In this document: piece by piece, positions 1-50,933 of the stretch
How the letters are laid out: the number at the start of each line of letters is the position of its first letter
Numbering within the stretch: position 1 is the stretch's first letter
Virus record (IMG/VR): IMGVR_UViG_3300045922_000020
Span: 1 to 50,933 of that record
Length of the DNA: 50,933 bases
Reading direction: 5' to 3' (one strand)
Source of the DNA: a virus
The notes under the pieces: generated by a model
What the model was told of the DNA's origin: nothing
Databases searched by the model: none
The model's input: the letters and a program-made list of their open reading frames with translations, nothing else
Position numbers and translations under genes: made by a program

Positions 1-24
1 ATGCAGAACACAGGAGAACCCGAC

Positions 25-636
25 ATGACTTCTCTGGACACCGTGATCGACAAGCTGCACACTCTGATGCAGTTTCCGCAACCGAATCTGCCCAGCCATC
101 TTCGCTGTGTGGAGGCCGCCGACCTGAGCGATGTGCTGTTCGAGCTTCGTCTTGTGGCAGCCCGCCGGGACGCCTCGGTGCCCTACGACCTCGACGCAGA
201 ACCGATGACGCACCGGGGCGTGGACTTCGGCGAAACGCTTTCCCGACAAGCGCAGTTTTCGGCCCGGACCTTCGGGCCGGGAGCGCGCACGAAGGGTGTC
301 ATCGACCACCTCCGCAAGGAGGTTGCCGAGGTCGAGAAGAATCCTTCCGACCTTCTCGAATGGATCGACGTGGCGATTCTCGCTTTCGACGGCGCGTGGC
401 GGCAGCTTGCCTACGGGGAGTTCGTGAAGGCCGAACCGCCCGAGACCGAGCAGGACTTCAACAAGCTCGCAGCGGTCATCTGCGGTCTCTACCTGATGAA
501 GCTGAGACGGAACCGGCAGCGGACTTGGCCTGACTGGCGCACGCAGTCGCCGGACAAGGCCATCGAGCACTACCGAACGAAGGATGAATCCTCGAATCGG
601 GACGTGGCCCACGGCGGCGGCGCGCTCGGCGGCTGA
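25..636 (+). CDS. DUF550-type dATP/dGTP pyrophosphohydrolase-like protein
   Basis: 203 aa. The central part (about residues 75-130) contains FSARTFGPG followed by an E-x3-E-x13-D helix pair (EVAEVEKNPSD...EWIDVAI), the all-alpha NTP pyrophosphohydrolase (MazG-like) signature of DUF550. Family members hydrolyse dNTPs to dNMP plus pyrophosphate, which suits a nucleotide-pool role beside the reductase and ThyX genes. An ATG also exists at position 1, but the ATG at 25 has an AGGAGA Shine-Dalgarno 7 nt upstream (12-17) and is preferred. The Gly-rich C-terminus is probably disordered. The gene is followed by a terminator. The family call is from motif recognition, and substrate specificity is inferred. 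Confidence 0.75.
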   Translation: MTSLDTVIDKLHTLMQFPQPNLPSHLRCVEAADLSDVLFELRLVAARRDASVPYDLDAEPMTHRGVDFGETLSRQAQFSARTFGPGARTKGVIDHLRKEVAEVEKNPSDLLEWIDVAILAFDGAWRQLAYGEFVKAEPPETEQDFNKLAAVICGLYLMKLRRNRQRTWPDWRTQSPDKAIEHYRTKDESSNRDVAHGGGALGG

Positions 637-648
637 CACGACATCTTG

Positions 649-678
649 GCGCCTCGGCTTGCCGGGGCGCTTTTTCTT
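649..678 (+). terminator. Rho-independent terminator
   Basis: Nine-bp stem (GCGCCTCGG / CCGGGGCGC, one G-U pair), loop CTTG, then TTTTTCTT. It lies 12 nt after the stop of the pyrophosphohydrolase gene and before nrdJ, so it would end or attenuate transcription from the first gene. Confidence 0.85.
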
Positions 679-725
679 GTGCATAGTCGGCGACTGTGCC
701 CGCTCACCCTCAACAGGAGAATCCG

Positions 726-3700
726 ATGATCTCGAACTCCCGCCCGACCTTTCCCATGCCGATCTGCGAGTCTATCTGGGATATGAAGTATCGTCTGAAG
801 GAGGCTGACGGCACGCCTGTCGACATGACGATGGAGGATACTTGGCGTCGGGTCGCTGGCGCTCTGGCCGAAGCCGAGAGACCTTCGGAACGAGCCGAAT
901 GGGCGCAGAAGTTCTTCGAGGCGATGGTCGACTTCAAGTTCATCCCAGCCGGTCGCATCCTCGCTGGCGCAGGCACGGGCAGGAACGTCACGCTTAGCAA
1001 CTGCCTTTCGGGCGAGACCCTGATCCTTACTGCCGAATATGGCCTCGTTGCCATTGGCGAGATTGCCGGGGAGACCGTTCACGTTCTCGTTGGCAGCGGG
1101 GATTGGGTTGCGGCGCCGATCAACTTGTTCGGCGAGCAGCCTGTCGTGCCGGTGACACTTCGTGGAGGCTACAATGGTCGCTTGCGCAAGACGATCCATG
1201 CGACTTCCAACCATCGCTGGATTCTCGCTGACGGCTCGGAGCGCACGACTGAACACCTCATCGCGGGAAACATGCTGAAGTTCGTTCGGCGCCGCAACGT
1301 GAAGGACACCCCCGACTATCGGGCGGGTGTCCGGCACGGCGTTGTCTATGGCGACGGAAGCCAACGCCCCGAAGGGGAGGTCAAGCTGCGCCTGTGCGGC
1401 GCGAAAGCGGTCCTGATCGACTTCTTTTCCGACTGGACGATCACCCGCCCGGAATCTTACGGAGGCGATCCCTGCGTTTACGGAGGCCGCCGCGAACAGC
1501 GTGACTTCGATCTGAAAGCCCTTCCCGTGGAGGGCGCCAGTGTGGAATACCTCACGGGGTTCCTGCGCGGCTGGATGGCGACTGACGGATGTGTCTCTGT
1601 CGGCAAAGCCCTCATTTCCTGCGGTGCGGAAGAAGCCGATTGGCTGAAACGATATGGGCCTGTTGCCGGTATGGAAGTCTCCTGCGCCACGAAACTCGGA
1701 GACGTTACGAATTACGGCCAGAGGAACAAATCGCTTTTCAATGTTCATTTCCATCGCTGGACAATGATCCCGGAGGATTTCCTGTTGGAAGCCCACCGAA
1801 CTCGGTTCGTCCCGATAGAGTATCATTGGATCGTGGAATCTGTCGGGGAGGTCGGAACGGTCGTTCCGGTTTACTGCCCGCGCGTCGTGACGACCGATTC
1901 GGTGCAACTCGATCTCGGCATCCACACGGGCCAGTGTTTCACGATGGGCACGATCCCCGACAGCATGGACGGGATTTTCACGCACCTTCGCGAGGCCGCC
2001 CTGACCATGCAACAAGGGGGCGGCATCGGCTATGATTTCTCTACCATTCGGCCCAAGGGCGCGCTCGTGAAGGGCGTGGCGGCCGACGCCAGCGGGCCGC
2101 TGACCTTCATGGACGTGTGGGATTCGATGTGCCGCACGGTCATGTCGGCCGGTTCCCGTCGAGGGGCCATGATGGCCACCATGCGCTGCGACCACCCCGA
2201 CATCGAAGCCTTCATCGAAGCCAAGGCCGACCCGAAGCGGCTCAGGATGTTCAACGTCTCGGTCCTCGTGACCGACGCCTTCATGGACGCCGTTCGCGAC
2301 GACAAGCCGTGGCGCTTGCACTTCGAGAACCGGCAAGGCGAGACGTTGAAGGAGAAGGTCGTCAGCGCCCGCGTCCTGTGGGAAAAGATCATGCGCTCGA
2401 CCTACGACTACGCCGAGCCGGGCGTGATCTTCATCGACCGCGTGAACGAGGCCCACAACCTGCGCTACCTCGAACGGATCGCCACGACGAACCCTTGCGG
2501 CGAGAAACCGATGGGGCCGTATGCCTCGTGCCTTCTCGGCTCGATCAACGCGACAGCCTTCGTCCGCGCCCCGTTCGGTGACGGCGCGATCTTCGACTTC
2601 CTTGCGATGAACAAGGTCGTCCGAACCGCAGTCCGCATGATGGACAACGTGGTCGATGTGGGCGGTTTCCCGTTGCCCGCCCAGCGCGAGAAGGCCGAAC
2701 AGGACCGGCAACTCGGCCTCGGCATCACGGGCCTTGCGGACGCTCTGGCGATGATGGACGTGATCTACGGTTCGGACGAGGCGGTCGAGGTGACTTCCGC
2801 GATCATGCGGGAGATCGCCTTGACGGCCTACGAGACCTCGGTCGCTCTTGCCGTCGAAAAGGGGGCCTTCCCCACGTTCCAAGCCGACAAGTTTCTGGCT
2901 CCGGGCACGTTCGCTTCGAGGCTGCCCGAAGACCTCAAGGACCGAATCCGGGAGTTCGGCCTTCGCAACTCGCTGCTGACCTCCATCGCGCCTACGGGCA
3001 CGATCAGCCTCGTGGCAGGGAATCTGTCCTCGGGGATCGAGCCTATCTTTGCGACGAACTACGAGCGGAAAGTCCTTCTGCCGGACGGAACGAGGAAGGC
3101 CGAGGTCGTTCAGGACTACGCCGTCTGGCTCTACCGCGACATGCTCGGCAACGTGGATGGCGCTTTGCCGCCCGCTTTCGTGACCGCGCAGACCATCACT
3201 CCCGAGGCCCACGTCAGGATGCAGGCCGCCGCGCAGGAGTGGGTCGACTCGTCGATCAGCAAGACCGTGAACGTGCCCGAAGACATCTCGTTCGAGAACT
3301 TCAAGGCCGTCTATCAGCTTGCCTACGACTCGGGCTGCAAGGGCTGCACGACCTATCGGCCGAACCCCGTCACGGGAAGCGTCCTGAGCGTCGTCGAGGA
3401 CAAGCCCAAGGCCGAGGCGCCGAAGCCCGTCGAGGCCGCTTCTGTGCCTTCCCGGAAAGTCGCAGAGGCCGTTCCGGCTCGTCCCGAGGCTCTGGCCGGG
3501 ACCACCTACAAGATCAAGTGGCCGCAGTCGCCGCACGCCATCTACATCACCATAAACGACATTGATGATGCAGGGGACGGCAGCGAGCATGACTGGACCG
3601 TGCGGCCGTTCGAGATCTTCATCAACTCGAAGAACCTCGATCACTACGCTTGGACCGTGGCGCTGACCCGCATGATCTCGGCGGTGTTCCGGCGCGGGGG

Positions 3701-3992
3701 CGACGTGTCCTTCGTGGCCGAGGAACTGAAGGCTGTGTTTGATCCCAAGGGCGGCGCGTGGGTGGACGGCAAGTATGTGCCTTCGCTGCTGGCGGCCATC
3801 GGCGGCGTGATCGAGAGGCACCTGAACGGCGGCGAAGCCCCTGCCCCTGAACCGGACGAGCAACTTGAGCTTTTCGGGTCGGGTGCGGTCGTCCCTTCGC
3901 CGGACCCGTGCCCGGCGTGCGGCAGTTTCAACCGCAAGCTGGAAAACGGCTGCTGGGTCTGCCTCGACTGCGGGCACTCGACGTGCGGTTGA
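726..3992 (+). CDS. nrdJ: Adenosylcobalamin-dependent (class II) ribonucleotide reductase with intein
   Basis: 1,088 aa precursor that would reduce ribonucleotides to deoxyribonucleotides using a B12-generated radical. Visible reductase signatures: LSN|CF at the intein junction (first redox Cys), NPCGEKP (radical Cys with Asn and Glu partners), a second redox Cys in YASCLLGSIN, the APTGTISLVAGN loop with SSGIEPIF, and a Cys-rich tail (CPACG...CWVCLDCGHSTCG) typical of class II C-termini. Residues 93-403 are an intein; removing it leaves about 777 aa, a normal NrdJ size. ATG at 726 is chosen over a GTG at 696 because AGGAGA lies 5 nt upstream. A promoter for the next gene overlaps its stop codon. 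A long antisense frame is a shadow. Confidence 0.95.
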   Translation: MISNSRPTFPMPICESIWDMKYRLKEADGTPVDMTMEDTWRRVAGALAEAERPSERAEWAQKFFEAMVDFKFIPAGRILAGAGTGRNVTLSNCLSGETLILTAEYGLVAIGEIAGETVHVLVGSGDWVAAPINLFGEQPVVPVTLRGGYNGRLRKTIHATSNHRWILADGSERTTEHLIAGNMLKFVRRRNVKDTPDYRAGVRHGVVYGDGSQRPEGEVKLRLCGAKAVLIDFFSDWTITRPESYGGDPCVYGGRREQRDFDLKALPVEGASVEYLTGFLRGWMATDGCVSVGKALISCGAEEADWLKRYGPVAGMEVSCATKLGDVTNYGQRNKSLFNVHFHRWTMIPEDFLLEAHRTRFVPIEYHWIVESVGEVGTVVPVYCPRVVTTDSVQLDLGIHTGQCFTMGTIPDSMDGIFTHLREAALTMQQGGGIGYDFSTIRPKGALVKGVAADASGPLTFMDVWDSMCRTVMSAGSRRGAMMATMRCDHPDIEAFIEAKADPKRLRMFNVSVLVTDAFMDAVRDDKPWRLHFENRQGETLKEKVVSARVLWEKIMRSTYDYAEPGVIFIDRVNEAHNLRYLERIATTNPCGEKPMGPYASCLLGSINATAFVRAPFGDGAIFDFLAMNKVVRTAVRMMDNVVDVGGFPLPAQREKAEQDRQLGLGITGLADALAMMDVIYGSDEAVEVTSAIMREIALTAYETSVALAVEKGAFPTFQADKFLAPGTFASRLPEDLKDRIREFGLRNSLLTSIAPTGTISLVAGNLSSGIEPIFATNYERKVLLPDGTRKAEVVQDYAVWLYRDMLGNVDGALPPAFVTAQTITPEAHVRMQAAAQEWVDSSISKTVNVPEDISFENFKAVYQLAYDSGCKGCTTYRPNPVTGSVLSVVEDKPKAEAPKPVEAASVPSRKVAEAVPARPEALAGTTYKIKWPQSPHAIYITINDIDDAGDGSEHDWTVRPFEIFINSKNLDHYAWTVALTRMISAVFRRGGDVSFVAEELKAVFDPKGGAWVDGKYVPSLLAAIGGVIERHLNGGEAPAPEPDEQLELFGSGAVVPSPDPCPACGSFNRKLENGCWVCLDCGHSTCG
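1002..1934 (+). other. Intein with LAGLIDADG homing endonuclease (within nrdJ)
   Basis: A 311-aa in-frame insertion. It begins with Cys1 in block A (CLSGETLILT). Block B is TIHATSNHRWIL, with the Thr and His expected for N-S acyl shift. Two LAGLIDADG-like motifs follow: YRAGVRHGVVYGDG and LTGFLRGWMATDG. A block-F-like stretch VPVYCPRVV precedes the end. The last residues are H-T-G-Q, followed by extein Cys+1 (CFTMG). The usual terminal His-Asn is missing: the end is Gly-Gln with a His three residues before it. Inteins ending in Gln are known, so splicing remains plausible. The insertion site is the codon of the reductase's redox-active cysteine, which doubles as the splicing nucleophile. Confidence 0.92.
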
Positions 3993-4017
3993 CAGTCTAG
4001 CTCTTTTCGACTATAAG
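3989..4017 (+). promoter_or_regulatory. Sigma70-type promoter
   Basis: TTGACA at 3989-3994, 17-nt spacer, TATAAG at 4012-4017. The -35 box overlaps the nrdJ stop codon. Transcription would start near 4023-4025, at the foot of a perfect hairpin, and would serve the DUF932 gene onward. Confidence 0.8.
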
Positions 4018-4021
4018 GATT

Positions 4022-4044
4022 GAGCGGCGCACGAATCGCCGCTC
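4022..4044 (+). other. 5'-leader hairpin
   Basis: Perfect 8-bp inverted repeat GAGCGGCG / CGCCGCTC with a 7-nt loop and no U-tract. It lies where the transcript from the promoter at 3989-4017 should begin, so it is more likely a 5'-terminal stabilising hairpin than a terminator. Confidence 0.6.
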
Positions 4045-4076
4045 GGTCCCTAACCCTCGAAAGGAGAACTAAGACC

Positions 4077-5180
4077 ATGACCCAACTCATGCAGGCTTCC
4101 CGCCAGTGGGCTTCGCGCCCGGCCGACGAGCGTTTCGTTTCGCTTCCCGACCTCTACAACGTGGTTCGCGATAATCGCGAGCGGTCGCTGGCCGCGTCGA
4201 TCAGCACGCGGAAGATCGAGTTTGCCCCGCACCCGGGCGACACCGCCAAGGGCCTTGTCGCGAACACGCCGGATCGCACCATGACCCCGACGAACTGGTC
4301 CTTTGGCCAGCTTGCGAACCTTGCCAGTGCCCCGGCGTCCTACCTGAAGCGCCTTCCCGCGCCGATGGTTGCCGACTGCGTGAACTACGGCCTCCGCTTC
4401 CTGCGTGATGCCGAGGACGTGGGCCTGCTGGCCTGTCAGGGCGCGAACGGCGAGATGGACGAACTCCGGGCCGCTACCGGGCCGCGCTATGGCCGCATCT
4501 GGAACGAAGAGATCGTCGGCGCGCTGATGCAGAAGTTCGGCGACGGCCGCACCGGCGATTTCCGCGTGCCCGGCGAGTTCGGCAAGAAGGTTCCGATCAC
4601 CAAGGACAACACGACGATCTACGGCTCCGACCGCGACATCTTCGTGTTCCTCGCCGACGAGGATCGCCGGATCGAGGTCGCCAACCGGCGCAACGGCCAG
4701 CCGGGGTCGCTCGCTCGCGGCTTCTTCGTGTGGAACTCCGAGGTCGGGGCGCAGTCCATCGGCGCGGCCTTCTTCCTGTTCGATTACGTCTGCAAGAACC
4801 GGATCGTGTGGGGCGTGCAGGAGTTCAAGGAGATCCGCCTGCGGCACACGTCCTCGGCCCCGGATCGCTGGCTGGAAGAAATCACGCCGGTCCTGACGCA
4901 GTATGCTCATGCTTCGGCCGAGCCGGTTGCGGAGACTATCCGGGCGGCGCAGGAGAAGAAGGTGGCCGACGACCTTGACGCCTTCCTCGCCAAGCGGTTC
5001 ACGAAGTCCGAAGCGACTGCGGTCAAGGCGGCGCATGAGCGCGAGGAAGGCCGCCCCATCGAGTCGGTGTGGGATGTCGTCACGGGCGTCACGGCGCACG
5101 CCAAGACCCTGCCCTATCAGGACGCCCGCGTGGCGTTCGAGCGGCAGGGCGGCGCGATCCTCGATCTGGTTGCGGCCTGA
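4077..5180 (+). CDS. DUF932 phage/plasmid-like protein
   Basis: 367 aa. The layout matches the DUF932 family often found on phages and plasmids: an N-terminal segment with TPTNWSFGQLANLASAP and ASYLKRLPAP, the central GPRYGRIWNEEIV, and FFVWNSEVGAQSIGAAFFLFDYVCKNRIVWG. The biochemical function of the family is not established; roles in plasmid or phage maintenance have been proposed. The start is fixed by AAAGGAGAA 8-10 nt upstream of ATG 4077. It is the first gene after a strong promoter with a hairpin leader, so it is probably well expressed. It is followed by the first copy of the 56-nt hairpin element. Confidence 0.82.
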   Translation: MTQLMQASRQWASRPADERFVSLPDLYNVVRDNRERSLAASISTRKIEFAPHPGDTAKGLVANTPDRTMTPTNWSFGQLANLASAPASYLKRLPAPMVADCVNYGLRFLRDAEDVGLLACQGANGEMDELRAATGPRYGRIWNEEIVGALMQKFGDGRTGDFRVPGEFGKKVPITKDNTTIYGSDRDIFVFLADEDRRIEVANRRNGQPGSLARGFFVWNSEVGAQSIGAAFFLFDYVCKNRIVWGVQEFKEIRLRHTSSAPDRWLEEITPVLTQYAHASAEPVAETIRAAQEKKVADDLDAFLAKRFTKSEATAVKAAHEREEGRPIESVWDVVTGVTAHAKTLPYQDARVAFERQGGAILDLVAA

Positions 5181-5189
5181 TCGAGGTCT

Positions 5190-5245
5190 GGGGCGGAAGG
5201 CTCAGGACTGAAGCGAAACCCATCGTTCTCTCGGCCCTCCGCCCC
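5190..5245 (+). repeat. 56-nt hairpin element, copy 1
   Basis: 5190-5202 (GGGGCGGAAGGCT) pairs with 5233-5245 (GGCCCTCCGCCCC), a 13-bp stem with one mismatch and one G-U. The loop carries GAAACCCA at element positions 26-33. Copy 2 at 5783-5838 has the same length, the same first 15 nt and the same GAAACCCA position. It starts 10 nt after the DUF932 gene and ends 29 nt before the next ATG. No U-tract follows. Confidence 0.75.
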
Positions 5246-5274
5246 CACGCAACTTCAACCCCATGAGGTGATCC

Positions 5275-5778
5275 ATGCCTGCGAAACTGAAACCCTTGCC
5301 GCAGATCAGCGTTGCCGATTTCGCCCGCAAGGCAACGGAAGGCGCGAAGAACGCCGAAGACGCGGCCAAGGCGCTGCTGGCGATGGCAAAAGCCGATCCT
5401 GACCTCTACCGGAAGATCATGGAGCCTTACGAGTTCTCGGCCTGCCGGGACGCCATTGACCGCCTTCGCCTGAACGAGCGCGCCGCGATCTGGAAAGCCG
5501 CGCAAGGAGAAACGAGGTCGAACACAAGCGTTCGGGCGCTCGCTCGTGCCAACACCTACACACTTCTCGACTTCCCGTTGCCTTCCGGCACACGGCTTGG
5601 CGATGCGACGGTTTCCGACTTGACGGACGCCATCGGCGTCTATCGGGCACAGGCGAGCGACATGGCCCGCAAGGCGCGGTTCCTCGAACTTGTCTGCGGC
5701 AGGCTGAAGGAGGGTCAGCGGGTCTCGGAAGCCCTGACCCCGAAGGAATTGGAGGATGTCCAGAAGGAAGTCCTCTGA
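5275..5778 (+). CDS. Hypothetical protein between paired hairpin elements
   Basis: 167 aa, not recognised. Mostly predicted helical: an Ala/Lys-rich N-terminal half (ARKATEGAKNAEDAAKALLAMAKADPDLY), a charged central helix, then a second helical C-terminal half ending in a Lys/Glu-rich helix. No membrane segment, signal peptide or Cys motif. The start is supported by GAGGTGATCC directly upstream. The gene is bracketed by two copies of a 56-nt hairpin element, an arrangement not seen around any other gene here. It could be a nucleic-acid-binding or adaptor protein, but nothing in the sequence proves this. Confidence 0.75.
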   Translation: MPAKLKPLPQISVADFARKATEGAKNAEDAAKALLAMAKADPDLYRKIMEPYEFSACRDAIDRLRLNERAAIWKAAQGETRSNTSVRALARANTYTLLDFPLPSGTRLGDATVSDLTDAIGVYRAQASDMARKARFLELVCGRLKEGQRVSEALTPKELEDVQKEVL

Positions 5779-5782
5779 TTCA

Positions 5783-5838
5783 GGGGCGGAAGGCTCATCG
5801 GGCGTTTGAAACCCAGAACACGAGCAGCCTTCCGCCCC
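5783..5838 (+). repeat. 56-nt hairpin element, copy 2
   Basis: 5783-5795 (GGGGCGGAAGGCT) pairs perfectly over 13 bp with 5826-5838 (AGCCTTCCGCCCC). GAAACCCA is at element positions 26-33, as in copy 1, while the remaining loop sequence differs. Constant stem, constant central loop motif and constant length with diverged flanks suggest selection on structure. Confidence 0.8.
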
Positions 5839-5849
5839 ACCTTTCTTCC

Positions 5850-5995
5850 GATCTCCGCCTGCGGAAACCGCAACACCAGCGAAACTCGGTCATAGATCGA
5901 ATCTGTGGACGGAGATCAGAGGGAAGGCCATCGCGGAAGCGAAAATCACTGATTCGGCGCCGACCCTCTGCCTCCTGCTACCGCAGCGAAACCCA
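5850..5995 (+). other. Chain of further hairpins upstream of the IS110-like gene
   Basis: This 146-nt segment has no ORF. GATCTCCG (5850-5857) pairs with CGGAGATC (5910-5917); inside are a small hairpin TGCGG-AAA-CCGCA (5860-5872) and a loop GCGAAACTCG. CAGAGGG (5917-5923) pairs with CCCTCTG (5964-5970), with GCGAAAATCA in its loop. GCGAAACCCA recurs at 5986-5995. Together with copy 2 of the 56-nt element, almost the whole 239-nt gap (5779-6017) can fold, with GAAA-containing loops. This may be a structured RNA or an elaborate leader; no promoter was recognised. Confidence 0.5.
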
Positions 5996-6017
5996 AGCAA
6001 CCACCGAGGTAATTCCC

Positions 6018-6839
6018 ATGAACATCCATGCCCCCATCCACGAAGCGCCGGTCTACCATCAAGAGTTTGAGGCCCACCGAGAGGACGAAGATCGGCGCTT
6101 CGCGGACCCTGCCGTTGCCGAGATCGTCGAACTCTGGCGGCAACGGCAGGACTTTCACCGTGCGGAGAAGCGCCTGACGCTTCAGATCAAGGCCATCCTT
6201 CGCCGCTTCACTGACGGCGACAAGGATGCTGCGGACAAGCTCTACAAGCTCGTTTCTGCCGGTGTCGCCGAACAGGATGTGATGATGGCTGTTCTTCCGC
6301 TTCGGGCCGCACAGGACGGCATCCGGCAGTCCCGTGAGGGCATCGAGAAGACCCTGCGCAAGCTCGCGGTCAGACTGCCGATCTATGCCTGCTTCGTCAG
6401 GGACGTGAAAGGCTTCGGCGAACTCGGCCTTGCGGCCACGGTCGGCGAGATCGGCGACCTGTCGGCCTACCGGAGCGTGTCGGCGGTCTGGAAGCGCGCG
6501 GGTCTCGCCGTCATTGGCGAAGGCCGCCAGCGCAAGGTCGCGGGTGACGCGGCGTTCGAACACGGCTACAGCCCCGTGCGCAGGTCGGTTTTCTGGACGC
6601 TGGCGGACTCGATGCTCAAGTCTCAAGGAAAGGGCGAAGACGCCGGTCCCTATCGGCGCATCTACGACGCTCGCAAAGCCTACGAGCGCCCGCGCGTTCA
6701 GTCTGATGCCCACGCCCACAACCGCGCGATGCGGGTCATGTTCAAGGCTCTGCTGAAAGACATGGCCGTCGCGTGGAAAGCCCTCCCCGGCCAAGCTCGC
6801 GTCGAAAACCACACCAGTCACGCTGGGGAGGGCAACTGA
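6018..6839 (+). CDS. IS110-like Transposase_20-domain protein lacking the RuvC-like domain
   Basis: 273 aa. The N-terminal 60 residues are polar and acidic. Residues about 35-130 form a coiled-coil-like helical region. Residues about 130-260 match the C-terminal half of IS110-family transposases: VKGFGELGLAATVGEIGD (helix-hairpin-helix), WKRAGLAV, then SPVRRSVFWTLADSML and GPYRRIYDARKAYE. The N-terminal DEDD/RuvC-like catalytic domain of genuine IS110 transposases is absent, and no clear catalytic Ser is seen at the usual place after AGL. It is therefore unlikely to be a mobile element and more likely a domesticated DNA- or RNA-binding protein. A 239-nt structured gap lies upstream, and the next small gene starts on its stop codon. 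Confidence 0.7.
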   Translation: MNIHAPIHEAPVYHQEFEAHREDEDRRFADPAVAEIVELWRQRQDFHRAEKRLTLQIKAILRRFTDGDKDAADKLYKLVSAGVAEQDVMMAVLPLRAAQDGIRQSREGIEKTLRKLAVRLPIYACFVRDVKGFGELGLAATVGEIGDLSAYRSVSAVWKRAGLAVIGEGRQRKVAGDAAFEHGYSPVRRSVFWTLADSMLKSQGKGEDAGPYRRIYDARKAYERPRVQSDAHAHNRAMRVMFKALLKDMAVAWKALPGQARVENHTSHAGEGN

Positions 6840-6940
6840 TGTTCTGGATTCTTCACCTCTGCGCTGTGCTGTTCTTCCTGCCTGCGCTGTTCATCACGAT
6901 CCCGCTGCACATCATCGCGGCGAACCAGAAGAGGCGCTAG
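6839..6940 (+). CDS. Small single-pass membrane protein
   Basis: 33 aa. The ATG overlaps the previous stop (TGATG), and GGGGAGGG lies about 6 nt upstream. Residues 2-28 are almost entirely hydrophobic (FWILHLCAVLFFLPALFIT...IIAA), followed by a basic end NQKRR, as in a one-helix inner-membrane peptide with a cytoplasmic tail. Function unknown. Confidence 0.6.
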   Translation: MFWILHLCAVLFFLPALFITIPLHIIAANQKRR

Positions 6941-6996
6941 AACCGGAGTCCCGAGCCTGCTAGACTCTGCCCACCACAAACGAAAGGAGCGGCCCC

Positions 6997-7188
6997 ATGT
7001 TCGTTTTCCGCACGACCGAAGGCATCGTCATCGGTCCCTTCCCTTCCTATGACGCCGCAAAAGCGTGGGCTTCGCGGTCTATCTGGGCCAACCAGATCGA
7101 CGACATCTATACGGTCCTTCCGCCTCGCGAGGACATGATTGCCGCGCGCAACCAGTATGTTTACCCCGATTTGCGCGCTGCCTGCTGA
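6997..7188 (+). CDS. Hypothetical protein
   Basis: 63 aa, not recognised. It begins MFVFRTTEGIVIGPFPSYDAAKAWA, a pattern like a small alpha/beta domain that presents incoming data (many phage proteins share 'GPF..YD.A..WA'). CGAAAGGAGCGG upstream sets the start. It is the first of a run of four overlapping small genes leading into thyX: its stop overlaps the next ATG (TGATG). Confidence 0.7.
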   Translation: MFVFRTTEGIVIGPFPSYDAAKAWASRSIWANQIDDIYTVLPPREDMIAARNQYVYPDLRAAC

Positions 7189-7382
7189 TGTCCTACCCCG
7201 TATGGATCGAGATCGTCTGCTGCCGCTGTGCCGCGAACGGTCCCGGATGCTTCAGCTACGCAGGGATACCCCGGCGTGACCTGAAGGCTGCGGCCTTCAA
7301 CCAAAACTGGAAGCTGATCGAGGACGACGAAGGAGACCCCGACTGGCTGTGCCCGACCTGTGCAAAAGGAGTGATGCACTGA
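7188..7382 (+). CDS. Small putative zinc-binding protein
   Basis: 64 aa. Two Cys pairs (CCRC near residue 12 and CPTC near residue 56) could form a zinc ribbon. The spacing sequence contains RRDLKAAAFNQNWKLIEDD, resembling small phage proteins that recognise 'W..D.DWLCP.C'. The start at 7188 overlaps the upstream stop by one base pattern (TGATG), and its own stop overlaps the next start (ATGA). Function unknown. Confidence 0.7.
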   Translation: MSYPVWIEIVCCRCAANGPGCFSYAGIPRRDLKAAAFNQNWKLIEDDEGDPDWLCPTCAKGVMH

Positions 7383-7711
7383 TGAACACCGAAGATCTGA
7401 TCGCCGCTGCCGAAGCTGCGGGGCTGACCCCAGCCAACTTCCGCAAGATGTCCAAGGAGCGCCGCGCCAAGTGGGTCGAGGCCCGCCGTGCGGAACTGAT
7501 CGAGGCTCTGCCCAAGGCCGCGCCTGAAGCCCCCAAGCCCAGCGCCGAGCCGTCCCGGCAAGTCCGCCGCCAGACGGCACGGCGAGCCGGAAAGATGCCG
7601 ATTGGCATTTCGGCGCTCAAGTGGCACCGGATCAAGAACTTCGCACGGATCGGGCGCGGCAGGAAAAACATGAAGGCGATGGCCGCATCCGTGCAGAAGG
7701 AGATGGGCTGA
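7382..7711 (+). CDS. Hypothetical basic protein
   Basis: 109 aa. An N-terminal helical region (LIAAAEAAGLTPANFRKMSKERRAK) is followed by an Ala/Pro-rich linker and a strongly basic C-terminal part (RQVRRQTARRAGKM, RIGRGRKNMK), suggesting nucleic-acid contact. Start ATG overlaps the preceding stop (ATGA), and the stop overlaps the thyX ATG, so translation is probably coupled. No family recognised. Confidence 0.7.
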   Translation: MNTEDLIAAAEAAGLTPANFRKMSKERRAKWVEARRAELIEALPKAAPEAPKPSAEPSRQVRRQTARRAGKMPIGISALKWHRIKNFARIGRGRKNMKAMAASVQKEMG

Positions 7712-8604
7712 TGGGTAACGCATTGACGAGGATCGAGCGTCCCATGAACCCCGACCTCGACTACATCCTCGGCCTTCCGTTCGGGGTCCACGATCATGGC
7801 TTCGTTCGTCTGATCGACTACATGGGCGGGGACGCCAGTATCGTGCAAGCCGCGCGCGTCAGCTATGGTGCCGGGACCAAAACGCGCAACGACGACCGGG
7901 GCCTGATCCGCTACCTGCTTCGGCACGATCACACTACGCCGTTCGAGATGTGCGAGATCAAGCTGCACCTGAAGATGCCGATCTTCGTGGCCCGCCAGTG
8001 GGTTCGGCATCGCACCGCCAGCATGAACGAAGTCTCGGGCCGCTACTCGGTCATGCCCGAAGAGTTCTACGTCCCGGAACCCGGGGCCGTGCAGGCCCAG
8101 AGCACGGCGAACAAACAGGGACGCGGAGATTCGCTGCCCGGCCACATCGTCGAGTGGTTCAGGAACGTGGTGAGCAACGAGGGCAAGCGGGCCTTCGGCG
8201 CCTACAAGACGGCCGTCGAAGAGCCGATGGGGATCAGTCGAGAACTGGCCCGGATCAACCTGCCGCTCGGAACCTACACCGAGTTCTACTGGAAGGTGGA
8301 CCTCCACAACCTTTTCCGGTTCCTGCGGTTGCGGACGGACCCCCACGCGCAGAAGGAGATTCGGGACTACGCCAATGTCGTGTCGATCATCGTGGAGAAG
8401 TGGTGCCCTGTTGCGTTCGAGGCTTGGCTGGACTACCAGCGGAACGCGGTCACGCTGAGCGCGCCCGAGCGGGCCATCGTTCGGGCCATGCTGGCGAACC
8501 TTACAACTGAAACCCGGAACCTGATGATCGAGAACTCCGGGCTTTCCCGGCGCGAACAGGACGAGCTTCGCGAAAAGCTGATGGTGCCCCGTGCTGACTC
8601 CTGA
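7711..8604 (+). CDS. thyX: FAD-dependent thymidylate synthase
   Basis: 297 aa. The ThyX signature RHRTASMNEVSGRYS (RHRx7S) is at about residues 100-115, preceded by ARVSYG and followed by LPLGTYTEFYWKVDLHNLFRFL, a conserved flavin/substrate-binding segment. ThyX methylates dUMP to dTMP with methylenetetrahydrofolate and FAD/NADPH. With NrdJ and the DUF550 hydrolase it forms a dNTP-supply set for phage replication. ATG 7711 is coupled to the upstream stop. The start of the next gene overlaps its C-terminus by 14 nt. Confidence 0.95.
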   Translation: MGNALTRIERPMNPDLDYILGLPFGVHDHGFVRLIDYMGGDASIVQAARVSYGAGTKTRNDDRGLIRYLLRHDHTTPFEMCEIKLHLKMPIFVARQWVRHRTASMNEVSGRYSVMPEEFYVPEPGAVQAQSTANKQGRGDSLPGHIVEWFRNVVSNEGKRAFGAYKTAVEEPMGISRELARINLPLGTYTEFYWKVDLHNLFRFLRLRTDPHAQKEIRDYANVVSIIVEKWCPVAFEAWLDYQRNAVTLSAPERAIVRAMLANLTTETRNLMIENSGLSRREQDELREKLMVPRADS

Positions 8605-8875
8605 CAACCCGCTCGCCCGTGCCCGCCGAGACGGCCGCCCGCTCTACTACCAAGTCGCCGAGGGCGCGGCTGTGCCCTGCTACCTCTGCGAGCGCGCGGG
8701 GCTGAAGGTCATTCACCACTATCCGAACGTGTTCGTCAACGACCCGGCGAACAGTCCGGGCGACCACGGCTCGATCTACACCATCTGCACCGGGCACTTG
8801 CCGAAGGACGCCGTGATCTACGATCCGGTTTCTCGGCGCTGTAGGGACAAGCGGGGGAGCCATGTCGGCCCCTAG
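8591..8875 (+). CDS. Small Cys/His-containing hypothetical protein
   Basis: 94 aa from a GTG inside the 3' end of thyX. CYLC at about residue 30, HHY and a later HLPKD resemble a small zinc-binding fold, but no family is recognised. The GTG start is tentative; no other start in this frame gives a longer intact product. Its stop is followed at once by a TTGACA box. Confidence 0.6.
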   Translation: MLTPDNPLARARRDGRPLYYQVAEGAAVPCYLCERAGLKVIHHYPNVFVNDPANSPGDHGSIYTICTGHLPKDAVIYDPVSRRCRDKRGSHVGP

Positions 8876-8904
8876 TTGACAGTTCCGAGTTTGTGTGCAA
8901 CAAA
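8876..8904 (+). promoter_or_regulatory. Putative promoter (good -35, weak -10)
   Basis: Perfect TTGACA at 8876-8881 directly after a stop codon, 17-nt spacer, AACAAA at 8899-8904. The placement copies the strong promoter at 3989: right after a stop and followed by a hairpin leader. The poor -10 lowers confidence. Confidence 0.45.
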
Positions 8905-8930
8905 AGAATCGAGCCGAGGAAGGCTCAATG

Positions 8931-8976
8931 GCGCCCCCGAAAGGTTCTTGCCCCAACTTGGGCCTTCCGGGGGCGC
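8931..8976 (+). other. Intergenic hairpin ahead of the DUF3310 gene
   Basis: GCGCCCCCGAAAGG (8931-8944) pairs with CCTTCCGGGGGCGC (8963-8976), 14 bp with one mismatch, loop 18 nt. No T-run follows. Just upstream is GAGCC-GAGGAA-GGCTC; its GGAAGGCTCA (8918-8927) also occurs in both 56-nt elements at 5.2 and 5.8 kb. Confidence 0.55.
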
Positions 8977-8995
8977 GTCATAAACAGGAGTTCCC

Positions 8996-9427
8996 ATGAG
9001 CGCCCTCAAGGATCAAGTCGGCGGAAGCCACTACAAGGTCATGGCAATCGAACCCATCGAGTTTTCGATGCGGAATGGCTATGACGCCTGCATCCACTCT
9101 ATCATCAAGTATGTCTCCCGCCATCGCTCGAAGAATGGGCTGGACGACATCAAGAAGGCCCGACACTTCGTTCGTATCAGGCACGAGTTTCTGTGCAGCG
9201 GCAAGGCGGGCTTGGGCACTCCTTCGCAAGAAATTGCGCCCGAGTTCTACTCGGCGCAAAACGGCCTCGGAGTCATGGAGTCGGCCATCATCTTTCTGGC
9301 CCACGCTTGGGCGTTGCAGTCGAGCGAGACCAATCCGCAAGCCCGGCTTTCGGACATGATCGACGACCTCCTCGAAAAGATTGCGTTTGATGTCTACTAT
9401 GTCCCGAGGATGAAGTGCGATGTCTGA
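8996..9427 (+). CDS. DUF3310-domain protein
   Basis: 143 aa. The N-terminal half carries the DUF3310 signature: GGSHYK, then IEPIEFSMRNGYDACIHSIIKYVSRH and KNGLDDIKKARHFV. These small helical proteins are widespread in phages and their function is not settled. The C-terminal half (residues 75-143) is longer than the usual domain and includes a hydrophobic helix VMESAIIFLAHAWAL. AACAGGAG precedes ATG 8996. It is the first gene of the next cluster, with the next start overlapping its end by 8 nt. Confidence 0.8.
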   Translation: MSALKDQVGGSHYKVMAIEPIEFSMRNGYDACIHSIIKYVSRHRSKNGLDDIKKARHFVRIRHEFLCSGKAGLGTPSQEIAPEFYSAQNGLGVMESAIIFLAHAWALQSSETNPQARLSDMIDDLLEKIAFDVYYVPRMKCDV

Positions 9428-9854
9428 TTACAGCTATGTTCCCGCCGCTCACGGACACCGGGCGCCGGACGGACGCACCATCGTCGCGTGGCGTATTTTC
9501 GACGCCAGCGACACGGCCGAGCCGGTCTATGCTCCCGCGATGCTGAAGCGACCCGGTGGCGCCGAGAAGGACTACTCCGGGCTGGAAATCCTACGCACCG
9601 ACCGAGGCTTCAAGAAGCAGAGCTTCTGGCGGTTCAAGGATTCGCTGCACGACTTCCTGTTCACGCTGCCGCCCGATACGGACGTGCCGAACGACGAGCG
9701 CGTGAGCCGAGTCCCCCGAAGCGTCTATGAGAAGCTCAAGAAGGAGATCCCCGTGGTCCCCGCCGACCGGCTGTTCGACAAGTCTACTTCGTCCGGGACT
9801 CCTGTTTTGCCCTCGGACGACGATGACGAAGATGACGGCGCGGACATGATCTGA
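9420..9854 (+). CDS. Hypothetical protein with acidic Ile-ending tail
   Basis: 144 aa, no recognised fold. The body has mixed alpha/beta character (APDGRTIVAWRIFD, LEILRTDRGFKKQSFWRFKDSL). The last 12 residues are DDDDEDDGADMI, an acidic tail with a hydrophobic last residue like the SSB C-terminal tip. The same type of ending is found on several replication proteins of this phage. The start overlaps the DUF3310 gene by 8 nt. Confidence 0.7.
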   Translation: MSDYSYVPAAHGHRAPDGRTIVAWRIFDASDTAEPVYAPAMLKRPGGAEKDYSGLEILRTDRGFKKQSFWRFKDSLHDFLFTLPPDTDVPNDERVSRVPRSVYEKLKKEIPVVPADRLFDKSTSSGTPVLPSDDDDEDDGADMI

Positions 9855-9867
9855 AGGAGTTCTCGAT

Positions 9868-10164
9868 ATGGCGAAGAAGAAGAATCACGACGATGACGAC
9901 GACCTGATCGGCAAGGTAGGAGACAACTCCGGGGACGTTGCTACGGAAGAACTTCGGCAGCTTGTTGAACGCTGGGAATCGCTGGAAAGCGACAAGAAGG
10001 CGGCTTCGGCCGAACAGAAGGACGTGATGGCCGAAGCCAAGGCCCGAGGCTACGACACCAAGGCCCTGCGGAAGCTGCTCGCCGAACGGAAGCGCGACCC
10101 CGACGAAGTTGAGGAAGAGCGCGCCGTTCTGGACCTCTACCGCGCCGCCCTCGGGATGGCCTGA
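9868..10164 (+). CDS. GapR-like (DUF2312) nucleoid-associated protein
   Basis: 98 aa. After a Lys/Asp-rich start, residues 18-98 match the DUF2312/GapR domain: VGDNSGDVATEELRQLVER, LESDKKAASAEQKDVMAEAKARGYD and ALRKLLAERKRDPDEVEEE. GapR is an alphaproteobacterial protein that clamps overtwisted AT-rich DNA ahead of moving polymerases. A phage copy could organise phage DNA or help topoisomerase access during replication (inference). AAGGAG precedes ATG 9868. This is one of the better indicators of an alphaproteobacterial host. Confidence 0.88.
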   Translation: MAKKKNHDDDDDLIGKVGDNSGDVATEELRQLVERWESLESDKKAASAEQKDVMAEAKARGYDTKALRKLLAERKRDPDEVEEERAVLDLYRAALGMA

Positions 10165-10165
10165 G

Positions 10166-10510
10166 ATGAGCGCCCCCGAGCGCCTCCCTTCCCTCGACGA
10201 CTTGATCGAAACAGGCGCAATCGACATCCGAGTCTGGGCTATCGAGTGGTCCCCGCCGCTCGGCCCCCGAGGCATCGACCACGGTCACAAGCCGGTCAAG
10301 TGGAAATGCTGCATCACGCCGACGAACGCGACAAGGCCGATGTTCGTTGCGATCCGCAAAACCGCAACGGAGGCCGACCGCGATTGCCGCCTCGCGTTCT
10401 ACCAGCACTTCGCCAAGAACCCGAGCCGGTTCCCGCCCCCCAAGACGCCCCCCGACTTCCCCTCGGTCGCGCCCGCCCCCGATGACGACGATGGAATGGA
10501 CATGATATGA
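10166..10510 (+). CDS. Hypothetical protein with acidic Ile-ending tail
   Basis: 114 aa from ATG 10166, one base after the GapR-like stop. Begins LPSLDDLIETGAIDIRVWAIEWSP; central VKWKCCITPTN; a Pro-rich linker (FPPPKTPPDFPSVAPAP) leads to the tail DDDDGMDMI. No family recognised. The linker plus acidic tip arrangement is that of SSB-like tails. Its stop overlaps the ATG of the methyltransferase gene. Confidence 0.7.
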   Translation: MSAPERLPSLDDLIETGAIDIRVWAIEWSPPLGPRGIDHGHKPVKWKCCITPTNATRPMFVAIRKTATEADRDCRLAFYQHFAKNPSRFPPPKTPPDFPSVAPAPDDDDGMDMI

Positions 10511-11751
10511 CCCCCACCATTCATGCCGGAGACGCACGAGACGTTCTCAAGCGCCTGATCCGGTGCGGCGTGCTTTTCGACAGCATCGTGACCGACCCGC
10601 CCTATGGTCTTGTATCGGTCCAGAAGCGGTTCGGAAGCCCGACTGCCGCCCCGGCCCGGACTGAGGGAAACGATGGCAGCTTCGCCCGCCTTTCCGGGGG
10701 TTTCATGGGCCAGTCGTGGGATGCGACCGGCATCGAGCGCGATCCCGAGTTCTGGAACCTCTGCCTGCAAGCCCTGAAGCCCGGAGGCTTCTGCTTTGCC
10801 TTCAGCGGCTCGCGCACCGGCCACTGGCAAGCCTGTGCGATGGAACAGGCCGGGTTCATCATGCACCCCATGCACGGCTGGGTCTACGGCAGCGGGTTCC
10901 CGAAGGCTCACAACGCAGCGCGCGCCGTTGCCAAGTTGGACTCGGAAGCGGCCGAAAAATGGAGCGGCTGGGCCTATGGCACGCAGACCCAGAAACCCGC
11001 GCTGGAACCGATTTACCTCGCACAGAGGCCGTTCAGCACGAAAACCGGGGCAGAGAACCTGCTGAAACACGGAGTCGGCGCGGTCAACATCGACGGGTGT
11101 CGCGTGCCCATGCCAGAGGGAGAGGTCGTCCACGTCGCGCTGAGCGATCCCACGAAGCGAGGGCAGGGCGCCGGGGAATACTGCCTGAGCGGTCGGGAGA
11201 TCGACACCATGCACGCCGCCCAGCGGGCCAGCGTCGAGCGAACGAACACGCTGGGCCGCTACCCGGCGAACCTGCTGCATGACGGGTCCGCAGAGGTCGA
11301 GGCCCTGTTCCCGAACTCGAACGGCAGCGGCCCGGCTCGGACGCTGAATCGCGGCAAGAGAACGGCCGAGGGCGGATGGGGCATGAATAGCAAGGCCGAA
11401 GGGGGCGCGGACCTTCCTGACGCAGGCAAAGGGAGCGCGGCTCGGTTTTTCTACTCGGCTGCCTACGACGATCTCGATGTTCCTGCTCTGTTCTACCACT
11501 CCAAGGCGAACAAGCAGGACCGTGGCGGCTCGAAGCATCCAACGGTCAAGCCGGTCGGACTGATCCGCTACCTCGTGCGGCACATCACGCCGCCCGGCGG
11601 CCGTGTTCTCGATCCTTTTGCCGGAACAGGAACGACCGCTCTGGCCGCAGGTCTGGAAGGCATGAGGTGCGACCTGATCGAGGCTCACCCGCCCTACGTC
11701 GAGTTCCTTCGTGATCGGTTCGGAGTCGAGGACGGGGAGGAACTGATTTGA
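10507..11751 (+). CDS. DNA methyltransferase (beta-class order, probably N6-adenine)
   Basis: 414 aa. Catalytic motif IV DPPY at about residue 29 precedes the AdoMet-binding motif (VLDPFAGTGTTALAA, about 366-380), with a long target-recognition region between: the beta-class order. DPPY fits N6-adenine methylation; N4-cytosine cannot be excluded. HPTVKPVGLIRYLVR is the conserved helix before motif I. No restriction endonuclease is adjacent, so it is an orphan enzyme, likely protecting phage DNA or marking it for regulation. It ends in EDGEELI, again acidic with terminal Ile. Its ATG overlaps the previous stop. Confidence 0.9.
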   Translation: MTPTIHAGDARDVLKRLIRCGVLFDSIVTDPPYGLVSVQKRFGSPTAAPARTEGNDGSFARLSGGFMGQSWDATGIERDPEFWNLCLQALKPGGFCFAFSGSRTGHWQACAMEQAGFIMHPMHGWVYGSGFPKAHNAARAVAKLDSEAAEKWSGWAYGTQTQKPALEPIYLAQRPFSTKTGAENLLKHGVGAVNIDGCRVPMPEGEVVHVALSDPTKRGQGAGEYCLSGREIDTMHAAQRASVERTNTLGRYPANLLHDGSAEVEALFPNSNGSGPARTLNRGKRTAEGGWGMNSKAEGGADLPDAGKGSAARFFYSAAYDDLDVPALFYHSKANKQDRGGSKHPTVKPVGLIRYLVRHITPPGGRVLDPFAGTGTTALAAGLEGMRCDLIEAHPPYVEFLRDRFGVEDGEELI

Positions 11752-11900
11752 CCCGCCCTGTCCCGAGCGCGCTGGAAGCATATCTGGACGCCCTCGGCGT
11801 TCGTCGCACCCCTGACTACCGGAAACCCGAGAAGGCCGCTCCTGCGAAGTCCTACGAAGTCTGGCGGCCATCCTATCCGGGGGAGGAACCGCCGTTCTAG
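11748..11900 (+). CDS. Small hypothetical protein (TTG start)
   Basis: 50 aa from a TTG overlapping the methyltransferase stop, with GACGGGGAGG about 7 nt upstream. Sequence is Pro/Arg/Lys-rich and ends GEEPPF, reminiscent of the SSB tip. Its TAG shares the palindrome CTAG with the stop codon of the convergent minus-strand gene. It is supported by spacing and Shine-Dalgarno only. Confidence 0.5.
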   Translation: MTRPVPSALEAYLDALGVRRTPDYRKPEKAAPAKSYEVWRPSYPGEEPPF

Positions 11901-12427
11901 TCGGAGGCGTCCGGCGCCGTGACCGTGAACACGTTGCTGAGCACCGAGAGTTGCTTCTGAGGCCACCCGTCCCGGTGGAGGTCGTAGCTGATCCGAAGGC
12001 GGTAGGTTCCCGGGCCGACAGCGCACGGTCTGCCCACCAACCAGTCGAAAGACACCGTTTTTTCCGGGATCACGTCCTCGACCGTGTATTCGTTGACTTC
12101 GGCACCAGAACATTCGGTGAACATCAGGCCGTCAATATCGCGCCGCTGAACCTCTGCCAGCTTGAAGCCCCGAAAGCCCTCGAAGACCATCCTGTCATAG
12201 ATGACCGGAGGGTTCTGTCCGACCGTGTGATCGGGAACGAAGACCTCGTTCACTCTGAACCATTTCGTTGCGGGAACGGAATCGCGTCTCTGCTCGTGGG
12301 CGAACGTGACGATCTGGATTGTCGCGGACGCAAGGAAAACGGCGACCGCAATCTCGGCCGTTCTGATCCTGATACGGTCCCAGCGGCTCTGGCGCCCCGT
12401 TACGGGCTGGCTACGTTTCTGATCCAT
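11897..12427 (-). CDS. Membrane-anchored hypothetical protein in lysis region
   Basis: 176 aa. A basic N-terminus (MDQKRSQP...RWDRIRIR) is followed by one hydrophobic segment (AEIAVAVFLASATIQIVTFA), then a soluble beta-rich domain with a Cys pair (FTECSG and GRPCAVG). Topology suggests an inner-membrane protein with an external domain. AAGGAGCGG precedes ATG 12427, inside the upstream holin-like gene. It is the last gene of the leftward operon, next to the endolysin, so a role in lysis (for example spanin-like) is possible but unproven. Confidence 0.65.
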   Translation of the reverse strand: MDQKRSQPVTGRQSRWDRIRIRTAEIAVAVFLASATIQIVTFAHEQRRDSVPATKWFRVNEVFVPDHTVGQNPPVIYDRMVFEGFRGFKLAEVQRRDIDGLMFTECSGAEVNEYTVEDVIPEKTVSFDWLVGRPCAVGPGTYRLRISYDLHRDGWPQKQLSVLSNVFTVTAPDASD

Positions 12428-12681
12428 TCTACGACCGCTCCTTGGCTGGCCCACCAGAGAGCCAGAAGGCCCCCGACCAGAAGGCCGATGTTCCTCAAAG
12501 ACTGCAAGATGTGTCCGAATCCGATGAAGCGCCCATACCAGTTCAAGGCATCTTGAGCGAGCTTGGATTCAGCCGGAGTGAGGGCAATGATATGCCCGGT
12601 CTCGACCATCCGACGAAGATGGTCGAGAGTCTTGCGCTCATCGTCGTTAAGCCTGCTGGTATCGCCGCTACCCCAGAGCAT
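12400..12681 (-). CDS. Putative holin-like membrane protein
   Basis: 93 aa. The N-terminal 60 residues are soluble and helical (LNDDERKTLDHLRRMVETGHI, ALNWYGRFIGFG). One hydrophobic segment (IGLLVGGLLALWWASQGAVV) follows, then a short C-terminal end. GGACGGAGGCGGAG is upstream of ATG 12681. Position immediately downstream of the endolysin suggests holin or antiholin function; only one membrane helix is obvious. A 100-nt gap (12682-12781) separates it from the endolysin and contains a small GGGG-TGAA-CCCC hairpin. Confidence 0.6.
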   Translation of the reverse strand: MLWGSGDTSRLNDDERKTLDHLRRMVETGHIIALTPAESKLAQDALNWYGRFIGFGHILQSLRNIGLLVGGLLALWWASQGAVVEWIRNVASP

Positions 12682-12781
12682 CTCCGCCTCCGTCCAGAAC
12701 CTCAGATACAGGAACCGGACGAAGGGGTGAACCCCCGTCGCTGCGTCCGCACAATGAAGAGATACAACCTTGGGACGAGTG

Positions 12782-13963
12782 TCAACGGCCCAGATGCTTG
12801 CCGGACTGATGGTCGCGGAGACGGATCTCCTGAAGTCGCCCGTTCGCCCAGAATGAGTAGGCTCCGACCGCGAGAAGCACGAGGCTTGCGTCGATGCCTA
12901 CGCTTTCGGCGATAGGCTGGATGATGTGCTTCAGCCCTTCGAGAGCATCGGACTCGGCCAGCACGCCGTTCAGAATCTCGACCACTGCACCGAAGACCCC
13001 GCCCGCCGCAACGACCGCACCGACCCTCTTCGCGGCATCCGTGACGGCGATGGTTTCGGACCCGGCCGCCCGGAGATCTTCCACGGTCGCTTCCGCGCGC
13101 GTCGGACTGACCGCCCTGTTCCTGCCGACCGCAAGGGCCTTCAGGAAGTCATCGTCGATCTGCGCGACGGTAGGCAGCCCGTTGTCGGCCCGAAACGCCA
13201 GAACGGCCGCTCGGGTCCGCGTTCCCCACGCCCCGTCTGCCCGACCGACCTCGGGGTAGCCAAGCTCGGCCAGTTTCCGCTGCACGTTCCGAAGCTGCTC
13301 GGCGTCAACCGGCGACGGGTTCTCGGGGTCGGGAGCATCCGGCGCCCACGCGACATCGGCGATCCGGGACCACTTGGTGTAGGCTTGGGCGAGCTTGGTG
13401 TGGTAGCCGTTCCGGGCGTAACCCGGCCCGTTGTAGATGCGGGCAAAGGTAGCCCAGCGTCCGGCGCGAATGTCGTCCGCAAGGTCATGGGCGAGGATGA
13501 ACCGCACCATGCCCTCGATATGGGCTTCGGCGCTGTCCATGAACGCCTTGACCATTTGCTGAACGGTCTGGAACCCGATCATCACATGGTTCTCGCCGAG
13601 GATTTGGGCCGCACCCCACGACGCCGACTTCAACGCAGCCGTTTCGTCGATCAGCATGGCCTGCTTGAGTCTGGGGTAGCTGTCCGCAGGATAGTTCCCG
13701 GGCTTCCACGAGCGGTAGGCAAGCCCCTGCTCGACCGCCGTTGCCTGCTTGACGGGCTGATCCTGAAGCTGCCGGAAGAACACATGCGGCTCGAAGAGCA
13801 TGGCCGGTCTGTTCTGCTTGTCGAACGACCGACCTGCGGCCTCGACCTCGATCACGGCCCGCATGTGATCCTCGCTCACACGGATTCGGAACGCCAGCTT
13901 GGCGATGTCGACTGCTTCGAGCGGCTTGGCAAGGCCGATGAAGTTGTTGAAAGCGGGGTCCAT
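12782..13963 (-). CDS. Endolysin: N-acetylmuramidase with PG-binding and membrane segments
   Basis: 393 aa. Residues about 15-200 match the phage N-acetylmuramidase (DUF3380) domain: VIEVEAAGRSFD, MLFEPHVFFRQL, SASWGAAQILGENHVMIGF, RIYNGPGYARNGYHTKLAQAY. Residues about 220-282 are a PG_binding_1 repeat (VQRKLAELGYPEVGRADGAWGTRTRAAV). The C-terminal 90 residues include two hydrophobic stretches (VGAVVAAGGVFGAVVEIL and SLVLLAVGAYSFWANG). The enzyme would cut peptidoglycan glycan strands at lysis. The C-terminal hydrophobic region could tether it to the membrane before release. ACAGGACG precedes ATG 13963. Confidence 0.9.
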   Translation of the reverse strand: MDPAFNNFIGLAKPLEAVDIAKLAFRIRVSEDHMRAVIEVEAAGRSFDKQNRPAMLFEPHVFFRQLQDQPVKQATAVEQGLAYRSWKPGNYPADSYPRLKQAMLIDETAALKSASWGAAQILGENHVMIGFQTVQQMVKAFMDSAEAHIEGMVRFILAHDLADDIRAGRWATFARIYNGPGYARNGYHTKLAQAYTKWSRIADVAWAPDAPDPENPSPVDAEQLRNVQRKLAELGYPEVGRADGAWGTRTRAAVLAFRADNGLPTVAQIDDDFLKALAVGRNRAVSPTRAEATVEDLRAAGSETIAVTDAAKRVGAVVAAGGVFGAVVEILNGVLAESDALEGLKHIIQPIAESVGIDASLVLLAVGAYSFWANGRLQEIRLRDHQSGKHLGR

Positions 13964-13974
13964 GTTGCGTCCTG

Positions 13975-14316
13975 TCAGTAGCCGGTGTAGCGGTGAAGGA
14001 TGATCGTAGCGGACTCGCCCTCAGCGATCTCGGCGTATGGGGGTAGTGCAACCCAGCCATCCGGCAGAGACCATACCTCGACAGAGTCGTCGCAGCAACC
14101 TCCGGGCTGTCCTCCGGGCGTTGCGTCGTATCGAAGGCTGACCGGACCCGCCGATGTCTCGACCACGAGGTCATAGAATCGGGAGTAAGTCATGTCGTTT
14201 TCGATCACGATGATGATTCGGTCTCCCTCGTCGGAGACGGAAAACGTCTGAGCGAAAGCAGGGGCACCACACAACAGGACTGCCAGAGACGCGGCCAAGG
14301 CGGAAGCTCGGAGCAT
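13975..14316 (-). CDS. Secreted hypothetical protein with signal peptide
   Basis: 113 aa from ATG 14316. The first 23 residues (MLRASALAASLAVLLCGAPAFAQ) are a typical Sec signal peptide with an AFA-Q cleavage site, which strongly supports this start over upstream ones. The mature part is beta-rich (FSVSDEGDRIIIVIEND, ATIILHRYTGY) with a CC pair. Between endolysin and tail-fibre genes it may be a periplasmic lysis accessory or exclusion protein. No family recognised. Confidence 0.7.
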   Translation of the reverse strand: MLRASALAASLAVLLCGAPAFAQTFSVSDEGDRIIIVIENDMTYSRFYDLVVETSAGPVSLRYDATPGGQPGGCCDDSVEVWSLPDGWVALPPYAEIAEGESATIILHRYTGY

Positions 14317-14329
14317 GGAGAACGTCCTG

Positions 14330-14671
14330 TCAGGTGGAAGGTGGAACGTAGGCTTCGGGGCCGATAGTGACTTCCTTTTCGATCTCGATCCGAAAAGTGC
14401 GAGTCGCCTCCACTCGGTCTGCGAATGTGAATACCACATCCCACACCGCCGGGCCAAGCGGCCAGTTCGCCTGCGACGAATGACTCGCCGCTACGCGGTA
14501 GCGGCCTTCTTCGGCGTCGATAACCTGCACCGTGAGGTCTGCTCGCGTTCCGTCTGTCCAGACCATCGCGGCGTTCAGGTTCGCGTTCGTCAGATCGACC
14601 GGCGTGACGCCGGACACAAGTTGCCCTTCCTTCCTGAAAGTCGTCCCGCGCTTGTGCTTGAGCGTGTTCAT
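14330..14671 (-). CDS. Tail-associated beta-sandwich-like protein
   Basis: 113 aa from ATG 14671 (AGAGGACG upstream). KHKRGTTFRKEGQLV, PVDLTNANLNAAMVWTDG, VIDAEEGRYRVAAS and GPAVWDVVFTF resemble the immunoglobulin-like N-terminal domain of baseplate/receptor-binding accessory proteins (BppU-like) in siphophages. It sits directly after a tail fibre gene, consistent with a tail-tip accessory role. Family call is tentative. Confidence 0.6.
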   Translation of the reverse strand: MNTLKHKRGTTFRKEGQLVSGVTPVDLTNANLNAAMVWTDGTRADLTVQVIDAEEGRYRVAASHSSQANWPLGPAVWDVVFTFADRVEATRTFRIEIEKEVTIGPEAYVPPST

Positions 14672-14684
14672 GTCGTCCTCTTGA

Positions 14685-15674
14685 TCAGGCGGCCGGTTCG
14701 GAGCGGAAGCCCGCGTCGAGTGTAGCGAGGTCGGCGGTCGTCCACGCAAGGCCAGTGGCGGGGTTGGTAGTCAGAACCTCGCGCCAGATGTTGTAGGGGT
14801 GTGCCGGGCCGCCGGGGGCGATGGGGCTGGCCGACAGATAGTCCGTCCCGCCGATCCGCATGAGGCGCGAGGCGCGGGCGGGGTGAACCTGCGCCATGCG
14901 CGCCACAGGCATGACCGCTTCGATATTCCCGGCGGGCGCAGCCGTGTGGACGCGGGTCTGCCGAAGCCCGGCGCTCAATGCCGTGATCCCGGTCGTGGTG
15001 TCGAAGTCATCGACGTTGCCCGGCGTTCCCGACCACTCGGCATAGTGTCCGGGGCTGGACGGGCGCAGCGTGGCGACCCGCTTGCCGATGGTGCTCGACG
15101 TGGCGAGGATCACTTCCGAAACGAAGATGTTGTTGGAGCCGGAAGTCCGTCTTCCGAGGCCGTTCGCTATCCTCGCTTCTATCCATCGCGTAGACGATCC
15201 TGCCGCTTGGGTCACAGAAGAAACGGAAACTTCGTTAACGTAAAAAGTCGCCGTCATGTTAGAACCCGACCTGTTGGCATGAAAGTCGAAAGTATAGGTC
15301 GTGTTGGCAGCCGCAGGCCAATAAGAGCCGTTATTGGTCGAAGTGCCTTTTGCCACCGCTCGATATTCGTAGTTAGCAGTCGCAATATTTTTGAGCACCG
15401 ACCAAGTATTAGTGTTAACGTTGTTGTCCAGAACCTCAAAGATGGGCACACTGCCCGCGTTAGAAGATTCAGTAGCCCTCATGCGGCAATGTATCCACAG
15501 ATTGGGGAAATCAGCTTGCAACAGATCGAGCATGAAAACGAGGCTTTGCAATCCGGCCTGCGGAAACTCGATATGCGCATCAGTATACGCCGCGTCCCGA
15601 CCAACCGTGGACGTGGAATGATAGGAAGTAGCCCCGAGAAGATGGGCGAAGTTTCCGGCAAAAAGGATCGACAT
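14685..15674 (-). CDS. Putative tail fibre / LamG-like tail protein
   Basis: 329 aa. Residues 1-200 look like a concanavalin/LamG-type jelly roll (TTYTFDFHAN, TATFYVNEVSVSSV, WIEARIANGLG), as found in receptor-binding tail proteins. The C-terminal part is Ala/Thr-rich with PAGNIEAVMPVARMAQVHPARAS and ATLDAGFRSEPAA. GGAGAAAGCC precedes ATG 15674. Likely displayed at the tail tip to bind a host glycan; ligand unknown. Confidence 0.65.
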   Translation of the reverse strand: MSILFAGNFAHLLGATSYHSTSTVGRDAAYTDAHIEFPQAGLQSLVFMLDLLQADFPNLWIHCRMRATESSNAGSVPIFEVLDNNVNTNTWSVLKNIATANYEYRAVAKGTSTNNGSYWPAAANTTYTFDFHANRSGSNMTATFYVNEVSVSSVTQAAGSSTRWIEARIANGLGRRTSGSNNIFVSEVILATSSTIGKRVATLRPSSPGHYAEWSGTPGNVDDFDTTTGITALSAGLRQTRVHTAAPAGNIEAVMPVARMAQVHPARASRLMRIGGTDYLSASPIAPGGPAHPYNIWREVLTTNPATGLAWTTADLATLDAGFRSEPAA

Positions 15675-15691
15675 GGCTTTCTCCGCTACCT

Positions 15692-15892
15692 TTAGGGCGA
15701 GTAGATGACGTTGATCGCAGCTTCGGTGACGCCTTCACTATACGTGATGACGTTGATCGCAGCTTCGGTGACGCCTTCACTATACGTGATGATGTTTAGG
15801 CCCTGCTCGCTCAGGAACAGTTCGTAGTTCAGCGGCGGCCCGTTGTCGATCCGCCTGCTCGACAATATCGCCATGAGCGTCGGTATGGTCAT
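15692..15892 (-). CDS. Small protein with exact 14-residue duplication
   Basis: 66 aa. Start ATG 15892 overlaps the stop of the DUF2793 gene. The C-terminal half contains TYSEGVTEAAINVI twice in tandem (42-nt identical DNA units), preceded and followed by partial copies (NIITYSEG..., NVIYSP). Probably a tail-fibre accessory, perhaps a short fibrous extension. No family recognised. Confidence 0.6.
   Translation of the reverse strand: MTIPTLMAILSSRRIDNGPPLNYELFLSEQGLNIITYSEGVTEAAINVITYSEGVTEAAINVIYSP
15704..15787 (-). repeat. 42-bp tandem repeat (2 identical copies)
   Basis: Copies at 15704-15745 and 15746-15787 are identical over 42 bp and in phase with the reading frame (14 codons), so copy-number change would lengthen or shorten the protein without a frameshift. 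Confidence 0.85.
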
Positions 15893-16830
15893 GCGAGGTC
15901 GCCCACAAGGATGTAGCTGTTCGTCCCTACCGGGATGATCGACGCCGAAGAATACCTTACCCGAAGCGCCACGTTACCGTCTGCCGAGTTGAGAGTCACG
16001 CCGCCTCCTGCGGTGACAGTAACAGTCCCGGTGCCCTGCCGAACGATCAGCACGGGAGAGGTCCGCGTGAGACCCGAAGGTATGTTCAACGCGACCGCGC
16101 TGCCAGAATCCACCAGAAGGGTCTTGCCGCCCGAAAAGTCGGTGTTCGTGAGGTCTCGGGATGCGCCGACCGAAAATGTCGTGATGTCCTCGACCCACTC
16201 GACCCCATCTGCGGCGGGGTTGACTCGAAGAACCTTGCCTGCGTTCGAGGTGGTCGCAGGCAAGGCCGAAGGCGCGTCCACGAACTCCAAGGCTGTCCCG
16301 CCCGAGTTCACCGCCACGAGCTTGCCGCCTTGCCCGCTGTAGCTTCCGGGCGTGTCGGTGAGGTCGAGGAAGTCGTCGATCCCGGCGTTGAGGTTGAAGA
16401 ACTCAAGGCCGTCTTCGGTCGAGTTGACAACAACCGAAAACCCAGCACGTCCGTCATAGTCCCCGGAAACATCGGCAAGGTCGAGAAAGTTCGACACGAG
16501 GGCGGTCGGGTCGGCAACCCACTCGCCACCTATGAACGACAGGTATTCCCCGGTATCGAGGTCATAGGCCCGATAGCCCTCTTGTGGCGCAAAGTATTCC
16601 CACGCCCCATCTATCCGGGCGACAAGCTGATTCTGCTCAGGCCCGGTCCCCGTGAAGATGTGCAGATCGCCGTCCGAGGGAGACCCGGGAAGGACGCTCA
16701 CGCGAGACAAGACCCGAGATTGAACGAAGATCGACAGGAGGTCGATGGCGGCGTTCATGTCTCCGCCCCAGCCATCCTCGCCATCTGCCCACCGGCCGAC
16801 CAGTCCGAGATTAGGAAGCGTTGTCGGCAT
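15889..16830 (-). CDS. DUF2793 tail fibre protein
   Basis: 313 aa. Residues 1-105 match DUF2793, common in alphaproteobacterial phage and prophage tail regions: LPNLGLVGRWADGEDGWGGDMNAAIDLL, SVLPGSPSDGDLHIFTG, ARIDGAWEYFAPQEGYRAYD. The middle has two related repeats (NFLDLADVSGDYDGRAG and DFLDLTDTPGSYSGQGG, each followed by VVNSTEDGLEF / AVNSGGTALEF). The C-terminal 90 residues are beta-rich and Gly/Thr-rich. AGGAGGGGG precedes ATG 16830. Probably a receptor-binding or adhesion component. Confidence 0.8.
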   Translation of the reverse strand: MPTTLPNLGLVGRWADGEDGWGGDMNAAIDLLSIFVQSRVLSRVSVLPGSPSDGDLHIFTGTGPEQNQLVARIDGAWEYFAPQEGYRAYDLDTGEYLSFIGGEWVADPTALVSNFLDLADVSGDYDGRAGFSVVVNSTEDGLEFFNLNAGIDDFLDLTDTPGSYSGQGGKLVAVNSGGTALEFVDAPSALPATTSNAGKVLRVNPAADGVEWVEDITTFSVGASRDLTNTDFSGGKTLLVDSGSAVALNIPSGLTRTSPVLIVRQGTGTVTVTAGGGVTLNSADGNVALRVRYSSASIIPVGTNSYILVGDLA

Positions 16831-17149
16831 CTGCGGCCCCCTCCTGCGACGGCGCGTCAAACGGCGGCAGTTCCACCGGCCCATCGGCTGTCAGATCGAG
16901 CGAGGCGGGGAACCGCGTCTCTGGCGGAGCGTTCGGCCCGTGCGGCAGCACAAGCGTCAGGTGCAGCCTGCCGTCGATCCGCGTGACCGGGCCAGCGAAC
17001 CACGGGCTGTCGATGGTCTCATCGGGCAGCACGTCGCCATCGGCCAGCGGGCCAAAGTCGAAGTCCACGCCGTCGATGACAAGGACATCGCCGTAACGCG
17101 CGAGGCTTACAGGCACGTCGCGGCGCTGCGGGGTCAGGTCGATGCGCAT
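16811..17149 (-). CDS. Conserved tail-fibre-region protein
   Basis: 112 aa from ATG 17149. MRIDLTPQRRDVPVSLARYGDVLVIDGVDFDFGPL is a pattern I associate with small proteins encoded between tail fibre genes of alphaproteobacterial phages. It then has WFAGPVTRIDGRLHLTLVLPHGPNAPPETRFP. It may be a fibre assembly or cap protein (inference). Its 3' end overlaps the DUF2793 start by 20 nt. Confidence 0.65.
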   Translation of the reverse strand: MRIDLTPQRRDVPVSLARYGDVLVIDGVDFDFGPLADGDVLPDETIDSPWFAGPVTRIDGRLHLTLVLPHGPNAPPETRFPASLDLTADGPVELPPFDAPSQEGAADADNAS

Positions 17150-17159
17150 GGATGTCTCC

Positions 17160-18206
17160 TCAGAACCAGCGTCCGGTGGCGGTGAGCGCAACGCTGCGCG
17201 TGGCGGCAGTCTGCGTGGCAAAGGCAGTCACGGCCCAATCGGCTCCGGTGGTGGTCGGGGTGTTCGCCACGATCCCGCCCGCAGCCGTGAGGTTCTCAAC
17301 GGCAACCCTGACGGCGGGGACGGCGGCAAAGGCCGAGGGATAAGTCCACGCCTGCGCGGTCGACCGGAAGCCGCCGAGGAACGCCGTGTCGATGGCAAGG
17401 CTGACCGAAACCCGCCGGGTGCAGATGAGCGTGCCGTCCGCAAACCGCACGAACTCGCCGTTCGCGTTGCTGCCGCGCTCGATGACCGCCCCAGTCGGCA
17501 CGCCGCCGGATTCGCTGACGGTGCCGAGGATCGTCTGCGTCGTGTAGACGAGACGCCACGGCAGCCAAGTCCCGCCGGACTTGCGCCGGAACCGCAGGTC
17601 GCCGGTCGTGCTGTTCAGGCCGTTGAAGGCGATCTGGATGGCGTTGTTCGCCGAGGCGTTGATATGGACCATGTGCCAGTTGACCGCCGCCGTCGGCAGG
17701 CCCAGCGTGCTGTTCGTCGTGGTCCGGTAGAACCCCGTCGCGGTGATCGCGTCCCAGTCGGTGTTGTTCAGGATCGCGTCGATGCCCAGCCCCATCCATC
17801 CCGGCGTCAGGAGCCGCCCTGCGGTCGTGTCGGTGGTGCTCGTGACTACAGTGGCCGTTGCCGCTGTGCCAAGCCCCAGCGTGGCGCGCTGGGCTGTGGC
17901 ATCGGCGTCGTCCACCAGCGCACGCCCGGCAGCGGTAAACAGGGTCAGGGCAGCGGTCCCCGATCCGGTGAAGTAGGGGAGTTGGTTCGCCGCCGAAGTC
18001 AGTCCCGCGATGGCCTGAAGCTCTGCGTCCTGTGCCTGCACGTCCGTCCCGATGACCAGCCCCAGCGCGGCGCGCGCTGTGCCGGGATCTCCATCCGAAC
18101 CGAGGAGGCCCGTAAGGTAGTCGTGCAGGGCGTCCAAGGCTTGTCTGAACGCGAACTTGGTCTTGGGAACTCCGGTAATGTTCCCCTTGGGAGGAATCGC
18201 AGGCAT
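17160..18206 (-). CDS. Tail fibre protein
   Basis: 348 aa. ATG 18206 overlaps the stop of the tail hub gene. The N-terminal part ([19 protein letters not shown]) is an attachment helix. Next comes an Ala/Thr/Leu-rich repeated segment ([42 protein letters not shown]), typical of trimeric fibres. Residues about 190-270 ([59 protein letters not shown]) resemble a pyocin-knob-type domain. A beta-rich tip follows. Likely side or central fibre for host recognition. Confidence 0.82.
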
Positions 18207-21193
18207 CAGAAGAACCTTTCGTCGTCGTCGCCCACATACCACAGCGGGTCGTCGTCGTCACCACTTGTCCAGAGCGAACCCGACCCCCAGCGGTTGCCCC
18301 AATCATAACTCCACCCGGAAAGTTCGCCAAGCTGAACATAGCGGCGCGAGAACTGAAACGAGATCAACGCCCCGCGCTTGCCGTAGACTTCTATCCAAGC
18401 CGCGCCGGGCGTGCCGATGTCAGCTTTCGGGACGGTGTAGCTCGTGCCCGATATGTCGTCGTAGGTCTCGATAACTGCGCCGCCGAGCGAACGCAAGATG
18501 ATCCGTGTCGTCTGCCCGGCTTCTGGCGTGACGGTTCCCGCCCCCCACGAGGGCGGGAACAGAACGTCCTCGGTCAGACGGTTGCGGTTAGACCAAGTAA
18601 CTTCAATGTCGGGATACGGCCCGGAGGGATAGATCGCGCTGCCGAAACCGAGGTTGTTGATCTGCACGTTCGCTGGCCGGAACGGAAGCTCGTGTCTCAT
18701 CCTGACGTTATGCAGGACTGACGGGGCGACAGAGATGGGCAAGCGGCCGATTCTTGTCCGGGGCAGGATACGAAAGTCCTGATTGCCTTCGCCGAACTCG
18801 GCGTCCACCACGAACTCACGACCGTCCGGGTAATGCCAGAGAGGAGTCCCGGACGGCCATGCCTTCGGCACGGTATCGAACATGCCGCGCGCGGCGGTCC
18901 AAGCCTGCGCCATCGGGTCGAACGAAACAAGAACAAGAACCTCCCCGGAAAGGTCGTTGCTTCCGAGCATGAGGCGAGTCCCGGGCTGGATGAAGCCCGA
19001 ACCGAGCGCGTCGATCCACGCTCGGGGGATCAGCGAAGTGTCCTCTTCCGCCAGAGGGGAGGACGTGAACAGCCTGCGGCGCGCGCCGTGCTGCGCCACG
19101 AGGCCGTAACTGGTCGTCGTGGGGATTCGCCGCCACGTCTGGATGTCGGTGACAGGCAGGCTTTCAGGGTCGGCCATGACTGCAAGCCGGATCACCCCGG
19201 CTTCATCGACCTCGGCCGGGTTTTCTCCGAACCGCATGAGTTCGGGCATCGGAACGGACGTGAACTGCACCGCGCTGACGGGGACAGGCGCAACCCGGTC
19301 GTCCTGCCATAGCGGCGGCTGCGGCTCGGTGAAAGAGATCTCCGCGACCGAGAAGATGTCCTCGACCACGGTCAGCTTGATCTTCCGGTCGCCCTTCTTG
19401 CCGTAGTCTACGGCCATGATGCGAACGACAATCTGCTCGATGGATTCGTCCGGCCATTCCAGTCTGCGCAAATCGCCCGGCTCGATCTGCCATTCCGAAC
19501 GGTCGACTTCGACGGTTGCGGTCCACAGGGGAGTGCCCGCCTCGATCACATCACGGTTTGCCAAGACCTGCGCAAGTCGGGGATTTCGGACGCCGTAGTA
19601 ATTTCGGGTCTCGGCCGCCGTGCCGCCTTGGATCGCCTTGTTGGCGAGGTTGTGCGCGGTTACGGTCGCGGCCTCTTCGGTGTCCGGGTCCGTGTAGCTG
19701 ACGGTGATCTCGTTCACGGTCTCGCCCCAGCGACGGCGCTTTGCGTTCCGCACGACGCAGTTTTCGGGAGTCAGCCAAGGGAGCGAGGAGATCGTATAGT
19801 CGTTCCGAAGCGGGACGAGTTTCCACTTTCCGGTAACGGGACTCTGGAAAAGGACCGCCTTGACGTGATCCAGCACCTCCTGAACGAAGGACTCGATGGT
19901 GTCCTGCCTGTTCCACATCATCGACAGGCCAAGCCGCTCTTCGTAGAAAGTGTCGGCCGCCGCCAGAAAGGACGGAACGTCGATGAAGTCGTTCGTTTCG
20001 CCCTTGCCCCATTCGGGGTTTGTCAGGCACTCGTAAATTATGTGAGCCGGATTGGCGTCCGGCATCGCCTGAAGCGTTCCATCGACGCTACAATGCTCAT
20101 AGGCAAATTGATCTCGCGTTATCGTGGACTGCGCAGAATCAACCCGCCACCCAACCCAAACCGGAAACGTGCGGACCACCGTTCCCCACAGTCGAATGTA
20201 TTTCACGTTCGACGGGATTGCGGCCGATACCGTGATGGTTCCTTCCCCCGTTATGTTTACGGTCTTGGCTTCAAACAGGACTCGCTGCCCGAGGATTTGC
20301 TGACCGGCTGAATTGATACCGCCGCTGTAGCCTTCCAGATACGCCGCGAGAACGCCTCTCTTGAGGCCGGTATAAGGGCCACCGTAGATCAGGCTTGCCG
20401 TGAACGTAAAAGAAACAGCGGTCATTCTCCCGATCAATTCGCCGTCCAGTTGAACCGGCTCGTTCTCTTCCTGATCGCCGTTCGGCGCAGGAACGTATCC
20501 TCGTGCCGAAAGAACAATCTCGCAGTCCTCCACAGTAGGCTCCTCGGCGCCAGCGGGGCCGAAGAACCACGCCCCGTCCGTATTGTCCTCGGGCTGGGGG
20601 CCGGACATGACGGAATTGCTGCTGTGGAATCTCGGCCCGGTTCGCTGCGTGACGATGGTCGGAACCGGCCCGGGTTCGGACAAAGACCCGACAGGGATCA
20701 GGCTTCCGTTCCAGTCGCCGTCCTCAAGGCCATCGGGCGGCGTCAGGCCCAGCGGCCAGATGAACGCCTTGGCCGCCGAGAGCGACTTCGGGACAGACGT
20801 GATGCTCGCCTTCATGGCGGGCAGGTAGTAGTTGTTGGTGGCCCATTGAAACCCCGTGCCGTTGTAGCCCCGGAAGAACAGATGGGCGAGGCCCCGGTAT
20901 CCCGGGAATGTCGAAGGCGTCAGGCCCTCGCGAGAAGCAAGTTCGCTAGAAGCGACCTGATCGGCGTCCCCCATGTAGGCTTCAAGCACTCCACGAACGC
21001 CGCCTTCCTTGCCATCGCCCCCGAAAAGTTCGGGAAGCTCGATGCACACGTTCCGACGAGCGCGGATCGCGCCACAGAAGATCGGTTTGTCCTTGACCCA
21101 CACCTGATTGATCGAGTCGACCGGGCCATGACACAGCCCATAGTCCAGAGAATAGAGGTAGTCATAGACCTTGGCCTCTTCACCTTTGGACAT
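18206..21193 (-). CDS. Tail tip / host specificity protein (J-like hub)
   Basis: 995 aa. The N-terminus ([31 protein letters not shown]) and middle ([70 protein letters not shown]) match phage tail-tip attachment proteins of the lambda J type in which the core hub domain is followed by beta-sandwich modules. The C-terminus is Asp-rich ([17 protein letters not shown]). A very strong AAGGAGGAAGG lies before ATG 21193. It would form the tail tip and take part in DNA ejection. Two small upstream genes appear to encode pieces normally fused to such hubs. Confidence 0.85.
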
Positions 21194-21383
21194 GACCTTC
21201 CTCCTTCTCGGCGACTTCGATCATGCGCTGAATCTGCGCGTCGTCGATGTGGCGAACCTCGTCCGCAGGTATGCCGGAAGACGCGAAGCGCCGCCAGTCC
21301 AGACCAAGCGCCTTGGCCTTGGCCCGAGCGCCCCGGACGCAGAAGCCCGCCGCGCCGATGTGGTGGAGGCGAACGAGGGTCAT
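21180..21383 (-). CDS. Small tail-module protein
   Basis: 67 aa. TLVRLHHIGAAGFCVRGARAKAKALGLDWRRFASSGIPADE is a pattern of small proteins between tail genes in alphaproteobacterial phages: a compact helical domain with a 'GFC.RGAR.fa..hgLDw..F...G' core. Start overlaps the upstream stop (ATGA), and its end overlaps the hub gene by 14 nt. Function unknown, probably tail-tip assembly. Confidence 0.65.
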   Translation of the reverse strand: MTLVRLHHIGAAGFCVRGARAKAKALGLDWRRFASSGIPADEVRHIDDAQIQRMIEVAEKEEGHVQR

Positions 21384-21622
21384 TTCTTGCCGCGCCGTGC
21401 AGGACGATGGACGCTCTGCTTGTCCCACGCCCCGATGAGGTTCGCGCCCTTCTGCGTGACCGTCCCGAAGATGACCGGAATCGGTCTTCCGGCCTCCGAT
21501 GTCGGCTCCTGCAAGTCCTCGGTCGAGGGCGGCTGCTCGACCTTCGGCTTGGGCATGAGGAGGTAGGCGAGGATGTTGAGGGCCACGCCGACGACAAGCT
21601 GGAAGAGGAAATTGAGAGCCAT
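21380..21622 (-). CDS. Small membrane/tail protein resembling a hub N-terminus
   Basis: 80 aa. A hydrophobic N-terminal segment (LNFLFQLVVGVALNILAYLLM) is followed by PKPKVEQPPSTEDLQEPTSEAGRPIPVIFGTVTQKGANLIGAWD. The Q-EPT-EGRPIPVIFGTV motif is normally the start of J-like hub proteins. Here it is a separate gene 190 nt ahead of the hub gene. Likely a tail-tip component or an assembly peptide. Confidence 0.7.
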   Translation of the reverse strand: MALNFLFQLVVGVALNILAYLLMPKPKVEQPPSTEDLQEPTSEAGRPIPVIFGTVTQKGANLIGAWDKQSVHRPARRGKK

Positions 21623-21623
21623 G

Positions 21624-22496
21624 TCAGTCGAAGGGGTTCTTGTTCACGGGGTTGAACTTGGGGATGTAGGGATGCCCGCCGTAGTTCACGATGTTGTTGT
21701 GGAGTCTTCCGCACGCTTCCAGCGTCCGGGGGCAGCCTAACGACACTTCGACTTCATCACTAGCCGAAAGTGCGCCGGTCGGTCCAGTCGTCGTGACGGT
21801 CAGGCCGTCAAGGCTGACGTTCAGGATCATCCGGTATTCCGGCCCCGAGGCGCCTTGCCATTGCAGGAGGCCGCCGAAGTAGTCGCTGATTTCGGTGTCT
21901 TCGATACGCCAGCCATCCTCGAACGTGATCTGGTTGCCGCCGGTGGACACAACGACCGCAGTCGTCGTCGCGGCCTCCTTGTCGGCGGCGCAGCGCGAAC
22001 CGTAGAGGGTCAGGGGGCACGAATACTGCCAGTGGCGGGACAGCCCCGGCCGCTGCATGGAAGATCCGGCTGAAAGGCCCACGAGCTTGACGTTTCGGTT
22101 GCCTTGCCCAACACGCTCGACGATCCGACCCGTCCATGCGACCGGCAATACGGCGTCGGTGACGGCTTCGGCAAACGGGTCCGACGCTCGAACGGCGTGA
22201 CCGGAGCGAATGACGAGCGTGATGACGAAGCTGGTCGGGTAGAGCGACATCAACTGCGCGACTGGATTGTCCTCGGCGACAGCGACCTCGAACTCCTTGT
22301 CGGTGAGCGCGCCGGTAGATTCGATGTTGGCGTGCGTGATCGGCACCGGAAGGTAGGTCAGGCCGTCATAGACGATGGACTGGTCTGCATCGGTGAAAGC
22401 GTGAACGGCTTCCGCGTCAGGCCCGTAGCGGAACAGGTAGAGAAAGATCGGTGCCCCGAGGGATCGGCTGGTCTCGCGCGCCGAAAAGCTAGGCAT
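21624..22496 (-). CDS. DUF2163 / BR0599-family tail tip protein
   Basis: 290 aa. LYLFRYGPDAEAVHAFTDAD, YLPVPITHANIESTG and FEVAVAEDNPVAQL at the N-terminus and the Cys-rich C-terminus (LYGSRCAADK ... LGCPRTLEACGRLHNNIVNYGGHPYIP) match the BR0599/DUF2163 family of tail-tip proteins, analogous to lambda L and to gene-transfer-agent baseplate components. The conserved Cys residues may bind an iron-sulphur cluster or zinc, as proposed for lambda L. Overlaps the preceding gene by 8 nt. Confidence 0.82.
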   Translation of the reverse strand: MPSFSARETSRSLGAPIFLYLFRYGPDAEAVHAFTDADQSIVYDGLTYLPVPITHANIESTGALTDKEFEVAVAEDNPVAQLMSLYPTSFVITLVIRSGHAVRASDPFAEAVTDAVLPVAWTGRIVERVGQGNRNVKLVGLSAGSSMQRPGLSRHWQYSCPLTLYGSRCAADKEAATTTAVVVSTGGNQITFEDGWRIEDTEISDYFGGLLQWQGASGPEYRMILNVSLDGLTVTTTGPTGALSASDEVEVSLGCPRTLEACGRLHNNIVNYGGHPYIPKFNPVNKNPFD

Positions 22497-23733
22497 CGTA
22501 GTCCTCCATCTCGGCGAGCGTCGTCGTTACCATCGTGATCGTTGCTTCTGCGACGAGCGGCGTCAGCCATGCGACCGTCAGCGTGTCGGAAGCGAACCGC
22601 ATGGGCAAAAGCCATTCGATTCTGGCCTCGGACACAGACCTGATCCAGTTCGTTGCGCAGAGGACTTCGACACGGTTGCTGTTCGCACCGACCGCTTGGA
22701 CTTCGTTGAATTGCCGCTCGCCCGTAGGCCAGCGGGCCACGACAAACCCGTGCGTCGGGGAACCGTCGAAGAGCGCCTGCCCCGTGTTCCGGGCTGAGAA
22801 GCCGTTCGACAGGAGCGGCTGCACGTCCCGGAAGTCCTCCGAGTGCGAAGGCATCCAGAACGGTGTGCGCTGCCCGTAAAGCACGCGGAAGAAGGTGCAG
22901 AACCGTTCAGTGTCCGAAGGAGAACGAAACGTGAACTTCATCCGGTAGCCGATAGTGCTGAAGTCGTGGCGCTCGAACGTCCGGGTCCGGCCGAATCCGA
23001 GGTCAACGGTGTCGCGCTCGCGCTCCGTTGTGATCTGCATGGCGTCCTGCCAGTTCGGCTTTCGCATGAGAACAACAAGAGAACGAAAATCCGCGTAGTC
23101 GATGCTGGACGGCCCGGGCCACCATGCAGGGAGGTCGGGGCCGGGAGGCGTGCCCAGCGGGTAGAAAGGATCGACGATGTTGCCCGGCTCAAGCTCGATC
23201 CTCACATCGCCCTGCCACAAGCCCGGAACAGGTGCCCGCATAGAGAGCGAGTTGGGCACTCGGCCCGGAAGGGCTTGCAGGACTTTCTCTGCGGGGCCGT
23301 GGGCGCCTTGGAGCGGGTCGGCTAGGGTCAGGACCGTCCCGGCCACAGAGGCGATCCTGACGGCCTCCTGCGCGGCCCCGTCGATCCACAGGTAAGCTCC
23401 CGGCAGCACCCAAGCCGGGACGGGAGTCGGCAGAACGACCTCGGTAGGCGAGTTCACCGCTTCCAGTGTCGTCGCTCGCCAAGGCAGGGGCACGAACATG
23501 ACCTCGCTCTGGGCGTGCATGAGATCGGTCTGGAATCGCTGACGCCGATCCGCCCAATCCAAGAGGTTGACCGAAACCGCCATGCGAGGGACATCCCTCT
23601 CAGCCGCCCGCTGCTGGCGCCCCGAGCGCGCCGTGACGATGGCGGTCCTGAAGGCATACTCGACGGTAATCGGCCTGCTCCACTCGTGGGGGACACCGAG
23701 GGACGCGCCGTAGAGGGGCTTAACCAAGCGCAT
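22489..23733 (-). CDS. Minor tail / distal tail protein
   Basis: 414 aa following the tape measure by 1 nt, with GGAGG upstream. Beta-rich throughout. RSLVVLMRKPNWQDAMQITTERERDTVDLGFGR and YRMKFTFRSPSDTERFCTFFRVLYGQRTPFWMPSHSEDF resemble distal tail/baseplate proteins encoded immediately after tape-measure genes (lambda M/Dit position). No Pfam name is certain. It is presumed to form the ring joining tube to hub. Confidence 0.7.
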   Translation of the reverse strand: MRLVKPLYGASLGVPHEWSRPITVEYAFRTAIVTARSGRQQRAAERDVPRMAVSVNLLDWADRRQRFQTDLMHAQSEVMFVPLPWRATTLEAVNSPTEVVLPTPVPAWVLPGAYLWIDGAAQEAVRIASVAGTVLTLADPLQGAHGPAEKVLQALPGRVPNSLSMRAPVPGLWQGDVRIELEPGNIVDPFYPLGTPPGPDLPAWWPGPSSIDYADFRSLVVLMRKPNWQDAMQITTERERDTVDLGFGRTRTFERHDFSTIGYRMKFTFRSPSDTERFCTFFRVLYGQRTPFWMPSHSEDFRDVQPLLSNGFSARNTGQALFDGSPTHGFVVARWPTGERQFNEVQAVGANSNRVEVLCATNWIRSVSEARIEWLLPMRFASDTLTVAWLTPLVAEATITMVTTTLAEMEDYDA

Positions 23734-23734
23734 G

Positions 23735-26700
23735 TCAGCCTCCGAGGATCGAGCGCAGGGAAGTCCGGTTCGCGCGGAACCAGTTCATTACGACCTCCGA
23801 CCCGTCCTCGTCCTCGAACATGGCCGAAGCGACCTCACCGCCCGAGACCTTGTTGACGATCTTCAGGGGCCGAGTCGTGCCTCCCCCGCTGTTGCCCATG
23901 GCCCCGCCGTTCAGCACGTTCCGAGGGTCGTCGCGGGACAGTATCTCTTCGCCGCGCTGGGCGATGACGGGAACCTCGCCCGGAGAGAGGCCGGGGAAAC
24001 CGCCAGAATGGAACCGCGCGGCCCCGGCAAAGACGGCCGGGCTGACACGCCGGACGCCTGTGCCCGCCCGCTTGGACCCGACGACGCCGCCCGAGTGCGC
24101 CACGCCTATCCCGAACAAGCCGCCGAGCTTGGTGCCTTGCAGGGCGTTCAGGATCGCCTGCCGGATAATCATCTGGGCGATCTCGCGGAGGAAGTCTGCC
24201 GCGAATTGCAGGAAGGCGTCCCGCGCCGCCTCACCGATGTCCTTGCCTTCGGCCACGGCCTTCGAGAAAGCGTCGAAGGCATTGGTCAGGCCCCCGACGA
24301 AAAGCTCGCCGACCCGCTTCCAGTCGACCCAAGACTGGCGGCCCTCCAAAGAGAACTTCTGCGCCGCGATGCGGGCGTTTTCGAGCTTGGCAATAGCGAG
24401 GTCCGCTTCAGTGCCCCCGACCACCTCCCACAGCTTCTTTGCGTTCGAGATGGCCTCGATCATTTCGGCGTTGACTTCGGCGATCTTGGCCGCGAGGGAC
24501 GCGGCCTTCTCATCGTCACCACCGAGCGCCGCTTCCTGCCTCTGTGCTTCCAACTCTTTGCGGTATTCTAGAAGCGTGTTGACGCGGCGCGTGGCCTCTT
24601 CGGCCTTCTCGGTGTCGGTGAGTGCTTCCTTGGCCGCTTTCGCGCGCTGACGTTCCGCCTCGGCCGCGTCGAAAAGAGCACCGGCCTGCCGCTCGATGGT
24701 GGCGAGTTCTTCAGCCGTGATGTTCGGGTTTTCGGCGCGAGCCTTGCGCAGCGCGGCCTCGATGGCCGCCTGCCGCTCCAACCCGGCGGCCTTGCGATCC
24801 ATCTGCTGAAGCTCGAACTCATTGTCCGCGATGGTCGCGGCAGTAGCGGCCTTGCGGCGTGCTTCTTCCTGCGCGGCGCGTTCGGCTTCACGGCGGGCGA
24901 CTTCCTGCCTTCGCTGGTCTGCCTCGATCAGGGCTTCCACGCCGGTATCCGACCCGAAGAGCGCGGCTTCCTGCGCGCGCCGATTCCGATTGACGCCGTT
25001 GTTGTCCGACCCGAGGTCCGCAATGGCGCGGGCGATGTCCTCAATCGAACCGCCGCTCTGGATGACACTGGCAACCCGGCCCGGTAGGGAGCCGTAGTTG
25101 TAGGCGATGGAAGTCAGCGCGGCCTGCTGCGCAGGGGTGAAGGTGTCAAAACGAGGCCCAGCCGCCGCGCGAGCGCGGGGCATGAACTCGGTTTCAATCC
25201 TGCGAATTAGGTCGCGATTGGCTTCTTCCACCGTGACGCGCGTGTTCGCGTCGACTCGGGTCACGTTGCCATCGAGGTCGGTCTTCGTGTCGGAACCGAA
25301 ACCGATCCGTAGCGCGTTGACATCCCAATACGGGTCGGTCCTGAACCCCTCGAACCTACGAAGAATAGTGGCCGTTGCCTGAACAGAATCAGTGGCGCCA
25401 GAAATGCCGAGCGCAGACAAGGTTGCCCCACCGGCAGCGATTATCGCATCCGTCCGAGCTTGCAGGGCCGCCTGCTCGGCCGCGATACGCATGATGGCGT
25501 CTGGAAGCGCCCGAGCCGCTGCGAGGGCGTTCTGAAAGGCGGTCTCGACTTTGCCTATTTTGGCCGCCAGCTTTTCCATTTCGGGCGACAGGGAGGGTGC
25601 CAAATCGCGCAAAGCGGCCAGCGCGCTCGTGAAATTGCGAACCGCCGAAACTGTCCGACGCTCAATGGTTTCGGCTGTATCTTCGGCGATGCCGTTGAGC
25701 TTTTTAAGCGCGCGCTCGGCTTCTCCGACCTCGCCCGTCATGGCCGTCACGACAGACTCGGCCGTAGAGACTGCCTCGTCAAAACGCACGAGGCGCTTGA
25801 TTACATCGTTCAGACTCTCGGCATAGGACGTAACGCGATCCGACCCGTCCTTGTGGGCTTTCGCCAGTTCGTCGATCTGCTTGCGAAGATCGCGCGCCGT
25901 GATTTCGCTTCTCCGGTAGGACTGGATCAGCTTCTCTGCTTCCGCAAGGAAAGCACGGGCGCCGGGGTCTCCGCCGCGATTCACGGGGCGGGAAGCACTC
26001 TTCCTGAAAGAGTTGGCGAGTGCTTCGACCTCACCTTGGACCTTGACAAGCTCGCTGCGAAGGTTCCGCAAGTTCCGTTCAGCTTCGACGACAGTGAGGT
26101 CTTCGAGCGCCTTGCGCCAATCGGCCACAGAACCGCTAGTCTCGTCGTAGGCGTTCCGAACGAGGTCGATGATCCGCTTGTGTTCGGTCAGGGCCTCGTT
26201 TGCCTGAGTCGCAGAAGTCAGCCAGTAGCCAAGCCCTGCCGCCAGTCCAGCGACCAGAAGGGCGATCCCGGCAGGCCCCGCGAGAAGGGCCAAAGACGCC
26301 GCAAGCCCTCTCACGGCGACTGCCGCTGTTCCGGCTGCCGCGCCCGTTGCGACAATCCCACTAGTGGTAGCTACCGACGCGACAGCCGCGTTCTTGAGGG
26401 CGCCTGCGAGAACGATAATGGCTGGGGCCAGCTTGAGTCCTATGAAAGCGCCGACCGCCGCGCCGAGAAGCTGGAAGTTATTTACCAAGATCGAGACTGC
26501 GTCGACGATGGTCGAAACTGCCGAAGAAACCCGCTCAAGGAAGGTCGTGAACTCGGCCGATTGCAGAAGACCGACGAGGCTGTTGACTAGCTTCTGGAAA
26601 GACGCAAGAAACCCAGCTTCGCCGAAAGCCAGAAGGGTTTGGAACGTCGCGTTACGAAGGCGTCCTAGAGCCGTAGTCAGGGTTTCAAGCGCGCTCGGAA

Positions 26701-28780
26701 GGGCTTTCCCAAAACGCCTGTCCAGTTCATCGGCAAAGTCCGAAAGAGATTCAGCCGTGAGATCCCCGGCCTCGATCATATTGTAGAGTTCGGCGGTCGA
26801 AACGCCCACCGCAGCCGCCATGATCTGCACAGCACCGGGGAGTCGGTCGCCAAGCTGCCGTTGTAGTTCTTCCAGAGAAATGCGGTTCTTCGAGACCATC
26901 TGCTGAAGGGCAAGAAAAATCCCGCGAAGCTCGTCGTTCGACGCCTTGTTGACGCGCGCAGCCTCGGCCACGGCCAAGAAGATCTTCCGAGTCTTCTCGC
27001 CCTCTAGAACCGTCCCCTTCGTGGCGACAGCGAACTTGGTATACTGGTCAGCAAGGTTGCCAAGCTCGATCCCCAATCGGTCGGCGTTGCGGCGAAGGAA
27101 GTCGAACTCCCTCGTCGAGGCAGACAGGTCGTTGTCGAACACTACGTTCAAACGGGACTGCGCCGCCTCAAGAGTCTGATAGGCGTTGATGACCTCTTGG
27201 AGACCTCGGGCTGCGGCGAACAGGCCCGCATAGGAAGCGACGAGGGCGAGGACTTCCCCGCGCCAACGCTGGGTCAGGCTAAGAGCTTGCCGGGATTCGC
27301 CATAGATCAGATTGAGCGCCCGCCGCCACGCCGAACCCGAGGAAGAGGCTTGCTGTTGGGCCTGAGCGGCGGCGCGAACGGCGTTCGAGTAGTCCCGAGT
27401 TGCTTCTGCCGTTCGACGATAGGCTGCGAAGGCGCTGCTGATCTCTGCGTTCGTCTGCCGCTGCCTCTGCGCAAGGGCGGCCAAGGATTGTTGCAGGGCG
27501 GCATTGGCAGCCTGCATACGCTGCTGGGCCTGCGCGATGCCAGAGACATCGCCTCGCGCTTGCTGAAAGGCTTTTCCAAGCTGACCGAGGGCGTTGCGGT
27601 TCTCAAGGTATTCCTGCTTCAGCCCAGCCGCAGTAGCCTTGGCACGCTGGAACGCTTCGGCCATCGCCAAGGTCGGGACGCCGACTGCACCGATCTGTTG
27701 CGCCAGTGCGCGGACGGCAGCGGTCGCCTGAAGCCATTCGCGTTTGGCTTCAAGTGTCGCGCGTCGTTGACGTTCGATGTCTTGGCTGAGCGCCCCGAAG
27801 CCCGTAGCGGTCAGCGTGCCGAGTTCGGCGGCAGTCTGCCGGGCGGCGACTCCGATCTGCGAAAGCTCCGACTCGGCCCGATTAAGCTGGTTTGTCTGAG
27901 CCGCCAAGACGGTCGTAGTGCGTTCCACCGCGTCGGATACCCTACGCTGTTCTTGGGATGCAGCACGAGTCTCTGTCTTGAGCTTGGCGTAGTTGCGGCC
28001 GATGGCGTCCACGGCACGGGACGACGCCTGCACTTTGGCGTTCGAGGCGTCGAGCCGACCTTGCAGTTTCCCAAGCTCTGCGCTCGTGGACGCGATCTCG
28101 ACCTGCGTGGTATCATGCGCCGCCCGAAGCGCGCCGAGCTTGGCCGTTTGGGTGTCGAGAGACCGCTGCGCCGCCGCCAGCGCATTTTGCATCGTTTTCG
28201 TGGGATCGGCGACCTTGGCGATTTCCTCGCCGAGACGCTGATACCGCTCCTGCGCCTTCTGGACGCGATCCGTCTGACGCGCGATGGCGTCGGTCTGGCG
28301 CCCGAGGGACCGTTGCAGCCCGTCGAGCTTGGAAGCCGTATTGGCGACCTCTGCCGTCAGCGCCCCTTGATTTGCCTTGGCTTGGGCGAGCGCCTGCTGC
28401 TTGCGGCGCAGCGCGGTTTCCGCACCTGCGAGCTTTTGGGCGTAGCGTTCGGTGATGGCCCCGGCACGGTCTAAAGCGCGACTCTGCTGCGCCAGTTCAG
28501 TTTCCAGACCAGTGACGGACGCCTTGAGGCGGTTGACCGAGTTGGTGGCGTCCGAAAGCTGCTTGGAGACGACCTCGGCCGCCTGCATCCCCTTGAGGGC
28601 ACGATCCAGTGTTGCGAACGCGGAGCCGAGCGAAGTCAGAGCCGTCTCGTTCTTCTTGGCAGAAGACGTGCTGCGATCCTGCGCCTCGTTGAACTCCTTG
28701 AGCGCCTTCGTGATCGTGTCGACGACGCGAGCCGCTTCATCCTTGGCCCGAATTACGAGGTCTACGTCGCGCCGCGCCAT
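23735..28780 (-). CDS. Tail tape measure protein with embedded lysozyme-like domain
   Basis: 1,681 aa. Residues 1-500 are long coiled coils rich in Ala/Gln/Lys. Residues about 530-700 carry the conserved tape-measure domain (EFDFLRRNADRLGIELGNLA, NDELRGIFLALQQMVSKNRIS, LQRQLGDRLPGAVQIMA). Hydrophobic stretches at about 780-870 may insert in membrane. Residues about 1135-1280 are a GH24-type lysozyme-like domain (RRFEGFRTDPYWDVNALRIGFGSDT, QQAALTSIAYNYGS). The protein sets tail length and probably aids peptidoglycan penetration during DNA entry. Coiled-coil length implies a tail in the 200-250 nm range by the usual 0.15 nm per residue rule (inference). GAGGGATGAC precedes ATG 28780. Confidence 0.95.
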   Translation of the reverse strand: MARRDVDLVIRAKDEAARVVDTITKALKEFNEAQDRSTSSAKKNETALTSLGSAFATLDRALKGMQAAEVVSKQLSDATNSVNRLKASVTGLETELAQQSRALDRAGAITERYAQKLAGAETALRRKQQALAQAKANQGALTAEVANTASKLDGLQRSLGRQTDAIARQTDRVQKAQERYQRLGEEIAKVADPTKTMQNALAAAQRSLDTQTAKLGALRAAHDTTQVEIASTSAELGKLQGRLDASNAKVQASSRAVDAIGRNYAKLKTETRAASQEQRRVSDAVERTTTVLAAQTNQLNRAESELSQIGVAARQTAAELGTLTATGFGALSQDIERQRRATLEAKREWLQATAAVRALAQQIGAVGVPTLAMAEAFQRAKATAAGLKQEYLENRNALGQLGKAFQQARGDVSGIAQAQQRMQAANAALQQSLAALAQRQRQTNAEISSAFAAYRRTAEATRDYSNAVRAAAQAQQQASSSGSAWRRALNLIYGESRQALSLTQRWRGEVLALVASYAGLFAAARGLQEVINAYQTLEAAQSRLNVVFDNDLSASTREFDFLRRNADRLGIELGNLADQYTKFAVATKGTVLEGEKTRKIFLAVAEAARVNKASNDELRGIFLALQQMVSKNRISLEELQRQLGDRLPGAVQIMAAAVGVSTAELYNMIEAGDLTAESLSDFADELDRRFGKALPSALETLTTALGRLRNATFQTLLAFGEAGFLASFQKLVNSLVGLLQSAEFTTFLERVSSAVSTIVDAVSILVNNFQLLGAAVGAFIGLKLAPAIIVLAGALKNAAVASVATTSGIVATGAAAGTAAVAVRGLAASLALLAGPAGIALLVAGLAAGLGYWLTSATQANEALTEHKRIIDLVRNAYDETSGSVADWRKALEDLTVVEAERNLRNLRSELVKVQGEVEALANSFRKSASRPVNRGGDPGARAFLAEAEKLIQSYRRSEITARDLRKQIDELAKAHKDGSDRVTSYAESLNDVIKRLVRFDEAVSTAESVVTAMTGEVGEAERALKKLNGIAEDTAETIERRTVSAVRNFTSALAALRDLAPSLSPEMEKLAAKIGKVETAFQNALAAARALPDAIMRIAAEQAALQARTDAIIAAGGATLSALGISGATDSVQATATILRRFEGFRTDPYWDVNALRIGFGSDTKTDLDGNVTRVDANTRVTVEEANRDLIRRIETEFMPRARAAAGPRFDTFTPAQQAALTSIAYNYGSLPGRVASVIQSGGSIEDIARAIADLGSDNNGVNRNRRAQEAALFGSDTGVEALIEADQRRQEVARREAERAAQEEARRKAATAATIADNEFELQQMDRKAAGLERQAAIEAALRKARAENPNITAEELATIERQAGALFDAAEAERQRAKAAKEALTDTEKAEEATRRVNTLLEYRKELEAQRQEAALGGDDEKAASLAAKIAEVNAEMIEAISNAKKLWEVVGGTEADLAIAKLENARIAAQKFSLEGRQSWVDWKRVGELFVGGLTNAFDAFSKAVAEGKDIGEAARDAFLQFAADFLREIAQMIIRQAILNALQGTKLGGLFGIGVAHSGGVVGSKRAGTGVRRVSPAVFAGAARFHSGGFPGLSPGEVPVIAQRGEEILSRDDPRNVLNGGAMGNSGGGTTRPLKIVNKVSGGEVASAMFEDEDGSEVVMNWFRANRTSLRSILGG

Positions 28781-28792
28781 GTCATCCCTCTA

Positions 28793-29502
28793 TCAAGGAG
28801 GGTCCACGAAAAGTCCAGCTTTCGGCTTCGCGCGGACATTCAGGGTTGCCCGGATGTCTTTCAGACCTTTCCGGGACTCCTTGGACACAATACTGGCGAC
28901 CGTTGCCTGAAGCAACAGGGCCTCGGTGAGCATCCGAGAGTTCTCGCGCTCGTTGATGAAGTTGGCCTCGTCCATGAGGCGGCCGAGAGGATACCCGGCC
29001 GCGTCAGGATGCCCGTGAGCGAGAAGAAGGCTGACCTGCCTTCTCAGGTCGATCCACCACCGCCGGAAGTAATCTCGGGGGTCGCTTTCTGGATCGCCGT
29101 CGCCGTCGCCAGAAGGAGGCGGTTTGCGACCCCCATCAACTTTTCCATGTCAGTCTCGGACTCGAAGGTGCAGTCAAAGGCCGCCTCCAAGATCTCCACC
29201 TGCTTGACGATGGGGAGCTTCTTGGCGACTTCGATGCCCTTCGGATGATCGTCGCACACCAGAGCGACGACCTCGGCCGCAAGAAGCGGAGACCGACTGA
29301 CAATCATGTTGATGATGGAGGCCAAATCGGCCGGATCGCCTTCTCGACCCTGCGACACGACCTGACCGAACAGGAGCGCGATCTCGGAACCGTAGCGGGG
29401 TAGGATTGTCGCAATGTCGGCCACACCGACACCGCGAACGGTGATGGTGTGGCCGTTGTAGGCGACTTCGCGAGTCAGGATCGGGATAGCATGGAGGGGC
29501 AT
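28793..29502 (-). CDS. Frameshifted tail assembly chaperone (GT-like fusion)
   Basis: The -1 frame relative to the 29044-29502 gene is open without a stop from upstream of the G stop to 28793. It reads ...DYFRRWWIDLRRQVSLLLAHG / HPDAAGYPLGRLMDEANFIN..., a sequence pattern of T-type extensions in alphaproteobacterial siphophages. The last 60 codons also appear as a separate ORF from an ATG at 28975, which has no good ribosome site. A C5 run in the coding strand (29077-29081; codons ACC CCC GAG) is the best slip candidate because CCC re-pairs after a -1 shift. The fusion would be about 236 aa. No classical X-XXY-YYZ heptamer was found. Confidence 0.65.
29044..29502 (-). CDS. Tail assembly chaperone (G-like)
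   Basis: 152 aa between tail tube and tape measure genes, the standard place for lambda G. VRGVGVADIATILPRYGSEIALLF and LPIVKQVEILEAAFDCTFESETDMEKLMGV are typical for the helical chaperone that coats the tape measure during tail assembly. The Gly-rich end (TSGGGGST) lies where the downstream frame becomes open, and a -1 frameshift there would add a C-terminal extension. Confidence 0.8.
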   Translation of the reverse strand: MPLHAIPILTREVAYNGHTITVRGVGVADIATILPRYGSEIALLFGQVVSQGREGDPADLASIINMIVSRSPLLAAEVVALVCDDHPKGIEVAKKLPIVKQVEILEAAFDCTFESETDMEKLMGVANRLLLATATAIQKATPEITSGGGGST

Positions 29503-29516
29503 GGGGCGACCTCAGA

Positions 29517-30686
29517 TCACGAGTAGGCCGGGATGCCGTCGCGATAGATGGCCTGAGAACCTTCCTTGCGGAGCACCTTGATCGACAGCGGAATCTGCTG
29601 CCACTCGTCGCCCTTGAGGTTGTAGTCCCCGTTCGGGGCGATCTTGACCCACGGCATGTAGAAGACGCTGTCCTTGCCCCGAGCGTTCTTCGTCTCGAAG
29701 CGCATGGCGCCCTCGACGTGGGTGTTGCCGGACAGGACCACCGTTCGGGTCGAAGCGCGGATGCCGTAGTTGACCACGATGTCGGCCTCGCCATCGACAA
29801 CCGAACCGGGGCTGGGGTTGATGAACGACAGGAAGCCCGTGTCGAAGTTCATCGTGTAGTGGGTGTCCGCGACAAGAACGGTGCCGTTCGCGCCGCCGGT
29901 CAGCGTGGCCCCCGAAACGGTGAGGTTCGCGCCGACCTCGGCGAGGGCCAGCGAGTTCCCGGCAACGCCCAGAAGCCGCGACGTGAAGGTGACGACGCCT
30001 GCGGTGTTGGCGGCCGAAACCTGCGCATGGGGAACCGTGCCGATGCTGTAGGTCGAACCGGCCCCCGCCGTGCCCATGATCGCCGCGACAAGCCGTGCGG
30101 CCGTGTCGGTGACGGTGGCGCCGATCAGGATTTCGTTCGCGACGGTCGGCCCGACCGAAAGCGCCGTCCTGAAGGTGTAGGTGCGCGTGCCGATGGTCAC
30201 GGTATCGCCATTAGCCGCGTTGCCCGCGCCGACCGTCAAGGTGCCGGTTGCGGCGGTTGCGCCGGTCGCGGTCATCACGAGGAAGGTCGCCGGGTCGATG
30301 CCCATGGCGCCAGACTGCATCGTGTCGGACTGGCCGACCTGATAGCTGTAGCCCGGCTTGGGCGCGTCCAGCGTCATCGACACGGCGGGAACGGCGGCCT
30401 GCGTCAGGATCGAGGAGTCGCCCATCAGGAACAGCGCGACGTTCTCCGGGATAATGTTGTCGGTCACGAGCGAGCCGTTGCGCGTGACTTCAAGGACCAC
30501 GTTGTCGTCCTCTTCCCTGATCCCCTCGTCGGCGTTGAAGTGAGGCAGTTCCTCGACTTCGATGCTCAGCGAGAACTCCGGGGTGTTCCCGAAGTAGAGG
30601 AAGTCGTGCGGGGTCTGGGTATCTTCGATGAACCGCGAGAAGTAGAGCTTCCCGCGCCCCAGAACATACTGCTTGGTGTCGGCCAT
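29517..30686 (-). CDS. Major tail (tube) protein with inserted Ig-like domain
   Basis: 389 aa. The N-terminal part (YVLGRGKLYFSRF, YFGNTPEFSLSIEVEELPHF, DNIIPENVALFLMG) and C-terminal part (HVEGAMRFETKNARGKDSVFYMPWVKIAPNGDYNLKGD) form the tube fold. Residues 148-267 are an inserted Gly/Thr/Ala-rich domain (TVGAGNAANGDTVTIG...TYTFRTAL...) also present in the head decoration protein. The tube fold would stack as hexamers along the tape measure, with the extra domain projecting outward (inference). Position directly before the chaperone gene supports the call. Confidence 0.88.
   Translation of the reverse strand: MADTKQYVLGRGKLYFSRFIEDTQTPHDFLYFGNTPEFSLSIEVEELPHFNADEGIREEDDNVVLEVTRNGSLVTDNIIPENVALFLMGDSSILTQAAVPAVSMTLDAPKPGYSYQVGQSDTMQSGAMGIDPATFLVMTATGATAATGTLTVGAGNAANGDTVTIGTRTYTFRTALSVGPTVANEILIGATVTDTAARLVAAIMGTAGAGSTYSIGTVPHAQVSAANTAGVVTFTSRLLGVAGNSLALAEVGANLTVSGATLTGGANGTVLVADTHYTMNFDTGFLSFINPSPGSVVDGEADIVVNYGIRASTRTVVLSGNTHVEGAMRFETKNARGKDSVFYMPWVKIAPNGDYNLKGDEWQQIPLSIKVLRKEGSQAIYRDGIPAYS
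29886..30245 (-). repeat. Shared structural domain, copy in tail tube gene
   Basis: Encodes residues 148-267 of the tail tube protein. It matches residues 73-192 of the decoration protein (33947-34306): VGAGNAANG-TVT-G, YTFRTAL, NEVLIG/NEILIG, LVAAI-G-AGAG-TY, and ANLTVSGATL / ANLSVSGATL. The DNA is also clearly similar, pointing to duplication or shuffling of one module. Confidence 0.8.
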
Positions 30687-30701
30687 TTGAGTTCCCTTTC
30701 C

Positions 30702-31211
30702 CTAGTCCTCGTAAGGATCAGCCATGTTTTCCGCGATGTCCAGCGTAACCTGAAGCCAGAAGTAAGCCTTGTCGCTCGCTTCATCGGGCGGCCGGACGAC
30801 TCCCCGCCCGATATACATCTTGTGGACGAATCTGCCCATACCGAATATGCCTTCCTCGGGCCGTTCCCACGAAGTTTTCTGCCGCTCGATAGCCAAGCGG
30901 CGCCGGACATCGGCCAATGCGACATGGGCTGGGTCGGTCGGATTGATCTTGTTGTCCTGCACGAAGCCCTGAATGACGATTTCCCACGACCCGTAACCCT
31001 CGCTCGAATCAGTAGGCGGGGGAATCTGTTCGAGCGGGATGGGGGATTCGAGAATACAGAGCATCGGGATCGGATCGGAAGGTCCGAACCGAATCCGACC
31101 GCGAAACACCCGACCGGCGAAGTCGCTGGCATAGCCGTTTTCGGGAGTGATCTCATTGAGAGCGGCAGTCATCGCCTTCAGAACTCGCAGAGAAACAGGG
31201 TCGTCGGCCAT
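30702..31211 (-). CDS. Putative tail terminator/neck protein
   Basis: 169 aa from ATG 31211. VSLRVLKAMTAALNEITPENGYA..FAGRVFRGRIRFGPSDPIPMLCILE and SWEIVIQGFVQDNKINPTDPAHVALADVRRRL resemble tail-completion proteins that cap the tail tube before head joining (lambda U position). It lies just upstream of the tube gene in transcription order, as expected for this role. Longer frames upstream are shadows of the neighbouring gene. Confidence 0.65.
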   Translation of the reverse strand: MADDPVSLRVLKAMTAALNEITPENGYASDFAGRVFRGRIRFGPSDPIPMLCILESPIPLEQIPPPTDSSEGYGSWEIVIQGFVQDNKINPTDPAHVALADVRRRLAIERQKTSWERPEEGIFGMGRFVHKMYIGRGVVRPPDEASDKAYFWLQVTLDIAENMADPYED

Positions 31212-31212
31212 G

Positions 31213-31833
31213 TCACAACTCCAAGAGACGCAGGAACTCGCGTTCCAGCCTTTCGGCCAGAACCGGCGCCCGATCAGTCGCGATGCCGTCCCCGTCAGCC
31301 GAACGGAACACCTGATCGACCGAGGGGCCGTAGAGAAGGTAAAGCCCCGAGGCCACACGCACAGCACTGGTCTTGTTCTCGATCCGTTCACCCGGACGGA
31401 GCCGGATCGCGAGACCGAGGTTGAACTGCGTGTCCGTGAGGGACGCCCCGCGCGGAAGCCGCATGAAGAACGCGCGCCGCATGAACCTCGCTCTGCCCGG
31501 TGCGACCTCCAAAACCACGCCTTGCCCGCGCTTTGCGCTTGTCGGGTTTTGGGCGTAGCGGGCCAGAGAGGTCGGTCGTCCACTGGCGCGGATGATCGCC
31601 TCGGCCCGAAAGGGGGACGCTTGCTGCGCGACGAAAAGGCGCTTGTCGTTTGCCGAAACGTAGGACGCCGGAAGGTTGACCTGATCGCGAACGTCCCGAG
31701 CGAACATCGCGCGTCCGTCCCGAGCGACCTTGTTGATTGCGAGCATCTGCGCACGTTTCAGCTTCTCGGGAGAGACCTGCGCGAGAAGGTCTGGCGTCAT
31801 GCCCTCGACTACGACTGCCCACGACGAAGGCAT
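31213..31833 (-). CDS. Minor tail protein Z-like (neck) protein
   Basis: 206 aa. Residues about 20-80 (SPEKLKRAQMLAINKVARDGRAMFARDVRDQVNLPASYV) match the N-terminal region of prophage minor tail protein Z, which is needed for correct tail completion in lambda. The C-terminal half (RPGERIENKTSAVRVASGLYLLYGPSVDQVF) also fits. The start at 31833 gives a normal Z length; upstream sequence in this frame is a shadow. Confidence 0.78.
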   Translation of the reverse strand: MPSSWAVVVEGMTPDLLAQVSPEKLKRAQMLAINKVARDGRAMFARDVRDQVNLPASYVSANDKRLFVAQQASPFRAEAIIRASGRPTSLARYAQNPTSAKRGQGVVLEVAPGRARFMRRAFFMRLPRGASLTDTQFNLGLAIRLRPGERIENKTSAVRVASGLYLLYGPSVDQVFRSADGDGIATDRAPVLAERLEREFLRLLEL

Positions 31834-31835
31834 GG

Positions 31836-32210
31836 TCACGGCCCTTCCAGAGAAGCGAGAGCCGCGCCGTCGAGCGGCGTGACTTCGACCGTGACGGTGC
31901 CTCGGTAGGGCGGATGGGCCAAGTCGACCTCGTAGCCCTCTTGAGGCGACAGAACGATCCGGTCGCCGCGAAGGGGCGCCGGAACATCGGACTCCAAGAG
32001 GATCAGCTTCGTGGGGGCCTCGATCTGCTCCGCGTAGGACAGGTTGGTGCCCTTGAGATCGCCTTGAAGCGCACCGGACTTGATGTGCGTCCTGACCATT
32101 ACGGGGACCGGCTCGAAAGTCGGCCCGCCGTAGTAGATCGCATGGAACGACATTGCTGCGTGCAGCTTCTCGCGAGACCTGCGCTTGAGGTCCGCGAAGC
32201 TCACGGTCAC
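31836..32210 (-). CDS. Head-tail joining (head completion-like) protein
   Basis: 124 aa from a GTG that overlaps the previous stop (GTGA). FADLKRRSREKLHAAMSFHAIYYGGPTFEPVPVMVRTHIK and RIVLSPQEGYEVDLAHPPYRGTVTVEVTPL resemble small beta-rich connector proteins (lambda FII / ATPase-adaptor position) between capsid and tail genes. Family assignment is by position and shape. Confidence 0.6.
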   Translation of the reverse strand: MTVSFADLKRRSREKLHAAMSFHAIYYGGPTFEPVPVMVRTHIKSGALQGDLKGTNLSYAEQIEAPTKLILLESDVPAPLRGDRIVLSPQEGYEVDLAHPPYRGTVTVEVTPLDGAALASLEGP

Positions 32211-32566
32211 ACCTGATCGTCGTCGTCGTCCCCTTCCGGGGTCGGCTCGGTCGCCGGGTTCTTGGCTTTGCGTGTCTGGCGCTTGCGCGGCTCTTCTGCC
32301 GAGGGCGCAGAGACAGCGGCATTGGCCACCGCTGCGACGACGACCGAATCGGGCGAAGCGGGCTTATAGTAGGTGGCCGCGCCGAGACGAACGAGGTCAG
32401 CGGCCGTTTCAGTGTCGATCAGGAACATGCTGCCCTTCTGGACATCCGTGAAAACCGGACGCTTGGCAGGCACGGCCGGGGTGTCCTTGGTGGCCGGGAT
32501 CGCGGCCTGACCGGGCGTGATGGTAACGCGAACGGTGTGGTTCGCGACAAGCTGGACGAGGGACAT
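32207..32566 (-). CDS. Head-region hypothetical protein with acidic tail
   Basis: 119 aa. MSLVQLVANHTVRVTITPGQ, KGSMFLIDTETAADLVRLGAATY, then a Lys/Arg-rich linker (RKRQTRKAKNPA) and an acidic end GDDDDDQV. First gene after the capsid gene, separated from it by a hairpin. It may be a small neck or capsid-associated protein. Not recognised. Confidence 0.65.
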   Translation of the reverse strand: MSLVQLVANHTVRVTITPGQAAIPATKDTPAVPAKRPVFTDVQKGSMFLIDTETAADLVRLGAATYYKPASPDSVVVAAVANAAVSAPSAEEPRKRQTRKAKNPATEPTPEGDDDDDQV

Positions 32567-32600
32567 GGTTTAGCTCCGGGCTTGTGAGGGGTAGGAGGGT

Positions 32601-32622
32601 TCGGGGGGCCGAAGCCCCCCGA
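32601..32622 (-). terminator. UUCG-tetraloop hairpin after the capsid gene
   Basis: TCGGGGGGC (32601-32609) pairs with GCCCCCCGA (32614-32622). On the transcribed minus strand the loop is TTCG closed by C-G, an unusually stable tetraloop. No U-run follows, so it probably acts as a leaky terminator or as a 3'-end stabiliser giving more capsid mRNA than downstream mRNA. Confidence 0.6.
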
Positions 32623-32638
32623 CGAGTGGTCAGACCGA

Positions 32639-33703
32639 TCAGCGCACCTTGACGTAGAAGGTGCTGTTGGGCAGCATCGGGACCATCAGCGGCGCCGACT
32701 GCGACATGATGAACGTCGCGGACGGGTCTTGCTCGGGCCACATCTTCGGGAAGATCTCAAGCGGCTGGAACGAGGCGTTGATGTCCTGAATGGCCGCAAA
32801 GGCGCGAACGCCACGGACGCCCGGCCCGGTCATCACGACCGCGTGGGGGTCCATGAATTCGACCACGTTGCCATTCTCGTCCTCGTAGTAGTCCGAGTAG
32901 ACATAGACATCGGTCGTGCCGTTGATGCGGCCGACCCACTCCACGTCCAGCCCTTCCAGCACACCGAGCGAGATGTCGAGGCCATTCCGCTGCGCAGGCA
33001 GGTAGTCGGTCTTCAGAAGATCGCGGATCGCTTGGTCCTTCCGCATGATGTCCCAAGCCTCGGTGCCGACCGTCAGGCGGTTCAGGGGGCCGCCGAACTT
33101 GCTGCGCCGAGCGATCTTCTTCCAGCCTTCGATGTCGGCGAGAATGTCCACGCCCGTTTCGCCCCAGCGGTTCGAGCCGGTAAGCTGGACCGTGTGTGCC
33201 GGGTCACGCTCGAAGTCGACAAGCGTGCGCGGATACCGCTCATCTTCGAGCGTGACGCGGCCGTGCTGGACCGCCTCCGAGGCCATCCACTCCCACCGAC
33301 GCTCGATAGCCCGGCGATGCTGCCGCAGGATGTCGGTGACAATGGCGTCGTAACGCTCCTGCGGCGACATGGGCGGATTCGAGTTCAGTTCGCCAAAGCC
33401 CGCGACCCGCTTGATGACGCGGGAGGCGTTCACGGCGTCCTTGACCTTGATGTAGGCCGGACGCAGCGAGGCCCGATACTCTGCGTTCGAGTAGATCGGC
33501 ACGCCCTGCGCGGTAGGCACGACAAGCGGCGCGATCTTGCGCGTGTCGGTGAGCTTCGAGAAGTCGATCTCTTCCGTGGTGAACTGCGCGGTCGACGGGA
33601 AACAGAGCGACAGCCAATAGTTCTGCGGCGGAAGCGTGATCTCGTCGTCCCGGATCACATCGACAAGGGTCGAGGTCCGGTAGATAGGGTTTTCGATGGT
33701 CAT
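32639..33703 (-). CDS. Major capsid protein (lambda E family)
   Basis: 354 aa, close to lambda gpE (341). PIYRTSTLVDVIRD, PQNYWLSLCFPST, EEIDFSKLTDTRKIAPLVVPT, the long helix RYDAIVTDILRQHRRAIERRWEWMASEAV and C-terminal DINASFQPLEIFPKMWPEQDPSATFIMSQSAPLMVP are characteristic of the Phage_cap_E family with HK97 fold. Located between the decoration gene and neck genes, the usual head order. GAGGG precedes ATG 33703. Confidence 0.95.
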   Translation of the reverse strand: MTIENPIYRTSTLVDVIRDDEITLPPQNYWLSLCFPSTAQFTTEEIDFSKLTDTRKIAPLVVPTAQGVPIYSNAEYRASLRPAYIKVKDAVNASRVIKRVAGFGELNSNPPMSPQERYDAIVTDILRQHRRAIERRWEWMASEAVQHGRVTLEDERYPRTLVDFERDPAHTVQLTGSNRWGETGVDILADIEGWKKIARRSKFGGPLNRLTVGTEAWDIMRKDQAIRDLLKTDYLPAQRNGLDISLGVLEGLDVEWVGRINGTTDVYVYSDYYEDENGNVVEFMDPHAVVMTGPGVRGVRAFAAIQDINASFQPLEIFPKMWPEQDPSATFIMSQSAPLMVPMLPNSTFYVKVR

Positions 33704-33715
33704 GTTCGGCCCTCG

Positions 33716-34522
33716 TCAGATGTTGATGTTCGCGTCGGTGAACTTCGGCTTCGAGATCAGGATCGCAGGAGACGGCGACCCCGAATACTGGAACGCCCGA
33801 ACCTTCTCGACTTCCAGATCGAAGGACGAATCGAAGGTAAGTGCGAGCATGTTGAAGTGCCCGGAGCGATACACGGGAACCGACATGCGCTGCCCAGCGG
33901 CCATGTTGATCGACGTGGCGAGAACGCCGAAAGCGTTCGAGGACGGGTTGGCGCCGGACGCCAGCGTAGCACCGGACACAGAGAGGTTCGCCCCGGAGAC
34001 AGCCAGCGTGATCGCGTTCCCGATGGTGCCGAAACTGACCGCCGTGACCGTGACTACACCGGCCGAGTTGGTCGCCGTGACGCTGGGATGCTTGGCCGTG
34101 CCCGTGCCGTAGGTCGTGCCCGCACCCGCCGCCCCGGTGATCGCTGCGACGAGGTTTTCGGCCGAAGCCGTCACGTTTCCGCCGATCAGGACTTCGTTCG
34201 GAAGGCCACCCGAGGTCAGAGCCGTGCGGAAGGTGTAGACCACGCCGCCGACCGTGACAGTGTTGCCGTTGGCCGCGTTACCCGCGCCGACCGTGACGGT
34301 GCCCGACGCACGGACGGCACCCGAGACCGTAGCAAGAACGCCGGTTTCGGCAATGACCGTGCCAAGGCCGAGTTGGAGAGTCGCGGTCGCGTGGGTTTCG
34401 TGGTGCGTGACGGACGGCTGAGGCGTGTCCGAATAGAACAGTTCGGGCGGGCCGCCGTAGGTTTCGCTGTTGAAGGAAGCAATGCCCGGCGAACCGAGCG
34501 GGATGTTCACGTCGATGGGCAT
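33716..34522 (-). CDS. Head decoration protein (GpD-like) with inserted domain
   Basis: 268 aa, about twice lambda D. N-terminal SETYGGPPELFYSDTPQPSVTHHETHATATL and C-terminal NAFGVLATSINMAAGQRMSVPVYRSGHFNMLALTFD match the two halves of GpD-type decoration proteins. Residues 73-192 are an inserted Ig-like/beta domain shared with the tail tube protein of the same phage. The protein would trimerise on the capsid to stabilise it against packaged DNA, with the insert facing outward (inference). Confidence 0.85.
   Translation of the reverse strand: MPIDVNIPLGSPGIASFNSETYGGPPELFYSDTPQPSVTHHETHATATLQLGLGTVIAETGVLATVSGAVRASGTVTVGAGNAANGNTVTVGGVVYTFRTALTSGGLPNEVLIGGNVTASAENLVAAITGAAGAGTTYGTGTAKHPSVTATNSAGVVTVTAVSFGTIGNAITLAVSGANLSVSGATLASGANPSSNAFGVLATSINMAAGQRMSVPVYRSGHFNMLALTFDSSFDLEVEKVRAFQYSGSPSPAILISKPKFTDANINI
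33947..34306 (-). repeat. Shared structural domain, copy in decoration gene
   Basis: Encodes residues 73-192 of the decoration protein and matches 29886-30245 in the tail tube gene at protein and DNA level. Confidence 0.8.
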
Positions 34523-34546
34523 GTCAAGCTCCTGCTTCGATGATGG

Positions 34547-35836
34547 TCACTTGCGGACGGGAAGGCCAGCCGAACGGCGGCCTGCGAGCTTGAGGCGAGC
34601 CGCGAGCGCCGAATCGGAGTTGGCGTCCTCGGCCTGCGGGTCAGTGACTTCCGCGCCCACCGCCGGGTTCGGCGTCGAGTTCATGGCCCGGTCGAACGGC
34701 GTCACATTGTCACCGGAGGCGCGCGCCCCCGGAGCCTTGACCTCGGTAGGCATCTTGCCGAGGAACACCTTGGCCGCGCCCACGGGCATGTCGGTCGTCA
34801 GTGCGACGGCCATCGCGGCGGTCGGGCGGTTCTTCGCTTCTTCCGATTCGAGAATCGCCGTGATTCGGGCGCGCTCGGAAGTGCGGCCGCTCTCGCGGGC
34901 GGCGTCGACCTCTTCGGCGGTAAACATTGCTTCGGGGGCTGCGTTCTGAGTCATCGTCTCGGTCTCCATTTCGATCATGCGCTGGAATTGCGCGGGTTCG
35001 TCCTCGTAAGCCCCGATACGATCTGCAAAGCCGACCCGGACAGAGTCCTCCGCGTCGTAAGCAAGCGCCTCGGTCTTCCTCACTTCATTCTCATCCATAC
35101 CGCGATTTCTCGCGACAGTCGAGACGAAAACTCCGTAGGTCTTGTTGACCCGAGCTTGGATGCGGTCCCGAACGGATTCGGGAAGGCTCTGATAGGGGTT
35201 CCCATCAACCTTGTGCCTTCCGGCGTAGATCAGGGTCACGACAACGCCCATCTGATCGAGAGCGCCCGGAAAAGCGACGTGCATGGTCATCACGCCGACA
35301 GAACCCGTTCCGGCAGAACGTGCGACCGTCAGATTGACTGCGGCCGAGGCGAGGGAGTAGGCGGCAGAATAGGCGCCACCGACCGCGAAGGCGCGCATCG
35401 GCTTCTCTCGCCGCCAGCCGAAGATCTTGTCCGTAAGCTCGAAACACCCCGCGACCTCGCCGCCGGGACTATCAACAACGAGGCAGATTCCTTTCACGGC
35501 GGGGTCTCGCAGCCCGCGCTGAATGGCCCGCTCGATGTAGTCGTAACCTGTAGCCCAGCGACCCAGCGCGTAGGGGAAACGATTCAGGAGGACGCCCTGA
35601 ACAGGGACGTGAAGGATGCCGTCCTTCACGACATAGGGCCGGTAGGGATTGGGGTCCGACCCCCAGAAGTCGCGGTCGTCCGAAGCGAAGGCATGGTCCT
35701 GCGCGAGTTCGTGCTGTGCGACGTAGGCAACGCACGACCGGAAAAGGTCGACATGACCGGGGTCAACGAGAAGCGGTTCCCCGATCATGCGTGCCGCAAG
35801 AGGCAACATACGGTCTTCAGTCATCTCGGTCGGCAT
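34547..35836 (-). CDS. S49-family head maturation protease with scaffold-like C-terminus
   Basis: 429 aa. The SppA/lambda C-like domain includes KGICLVVDSPGGEVAGCFEL, the catalytic Ser in AVGGAYSAAYSLASAA, GSVGVMTMHV and the Lys region YAGRHKVDGNPYQSLP. The C-terminal 130 residues (from METETMTQNAAPEAMFTAEEVDAA) are Ala/Glu-rich and helical, like the scaffold that lambda makes from an internal start (Nu3). ATG 35836 is chosen because AGGGAAG lies upstream; an alternative ATG at 35866 lacks a site. Cleaves head proteins during procapsid maturation. Overlaps the portal gene by 20 nt. Confidence 0.9.
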   Translation of the reverse strand: MPTEMTEDRMLPLAARMIGEPLLVDPGHVDLFRSCVAYVAQHELAQDHAFASDDRDFWGSDPNPYRPYVVKDGILHVPVQGVLLNRFPYALGRWATGYDYIERAIQRGLRDPAVKGICLVVDSPGGEVAGCFELTDKIFGWRREKPMRAFAVGGAYSAAYSLASAAVNLTVARSAGTGSVGVMTMHVAFPGALDQMGVVVTLIYAGRHKVDGNPYQSLPESVRDRIQARVNKTYGVFVSTVARNRGMDENEVRKTEALAYDAEDSVRVGFADRIGAYEDEPAQFQRMIEMETETMTQNAAPEAMFTAEEVDAARESGRTSERARITAILESEEAKNRPTAAMAVALTTDMPVGAAKVFLGKMPTEVKAPGARASGDNVTPFDRAMNSTPNPAVGAEVTDPQAEDANSDSALAARLKLAGRRSAGLPVRK

Positions 35837-37496
35837 CAGGAGCTTCCCTTTCGTTGCTGTCGTCACGAACGTCGCCGCCGACAGCGTTCATCATGTTCGA
35901 GTCTTCGTGAAGGACTATGCCGCGCGCTTCGCGTTCCTTCCTTTCGCGTTCCAACTGCGCATAGACCTTCCGCCAGTCCTTGCCAAGGCGAGAAAGCTCG
36001 TCCTCGTGCGTGGAAAGGCCGTAGCGGATGCGGAGGGTCGCGGCCTGAGTTTCCTTGAGTTCGTCGATCTGGCCGCGCGCTGCACCGATCCAGTCGGCGT
36101 TCGCCAGCGCATCGAACATGCTGTTCTGGTAATCGTCCGTATAGAGCATGTCGGCTTGGGAGGCGCGGAACGTATCGAGCCGGTCGTTGTTGATCGCCTC
36201 TTCGAGCCAAAGCCGGTAGATGAAGTTCGCAACCTTGTCGGCGATGATCCGCTTCCGCGACTGCATGAACTTCCACGTCCCGAGCATCGCTGCCCGTGCG
36301 GACGAGTAGTTGGTCTTGGTGTAGTCCCGGGACAGTTCTTCGTAGCTGACGCCAAGAAGCGCCGCGATGTAGCGCAACATGGAAGTCTCGAACTCCTGCC
36401 CGACGCCACCGGGCGTGCCCGCAGGACGGAGTTGCAGCCGCGTGCCGGGGTAGAGATGAGGGATGCGGGCACCGTCCAGTTGCAGGTTCTTCGCCGCCCC
36501 CGCATACTGCAAAACCTGCTCCATGTAGCTCGTGGCGTAGGCACTGATCGCCTCGCCGACGCTGTTGCTGCCCGCGCCGAGTTGCTGGAACACGACCTCG
36601 GTCGGAAGCTCTGACTCGATGGTGGCGGCGTAGCTGGCGTTCAGGACCGCGTTCTGAAGCGTCACGTCGCGGAACTTGCGCGTGATCGCTACCTCGCGCA
36701 GACCTGCTGTCAGTTCCGAAACCGCGCGGGTCTGCGCAACGCGCCGAGCATCGCGGAAGAAGCCTACCATCTGGCGACCCCACGGCTTCTTGGCCGGAAC
36801 TTCTTTCCAGAGAATCGGGTTTGTCTGAAAGAGCATCCGATACTCGCTCGGATGCTGCGTGCGAATGAAGTAGCTGACCCGGCGGCCGTAGCGGTCGTGT
36901 CGGATTCCGCCCTTTACCATCGGGTCGGACGAAAGCTCGAACGGATTCGACAGCCGGTCGGTGTCGATCATCTGGACCGCCGTGCGATACTCGCGACCGC
37001 GCCGAGGCAACCATTCTGCGGTCATCAGAGCCTCGCCGCCGAACACGACAACGCCGACCGCAAGGCGGATGATCTCGGTGAAAGTCATTTGCCCCGCCGC
37101 GTCGGGCCAGCAATGCGGGCTTTCCGCCCAGAGCATGAACTTGGTCTCGACCTCGCGCTGGAACTCTTCGGCCCACTCGCTGCTGAAACCGAGAACTTCC
37201 GCCGCAGGCTTGGAGTTAAGCATGAAGAACGCGCCCACGATGGAGTCGCGATGTTGCTGCTCGCCCCACTGGACATAGGCGTCGTTGCGATGAAGATCGC
37301 GGGCACGAGCGTCAAGAAGCCGCTTGTCCGGCAGGATGTCGGCATCGGCGGATCGAAGCGCCGGGTTCCACGACGAGATCTGACGGTCGAACCGGGCGGC
37401 ACCCTCGAAAGCGCCGCCGAGTGCCATGTCCTTTCCGGCCTCGGCAGCGAGGCGCGCGGCGAACTGCTCCAAGTTTTCTTGCGGCACCGTCTTCAT
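35817..37496 (-). CDS. Portal protein (lambda B family)
   Basis: 559 aa. Lambda-type portal signatures: NPALRSADADILPDKRLLDARARDLHRNDAY, FQREVETKFMLWAE, EWLPRRGREYRTAVQMIDTDRLSNP, GIRHDRYGRRVSYFIRTQHP, LYPGTRLQLRPAGTPGGVGQEFETSMLRYIAALLGVSYEELSRDYTKTNYSSARAAMLGTWKFM. It forms the dodecameric DNA entry ring. ATG 37496 overlaps the gpW stop (ATGA), giving a normal length; longer frames upstream are shadows. Confidence 0.95.
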   Translation of the reverse strand: MKTVPQENLEQFAARLAAEAGKDMALGGAFEGAARFDRQISSWNPALRSADADILPDKRLLDARARDLHRNDAYVQWGEQQHRDSIVGAFFMLNSKPAAEVLGFSSEWAEEFQREVETKFMLWAESPHCWPDAAGQMTFTEIIRLAVGVVVFGGEALMTAEWLPRRGREYRTAVQMIDTDRLSNPFELSSDPMVKGGIRHDRYGRRVSYFIRTQHPSEYRMLFQTNPILWKEVPAKKPWGRQMVGFFRDARRVAQTRAVSELTAGLREVAITRKFRDVTLQNAVLNASYAATIESELPTEVVFQQLGAGSNSVGEAISAYATSYMEQVLQYAGAAKNLQLDGARIPHLYPGTRLQLRPAGTPGGVGQEFETSMLRYIAALLGVSYEELSRDYTKTNYSSARAAMLGTWKFMQSRKRIIADKVANFIYRLWLEEAINNDRLDTFRASQADMLYTDDYQNSMFDALANADWIGAARGQIDELKETQAATLRIRYGLSTHEDELSRLGKDWRKVYAQLERERKEREARGIVLHEDSNMMNAVGGDVRDDSNEREAPDADRDD

Positions 37497-37741
37497 CAGC
37501 GAACCATTCGGGCATAGAGAGGCCCGACCGAACCGGGCGGGAGGCCGAGCGCCGCGCGAAGCTCCATGATGTAGCCGCGAAGGCCAGCGCGCGTGGCCGG
37601 GGTATATTCGATCCGTTCGCCGTTCTGATCGACGAACACCCGAGCCTGAGTGCCGATCTGAAGATCGTGCCAAGCCTGTTCGGCCTCGGCGAGCCGCTTT
37701 CGGGTGACAACCGCCTGTTCTTCGGTGAGGGGGAGATACAT
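37496..37741 (-). CDS. gpW-like head-tail joining protein
   Basis: 81 aa. TEEQAVVTRKRLAEAEQAWHDLQIGTQARVFVDQNGERIEYTPATRAGLRGYIMELRAALG follows the gpW pattern (two helices around a beta hairpin) and is near lambda W in length (68). Located between terminase large subunit and portal exactly as in lambda. It plugs the connector after packaging. Overlaps both neighbours by stop/start codons. Confidence 0.9.
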   Translation of the reverse strand: MYLPLTEEQAVVTRKRLAEAEQAWHDLQIGTQARVFVDQNGERIEYTPATRAGLRGYIMELRAALGLPPGSVGPLYARMVR

Positions 37742-39867
37742 CAGCCAAGCTCCGCAGCGAGTTTCGCCATATCATAACCGGACTTCGGCTTGGCGTCGAA
37801 CGGTTTTCCCTTGTCAACCTCAGGCGAGAAAACAAGGCTGTTCTGATCCCACCGTTCCGCCCAAGACGGCGGGTCGTCGAACCTGATCCGCTCTATCCCG
37901 ACTTTCTGGGACAGGCAAGCCGCAATGCAGTAGGCAAGCAAATCCCAAGACTCGTTGCGGTAGGCGCGAGGGTTGATCCACCCCTTCTTCGGGTCTTTGA
38001 TTTCGACCGTCAACTCGGTAAAGAAGCTGGGTTCCAGCCAGTTCGGGAAGTTGATCCTGCCGCCGGGGTCGGTGCGGTCGAGCGCGTGGTTCAACTGGTC
38101 CTTCACCGCGTTCGAGTTGATGAACATGACCGGAATCTCGCCGCGAGCGCCCGCGTTCTTGTCCTTCCGCTGCGAATCAGGATACTCGATCCGAACCCGG
38201 GGGACGCCGGGCTTGCTGTCGCCGCGCAGTAGCAAGAACCGGGACGCAAGGCCCTGCTCCCACTGGTAGGTGCCCTCATCGGCCGCCGAGCCTTCCGAAC
38301 GATGTTCAGGCCGACGCAGCCATCGCACGAAGTCGTAGGCGTTCGCAGCAACACCTTCTCGGCCCCCCGAGTCGCAGACTGTCAGGTGAATCGCCATGTG
38401 ACGACCCGAGTTGTCTGCCAGAGGGTAGGTCTTGAGCAAGACTTCCTCGACTAGCAGCTTCCAATCCTCGAAGTAGGCTCCGGGATTGACCCACTTGCGT
38501 TCCCTGTCGGAGTCATATCGCTTGGACTTCTTGATCTCGAACCTGTCGATCACGTTGATGTCGTGATTCTCGCAGATCGCGTGGACCTGCACGACGAACC
38601 TGTTCTTCTGCACGTCGATACAGGCCACCAGAAACCGGGCAAGGTAGGGGACGACCCGCATCCCGTAGTCTTTCGCACGAGACTCAAGCTCTTGCGGCGA
38701 CCTGCCCGTTTCGAGCGACTTTGGGATGTAGGGCTTGCCCTGATCGGTGTTGATCGTGGTCTTCAACGACTCTTCGTTGCCGGTCTGCTGATATTCCCGC
38801 ATCGCGCTCAGATAGTTGAAAACCAAGGTCTTCCAGTCCGAGAAGGCGGCGGCAACGCCTTTCAGCCAGAAGCTCGCCGTGGTCGACCGAATCGGCTTTC
38901 CGTCAATTGAGCCGTCTGGGCGCCAGACCATGCCCTCCTTGATCCAACGACCATTGCGGTTCATTTCGTGCTTGCCCGGCATCCCGAAGTCAGGATCGTG
39001 CGGGTAGTCGATGTTGCAATGCGGGCAGCGAAGCGTTGCCATCTCGGCGGCTTCCATGAGATCTTCGCTGTCCGGGTAGTTCAGCAACTCGAAGTCAGGC
39101 TCAAACGGCGTGCCGCAAGACACGCATCGCCAGAACCAGCGCCTCCGGTCGCCCTTGTTGTAGAGACCGAGGATTCCGCTCGTGGGCGGGGCTTCGTGAG
39201 GCGTCGAGGGGCGCCACTTGGGATCGAGGACCGGAAAGCCCGGAGACGATTCGGCCGCACACATGCCGAAGCTGCGAAAGGTCGTGGCCCGCTTCTTGGC
39301 GAGGTCGAACGGCGATCCTTCGCCATCCACGTCCTGCTCCATCCGGTCATAGTCCGTCAACCAGAGCCGGGGGATGGGCTTGCCCGAAAGCTCGTTGATC
39401 GTGGGCCACGAGAGGGTCAGAAGCATCCCGGACGTGTAGTGCTTGTCATACACGTTGTCCCCCTGCTTCGAGGGAACCAGCATCTTGCCGATCTCCGGGC
39501 TGTGCCGATGCAGTCGGTCGATCCGGCGCATCGAGAAGTCGCGAGCCGTAGTCGCGGTCGTCTGCACGATCATCATGTCGGCTGGATCGCACTTGACAGA
39601 ATAGGCTAAGTAGTTGATTGCCATATCTGTCTTGCCCGTCTGGGCGGGGCCTGCAAACACCCACCCCGTGAACTCCCGAGAGGTCAACTCGTCCATCGGC
39701 TCGACGAGGTAGGGAGTCATGTCGTTCTTCCACGGGCCGACATAGGCCCCCGGATTGTTCAGGTAGCGATACTTCTCGGCGGCTTGGGAGACAGTCAGAC
39801 GTTCGGGGGGCCGCACCGACGCAGCGACCTCGGCAACTAGCCGCTCTAGGGTATCAAATCTGGTCAT
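37741..39867 (-). CDS. terL: Terminase large subunit (GpA family)
   Basis: 708 aa from ATG 39867. SQAAEKYRYLNNPGAYVGPWKNDMTPYLVEPMDEL and ATPase Walker A FAGPAQTGKTD, acid box LWLTDYDRME, a zinc-ribbon pair (CVSCGTPFEP / CPHCNIDYP), and nuclease-domain ACIDVQKNRFVVQV and YENR..LLAYCIAAC are GpA features. It cuts concatemers and drives DNA packaging. GpA-type enzymes normally cut at cos. In-frame ATGs at 39873 and 39885 are alternatives; all overlap the small subunit gene. The start is uncertain by a few codons. Confidence 0.93.
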   Translation of the reverse strand: MTRFDTLERLVAEVAASVRPPERLTVSQAAEKYRYLNNPGAYVGPWKNDMTPYLVEPMDELTSREFTGWVFAGPAQTGKTDMAINYLAYSVKCDPADMMIVQTTATTARDFSMRRIDRLHRHSPEIGKMLVPSKQGDNVYDKHYTSGMLLTLSWPTINELSGKPIPRLWLTDYDRMEQDVDGEGSPFDLAKKRATTFRSFGMCAAESSPGFPVLDPKWRPSTPHEAPPTSGILGLYNKGDRRRWFWRCVSCGTPFEPDFELLNYPDSEDLMEAAEMATLRCPHCNIDYPHDPDFGMPGKHEMNRNGRWIKEGMVWRPDGSIDGKPIRSTTASFWLKGVAAAFSDWKTLVFNYLSAMREYQQTGNEESLKTTINTDQGKPYIPKSLETGRSPQELESRAKDYGMRVVPYLARFLVACIDVQKNRFVVQVHAICENHDINVIDRFEIKKSKRYDSDRERKWVNPGAYFEDWKLLVEEVLLKTYPLADNSGRHMAIHLTVCDSGGREGVAANAYDFVRWLRRPEHRSEGSAADEGTYQWEQGLASRFLLLRGDSKPGVPRVRIEYPDSQRKDKNAGARGEIPVMFINSNAVKDQLNHALDRTDPGGRINFPNWLEPSFFTELTVEIKDPKKGWINPRAYRNESWDLLAYCIAACLSQKVGIERIRFDDPPSWAERWDQNSLVFSPEVDKGKPFDAKPKSGYDMAKLAAELG

Positions 39868-40507
39868 AGCCATCGGCGTCGTCATCTTGCACCGTCGCGA
39901 CCTCGCCCGTGGCGGCAGGAAGGTCAGCCAGTTGAGGGCCAGTAGCGTTCTTCTCGGCGTTGGACAGAAGAGCCTCATAGATGTCGCGCTGAAGCGAGTC
40001 CACGAGGCGGATCAAAGCATCTCGCTGCTGGGGAGCGACCGCCTGTTCGCGTTCGATGGTATCGACCCACAGTTGCATGGTGAACTTGATGGTCTGGAAA
40101 GTGTTGCCAAGCACGTCTCGGACTCGGTTCGTGGGCCAAAGAGCGCCTGCCTGTTCCTCGTAACGCTGGCGCTTCAGCATCGCATCCCAGAACTGCGCTT
40201 GAAGCGTGGGCGGGAGGTCCACCTTGGACGCGACCCTGACGAACTCTTCGGGCGTGAGAATCGGCGTGACGAGGTAGCGTGCCGCCGTCGCGATGTCATA
40301 GAGACGGTTGGCCCGACTGTCGGGAGAAGGCACAGAAGGGCAGTTCGTGAGCCGCCGGGTCACGAGGTTGCGATCCATGCGGAACATCTGCGCGAGCGTC
40401 GTCGCGGTCACGGCGCCCGTGGAGACCGCCTCTGCGCGCGTCCGGGGCAACGGCTTCTTGGCATCCAGAACTGTCTTGAGTGCGGTTTCGATGTCTAGCT
40501 TGGTCAT
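39854..40507 (-). CDS. terS: Terminase small subunit (DUF1441 / Nu1-like)
   Basis: 217 aa. A winged-HTH-like N-terminal region (TATTLAQMFRMDRNLVTRRLTNC, ANRLYDIATAARYLV) and the middle LPPTLQAQFWDAMLKRQRYEEQAGALWPTNRVRDVLGNTFQTIKFTMQLWVDTIERE match the DUF1441/Nu1-like small subunits. It recognises the packaging site and recruits TerL. The tail QDDDADGYDQI is acidic with terminal Ile, as on several replication proteins here. ATG 40507 overlaps the helicase stop. Confidence 0.85.
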   Translation of the reverse strand: MTKLDIETALKTVLDAKKPLPRTRAEAVSTGAVTATTLAQMFRMDRNLVTRRLTNCPSVPSPDSRANRLYDIATAARYLVTPILTPEEFVRVASKVDLPPTLQAQFWDAMLKRQRYEEQAGALWPTNRVRDVLGNTFQTIKFTMQLWVDTIEREQAVAPQQRDALIRLVDSLQRDIYEALLSNAEKNATGPQLADLPAATGEVATVQDDDADGYDQI

Positions 40508-42012
40508 GCCGCCCTCAGCGCCTTGTTGAGCCTAACCCTGACAGCATCGGTTATGGAGTCCTGCGTGGCCGCCCGTTGCGAAAGAACCTTCACCACATCT
40601 TCGTCTGCCGTGCCTGCCATGAGAATCCGATGCAGGAACACCCTGTCGGCCTTCTGGCCTGACCTGTGTAGCCTTTTGATGAACTGTTTGTAAAGCTCCA
40701 TGCCCCAAGTCAGTCCATACCATACCGCGATGTTCGAGCCGTGCTGGAAGTTCAGACCGTGCCCGGCGCTCGCCGGGTGCGTAACGAGCATCCTGATGTT
40801 GCCCGCGTTCCAGTCGCGCATGTCATTCTTGGATTCGCCGAAAAACCGTGCGTAGCGGAACCGCTTGGCGATGGCTTCGCGGTCGAACTGAAAGCTGTAG
40901 GCGACGAGAACAGGCTTTCCGGCCGCCTCTTCCATGATGCTTTCGAGCTTGTCCAGCTTCTTCTCGTGCAGCTTAACGTGCGAGCCGTCCTCACGGTAGA
41001 GGGAGCCGTTCGCGAATTGCAGGAGCTTGCCGGTCAGAACTCCTTCGTTCAGGGCGCGGATCACCTCAGGGTCGCCCGCGTTGTCCCGCACGAGAATGGC
41101 CGACTCACGCTCAAACTCGCGATAACGCTTCATCAGAGCGAGGTCCATGTGCAGAATATGGTCCCGCACGACCATGGGCGGCAGCTTCAGGTAGTCCTCT
41201 TCGCGCAAGGCAAAGAAAACGTCGCCGATCCTGCCCATGATCTCTTCCTGCGAGTGCGGCATAGGCTCTATGCCGTAGCCATACTTCTTCTCGCGAAACC
41301 ACCTGTCCTTGTAGCTCTGCATGGACACGCCGAGTCTCTTGCCGCCGTCTATGGCGTAGATAGGCCCCCATAGGTCGATCAGCCCCTTCGGCGCAGGCGT
41401 GCCACTGAGTTCGACGAGATATCTGACCGTGGACCTGACCTTGTTGAGAACCCCGAGGTCGGTTTTCCGGCCGGTCGACTTCCTGATCCCGTCGACCTTG
41501 CGGGCGGCGGTCTTGAACCGACCCGATTTTAGGCGCGTTGCCTCGTCATAGACAACCATGTCGTAGGGCCAGCGGACGGGACCGAACCTGTTGTAAAGCC
41601 ATACGAGATTTTCCCGGTTTATGATCGTGATGTTGCACGGGCCGTAGCGCAGCGCCGCAATCCGTTCTTCTTCTGTTCCGGTCACGATTCGATACTTGAG
41701 GGTGCGCGCAAAATCCCACCCGGCAATCTCGGCAGGCCACGTTTCCTCGGCGACGGCCAGAGGGGCTACGATCAGGACTTGCCGCACCTTCTTCTGATCG
41801 AGCAACCGCACGATGGCCCGAAGGCACGCAGCGGTCTTGCCGAGGCCCATTTCGGCAGCGAGGAACACTTTGCCGACTTCTTCGATCTTGTCGGCCATCC
41901 ATGTCTGATAGGGCCTGAAGTCAGATTCAGACCGGATGACCTCGGGCGGCCCCCAGATCATCTCGATCCCTTCGATGTCCGTGACGTGCTTGGGGTAGAC
42001 GATCCTGTTCAC
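40504..42012 (-). CDS. SNF2-type DEAD/DEAH helicase
   Basis: 502 aa from a GTG overlapping the VRR-NUC stop; an ATG at 41961 with GAAGGGA upstream is an alternative. Motif I AAEMGLGKTAA (about 53-60), Ia LIVAPLAVAEETW, II VVYDEATRLKSG, III ELSGTPAPKG, V/VI VTHPASAGHGLNFQHGSNIAVWYGL and RLHRSGQKADRVFLHRIL. This is the SNF2-like translocase commonly encoded next to VRR-NUC and family A polymerase in phages. Probably remodels DNA during replication or recombination. Confidence 0.92.
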   Translation of the reverse strand: MNRIVYPKHVTDIEGIEMIWGPPEVIRSESDFRPYQTWMADKIEEVGKVFLAAEMGLGKTAACLRAIVRLLDQKKVRQVLIVAPLAVAEETWPAEIAGWDFARTLKYRIVTGTEEERIAALRYGPCNITIINRENLVWLYNRFGPVRWPYDMVVYDEATRLKSGRFKTAARKVDGIRKSTGRKTDLGVLNKVRSTVRYLVELSGTPAPKGLIDLWGPIYAIDGGKRLGVSMQSYKDRWFREKKYGYGIEPMPHSQEEIMGRIGDVFFALREEDYLKLPPMVVRDHILHMDLALMKRYREFERESAILVRDNAGDPEVIRALNEGVLTGKLLQFANGSLYREDGSHVKLHEKKLDKLESIMEEAAGKPVLVAYSFQFDREAIAKRFRYARFFGESKNDMRDWNAGNIRMLVTHPASAGHGLNFQHGSNIAVWYGLTWGMELYKQFIKRLHRSGQKADRVFLHRILMAGTADEDVVKVLSQRAATQDSITDAVRVRLNKALRAA

Positions 42013-42290
42013 GGGACTGCTCTGAACAAACCAAGAACACTGAGACCTTCGTCTATCGAACTGACGACATGGACCTCCATGCCAGCATCCTTCATCAGAC
42101 GGTGTTCGTGCGTTTGCGAGGCCCGAGGAACTTCCCCCGGAGCCTTGAACTCGATCCAGACCGTGCGGCCCCCCTTGGCGAACACGCGGTCTGGGGCGTC
42201 CTTGCGGCCGAGCCATGCGACCTTGCGGACGAACCACCCGGAACGGATGGCCCGGGCAACGACCGTATCCTCGATCCTCGCTTCCAACAT
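42009..42290 (-). CDS. VRR-NUC domain nuclease
   Basis: 93 aa, a minimal stand-alone VRR-NUC. The conserved PD-(D/E)XK-type core is visible: RKDAPDRVFAKGGRTVWIEFKAPGEVPRASQTHEHRLMKDAGMEVHVV, with Asp, Glu and Lys of the D..E-x-K site and the downstream Gln. Such proteins process branched DNA such as Holliday junctions. Starts 3 nt after the polymerase stop and is coupled to the SNF2 helicase. Confidence 0.92.
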   Translation of the reverse strand: MLEARIEDTVVARAIRSGWFVRKVAWLGRKDAPDRVFAKGGRTVWIEFKAPGEVPRASQTHEHRLMKDAGMEVHVVSSIDEGLSVLGLFRAVP

Positions 42291-42293
42291 CGC

Positions 42294-44375
42294 TCAGTCC
42301 TTCATAAACACCTTCGACGTGAACCCGGCCGTCTTGAGCGGCATACCCTTCGCCCACTCAGGGGGGTTCCGCATCGACTCGTTGAGGACAGCCAGAGCTT
42401 CCTCGGCCCTATCCTCGGGGGCCAATCCGAGAATCTGGTCGTGGACGTGGAGACGAATGTCGATCCCGCGCCGGTCTGCTTCAAGAAGTCCGTTCGCGAG
42501 AATATCGCGGGCAATGGCTTGGTCGACGTTCTCAGTCAGCTTTCCGGGGTGAGTGGTAATCCGGCGCCACTGTTTCCGCTCGTCCTGACCCTCGTAGGTG
42601 ATCTGCTGCTTCTTGTCTCCCCAAGGCGTGTCAACTACCTCGATCTTGGGCTTCAGATAGTGGAGGAACCGGCCGCTCGGCAGTCTGATTCGCATGAACG
42701 GGTAGTAGTAGTCGAACGTGATGTGGCCGAACTCGACAGGCTTTCCAGTCGTGATGCACTTCTTCGCCGCACGCTCAATACCATACCAGTAGTCAACGAC
42801 CTCGGTGAACTCTCGCCGGAACGTGTCGACTGACAGCCTTGCGTCCTCTTCGGTGAACTGCTTGACGCCCATGTTCCAAGCGTAGCCGAGAAGACCGCCC
42901 GCTTCCCACTCTCCGGTCTCGTCGTTGAACCTCCGCGACCCCGGCCCCATCATGTAGCCGCACCCCAGAACTCCGGGCTTCGATATGGTTCGACGCCCCG
43001 TCATACCCGAATTGTATTCGGCGACGAGATCTCGGTAGTTCATGTTGAACAGATAGACGGCGAAGGCGAGATAGGGGTCCAGACCGCGCTCGAACACCAT
43101 CAGGATCTTCTCGCAGTTCGACAGCCATCCGAGAACGATGTTCTCGATGGCCGCGAGGTCCGCGTCGAGGAACACATAGCCTTCTGGCGCCTGCGCGGCA
43201 GGGCGGATGCAGGAGGCCAGCACGTCGAACACGTTGCCGTAAAGCCCGCGAAGGCTTTCGGCATCCAAGAACTCGATGTTGCGGGCGTGGACCTCGATCC
43301 GCTTCTCGAACCGCTTCTCCGGCCGTGGGAGATTCTGGGGCTGGAACAGCCTGCCGCCCCACCGCCACGTTCGGCCCGCCGCCGCGAACTGAAGCACGTT
43401 CCGCAAGTTGCCGTCATCGTCAGTTGCACGCATGAGGGCGTGATACTTCTTGATCGAGGTTCGACTGACCTCCTGCCGAAGCTCTAGGGCGCGAATGTAT
43501 GCCTTGGACTCATGGATCACGGCAAAGTCGTTGCCGCTGACCTCTATGGCCTCGTAGGCGCGCTCCTTGGCCCGTTTGATGTGGCCCTTTTTGGCATCGC
43601 GGAAGGGGTAGCCTTTTTCGCGAAGCCAAGGAACAAGCTGCGATACGGACATGGGATTGCCAAGGCCGGTAATCTCCTTCATTTCCTTGATGGCGTCCTC
43701 GACGCAATCCTCATAGACGCGGATTGCGTTCGCCACCATGTTGAGATTGATGGGCAAACCGGCTTGATTGATCTTCTGGTCGAGCGCCCAGAGATCCCAC
43801 TCGTGTTCGGGCGGCCTGAACTTCCAGAGCTTGCGAAGCACCGCACGTTCGGCCTTCACATCCTGTCGGTTGTAGGCGAGGTAGTCGTTCCAGTCCTCAA
43901 GGTCTTCGTGCCAGAGGATTCGGGTCCGAGGGTCTCGGATCGTGGGCTTGCGGGGAAAGGAGAACTTCCGCATGAGCCGGGAACCGGCAGCGTCTTTCCG
44001 GGAGTCATGCTTGAGATTGAGGGCCTTCGCTGCCGCGTCAAGCGAGCCGGGCAGAGAACACGTCAGCGCGACCACCATCGAACACCGCCACTGTCGGACC
44101 TCGACTGGCCGGATCAGGGCAGACGTGACGGCCATCTCGAAAGGAGCGTTCCACGCCCACTTCTCGACCTCGGGATCGAACAGGGCCTCTTGGAGTTCGG
44201 GCGGCATCTTCTGCCCCTCGGCCGGTATCCATTGGCGCTCTTCAGACCCGTTCAGGGAGTAGGCTGCCATGAGGATTTCTGTCGAAGGGTCTTTGCAATA
44301 GCGGCTGACGCCGACCTCCGAAAGGTCGGCGTCAGAGTAGGTCTCGTAGTCGATGGAAAGGGTGTCCTTCGCCAT
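42294..44375 (-). CDS. Family A DNA polymerase with 3'-5' exonuclease
   Basis: 693 aa. Exonuclease: ExoI SIDYETYSD (D9, E11), ExoII WAWNAPFEM (Glu in place of the usual Asp), ExoIII YNRQDVKAE. Polymerase: motif A LDADLAAIENIVLGW (about 403-417), motif B RRTISKPGVLGCGY (about 461-475), motif C LHVHDQILG (about 642-650). Motif C has HDQ where almost all family A enzymes have HDE, while the metal-binding Asp is retained. It is the replicative polymerase, placed among ssDNA-binding, helicase and nuclease genes. Confidence 0.95.
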   Translation of the reverse strand: MAKDTLSIDYETYSDADLSEVGVSRYCKDPSTEILMAAYSLNGSEERQWIPAEGQKMPPELQEALFDPEVEKWAWNAPFEMAVTSALIRPVEVRQWRCSMVVALTCSLPGSLDAAAKALNLKHDSRKDAAGSRLMRKFSFPRKPTIRDPRTRILWHEDLEDWNDYLAYNRQDVKAERAVLRKLWKFRPPEHEWDLWALDQKINQAGLPINLNMVANAIRVYEDCVEDAIKEMKEITGLGNPMSVSQLVPWLREKGYPFRDAKKGHIKRAKERAYEAIEVSGNDFAVIHESKAYIRALELRQEVSRTSIKKYHALMRATDDDGNLRNVLQFAAAGRTWRWGGRLFQPQNLPRPEKRFEKRIEVHARNIEFLDAESLRGLYGNVFDVLASCIRPAAQAPEGYVFLDADLAAIENIVLGWLSNCEKILMVFERGLDPYLAFAVYLFNMNYRDLVAEYNSGMTGRRTISKPGVLGCGYMMGPGSRRFNDETGEWEAGGLLGYAWNMGVKQFTEEDARLSVDTFRREFTEVVDYWYGIERAAKKCITTGKPVEFGHITFDYYYPFMRIRLPSGRFLHYLKPKIEVVDTPWGDKKQQITYEGQDERKQWRRITTHPGKLTENVDQAIARDILANGLLEADRRGIDIRLHVHDQILGLAPEDRAEEALAVLNESMRNPPEWAKGMPLKTAGFTSKVFMKD

Positions 44376-44376
44376 C

Positions 44377-45000
44377 TCAGATCATGTCTTCGTCATCGTC
44401 CCCGTAGTTGGCCACGTCCGAGACATCGTCGTCGGAGAACTTCGCGTTCGGGTCGACCGGCGCCGCGCCGAACGCCTCGCCGTCCGCTCGAAACTGGACC
44501 GACTCAAGGCTCGCGTTGATTCGCTTGCCGTAGCGTTTGTCGTCCTGCGCCCAGAGACGAACAACCGCATTGACGTAGCACCCGGCATAGGGAGCGCCCT
44601 GCTGGCCGGGGCGGGCTTCGATCCACCGCTTGTCCTTGTCCTTGCGGTTCGTGATGATCGACGGCTGGCGGCCCTCGGGAGCCGACGCCGAGACGTAGAA
44701 GTGCCCGGCGTAGCCAGCCCAAGACTCCTCGTCGCCGTCCCTGACGCAAAGCCGCTCCGACTTCAGCTTGGGCCAGTTGGCCTTGTCCGGCCCCCACTTC
44801 TTGGCCTTGGCCTGATCGGCCGCTGCCCGGAGCTTCGCCATGTTTCCGAACTCGTCACCCTCCTTGGGGATCAGGAACGCAGCCTTGTAGACTCGACGGG
44901 TCTCGCCGTCATCGTTCTGGCGTTCATCCGGCTCGAAGAGCGCCGGGAACGAAAGGCGAACATTCTTCAGGATCACTTCACCGACAGGGGTCTCCGCCAT
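44377..45000 (-). CDS. DUF2815 ssDNA-binding-like protein
   Basis: 207 aa. EVILKNVRLSFPALFEPD, YKAAFLIPKEG, YAGHFYVSASAPEGRQPSIITNRK, GAPYAGCYVNAVVRLWAQDDKRYGKRINASLESVQF match DUF2815, an OB-fold-like family thought to be phage ssDNA-binding proteins. The acidic tail (FSDDDVSDVANYGDDDEDMI) supports an SSB-like role, as such tails recruit replication partners. Adjacent to polymerase and DUF2800 genes, a common phage replication module. Confidence 0.88.
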   Translation of the reverse strand: MAETPVGEVILKNVRLSFPALFEPDERQNDDGETRRVYKAAFLIPKEGDEFGNMAKLRAAADQAKAKKWGPDKANWPKLKSERLCVRDGDEESWAGYAGHFYVSASAPEGRQPSIITNRKDKDKRWIEARPGQQGAPYAGCYVNAVVRLWAQDDKRYGKRINASLESVQFRADGEAFGAAPVDPNAKFSDDDVSDVANYGDDDEDMI

Positions 45001-45010
45001 TTTCCAACTC

Positions 45011-46246
45011 CTAGATTGCGGTTTCTTCGTTTTCGATCAGGTCGTATTTGTCGCCGTGCGTCATCCGCGCGGGACGCTTGTGGTCGAGAGGAACAAGGAT
45101 GGGCTTCGGCTCTTGCTTCTCGACGAACATGCCGAAGTCGCGCTGGAACGCCTTCTTGCCGACCTTTTCTTCCGCCTGCGCGGGCGAAACAAGTTTGCGG
45201 CTGAAGGCTTCTTCGCCGAAAGCGTGCGTCAGCACGAACTCGGCCTTGGCTTCGTCGCGCCAGACCCTAGCAGACCTGCCATCGACGAGTTTCATGCCGG
45301 GGACAGGACGACCCGCCTCGGCGTCACGCATGGCTTCCTCGTGAAGCTGATCCAGCCATTTGTCGATCATCTTGCGATGCAGGAGAACCTGCGAACGCTG
45401 TTCCGGCGTCATGGCGCGGCGGCTGTGCAATTCCACGGGAAGCCCGGCAAGGAACTGTTCTTCGAGGTCATCGAACTTCGTGCCCAAGAGGTCGGCGTTG
45501 AACCGAGCATACTCCTTGCACGTCCCGAAGCTGGCCGCGCGGCAGAACTTGCACTGGACGACGCCCGGTATTCTCGGGGCGTTCGGGTCTCTGGTCGCCT
45601 CGGCATCGCGGGCAATCTTCGCCCCCTCTTCCAGAAGCAACGCCATATTGGTCGTCCAGACCCCGCCGCCGCCTTCGGCCCGAGGCTGTTCTATGATGAT
45701 GATGACCTCCACGTCTTCCGGTGCAATCCCGCGAGCCTCGAAGTCCGTCGAAACTGCGCCCCACAGACCGAGCGTGTAGAGGATGGCCTGATCGTTCTCG
45801 ACCGGGCTTACCGGAACGCCTGCACCCCACTTCCAGTCGAACGTGACGAGCCGGGAGCGGGCAATGTCCACGATGCCCACGTCCACGGTCCCGAACTGGC
45901 CGTCGCCAAGCCAAGACGAAAGATCGACCCTGCTTTCGACGATCAACCTGCGGCCGGGAGAGTCCAAGAGCGACTCGATCAATTCCAGCCCCGGCAACAT
46001 GCCAATCGCCATTTCGTGCGTGAAGGGCAGGTCTCCGAACTTCTCGACGTAGTGGGTCGCGCCGACCATCGCCAGCGGGTCAGCGCCATACTCGACCGCC
46101 AGAGCGGCGAACTCGTGGAACACGGTTCCCTGCGCAGCGTGCTCCCCTGCGTTGTCGGGAAGGCCCTGTTCGGCCTTGATCGAGCCGGGGCAGCGCCGGT
46201 AACGGTGGGCCTTGGAGGCGCCGAGAGAAGAGTGTTGGCCGGGCAT
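45011..46246 (-). CDS. DUF2800 RecB/Cas4-like nuclease-family protein
   Basis: 411 aa. ASKAHRYRRCPGSIKAEQGLPD at the N-terminus and a later Cys cluster (CKFCRAASFGTC) are placed like the iron-sulphur ligands of Cas4/AddB nucleases. QFGTVDVGIVDIARSRLVTFDWKWGAG provides the D...D-x-K core of PD-(D/E)XK enzymes, and NDQAILYTLGL the following Gln/Tyr helix. DUF2800 proteins occur with DUF2815 and family A polymerase in phages and likely act as recombination exonucleases. Ends IENEETAI, again acidic with terminal Ile. ATG 46246 has only a weak Shine-Dalgarno. Confidence 0.88.
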   Translation of the reverse strand: MPGQHSSLGASKAHRYRRCPGSIKAEQGLPDNAGEHAAQGTVFHEFAALAVEYGADPLAMVGATHYVEKFGDLPFTHEMAIGMLPGLELIESLLDSPGRRLIVESRVDLSSWLGDGQFGTVDVGIVDIARSRLVTFDWKWGAGVPVSPVENDQAILYTLGLWGAVSTDFEARGIAPEDVEVIIIIEQPRAEGGGGVWTTNMALLLEEGAKIARDAEATRDPNAPRIPGVVQCKFCRAASFGTCKEYARFNADLLGTKFDDLEEQFLAGLPVELHSRRAMTPEQRSQVLLHRKMIDKWLDQLHEEAMRDAEAGRPVPGMKLVDGRSARVWRDEAKAEFVLTHAFGEEAFSRKLVSPAQAEEKVGKKAFQRDFGMFVEKQEPKPILVPLDHKRPARMTHGDKYDLIENEETAI

Positions 46247-46272
46247 CGGAAGGGGTGCGTCCTCGATAGTGC

Positions 46273-46312
46273 GACCCGGGGCAACGCGACGGAGACCTCC
46301 CGGCCCCGGGTC
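46273..46312 (-). other. Intercistronic hairpin
   Basis: Perfect 9-bp inverted repeat GACCCGGGG / CCCCGGGTC with a 22-nt loop, between the first and second genes of the leftward operon. No T-run; it may be an mRNA-stability or attenuator element. Confidence 0.5.
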
Positions 46313-46324
46313 TGGAAGGCGAGA

Positions 46325-46732
46325 TCAGATGGCCGAATCGCCATCTTCTTCGTCGCCCTCACCCTCGTCCGCCAGCGGGTTCTCGCCCGCGCGGAAAGCC
46401 TTAAGAAGCTCCATCACCTTGCCGAAGTGCTTCGGGTCGATGTTGGTCAGCCTGTCGGCGCCGAAGTGCTCGCAGACCGCAGAGTGGGCCTGCTTGGCGG
46501 CTTCCTTGTCGATCTTGAGCGACTCACCGGCGAACGCCGCGATGTCGGCTGCCGTGACGGCGGCAGGCTTCGTGGACTTGGTGGCAGCGGGCTTGGGGGC
46601 GGCAGGCGCGGCAGCGGGCTTGGGGGCGGCAGGCGCGGCGGCGGGCTTGGCCGAGCCGAGCATGGCGTCAAGGCGCTTGGTGTTTTCTTCCAGCGCCTCG
46701 GCGAGACGAGTCAGGAGGGCTTCGATGCTCAT
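46325..46732 (-). CDS. Hypothetical acidic protein, first gene of leftward operon
   Basis: 135 aa from ATG 46732 (AAGAGGA upstream). N-terminal helix SIEALLTRLAEALEENTKRLDAML, probably a coiled coil, followed by an Ala/Pro/Lys linker built from a 9-residue unit (KPAAAPAAP) repeated in tandem by 27-nt DNA repeats. Next is a compact helical domain (VTAADIAAFAGESLKI, DPKHFGKVMELLKAFRAGE) and the tail EGEGDEEDGDSAI. Genomic position with recombination genes suggests a role in DNA annealing or regulation, but no family is recognised. Confidence 0.75.
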   Translation of the reverse strand: MSIEALLTRLAEALEENTKRLDAMLGSAKPAAAPAAPKPAAAPAAPKPAATKSTKPAAVTAADIAAFAGESLKIDKEAAKQAHSAVCEHFGADRLTNIDPKHFGKVMELLKAFRAGENPLADEGEGDEEDGDSAI

Positions 46733-46791
46733 GGGGTTCCTCTTGTCAGGACGGCATTGTCCGGCCTCCTTGATGAACCATGGCGGAGGGC

Positions 46792-46820
46792 TTGTCAACA
46801 TGCGGGTGACTGTGCAATAT
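46792..46820 (+). promoter_or_regulatory. Divergent promoter region; rightward sigma70-type promoter
   Basis: Rightward: TTGTCA (46792-46797), 17-nt spacer, CAATAT (46815-46820), 26 nt before the HTH gene ATG. On the opposite strand a perfect TTGACA (46798-46793) overlaps it, a likely -35 for the leftward operon, though its -10 (CATCAA) is weak. The shared TGTTGACA/TGTCAACA sequence could be a regulator half-site. Confidence 0.65.
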
Positions 46821-46846
46821 TGAAAATCATCAACCGAGGATCACAC

Positions 46847-47095
46847 ATGGCCTACCACAAAGACCCCATGAAGGTCAAAAATCAGATGCACCGTCTCCTG
46901 CTGATCGCGTCTCCGCCCGACACCGAGGGGCGCAAGACGATCTCGACGCTCGCCCGCAAGCTGGGGGTGTCCCGAGGCACGGTCTGGAAGTGGATTGAAA
47001 TCGGTCGCATCCCGCCGCGCCGCGCAGTCGATGTCGTCGATATCTCGGAAGGCAGGGTTACGCTGGCCGACTTTTCGCGCTTCGTCTATACCTGA
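46847..47095 (+). CDS. Small HTH regulator (YdaS/Cro-like)
   Basis: 82 aa. STLARKLGVSRGTVWKWIEIGRIPPRRAVDVVDISEGRV is a helix-turn-helix of the YdaS/Cro-like type, where the protein senses no ligand and binds operator half-sites. It is encoded at the divergent junction with its own promoter, as expected for a switch between early left and right transcription. ATG 46847 is the first start with GAGGAT upstream. No integrase is present, so a lysogeny role is doubtful. Confidence 0.8.
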   Translation: MAYHKDPMKVKNQMHRLLLIASPPDTEGRKTISTLARKLGVSRGTVWKWIEIGRIPPRRAVDVVDISEGRVTLADFSRFVYT

Positions 47096-47122
47096 GAGTC
47101 TAGAATCCTGACGAAGCCCGGT

Positions 47123-47143
47123 CGGCCTCCCCCCGGGGGGCCG
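47123..47143 (+). terminator. GC-rich hairpin after HTH gene
   Basis: CGGCC-t-CCC / GGGGGCCG with loop CCCG (47123-47143), then ATAAAAGG. No U-run; a weak terminator, or a structure limiting translation of the primase gene that starts 19 nt later. Confidence 0.45.
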
Positions 47144-47162
47144 GATAAAAGGTCGCGCCCCG

Positions 47163-49802
47163 ATGAACGACAGCAAGTTCCTGATTCGCTACTCCGAAGG
47201 CAAGGGCACGAACTTCGCCAAAGCGAAAAACAAGGTCAGGAGCTACGAGTCTTTCAAGGACGTGTTCCGAAACCCCGTCAGGACCGGGGAAAAGTTCAAG
47301 GAATACATGGGCTTGACGCAGGATCAGCAAGTGGCCCTGAAGGCCGCTGCGGGCTGGTTCTACCGCACTCAGATCGACGGCGACAGACGGAACCGGGCCA
47401 GCGGCAGGCCCAGCGACATCATCACCTTGGACTTCGACTGCGCCACACCCGAGTTCGTCGAGTCGATTCGGGCGGGCGAGGTCTTGTCCGGCTACAAGTT
47501 CTTCGTTTGTTCTACAAGACGGCACACGGACGAAAACCCGAGGCTTCGGGCGGTCATCCCGTGCGCGCCGCCGGTCGATACGAACTCCTACTCGCCCGTG
47601 TCGCGGATCGTGGCCCAGATGGTCGAGCCGACGATGGAGATGATCGACCCGGTCTCTTTCCGCCCCGCACAGATGATGTTCTACCCGACCTGCTCGAAGG
47701 ACGGGGACTTCTTCTTCTACGAACAGGACGGGGACATCCTAGACATTGATGTGGTCCTCTACGACTTCGAAGCCCGAGTCGGGGACTGGCGCGACTACCG
47801 GCTGCTGCCGTCCTGCTCGAATGAAGTCCTGCGAGAGCGCGCGGACAAGGCCGAGAACCCGCTTGAGAAGGAGGGGCCGGTCGGCGACTTCTGCCGAGCC
47901 TACAGCGTCCCGCAGGCCATAGAAGCCTTCCTGAGCGACATCTACGCCCCGGTTGAGGGATACAGCGAGAAGCCACGCTACACCTACCTCAAGGGGACCA
48001 CGACGAGCGGCGCGGTCGTCGAGGACGGGGGACTGTTCCTCTACTCGCACCACGGCTCGGACCCCTGCTGCGATCAGCTTGTGAACGCCTTCGACCTCGT
48101 TCGCATCCACCTGTTCGGGGATCAGGACAAGCCGGACGAGGGTGACAAGCCCATGCGCCAGCGCGCCTCGTGGAAGGCCATGATCGAGTTCGCGGGCAAG
48201 GACCGGCGATACCGGGACGCCCAGCTTGAGCGGCGCTACCGAATCACGGATATGTTCGACGACGCCGGGATCGAGGACGACGATGACGGCTGGGATCAGA
48301 TCGGCGACCCGCCAGAGGAAACGCCGCAGGGGGTCGTGCCTGTCCACGTCCCGGCCGTGCCGGGCAAACGGCGGGCCAAGGTCAAGAAGGACTGGACCCA
48401 CGGCCTGCAACTCGACCAGAACGGGAAAATACTTAACACGTTATCGAACGTAGTCCATATCATGTCGAACGACGCCAGACTGCGCGAGTCGTTCGAATTC
48501 GACGAGTTCTCGCGCAAGTATGTCTGCCGGATGCCGATTCGGACCAAGCTGATGAACGTGCCGACGATTGAGGTCAGGGACGCCTTCTTCGGCGAGGAAC
48601 TGACCGACTTCATGCTGACGGTCGTCCGCTGCGTGTTCGAGGCCGCCCCGGGGGATGCGCTCGGCTGGGGCATGAAGGTCTCCAAGAGCGACATTCACGA
48701 AGCCGTGCAAGTCTGTGGGAGGCTGAACACCTTCAACTCGGCCAAGGACCGGCTGTTCATCGAGCCGTGGGACGGAGTTCCGAGAATGGAAACCCTGTTC
48801 ATCCGCTACCTCGGAACCGAGGACAACACCTACTTCCGAGAGGCTGCCCGGCTCTTCCTGATCGCGGCCGTGGCCCGCCTCTACGAGCCGGGGCACAAAT
48901 TCGACTATGTGCCCATCCTTGAAGGGCATCAGGGCGTCGGGAAGTCGTCCTTCGCCGAAACGCTTGCTTACGGCTTCTTCGGCAACCTGAACGCCGCCAT
49001 GGACGACCTGCCGAGGCTCGGGGACAACATGAGCGGGAACGTCATCATGGAGATCCCCGAACTGTCCTCGATCCGGCGCTCGGCGCTGGAAGCGACCAAG
49101 AGCTTCATCACGCAGACCTCGATCACCTACCGGGCGGCCTATGAGCGGGTCGCAGAGACGGTCAAGCGCCAGTGCGTCTTCATCGGGACCACGAACGAGT
49201 CTGCCTACCTCGTGGACAGGACAGGCAACCGTCGCTGGTGGCCGATCCCGGTTCAAGTCGAGCGTATCGACATCGACGGATTGCGAGGGGAAGTCCTGCA
49301 ACTGTGGGCCGAGGCCCGGAACGCCTACTTCATCATGCGGCACAACTACCCGAAGGATGTGGGCGACCTGAAGCTCACGCTGAGCGATGAGGCAGTCGCC
49401 TTCGTGAACGGTCTGCACGAAGAGAAGATGGAAGAGTCCGAGGTCGATGTTTACGCCGGGAAGATCGAGCACTGGCTTCTGTGTGGCACGGTCGAAAGCC
49501 GGTTCGATGACGAGGACGAAGGCGAGGTGCCACAACACCGCTATCGCGACGAAGTTTGCCTTCAGGAAGTGTGGGATGAGTGCCTTCGCATCCCCAAGAG
49601 CCGAGGTCGCCTTGACAGCATGTTCCTCGCCCAAGCCCTTCGGTTGCTCGGTTGGGATCAAGCCAACAGCCGACGCACCCGGAGCTACGGCAAGCAGAAG
49701 ATGTGGCGACCGAAGGTCGGAGGTCGTGTGGTCAGCGGCATGGAGTGGGCGCATCATCGAGCGCGGCAAACTGGTGCCGATCTGGACACAATGAACATCT
49801 GA
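47163..49802 (+). CDS. Primase-polymerase / VapE-type helicase
   Basis: 879 aa. The N-terminal region has AEP/PrimPol-like motifs: SDIITLDFDC (DxD, about residue 88-93), CSTRRHTDENPRLRAVIP (sxH-like, 117-134) and the later DPVSFRPAQMMFYP. The C-terminal half is a virulence-associated E (VapE)-family superfamily 3-like ATPase: Walker A GHQGVGKSSFAETLA (about 588-602), MEIPELSSIRRSALEATKSF, RQCVFIGTTNESAYLVDRTGNRRWWPI (sensor and Arg finger region). It would prime and unwind phage DNA. It is the only large gene in the rightward arm and lies beside the repeat-rich noncoding region, a likely origin. Ribosome site AAAGG is weak. Confidence 0.9.
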   Translation: MNDSKFLIRYSEGKGTNFAKAKNKVRSYESFKDVFRNPVRTGEKFKEYMGLTQDQQVALKAAAGWFYRTQIDGDRRNRASGRPSDIITLDFDCATPEFVESIRAGEVLSGYKFFVCSTRRHTDENPRLRAVIPCAPPVDTNSYSPVSRIVAQMVEPTMEMIDPVSFRPAQMMFYPTCSKDGDFFFYEQDGDILDIDVVLYDFEARVGDWRDYRLLPSCSNEVLRERADKAENPLEKEGPVGDFCRAYSVPQAIEAFLSDIYAPVEGYSEKPRYTYLKGTTTSGAVVEDGGLFLYSHHGSDPCCDQLVNAFDLVRIHLFGDQDKPDEGDKPMRQRASWKAMIEFAGKDRRYRDAQLERRYRITDMFDDAGIEDDDDGWDQIGDPPEETPQGVVPVHVPAVPGKRRAKVKKDWTHGLQLDQNGKILNTLSNVVHIMSNDARLRESFEFDEFSRKYVCRMPIRTKLMNVPTIEVRDAFFGEELTDFMLTVVRCVFEAAPGDALGWGMKVSKSDIHEAVQVCGRLNTFNSAKDRLFIEPWDGVPRMETLFIRYLGTEDNTYFREAARLFLIAAVARLYEPGHKFDYVPILEGHQGVGKSSFAETLAYGFFGNLNAAMDDLPRLGDNMSGNVIMEIPELSSIRRSALEATKSFITQTSITYRAAYERVAETVKRQCVFIGTTNESAYLVDRTGNRRWWPIPVQVERIDIDGLRGEVLQLWAEARNAYFIMRHNYPKDVGDLKLTLSDEAVAFVNGLHEEKMEESEVDVYAGKIEHWLLCGTVESRFDDEDEGEVPQHRYRDEVCLQEVWDECLRIPKSRGRLDSMFLAQALRLLGWDQANSRRTRSYGKQKMWRPKVGGRVVSGMEWAHHRARQTGADLDTMNI

Positions 49803-49861
49803 CCGGGGGGCGGGACTCCGTCGCCTTACCCATAGGCACTTAAGAACGAGATTTTTCGCAG

Positions 49862-49885
49862 AAAACCCCCGAAAGGGGGTTTTTT
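49862..49885 (+). terminator. Strong rho-independent terminator
   Basis: AAAACCCCC-GAAA-GGGGGTTTT plus further T's, 60 nt after the primase stop. Stem of 9 bp, GNRA loop on the plus strand. The A-run on the other side means it could also act in reverse. Confidence 0.92.
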
Positions 49886-49926
49886 CGTTTTCATGGCGCT
49901 TCGAGCTATTTTCGCGCGGAAACCTC

Positions 49927-50219
49927 GGTTCCGGTTCCACGGATGGTTCCAAGCCAAGTGCTTGAAAACTAGCGGTTTCTTTCCGGGGTGGAACGGAGAA
50001 CCCACTGGACCCGACTTTTTCTCGTCTTGGGCTAGATTCAGGCCGAGCCGAGCAGTTTAGCAGAATCTTGCGTGCTTGGCTTTCCCTCCATTTCCTTGAA
50101 AGTCTTGTCCTATTGGTTCCACGGTTACTCAGTTCCAGTTGCAAATATACTAGTCAAAACAATGGCTTGACTGGAACCGAGACTGGAACCGACTCCGAAA
50201 ACCCGAACAGTAGGTTCCA
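49927..50219 (+). repeat. Cluster of nine GTTCCA-core sites (iteron-like)
   Basis: GGTTCC(A/G) or GTTCCA on the plus strand at 49927, 49933, 49945, 50115, 50132 and 50213; the reverse (TGGAAC) at 49989, 50172 and 50184. The last pair forms a tandem 12-mer GACTGGAACCGA (50169-50180, 50181-50192). Nine copies in 293 bp is far above chance for a 6-mer. Confidence 0.7.
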
Positions 50220-50247
50220 CCCCCTCGGCAAGTTGTCGCGAGGCGTC

Positions 50248-50265
50248 AGAAAAAATCTGAAAAAA
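50248..50265 (+). other. Phased A-tracts (probable bend)
   Basis: Two A6 tracts at 50250-50255 and 50260-50265, exactly 10 bp apart, in otherwise GC-rich DNA. In-phase A-tracts bend DNA and often occur at origins or promoters. Confidence 0.55.
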
Positions 50266-50327
50266 TTGCAAACGGCTTTCCTCGCCGGATCGAGCTTGGG
50301 GGCTGGACGAGATCCCACTTCAGCCAA

Positions 50328-50344
50328 TGTTGACACTGACAACA
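50328..50344 (+). promoter_or_regulatory. Palindromic operator-like site
   Basis: TGTTGACA-C-TGACAACA, 7 of 8 positions symmetric. The half-site TGTTGACA also lies in the divergent promoter (minus strand 46800-46793), so both may bind the same regulator. Confidence 0.45.
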
Positions 50345-50453
50345 CTTCGACCGGATGTTCTGTGTTCTCGTTGTGTTCTAACGCTAACCCATTGATAAAT
50401 AACGGCTTTCATGTTTTGTTCTCGTGCTTCGGGCACTGTTTCCAGAAAGAATC

Positions 50454-50513
50454 CGGCATGGGGCGCTCGGCGCACCCCCCGAACGCCCGACCCCCGTGGG
50501 GGGACCCATGCCG
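50454..50513 (+). repeat. Long inverted repeat with internal GC hairpin
   Basis: CGGCATGGG (50454-50462) pairs with CCCATGCCG (50505-50513). Within the 42-nt loop is ACCCCCGTGGGGGG. It could extrude as a cruciform or fold in RNA. Packaging or replication structure is possible. Confidence 0.5.
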
Positions 50514-50562
50514 CCCTAGTCGTAAAAGCCCCAAGGCGGGAATACCTGACCGCCTTACCGCC

Positions 50563-50652
50563 TATTGACTGGACAGTCAGTCAAAATAGCCTGACCGCCT
50601 GACCGCTTATTGACTGGACAGTCAGTCAGAATAGCCTGACCGCCTGATCGCC
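50563..50652 (+). repeat. 45-bp direct repeat (two copies) with palindromic core
   Basis: Copies at 50563-50607 and 50608-50652 differ at a few bases. Each contains TTGACTG-GACAGT-CAGTCAA (or A to G at the end in copy 2), which can also pair as TGACTG-GA-CAGTCA. The repeat grades into the 8-bp array. Confidence 0.75.
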
Positions 50653-50933
50653 TGACCGCCTGACCGCCTGACCGCCTGACCGCCTGACCGCCTGACCGCC
50701 TGACCGCCTGACCGCCTGACCGCCTGACCGCCTGACAGCCTGACCGCCTGACCGCCTGACCGCCTGACCGCCTGACCGCCTGACCGCCTGACCGCCTGAC
50801 CGCCTGACCGCCTGACCGCCTGACCGACTGACCGCCTGACCGCCTGACCGCCTGACCGCCTGACCGCCTGACCGCCTGACCGCCTGACCGCCTGACCGCC
50901 TGACCGCCTGACCGCCTGACCGCCTGACCGCCT
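50635..50933 (+). repeat. 8-bp tandem array (CCTGACCG), about 37 copies
   Basis: Nearly perfect CCTGACCG units from 50635 to the window end, with three single-base variants (T at about 50648, A at 50737, A at 50827). The plus strand has TGA stops in every frame. The minus strand is open in all frames and would give a repeating RSGGQAVR, but has no start codon. The window stops inside the array, so true length is unknown. Confidence 0.9.

What the first reader, a model, noticed from the sequence alone, without database searches (positions are those of the whole stretch)
5190..5838. Two 56-nt hairpin elements with identical architecture flank an unknown gene
5190-5245 and 5783-5838 are each exactly 56 nt, share the first 15 nt (GGGGCGGAAGGCTCA), form a 13-bp stem and hold GAAACCCA at positions 26-33. 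The other loop bases have diverged and stem differences are mostly pairing-compatible. That pattern indicates selection for RNA or DNA structure. A 10-nt piece (GGAAGGCTCA) recurs before another hairpin at 8918. I know of no named element with this form. It might be a phage-specific structured RNA, a protein-binding mRNA element or a processing site.
Basis: partly seen in the sequence, partly recalled or inferred. Interest (0 to 1): 0.75.

Follow-up and report, generated by a model that had tools for sequence, protein, structure and literature searches.

The report
Phage TIGR-TasA hairpin guide-RNA array
The two hairpins belong to a set of at least five small guide-RNA units that surround, and partly lie inside, a phage gene for a TasA protein, so this looks like an RNA-guided DNA-binding system of the TIGR-Tas type described in 2025, with two features (units inside the protein-coding gene and a conserved partner gene) that I did not find described.

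Summary
Each 56-nt hairpin has the layout of a TIGR stem-loop guide unit: box C (YCA), 9-nt spacer A, box D (YG/CA), 4-nt loop, box C (CCA), 9-nt spacer B, box D, closed by a variable palindromic stem. The window holds five such units (5190-5245, 5783-5838, 5917-5970, 6042-6101, 6777-6836), all on the + strand. A covariance model built only from other phages' units ranks exactly these five first in the whole window. The gene at 6018-6839 is a nuclease-less Tas protein (TasA): sequence match to solved TasR (E 2.7e-18), and its ten best PDB fold matches are all TasR/TasH. It is thus a TIGR-TasA stem-loop system (Faure et al. 2025). Two features go beyond what I could read there. Two units lie inside the tasA coding sequence, over its disordered ends, and relatives carry whole arrays in frame. 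The 'unknown gene' 5275-5778 has homologues beside tas in nearly all relatives checked and looks like a conserved partner. The piece at 8918 is not a unit. Targets, partner function and guide expression remain untested.

The parts
5190..5245 (+). Stem-loop guide unit 1: stem 5190-5201/5234-5245; box C TCA 5202-5204; spacer A GGACTGAAG 5205-5213; box D CG 5214-5215; loop AAAC; box C CCA 5220-5222; spacer B TCGTTCTCT 5223-5231; box D CG 5232-5233
   Evidence: covariance model hit E 0.0019
5275..5778 (+). Companion gene (167 aa, all-helical model, function unknown)
   Evidence: HMM homologues in 26 of 29 tas loci and in 4 of 4 further cultured phages; other members match phrog_4604, no Pfam match; model
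5783..5838 (+). Stem-loop guide unit 2: perfect 13-bp closure; box C TCA 5795-5797; spacer A TCGGGCGTT 5798-5806; box D TG 5807-5808; loop AAAC; box C CCA 5813-5815; spacer B GAACACGAG 5816-5824; box D CA 5825-5826
   Evidence: model hit E 6.6e-6
5850..5917 (+). Possible degenerate unit or hairpin (GATCTCCG...CGGAGATC), low confidence
   Evidence: read; not recovered by the covariance model
5917..5970 (+). Stem-loop guide unit 3: box C CCA 5928-5930; spacer A TCGCGGAAG; box D CG; loop AAAA; box C TCA; spacer B CTGATTCGG; box D CG
   Evidence: model hit E 1.5e-4 at 5914-5973; fold z only -1.65
5972..6012 (+). Possible degenerate half unit (CG AAAC CCA AGCAACCAC CG) just before the tasA ribosome-binding site
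   Evidence: read; edge box C missing; not recovered by the model
6018..6839 (+). tasA: 273-aa Nop-domain (IS110 C-terminal-like) protein without a nuclease domain
   Evidence: phrog_4285 E 7e-19; PDB 9mty TasR E 2.7e-18; profile also hits TasH 5e-25; fold search top 10 all TasR/TasH; model pLDDT 86
6042..6101 (+). Stem-loop guide unit 4, inside the 5' end of the tasA coding sequence; 13-bp stem; spacers TCAAGAGTT / CCGAGAGGA
   Evidence: z -4.6; model hit E 0.0077; no in-frame ATG/GTG/TTG between 5463 and 6018 or between 6018 and 6279
6777..6836 (+). Stem-loop guide unit 5, inside the 3' end of the tasA coding sequence, ending just before the stop; 11-bp stem; spacers AGCTCGCGT / CACCAGTCA
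   Evidence: z -5.7; model hit E 9.3e-8

Best explanation
The locus is a TIGR-TasA system with a stem-loop guide array. Shown by sequence: five guide units with the TIGR stem-loop layout, a TasA protein gene, and a conserved companion gene. Inferred by analogy with the published systems: a transcript across 5190-6836 is cut between units by a host RNase; a TasA dimer holds each unit by its two box C/box D pairs; spacers A and B then pair with opposite strands of an 18-bp DNA site (spacer A followed by the reverse complement of spacer B). Because TasA has no nuclease domain, it most likely binds and blocks or bends its target rather than cutting it, probably on a competing mobile element or the host. 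The companion protein is probably an accessory partner. Units 4 and 5 also encode the disordered tails of TasA, so excision or binding of these units would break or mask the tasA message, a plausible (untested) negative feedback.
For: Unit layout with exact 9/9-nt spacers. A covariance model built without window units ranks the five window units 1-5. Motif-only selection (no stem required) in 26 tas loci: 169 hits on the tas strand, 144 with at least 6 of 8 closing pairs; on the opposite strand 9 hits, 1 with a stem. Covariation over 64 motif-only units 0.559 against 0.174 +/- 0.013 in shuffles, 0 of 500; slid registers 0.19 or less. The edge C-G pair replaced by U-A in window unit 2 recurs in L061. 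TasA. Model low in confidence only at residues 1-30, about 170-180 and 255-273; the two ends coincide with units 4 and 5. Companion gene. Published architecture and mechanism: PMC12045711.
Against: No transcript, processing or binding data. Four target patterns searched in IMG/VR gave 3, 4, 1 and 2 hits, about what chance would give, and there is no self-target, so guide function is not shown by a target. The window has only 5 units, some with variant boxes (TCA, CA), and possible decayed units between them, so the array may be partly degenerate.
Confidence: 0.93

Rival explanations
1. The hairpins are transcription terminators or simple mRNA stability/processing hairpins around phage genes, unrelated to guides.
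For: GC-rich stems lie between genes; they fold better than shuffles.
Against: No terminator-like site found in 4900-7000; conserved boxes and fixed 9-nt spacers in the loop; two units are inside a coding sequence; strand and location follow tas in dozens of phages.
Confidence: 0.02
2. The locus is a degraded IS110-type insertion sequence with its bridge RNA (a transposon remnant), the hairpins being bridge-RNA loops or inverted repeats.
For: The protein carries an IS110 C-terminal-like domain and is called 'transposase' in PHROGs and in several mycobacteriophage records.
Against: Fold and sequence matches favour TasR/TasH over IS621 by a wide margin; no DEDD catalytic domain; arrays of up to 13 independent units on both sides of the gene instead of one two-loop bridge RNA; the gene is kept across diverse phages with a companion gene.
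Confidence: 0.03
3. The guides are decayed in this phage: TasA has been co-opted to bind the remaining hairpins in its own and the companion's mRNA as an autoregulator, without DNA targeting.
For: Few units, variant boxes, possible half units at 5850-5917 and 5972-6012, two units inside tasA, no target found.
Against: Box pairing, exact 9-nt spacing and near-perfect stems are kept in units 2, 4 and 5; spacers differ between all units, as expected for guides.
Confidence: 0.12

Closest known systems
TIGR-TasA systems with stem-loop arrays (Faure et al., Science 2025, PMC12045711, section 9, Fig. 7B)
   Same: Nuclease-less Nop-domain protein; [quoted passage not shown] variable palindromic edges; arrays around the gene, mostly in mobile elements
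   Different: Units inside the tas coding sequence and a conserved helical companion gene are not mentioned in the main text; its supplement could not be read here
TIGR-TasR / TasH with dual-repeat arrays (same paper; PDB 9mty, 9vzx, 21kl)
   Same: Homologous Tas core, same box C/D logic, 9-nt spacers
   Different: No RuvC or HNH domain here; stem-loop units instead of edge/loop repeats
TIGR-TasParB operons (same paper, section 44)
   Same: tasA in an operon with a second gene
   Different: That partner is ParB-like and goes with dual-repeat arrays; here the partner model is all-helical, without a Pfam match, with stem-loop arrays
IS110-family transposase with bridge RNA (IS621, PDB 8wt6)
   Same: Related RNA-binding domain; a two-spacer internal loop read against both DNA strands
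   Different: No DEDD recombinase domain, no donor loop, many separate units
Box C/D snoRNP (Nop5)
   Same: Nop fold, two guides between boxes C and D
   Different: No L7Ae-type kink-turn or fibrillarin seen; weak fold match only (E 0.6)

Membership tests
TIGR-Tas (Tas protein) | Nop-domain protein homologous to Tas | tested here: met
   phmmer to TasR 9mty E 2.7e-18; profile to TasH E 5e-25; Foldseek top 10 all TasR/TasH
TIGR-Tas (TasA subtype) | No RuvC or HNH nuclease domain | tested here: met
   273 aa; match begins after the TasR RuvC part (query 105-258 to chain 153-298); all-helical coiled-coil model; no nuclease family in Pfam
[quoted passage not shown]
   5 units, spacers exactly 9 nt
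TIGR stem-loop array | Variable but palindromic edges forming a stem | tested here: met
   covariation 0.559 against 0.174 in relatives
TIGR stem-loop array | Array adjacent to the tas gene, same strand | tested here: met
   all five units at 5190-6836, + strand
TIGR stem-loop array | Transcription and processing into single units bound by TasA | not testable with these tools
   needs RNA sequencing and pull-down
TIGR stem-loop array | Spacer-directed DNA targeting | tested here: inconclusive
   no self-target; IMG/VR hits at about chance level
TIGR dual-repeat array | Identical alternating edge and loop repeats of 8-12 nt | tested here: not met
   edges differ from unit to unit and are palindromic
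IS110 transposase | N-terminal DEDD (RuvC-like) catalytic domain | tested here: not met
   no such domain in 273 aa; IS621 only at E 0.27 and 0.08

The most novel reading that the evidence does not exclude
Stem-loop TIGR-TasA is a two-gene phage system in which the guide array is partly or wholly protein-coding: units lie in frame inside tasA (in the window at both ends; in relatives as long N-terminal extensions whose start codon overlaps the companion's stop), so that guide maturation and TasA synthesis compete for the same transcript, and the helical companion is a dedicated partner of TasA.
Probability: 0.45. Interest if true: 0.78.

Novelty: new member of a known kind. Interest (0 to 1): 0.62.

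Why it matters
Stem-loop TIGR arrays were described in 2025 from mostly unassigned metagenome contigs, with unknown natural targets and unknown TasA function. This window and its relatives tie the system to phages and prophages of culturable hosts: Mycobacterium smegmatis phages (BPBiebs31, Rich), Gordonia phages (Morrissey, LonelyBoi) and prophage-like loci in Rhizobium, Metarhizobium and Shinella genomes. That makes targets and function testable in laboratory strains. A conserved companion gene gives a new handle on what nuclease-less TasA does, and guide units inside the effector's own coding sequence raise a directly testable question about autoregulation.

Tried and rejected
Exact pattern GGAAGGCTCA-N5..15-GAAACCC in IMG/VR gave 29 places, none with the hairpin: chance or unrelated families. 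Protein searches with a single window protein in IMG/VR found nothing; the alignment of tas proteins was needed. The 8918 hairpin was considered a unit and rejected. Terminators rejected. Rfam: no match. Self-targeting tested and not seen. Target patterns for four units in viral contigs: about chance. First pair count used a structure shifted by one column (my error); repeated correctly. Companion protein fold: no PDB or viral structure match. The reciprocal search with the companion gene in species genomes found three loci, all with tas and units, but at least one is the same prophage as an IMG/VR locus (Metarhizobium album, contig length 44450, L080 = L045), so it is only a partial control. 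ParB identity of the companion was considered and rejected (all-helical model, no Pfam match).

Full report
Observation. The two 56-nt elements are as described. Unit 2 (5783-5838) closes with 13 perfect pairs; unit 1 (5190-5245) has one mismatch and one wobble. Both fold better than shuffles (z -3.2 and -5.7). No terminator-like site lies in 4900-7000 and no Rfam family matches the window.

What the neighbours say. The gene at 6018-6839 matches phage families called 'transposase' (phrog_4285) and weakly the IS110 C-terminal domain. Its relatives in Rhizobium phage RHph_X2_25 and Gordonia phage Morrissey are surrounded by similar hairpins with GAAACCCA-like cores. This is the architecture of TIGR-Tas stem-loop arrays: two 8-12-nt spacers, each between box C and box D, with variable palindromic edges, beside a Nop-domain Tas protein (PMC12045711, sections 8 and 9).

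The units. Read this way, each element is YCA - 9 nt - YG - 4 nt - YCA (CCA in four of the five) - 9 nt - YG/CA, closed by a stem. A strict scan finds in the window the two reported units, a third at 5917-5970 and two more inside the tasA gene, at 6042-6101 and 6777-6836; shuffled windows give 0.53 hits on average. In 24 related IMG/VR loci the same scan finds about 160 units on the tas strand and 4 on the other. Without requiring a stem, 144 of 169 motif hits on the tas strand (26 loci) are closed by a stem, against 1 of 9 on the opposite strand. In 64 motif-only units the closing helix covaries strongly (0.559 against 0.174 +/- 0.013 shuffled, 0 of 500; slid registers at most 0.19). A covariance model from these 64 units, none from the window, ranks the five window units first to fifth in the whole 50.9 kb (E 9e-8 to 0.008; next match 0.099). 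In whole or partial genomes of other phages its matches lie around tas. The 8918 element is not a unit.

The protein. Alone, the 273-aa protein matches solved TasR at E 2.7e-18; a family profile also matches TasH (5e-25) and barely IS621 (0.27). The predicted model (pLDDT 86) has TasR and TasH structures as its ten best PDB matches, then IS621, then Nop5 and Prp31. The RuvC/HNH part is absent, so it is a TasA.

Units inside tasA. ATG 6018 is the only ATG/GTG/TTG start in the open frame before 6279, and the conserved core begins near residue 31, so unit 4 must be inside the coding sequence; unit 5 ends just before the stop. They encode residues of the two tails (11-26 and 256-271), where model confidence is low; a further low stretch lies near residues 170-180. 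The same holds elsewhere: annotated CDSs of Gordonia phage LonelyBoi gp46 (7 units) and Mycobacterium phage Rich gp50 (3 units) contain units. In 10 of 22 loci the whole stretch from the companion's stop to the Tas core is open in the tas frame (1 and 2 of 22 in the other frames). In seven of these (L041, L043, L055, L059, L062, L063, L064) an in-frame start overlaps or abuts the companion's stop; in L041, the closest relative, eight units lie in such an extension. In the window the frame is open too and CTG 5775-5777 overlaps the companion's TGA (5776-5778), but no standard start lies there. Units inside twelve tas CDSs prefer one codon phase (38:14:1); shared ancestry of units may inflate this.

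Companion gene. The 'unknown gene' 5275-5778 has HMM homologues beside tas in 26 of 29 loci, nearly always upstream, and in 4 of 4 further cultured phages. The HMM was iterated on these same loci, so the count is of recognisable homologues and not an independent statistic; the window-RHph similarity was seen before iteration (41.5% over 53 aa). Its model is all-helical and matches no known structure. It is not the ParB-like partner described for dual-repeat systems.

Mechanism. Shown: layout, covariation, homology, coding overlap. Taken from the published systems: processing into units, dimeric Tas binding through boxes C/D, pairing of spacers A and B with opposite strands of an 18-bp site. 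Inferred: binding without cutting, an accessory role of the companion, feedback through units 4 and 5. No natural target was found: window self-matches are no better than controls and exact A + 0-2 nt + rc(B) searches in IMG/VR gave chance-like numbers.

Novelty. The locus is a new member of stem-loop TIGR-TasA. The companion gene and the coding-embedded units are not mentioned in the main text that I searched; supplementary files could not be opened, so prior notice cannot be excluded. The closest phage by its neighbouring genes, Synechococcus virus S-ESS1, shares the flanking RNR, DUF932 and ThyX genes but gives no tas match and no unit, so the module is an accessory insertion.

Noticed in passing
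window 696-3992: The ribonucleotide reductase large subunit has about 316 residues inserted between its all-alpha and barrel domains (residues 97-413), beginning CLSGETLILTAEYGLV, which looks like an intein.
   Followed up: partly
window 1-636: dATP/dGTP pyrophosphohydrolase domain (PF04447, E 5e-18), a family linked from general knowledge to 2-aminoadenine (Z) DNA phages; no adenylosuccinate synthetase (PurZ-like) match in the contig, which may be incomplete.
   Followed up: partly
window 9868-10164: GapR-like DNA-binding protein encoded by the phage (PF10073, E 1e-26).
   Followed up: no
window 50545-50933: Contig end consists of about 35 head-to-tail copies of an 8-nt unit (CCGCCTGA), preceded by a 45-nt repeat.
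   Followed up: no
window 15704-15787: Perfect 42-nt tandem duplication.
   Followed up: no
L059 3301-3420, L061 3331-3456, L062 2674-2847, L076 3463-3522: Guide units sit in insertions in the middle of the Tas protein itself (columns present in only 11-21% of homologues in the first three).
   Followed up: partly
L079, L080, L081: Intact-looking companion-tas-array loci in Rhizobium esperanzae, Metarhizobium album and Shinella sumterensis genomes.
   Followed up: partly

What the first reader, a model, noticed from the sequence alone, without database searches (positions are those of the whole stretch)
5779..6839. RuvC-less IS110-like protein next to a 239-nt structured noncoding segment
The protein at 6018-6839 keeps the Transposase_20 half of IS110 enzymes but not the DEDD/RuvC half. 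IS110 elements encode their bridge RNA in noncoding sequence beside the transposase. Here the gap upstream is the longest in the left arm and folds into consecutive hairpins (5783-5838, 5850-5917, 5917-5970) with GAAA-type loops. A domesticated Tnp20 protein paired with a guide-like or scaffold RNA is a plausible undescribed system. No target-matching loops could be tested here.
Basis: partly seen in the sequence, partly recalled or inferred. Interest (0 to 1): 0.7.

Follow-up and report, generated by a model that had tools for sequence, protein, structure and literature searches.

The report
Phage TIGR-TasA guide-RNA locus with partner
The odd gene and hairpins in this phage form a TIGR-TasA system, a recently described relative of CRISPR in which a small protein uses hairpin RNAs to find DNA; the locus also carries a conserved second gene, and its guide sequences change completely between near-identical relatives while everything around them stays the same.

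Summary
The protein at 6018-6839 is a nuclease-less Tas protein (TasA). It matches TasR (9mty) by sequence at 2.7e-18 alone and 3.9e-32 as a profile, TasH at 4.4e-19, and no IS110 chain by sequence. Its model fits TasR at Z 18.3, above IS110 at 14. The hairpins are a stem-loop TIGR array (Faure et al. 2025, PMC12045711) with unit 5'arm-CCA-9-CG(A)AACCCA-9-CG-3'arm. The array exceeds the reported gap: five canonical units between 5190 and 6833, two of them inside the tasA coding sequence (shuffles give 0.3). New relative to that paper's main text: (1) a conserved all-helical partner gene (window 5275-5778) next to tasA in 23 of 25 loci, missing only where stem-loop units are missing; (2) units running into the tasA reading frame; (3) total spacer turnover: two Rhizobiales prophages share 91-96% of stems but 23% of spacers (random), and mycobacteriophages with 98%-identical tasA differ in spacers and share units mosaically. 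Spacers match neither their own genome nor searched phages above chance. Likely role: RNA-guided DNA binding without cleavage against competing elements. Target and partner function are unknown.

The parts
5190..5245 (+). TIGR stem-loop unit W0: GGGGCGGAAGGC|TCA|GGACTGAAG|CGAAACCCA|TCGTTCTCT|CG|GCCCTCCGCCCC (spacer A GGACTGAAG, spacer B TCGTTCTCT); same 5' arm as W1, other spacers
   Evidence: unit scanner; fold z -3.24
5275..5778 (+). conserved partner gene of stem-loop tasA loci, 167 aa, all-helical, no known domain (some family members fall in phrog_4604, function unknown)
   Evidence: profile found in 23 of 25 loci, always beside tasA, none of about 2000 other ORFs; X2_25 homologue E 7e-10; model pLDDT 88, no fold match
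5783..5838 (+). TIGR stem-loop unit W1: arm GGGGCGGAAGGC, box C TCA, spacer A TCGGGCGTT, loop TGAAACCCA, spacer B GAACACGAG, box D CA, perfect 12-bp stem
   Evidence: fold z -5.70
5840..5927 (+). irregular hairpin unit W2 with an inserted small hairpin; possible spacers TGCGGAAAC / GCGAAACT(C); overlaps the arm of W3
   Evidence: fold z -5.55; not recognised by the strict unit scanner; reading is tentative
5917..5970 (+). TIGR stem-loop unit W3: box C CCA, spacer A TCGCGGAAG, loop CGAAAATCA, spacer B CTGATTCGG, box D CG
   Evidence: fold z -2.83
5970..6009 (+). half unit W4 (loop CGAAACCCA, short CCTC/GAGG stem) that ends in the ribosome-binding site GAGG of tasA
   Evidence: sequence; same arrangement before tasA in L016, Morrissey and X2_25; tentative
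6018..6839 (+). tasA: solo Nop-domain Tas protein, 273 aa, pI 9.5; residues 1-23 and 265-271 disordered
6037..6106 (+). TIGR stem-loop unit W5 inside the N-terminal coding part of tasA: spacer A TCAAGAGTT, loop TGAGGCCCA, spacer B CCGAGAGGA
   Evidence: fold z -4.46; lies over the disordered N-terminal tail
6780..6833 (+). TIGR stem-loop unit W6 inside the C-terminal coding part of tasA: spacer A AGCTCGCGT, loop CGAAAACCA, spacer B CACCAGTCA
   Evidence: fold z -4.86; lies over the disordered C-terminal tail

Best explanation
Window 5190-6839 is a TIGR-TasA system of the stem-loop-array type. The transcript carries five to seven hairpin units. Each unit holds two 9-nt spacers between box C (CCA) and box D (CG/TG) motifs, closed by a palindromic stem in place of the edge repeat. 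The Nop-fold protein TasA is expected to dimerise, bind each processed unit, and use spacer A on one DNA strand and spacer B on the other, at a site reading spacerA + (0-2 nt) + reverse complement of spacer B. With no nuclease it should bind, unwind and bend the target rather than cut it, most likely blocking expression or replication of competing mobile elements. A conserved helical partner (5275-5778) is a standing second component of unknown role. Shown by computation: identity of the protein, unit grammar, box C/D pairing, array-gene linkage, partner linkage, spacer turnover. Taken from the published relatives: processing, dimer, dual-strand targeting. Inferred: silencing of competitors, role of the partner.
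For: Protein: phmmer to TasR 9mty 2.7e-18; profile to 9mty 3.9e-32 and TasH 4.4e-19, no IS110 chain at E<=1; model Z 18.3 to TasR, 16.7 TasH, 14.3 and 13.7 IS110, 8.4 Nop5. Array: five strict units on the + strand in 1.65 kb and none elsewhere in 50.9 kb, against 0.3 per shuffled window; 21 of 24 viral relatives carry several units and one a single weak unit, all on the coding strand around tasA. Picked by boxes alone, 117 of 134 matches near tas have a stem of score 5 or more, against 3 of 14 elsewhere; arm positions pair in 80-92% with 3-4 pair types each, and pairing falls when the register is shifted. Box C first base and box D second base covary (C-G 122, T-A 7, T.G 2, C.A 0, p 3e-10). 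Guide-like turnover: L013 against L014 arms 91-96%, spacers 23%; seven distinct A1 mycobacteriophage arrays arms 98.7%, spacers 35%, tasA 97.7%.
Against: No RNA or protein data for this phage. Box C is TCA rather than CCA in W0 and W1; W2 and W4 are irregular. No target was found: own-genome matches are at chance; exact scans in viral contigs gave 3 and 2 hits in unrelated genes, 0 for one swapped control; six mycobacteriophage units gave no full match in 50,697 phage records. The DNA-silencing role is therefore inferred. Six of the seven T-A box pairs come from one locus (L028), so that p value overstates independence.
Confidence: 0.9

Rival explanations
1. Domesticated or decaying IS110 element: the protein is an IS110 transposase that lost its DEDD domain, and the gap is its bridge RNA or remnant.
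For: Weak Transposase_20 match; IS110 recombinases share the fold (Z 13.7-14.3); relatives are annotated 'transposase'.
Against: Sequence profile matches TasR and TasH, not IS110; several tandem units with two 9-nt spacers each instead of one bridge RNA; units on both sides of and inside the gene; conserved partner gene and gene order across very different phages.
Confidence: 0.03
2. TasA with its guides regulates the phage's own genes (for example the lytic-lysogenic choice) rather than other elements.
For: TasA has no nuclease; in A1 mycobacteriophages the locus lies about 1 kb from the immunity repressor gene, in the same direction.
Against: No spacer pair of the window matches its own genome better than shuffled spacers; spacers are replaced wholesale between near-identical phages, which a fixed self-target would not allow.
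Confidence: 0.12
3. The units guide TasA to RNA (snoRNP-like or antisense), not to DNA.
For: Nop proteins of box C/D snoRNPs target RNA and share the fold (Z about 8); short 9-nt spacers.
Against: Closest relatives TasR and TasH bind and cut DNA and not RNA (PMC12045711); two adjacent spacers fit the two-strand DNA mode.
Confidence: 0.1
4. The hairpins are ordinary regulatory leaders, terminators or replication hairpins unrelated to the protein.
For: Strong hairpins in an intergenic gap; no Rfam family.
Against: The same grammar recurs beside tasA in 22 of 24 viral relatives, with unrelated stems but the same boxes and 9-nt spacing; the two viral loci without units also lack the partner gene.
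Confidence: 0.02

Closest known systems
TIGR-TasA with stem-loop array (Faure et al. 2025 Science, PMC12045711; example locus from the Peromyscus leucopus gut)
   Different: Window has a conserved helical partner gene upstream and units inside the tasA coding sequence; neither is in the paper's main text (its supplement could not be read)
TIGR-TasR (PDB 9mty) and TIGR-TasH (PDB 21kl, 9w02-9w04)
   Same: Nop fold, sequence homology, tandem 9-nt spacers, box C CCA
   Different: Window protein has no nuclease domain; array is stem-loop, not dual-repeat
TasParB-TasA operons (Faure et al. 2025)
   Same: tasA with a conserved neighbour gene and array units around and between the two genes
   Different: Partner here shows no ParB or any other Pfam domain, and the arrays are stem-loop rather than dual-repeat
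IS110-family transposase with bridge RNA (IS621, ISCro4)
   Same: Same RNA-binding fold, guide RNA beside the gene
   Different: No DEDD/RuvC domain, many short units instead of one bridge RNA, no sequence match in the profile search

Membership tests
TIGR-Tas, stem-loop TasA type | Protein with a Nop domain related to TasR/TasH | tested here: met
   Profile E 3.9e-32 to 9mty and 4.4e-19 to TasH; Z 18.3 and 16.7
TIGR-Tas, stem-loop TasA type | No fused nuclease (TasA) | tested here: met
   273 aa; model is disordered tail, coiled coil and C-terminal Nop part only; no nuclease family in Pfam
TIGR-Tas, stem-loop TasA type | Adjacent array of several units, same strand | tested here: met
   Five strict units within 5190-6833, none elsewhere; shuffles 0.3
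[quoted passage not shown]
   9 + 9 nt in all five strict window units; boxes C and D present, with TCA in two units and CA in one
TIGR-Tas, stem-loop TasA type | Box C pairs with box D and covaries | tested here: met
   C-G 122, T-A 7, T.G 2, C.A 0 over window and relatives
TIGR-Tas, stem-loop TasA type | Variable palindromic stems in place of edge repeats | tested here: met
   Stem pairing 80-92% at all 8 positions with changing sequence, lost on shifting the register
TIGR-Tas, stem-loop TasA type | Units transcribed, processed and bound by Tas | not testable with these tools
   Needs pull-down and small-RNA sequencing
TIGR-Tas, stem-loop TasA type | Tandem-spacer binding of both DNA strands | not testable with these tools
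   Target searches gave no convincing natural target
IS110 transposase | N-terminal DEDD/RuvC domain | tested here: not met
   Absent from Pfam hits and from the model
IS110 transposase | Closest sequence relatives are IS110 recombinases | tested here: not met
   Profile hits only TasR and TasH among PDB chains at E<=1
IS110 transposase | Single bridge RNA with donor and target loops at an element end | tested here: inconclusive
   The gap shows repeated dual-spacer units instead; element ends were not searched systematically
TasParB (for the partner gene) | ParB-like domain | tested here: not met
   No ParB family among Pfam hits of 22 partner members; no PDB sequence or fold match
TasParB (for the partner gene) | Sequence homology to published TasParB | not tested
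   The published sequences are in supplements that could not be read

The most novel reading that the evidence does not exclude
Stem-loop TIGR-TasA is a two-protein system (TasA plus the conserved helical partner). Its guide units are partly or wholly embedded in the translated tasA reading frame, so maturing a guide destroys the tasA message and limits TasA by feedback. Spacers are renewed by swapping whole units between phages through recombination in the conserved stems, not by a CRISPR-like adaptation enzyme.
Probability: 0.35. Interest if true: 0.8.

Novelty: new variant of a known kind. Interest (0 to 1): 0.62.

Why it matters
TIGR systems were published with their natural targets, the origin of their spacers and the role of nuclease-less TasA all open. 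This locus and its relatives offer three handles. A partner protein that follows stem-loop TasA almost without exception suggests that TasA does not act alone. Groups of near-identical phages differ mainly in their spacers, which shows guide turnover directly and points to unit exchange between phages. One such group, the A1 mycobacteriophages of the laboratory host M. smegmatis (dozens of sequenced isolates), makes function, partner and targets directly testable in culture.

Tried and rejected
IS110 remnant: rejected on profile, fold and array grammar. Rfam: no match in the window. PADLOC: no match for either protein. Self-targets of the window spacers: at chance. Cross-targets among 133 units and all loci at up to 2 mismatches: 14 against 15 in the control. 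Exact external targets for W1 and W3: 3 and 2 hits, one swapped control 0; the hit contigs show no units and little similarity to the window, so I treat them as chance. Six A1 mycobacteriophage targets, placed two per query against all phage records: only partial matches. First single-protein relative search in viral contigs: no result; the profile search worked. Search with the full partner alignment was impossible for lack of conserved stretches; a subfamily search found only contigs that also carry tasA. Partner fold search: nothing above noise in the PDB or BFVD, which does not show a new fold.

Full report
What is there. Pfam sees only a sub-threshold Transposase_20 match; PHROG 4285 'transposase' matches at 7e-19. 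The window is a whole IMG/VR virus record. Synechococcus phage S-ESS1 keeps DUF932 and ThyX genes in the same order as the window, but no tasA was found in it, so it looks like an empty site.

What the protein is. A single-sequence search of PDB chains returns 9mty at 2.7e-18. A 21-member profile returns 9mty (TIGR-TasR) at 3.9e-32 and TasH at 4.4e-19 and no IS110 chain up to E 1. The AlphaFold2 model (pLDDT 85.9, pTM 0.79) aligns to TasR with Z 18.3 over 201 residues, to TasH at 16.7, to IS110 recombinases at 14.3 and 13.7, and to box C/D Nop5 at 8.4 (Foldseek gives the same order among these families). No nuclease domain is present. It is a TasA by the definition of Faure et al. (PMC12045711).

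What the hairpins are. Phage relatives from named records carry repeated units with a common loop motif in the noncoding DNA near the gene. Microcystis phage Mvi-JY20 has the 36-nt dual-repeat form, and L024 a period-36 array. The other relatives and the window have stem-loop units: 5'arm | CCA | 9 nt | CG(A)AACCCA | 9 nt | CG | 3'arm. A scanner with this grammar finds five units in the window, at 5190-5245, 5783-5838, 5917-5970, 6037-6106 and 6780-6833, all on the + strand and none elsewhere, against 0.3 per dinucleotide-shuffled window. Two more hairpins are irregular (5840-5927) or truncated (5970-6009). W0 and W1 share the same 5' arm with different spacers. This is the stem-loop array type described in the paper.

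Controls on the grammar. If units are chosen by the box pattern alone, 117 of 134 matches near tas carry a stem of score 5 or more, against 3 of 14 elsewhere or on the other strand. At each of the eight inner stem positions 80-92% of the picks pair, with three or four pair types, and pairing falls when the register is shifted. The first base of box C and the second of box D, which the scanner does not require to pair, covary (C-G 122, T-A 7, T.G 2, C.A 0; p 3e-10), as the TasR structure predicts. Six of the seven T-A cases come from one locus, so that p value is optimistic.

Spacers behave as guides. In two Rhizobiales prophages (L013, L014) the partner gene is 92% and tas 89% identical. In nine orthologous units the arms are 96% and 91%, box C 96%, box D 100% and the loop 80% identical, but the spacers only 23% (38 of 162; 44.5 expected from shuffled pairing). 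In A1 mycobacteriophages (BPBiebs31 gp74 and relatives; 76 Mycobacterium records match), seven distinct arrays show arms and boxes 98.7%, spacer columns 35% and tasA 97.7% identical. Whole units are shared in a mosaic way: Ohno789 and Sumter share unit 4, BPBiebs31 and Carlyle unit 5. This points to exchange of units by recombination within the conserved stems, an inference from the pattern. The paper names the origin of spacers as an open question.

A conserved partner. The gene at 5275-5778 belongs to a family found by iterative profile search in 23 of 25 loci, one per locus, same strand, directly upstream of tasA (in L018 downstream), with no match among the other ORFs of a set of 2066. The two loci without it (L020, L024) also lack stem-loop units. 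The converse search found the family only in contigs that carry tasA. The mycobacteriophage gene before tasA (gp75) and Gordonia phage Spooky gp49 belong to it by profile comparison (98.0%, E 1.8e-13; 99.1%, E 1.8e-18). It has no Pfam domain, a PHROG of unknown function for 9 of 22 members, an all-helical model and no clear fold match. The main text of the paper says TasA lacks clear associations with other proteins and names only TasParB as an operon partner; the supplement could not be read.

Units inside the gene. W5 and W6 lie in the tasA coding sequence, over the tails that the model shows as disordered. In five viral loci (L010, L022, L029, L030, L031) the tasA ORF starts at a 4-nt overlap with the partner stop and stays open through three to six array units: 1730 nt in all, 0 stops in that frame against 14 in each other frame. 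In these loci the array appears to be translated as an N-terminal extension. Because each ORF was taken as the longest possible, this is suggestive, not proof.

Mechanism. By homology (PMC12045711): units are processed from the transcript, a Tas dimer holds one unit, and spacers A and B pair with opposite DNA strands at a site reading spacerA + 0-2 nt + revcomp(spacerB); I derived this order from the paper's 8-nt 3' overhang and C-5 rule. Without a nuclease the result should be binding, unwinding and bending. Rapid spacer turnover and the absence of self-targets argue against a fixed housekeeping target and for recognition of changing opponents such as other mobile elements. No natural target was found, so this last step is inference.

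Novelty. The kind is known. What the main text of the paper does not describe is the constant partner gene, the units within the reading frame, and the complete turnover of spacers against fixed stems in near-identical phages. The occurrence of TIGR loci in tailed phages is already noted there, with a mycobacteriophage reference.

Noticed in passing
window 696-3992: Ribonucleotide reductase ORF with about 318 extra residues between its N-terminal and barrel domains, beginning CLSGET and ending near HTGQC: probably an intein (Pfam shows the two reductase parts at residues 28-96 and 414-887, but no intein family).
   Followed up: partly
window 50545-50933: The right end is a tandem array of an 8-nt unit (CCTGACCG) of more than 30 copies that runs to the last base; may be a true terminal repeat or an assembly end artefact.
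   Followed up: no
window 15704-15787 and 46583-46636: Two exact tandem duplications (42 nt x2 and 27 nt x2), both in multiples of three.
   Followed up: no
window 4047-5180: DUF932 gene next to the locus; relatives lie in Synechococcus phage S-ESS1 and Erythrobacter phage ZS04, where it is annotated 'integrase'.
   Followed up: partly
L049 4035-4835, L057 1134-1557, L058 1140-1557: A Cas4-family exonuclease gene lies just downstream of tasA in A1 mycobacteriophages, in Sumter overlapping it by a few bases. Cas4 acts in CRISPR spacer acquisition, so a link to spacer renewal could be tested; it may be coincidence.
   Followed up: no
L010, L022, L029, L030, L031 (tasA 5' region): tasA ORF starts at a 4-nt overlap with the partner stop codon and stays open through the whole array, so guides and protein seem to share one reading frame.
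   Followed up: partly
L003 3612-4051: Rhodococcus phage Peregrin has AT-rich units with degenerate boxes (CTAATACCCA) and long stems that the strict scanner misses.
   Followed up: no
L020 5671-6525: A relative of TasA with neither stem-loop units nor the partner gene nor a clear dual-repeat array in the flanks held.
   Followed up: no
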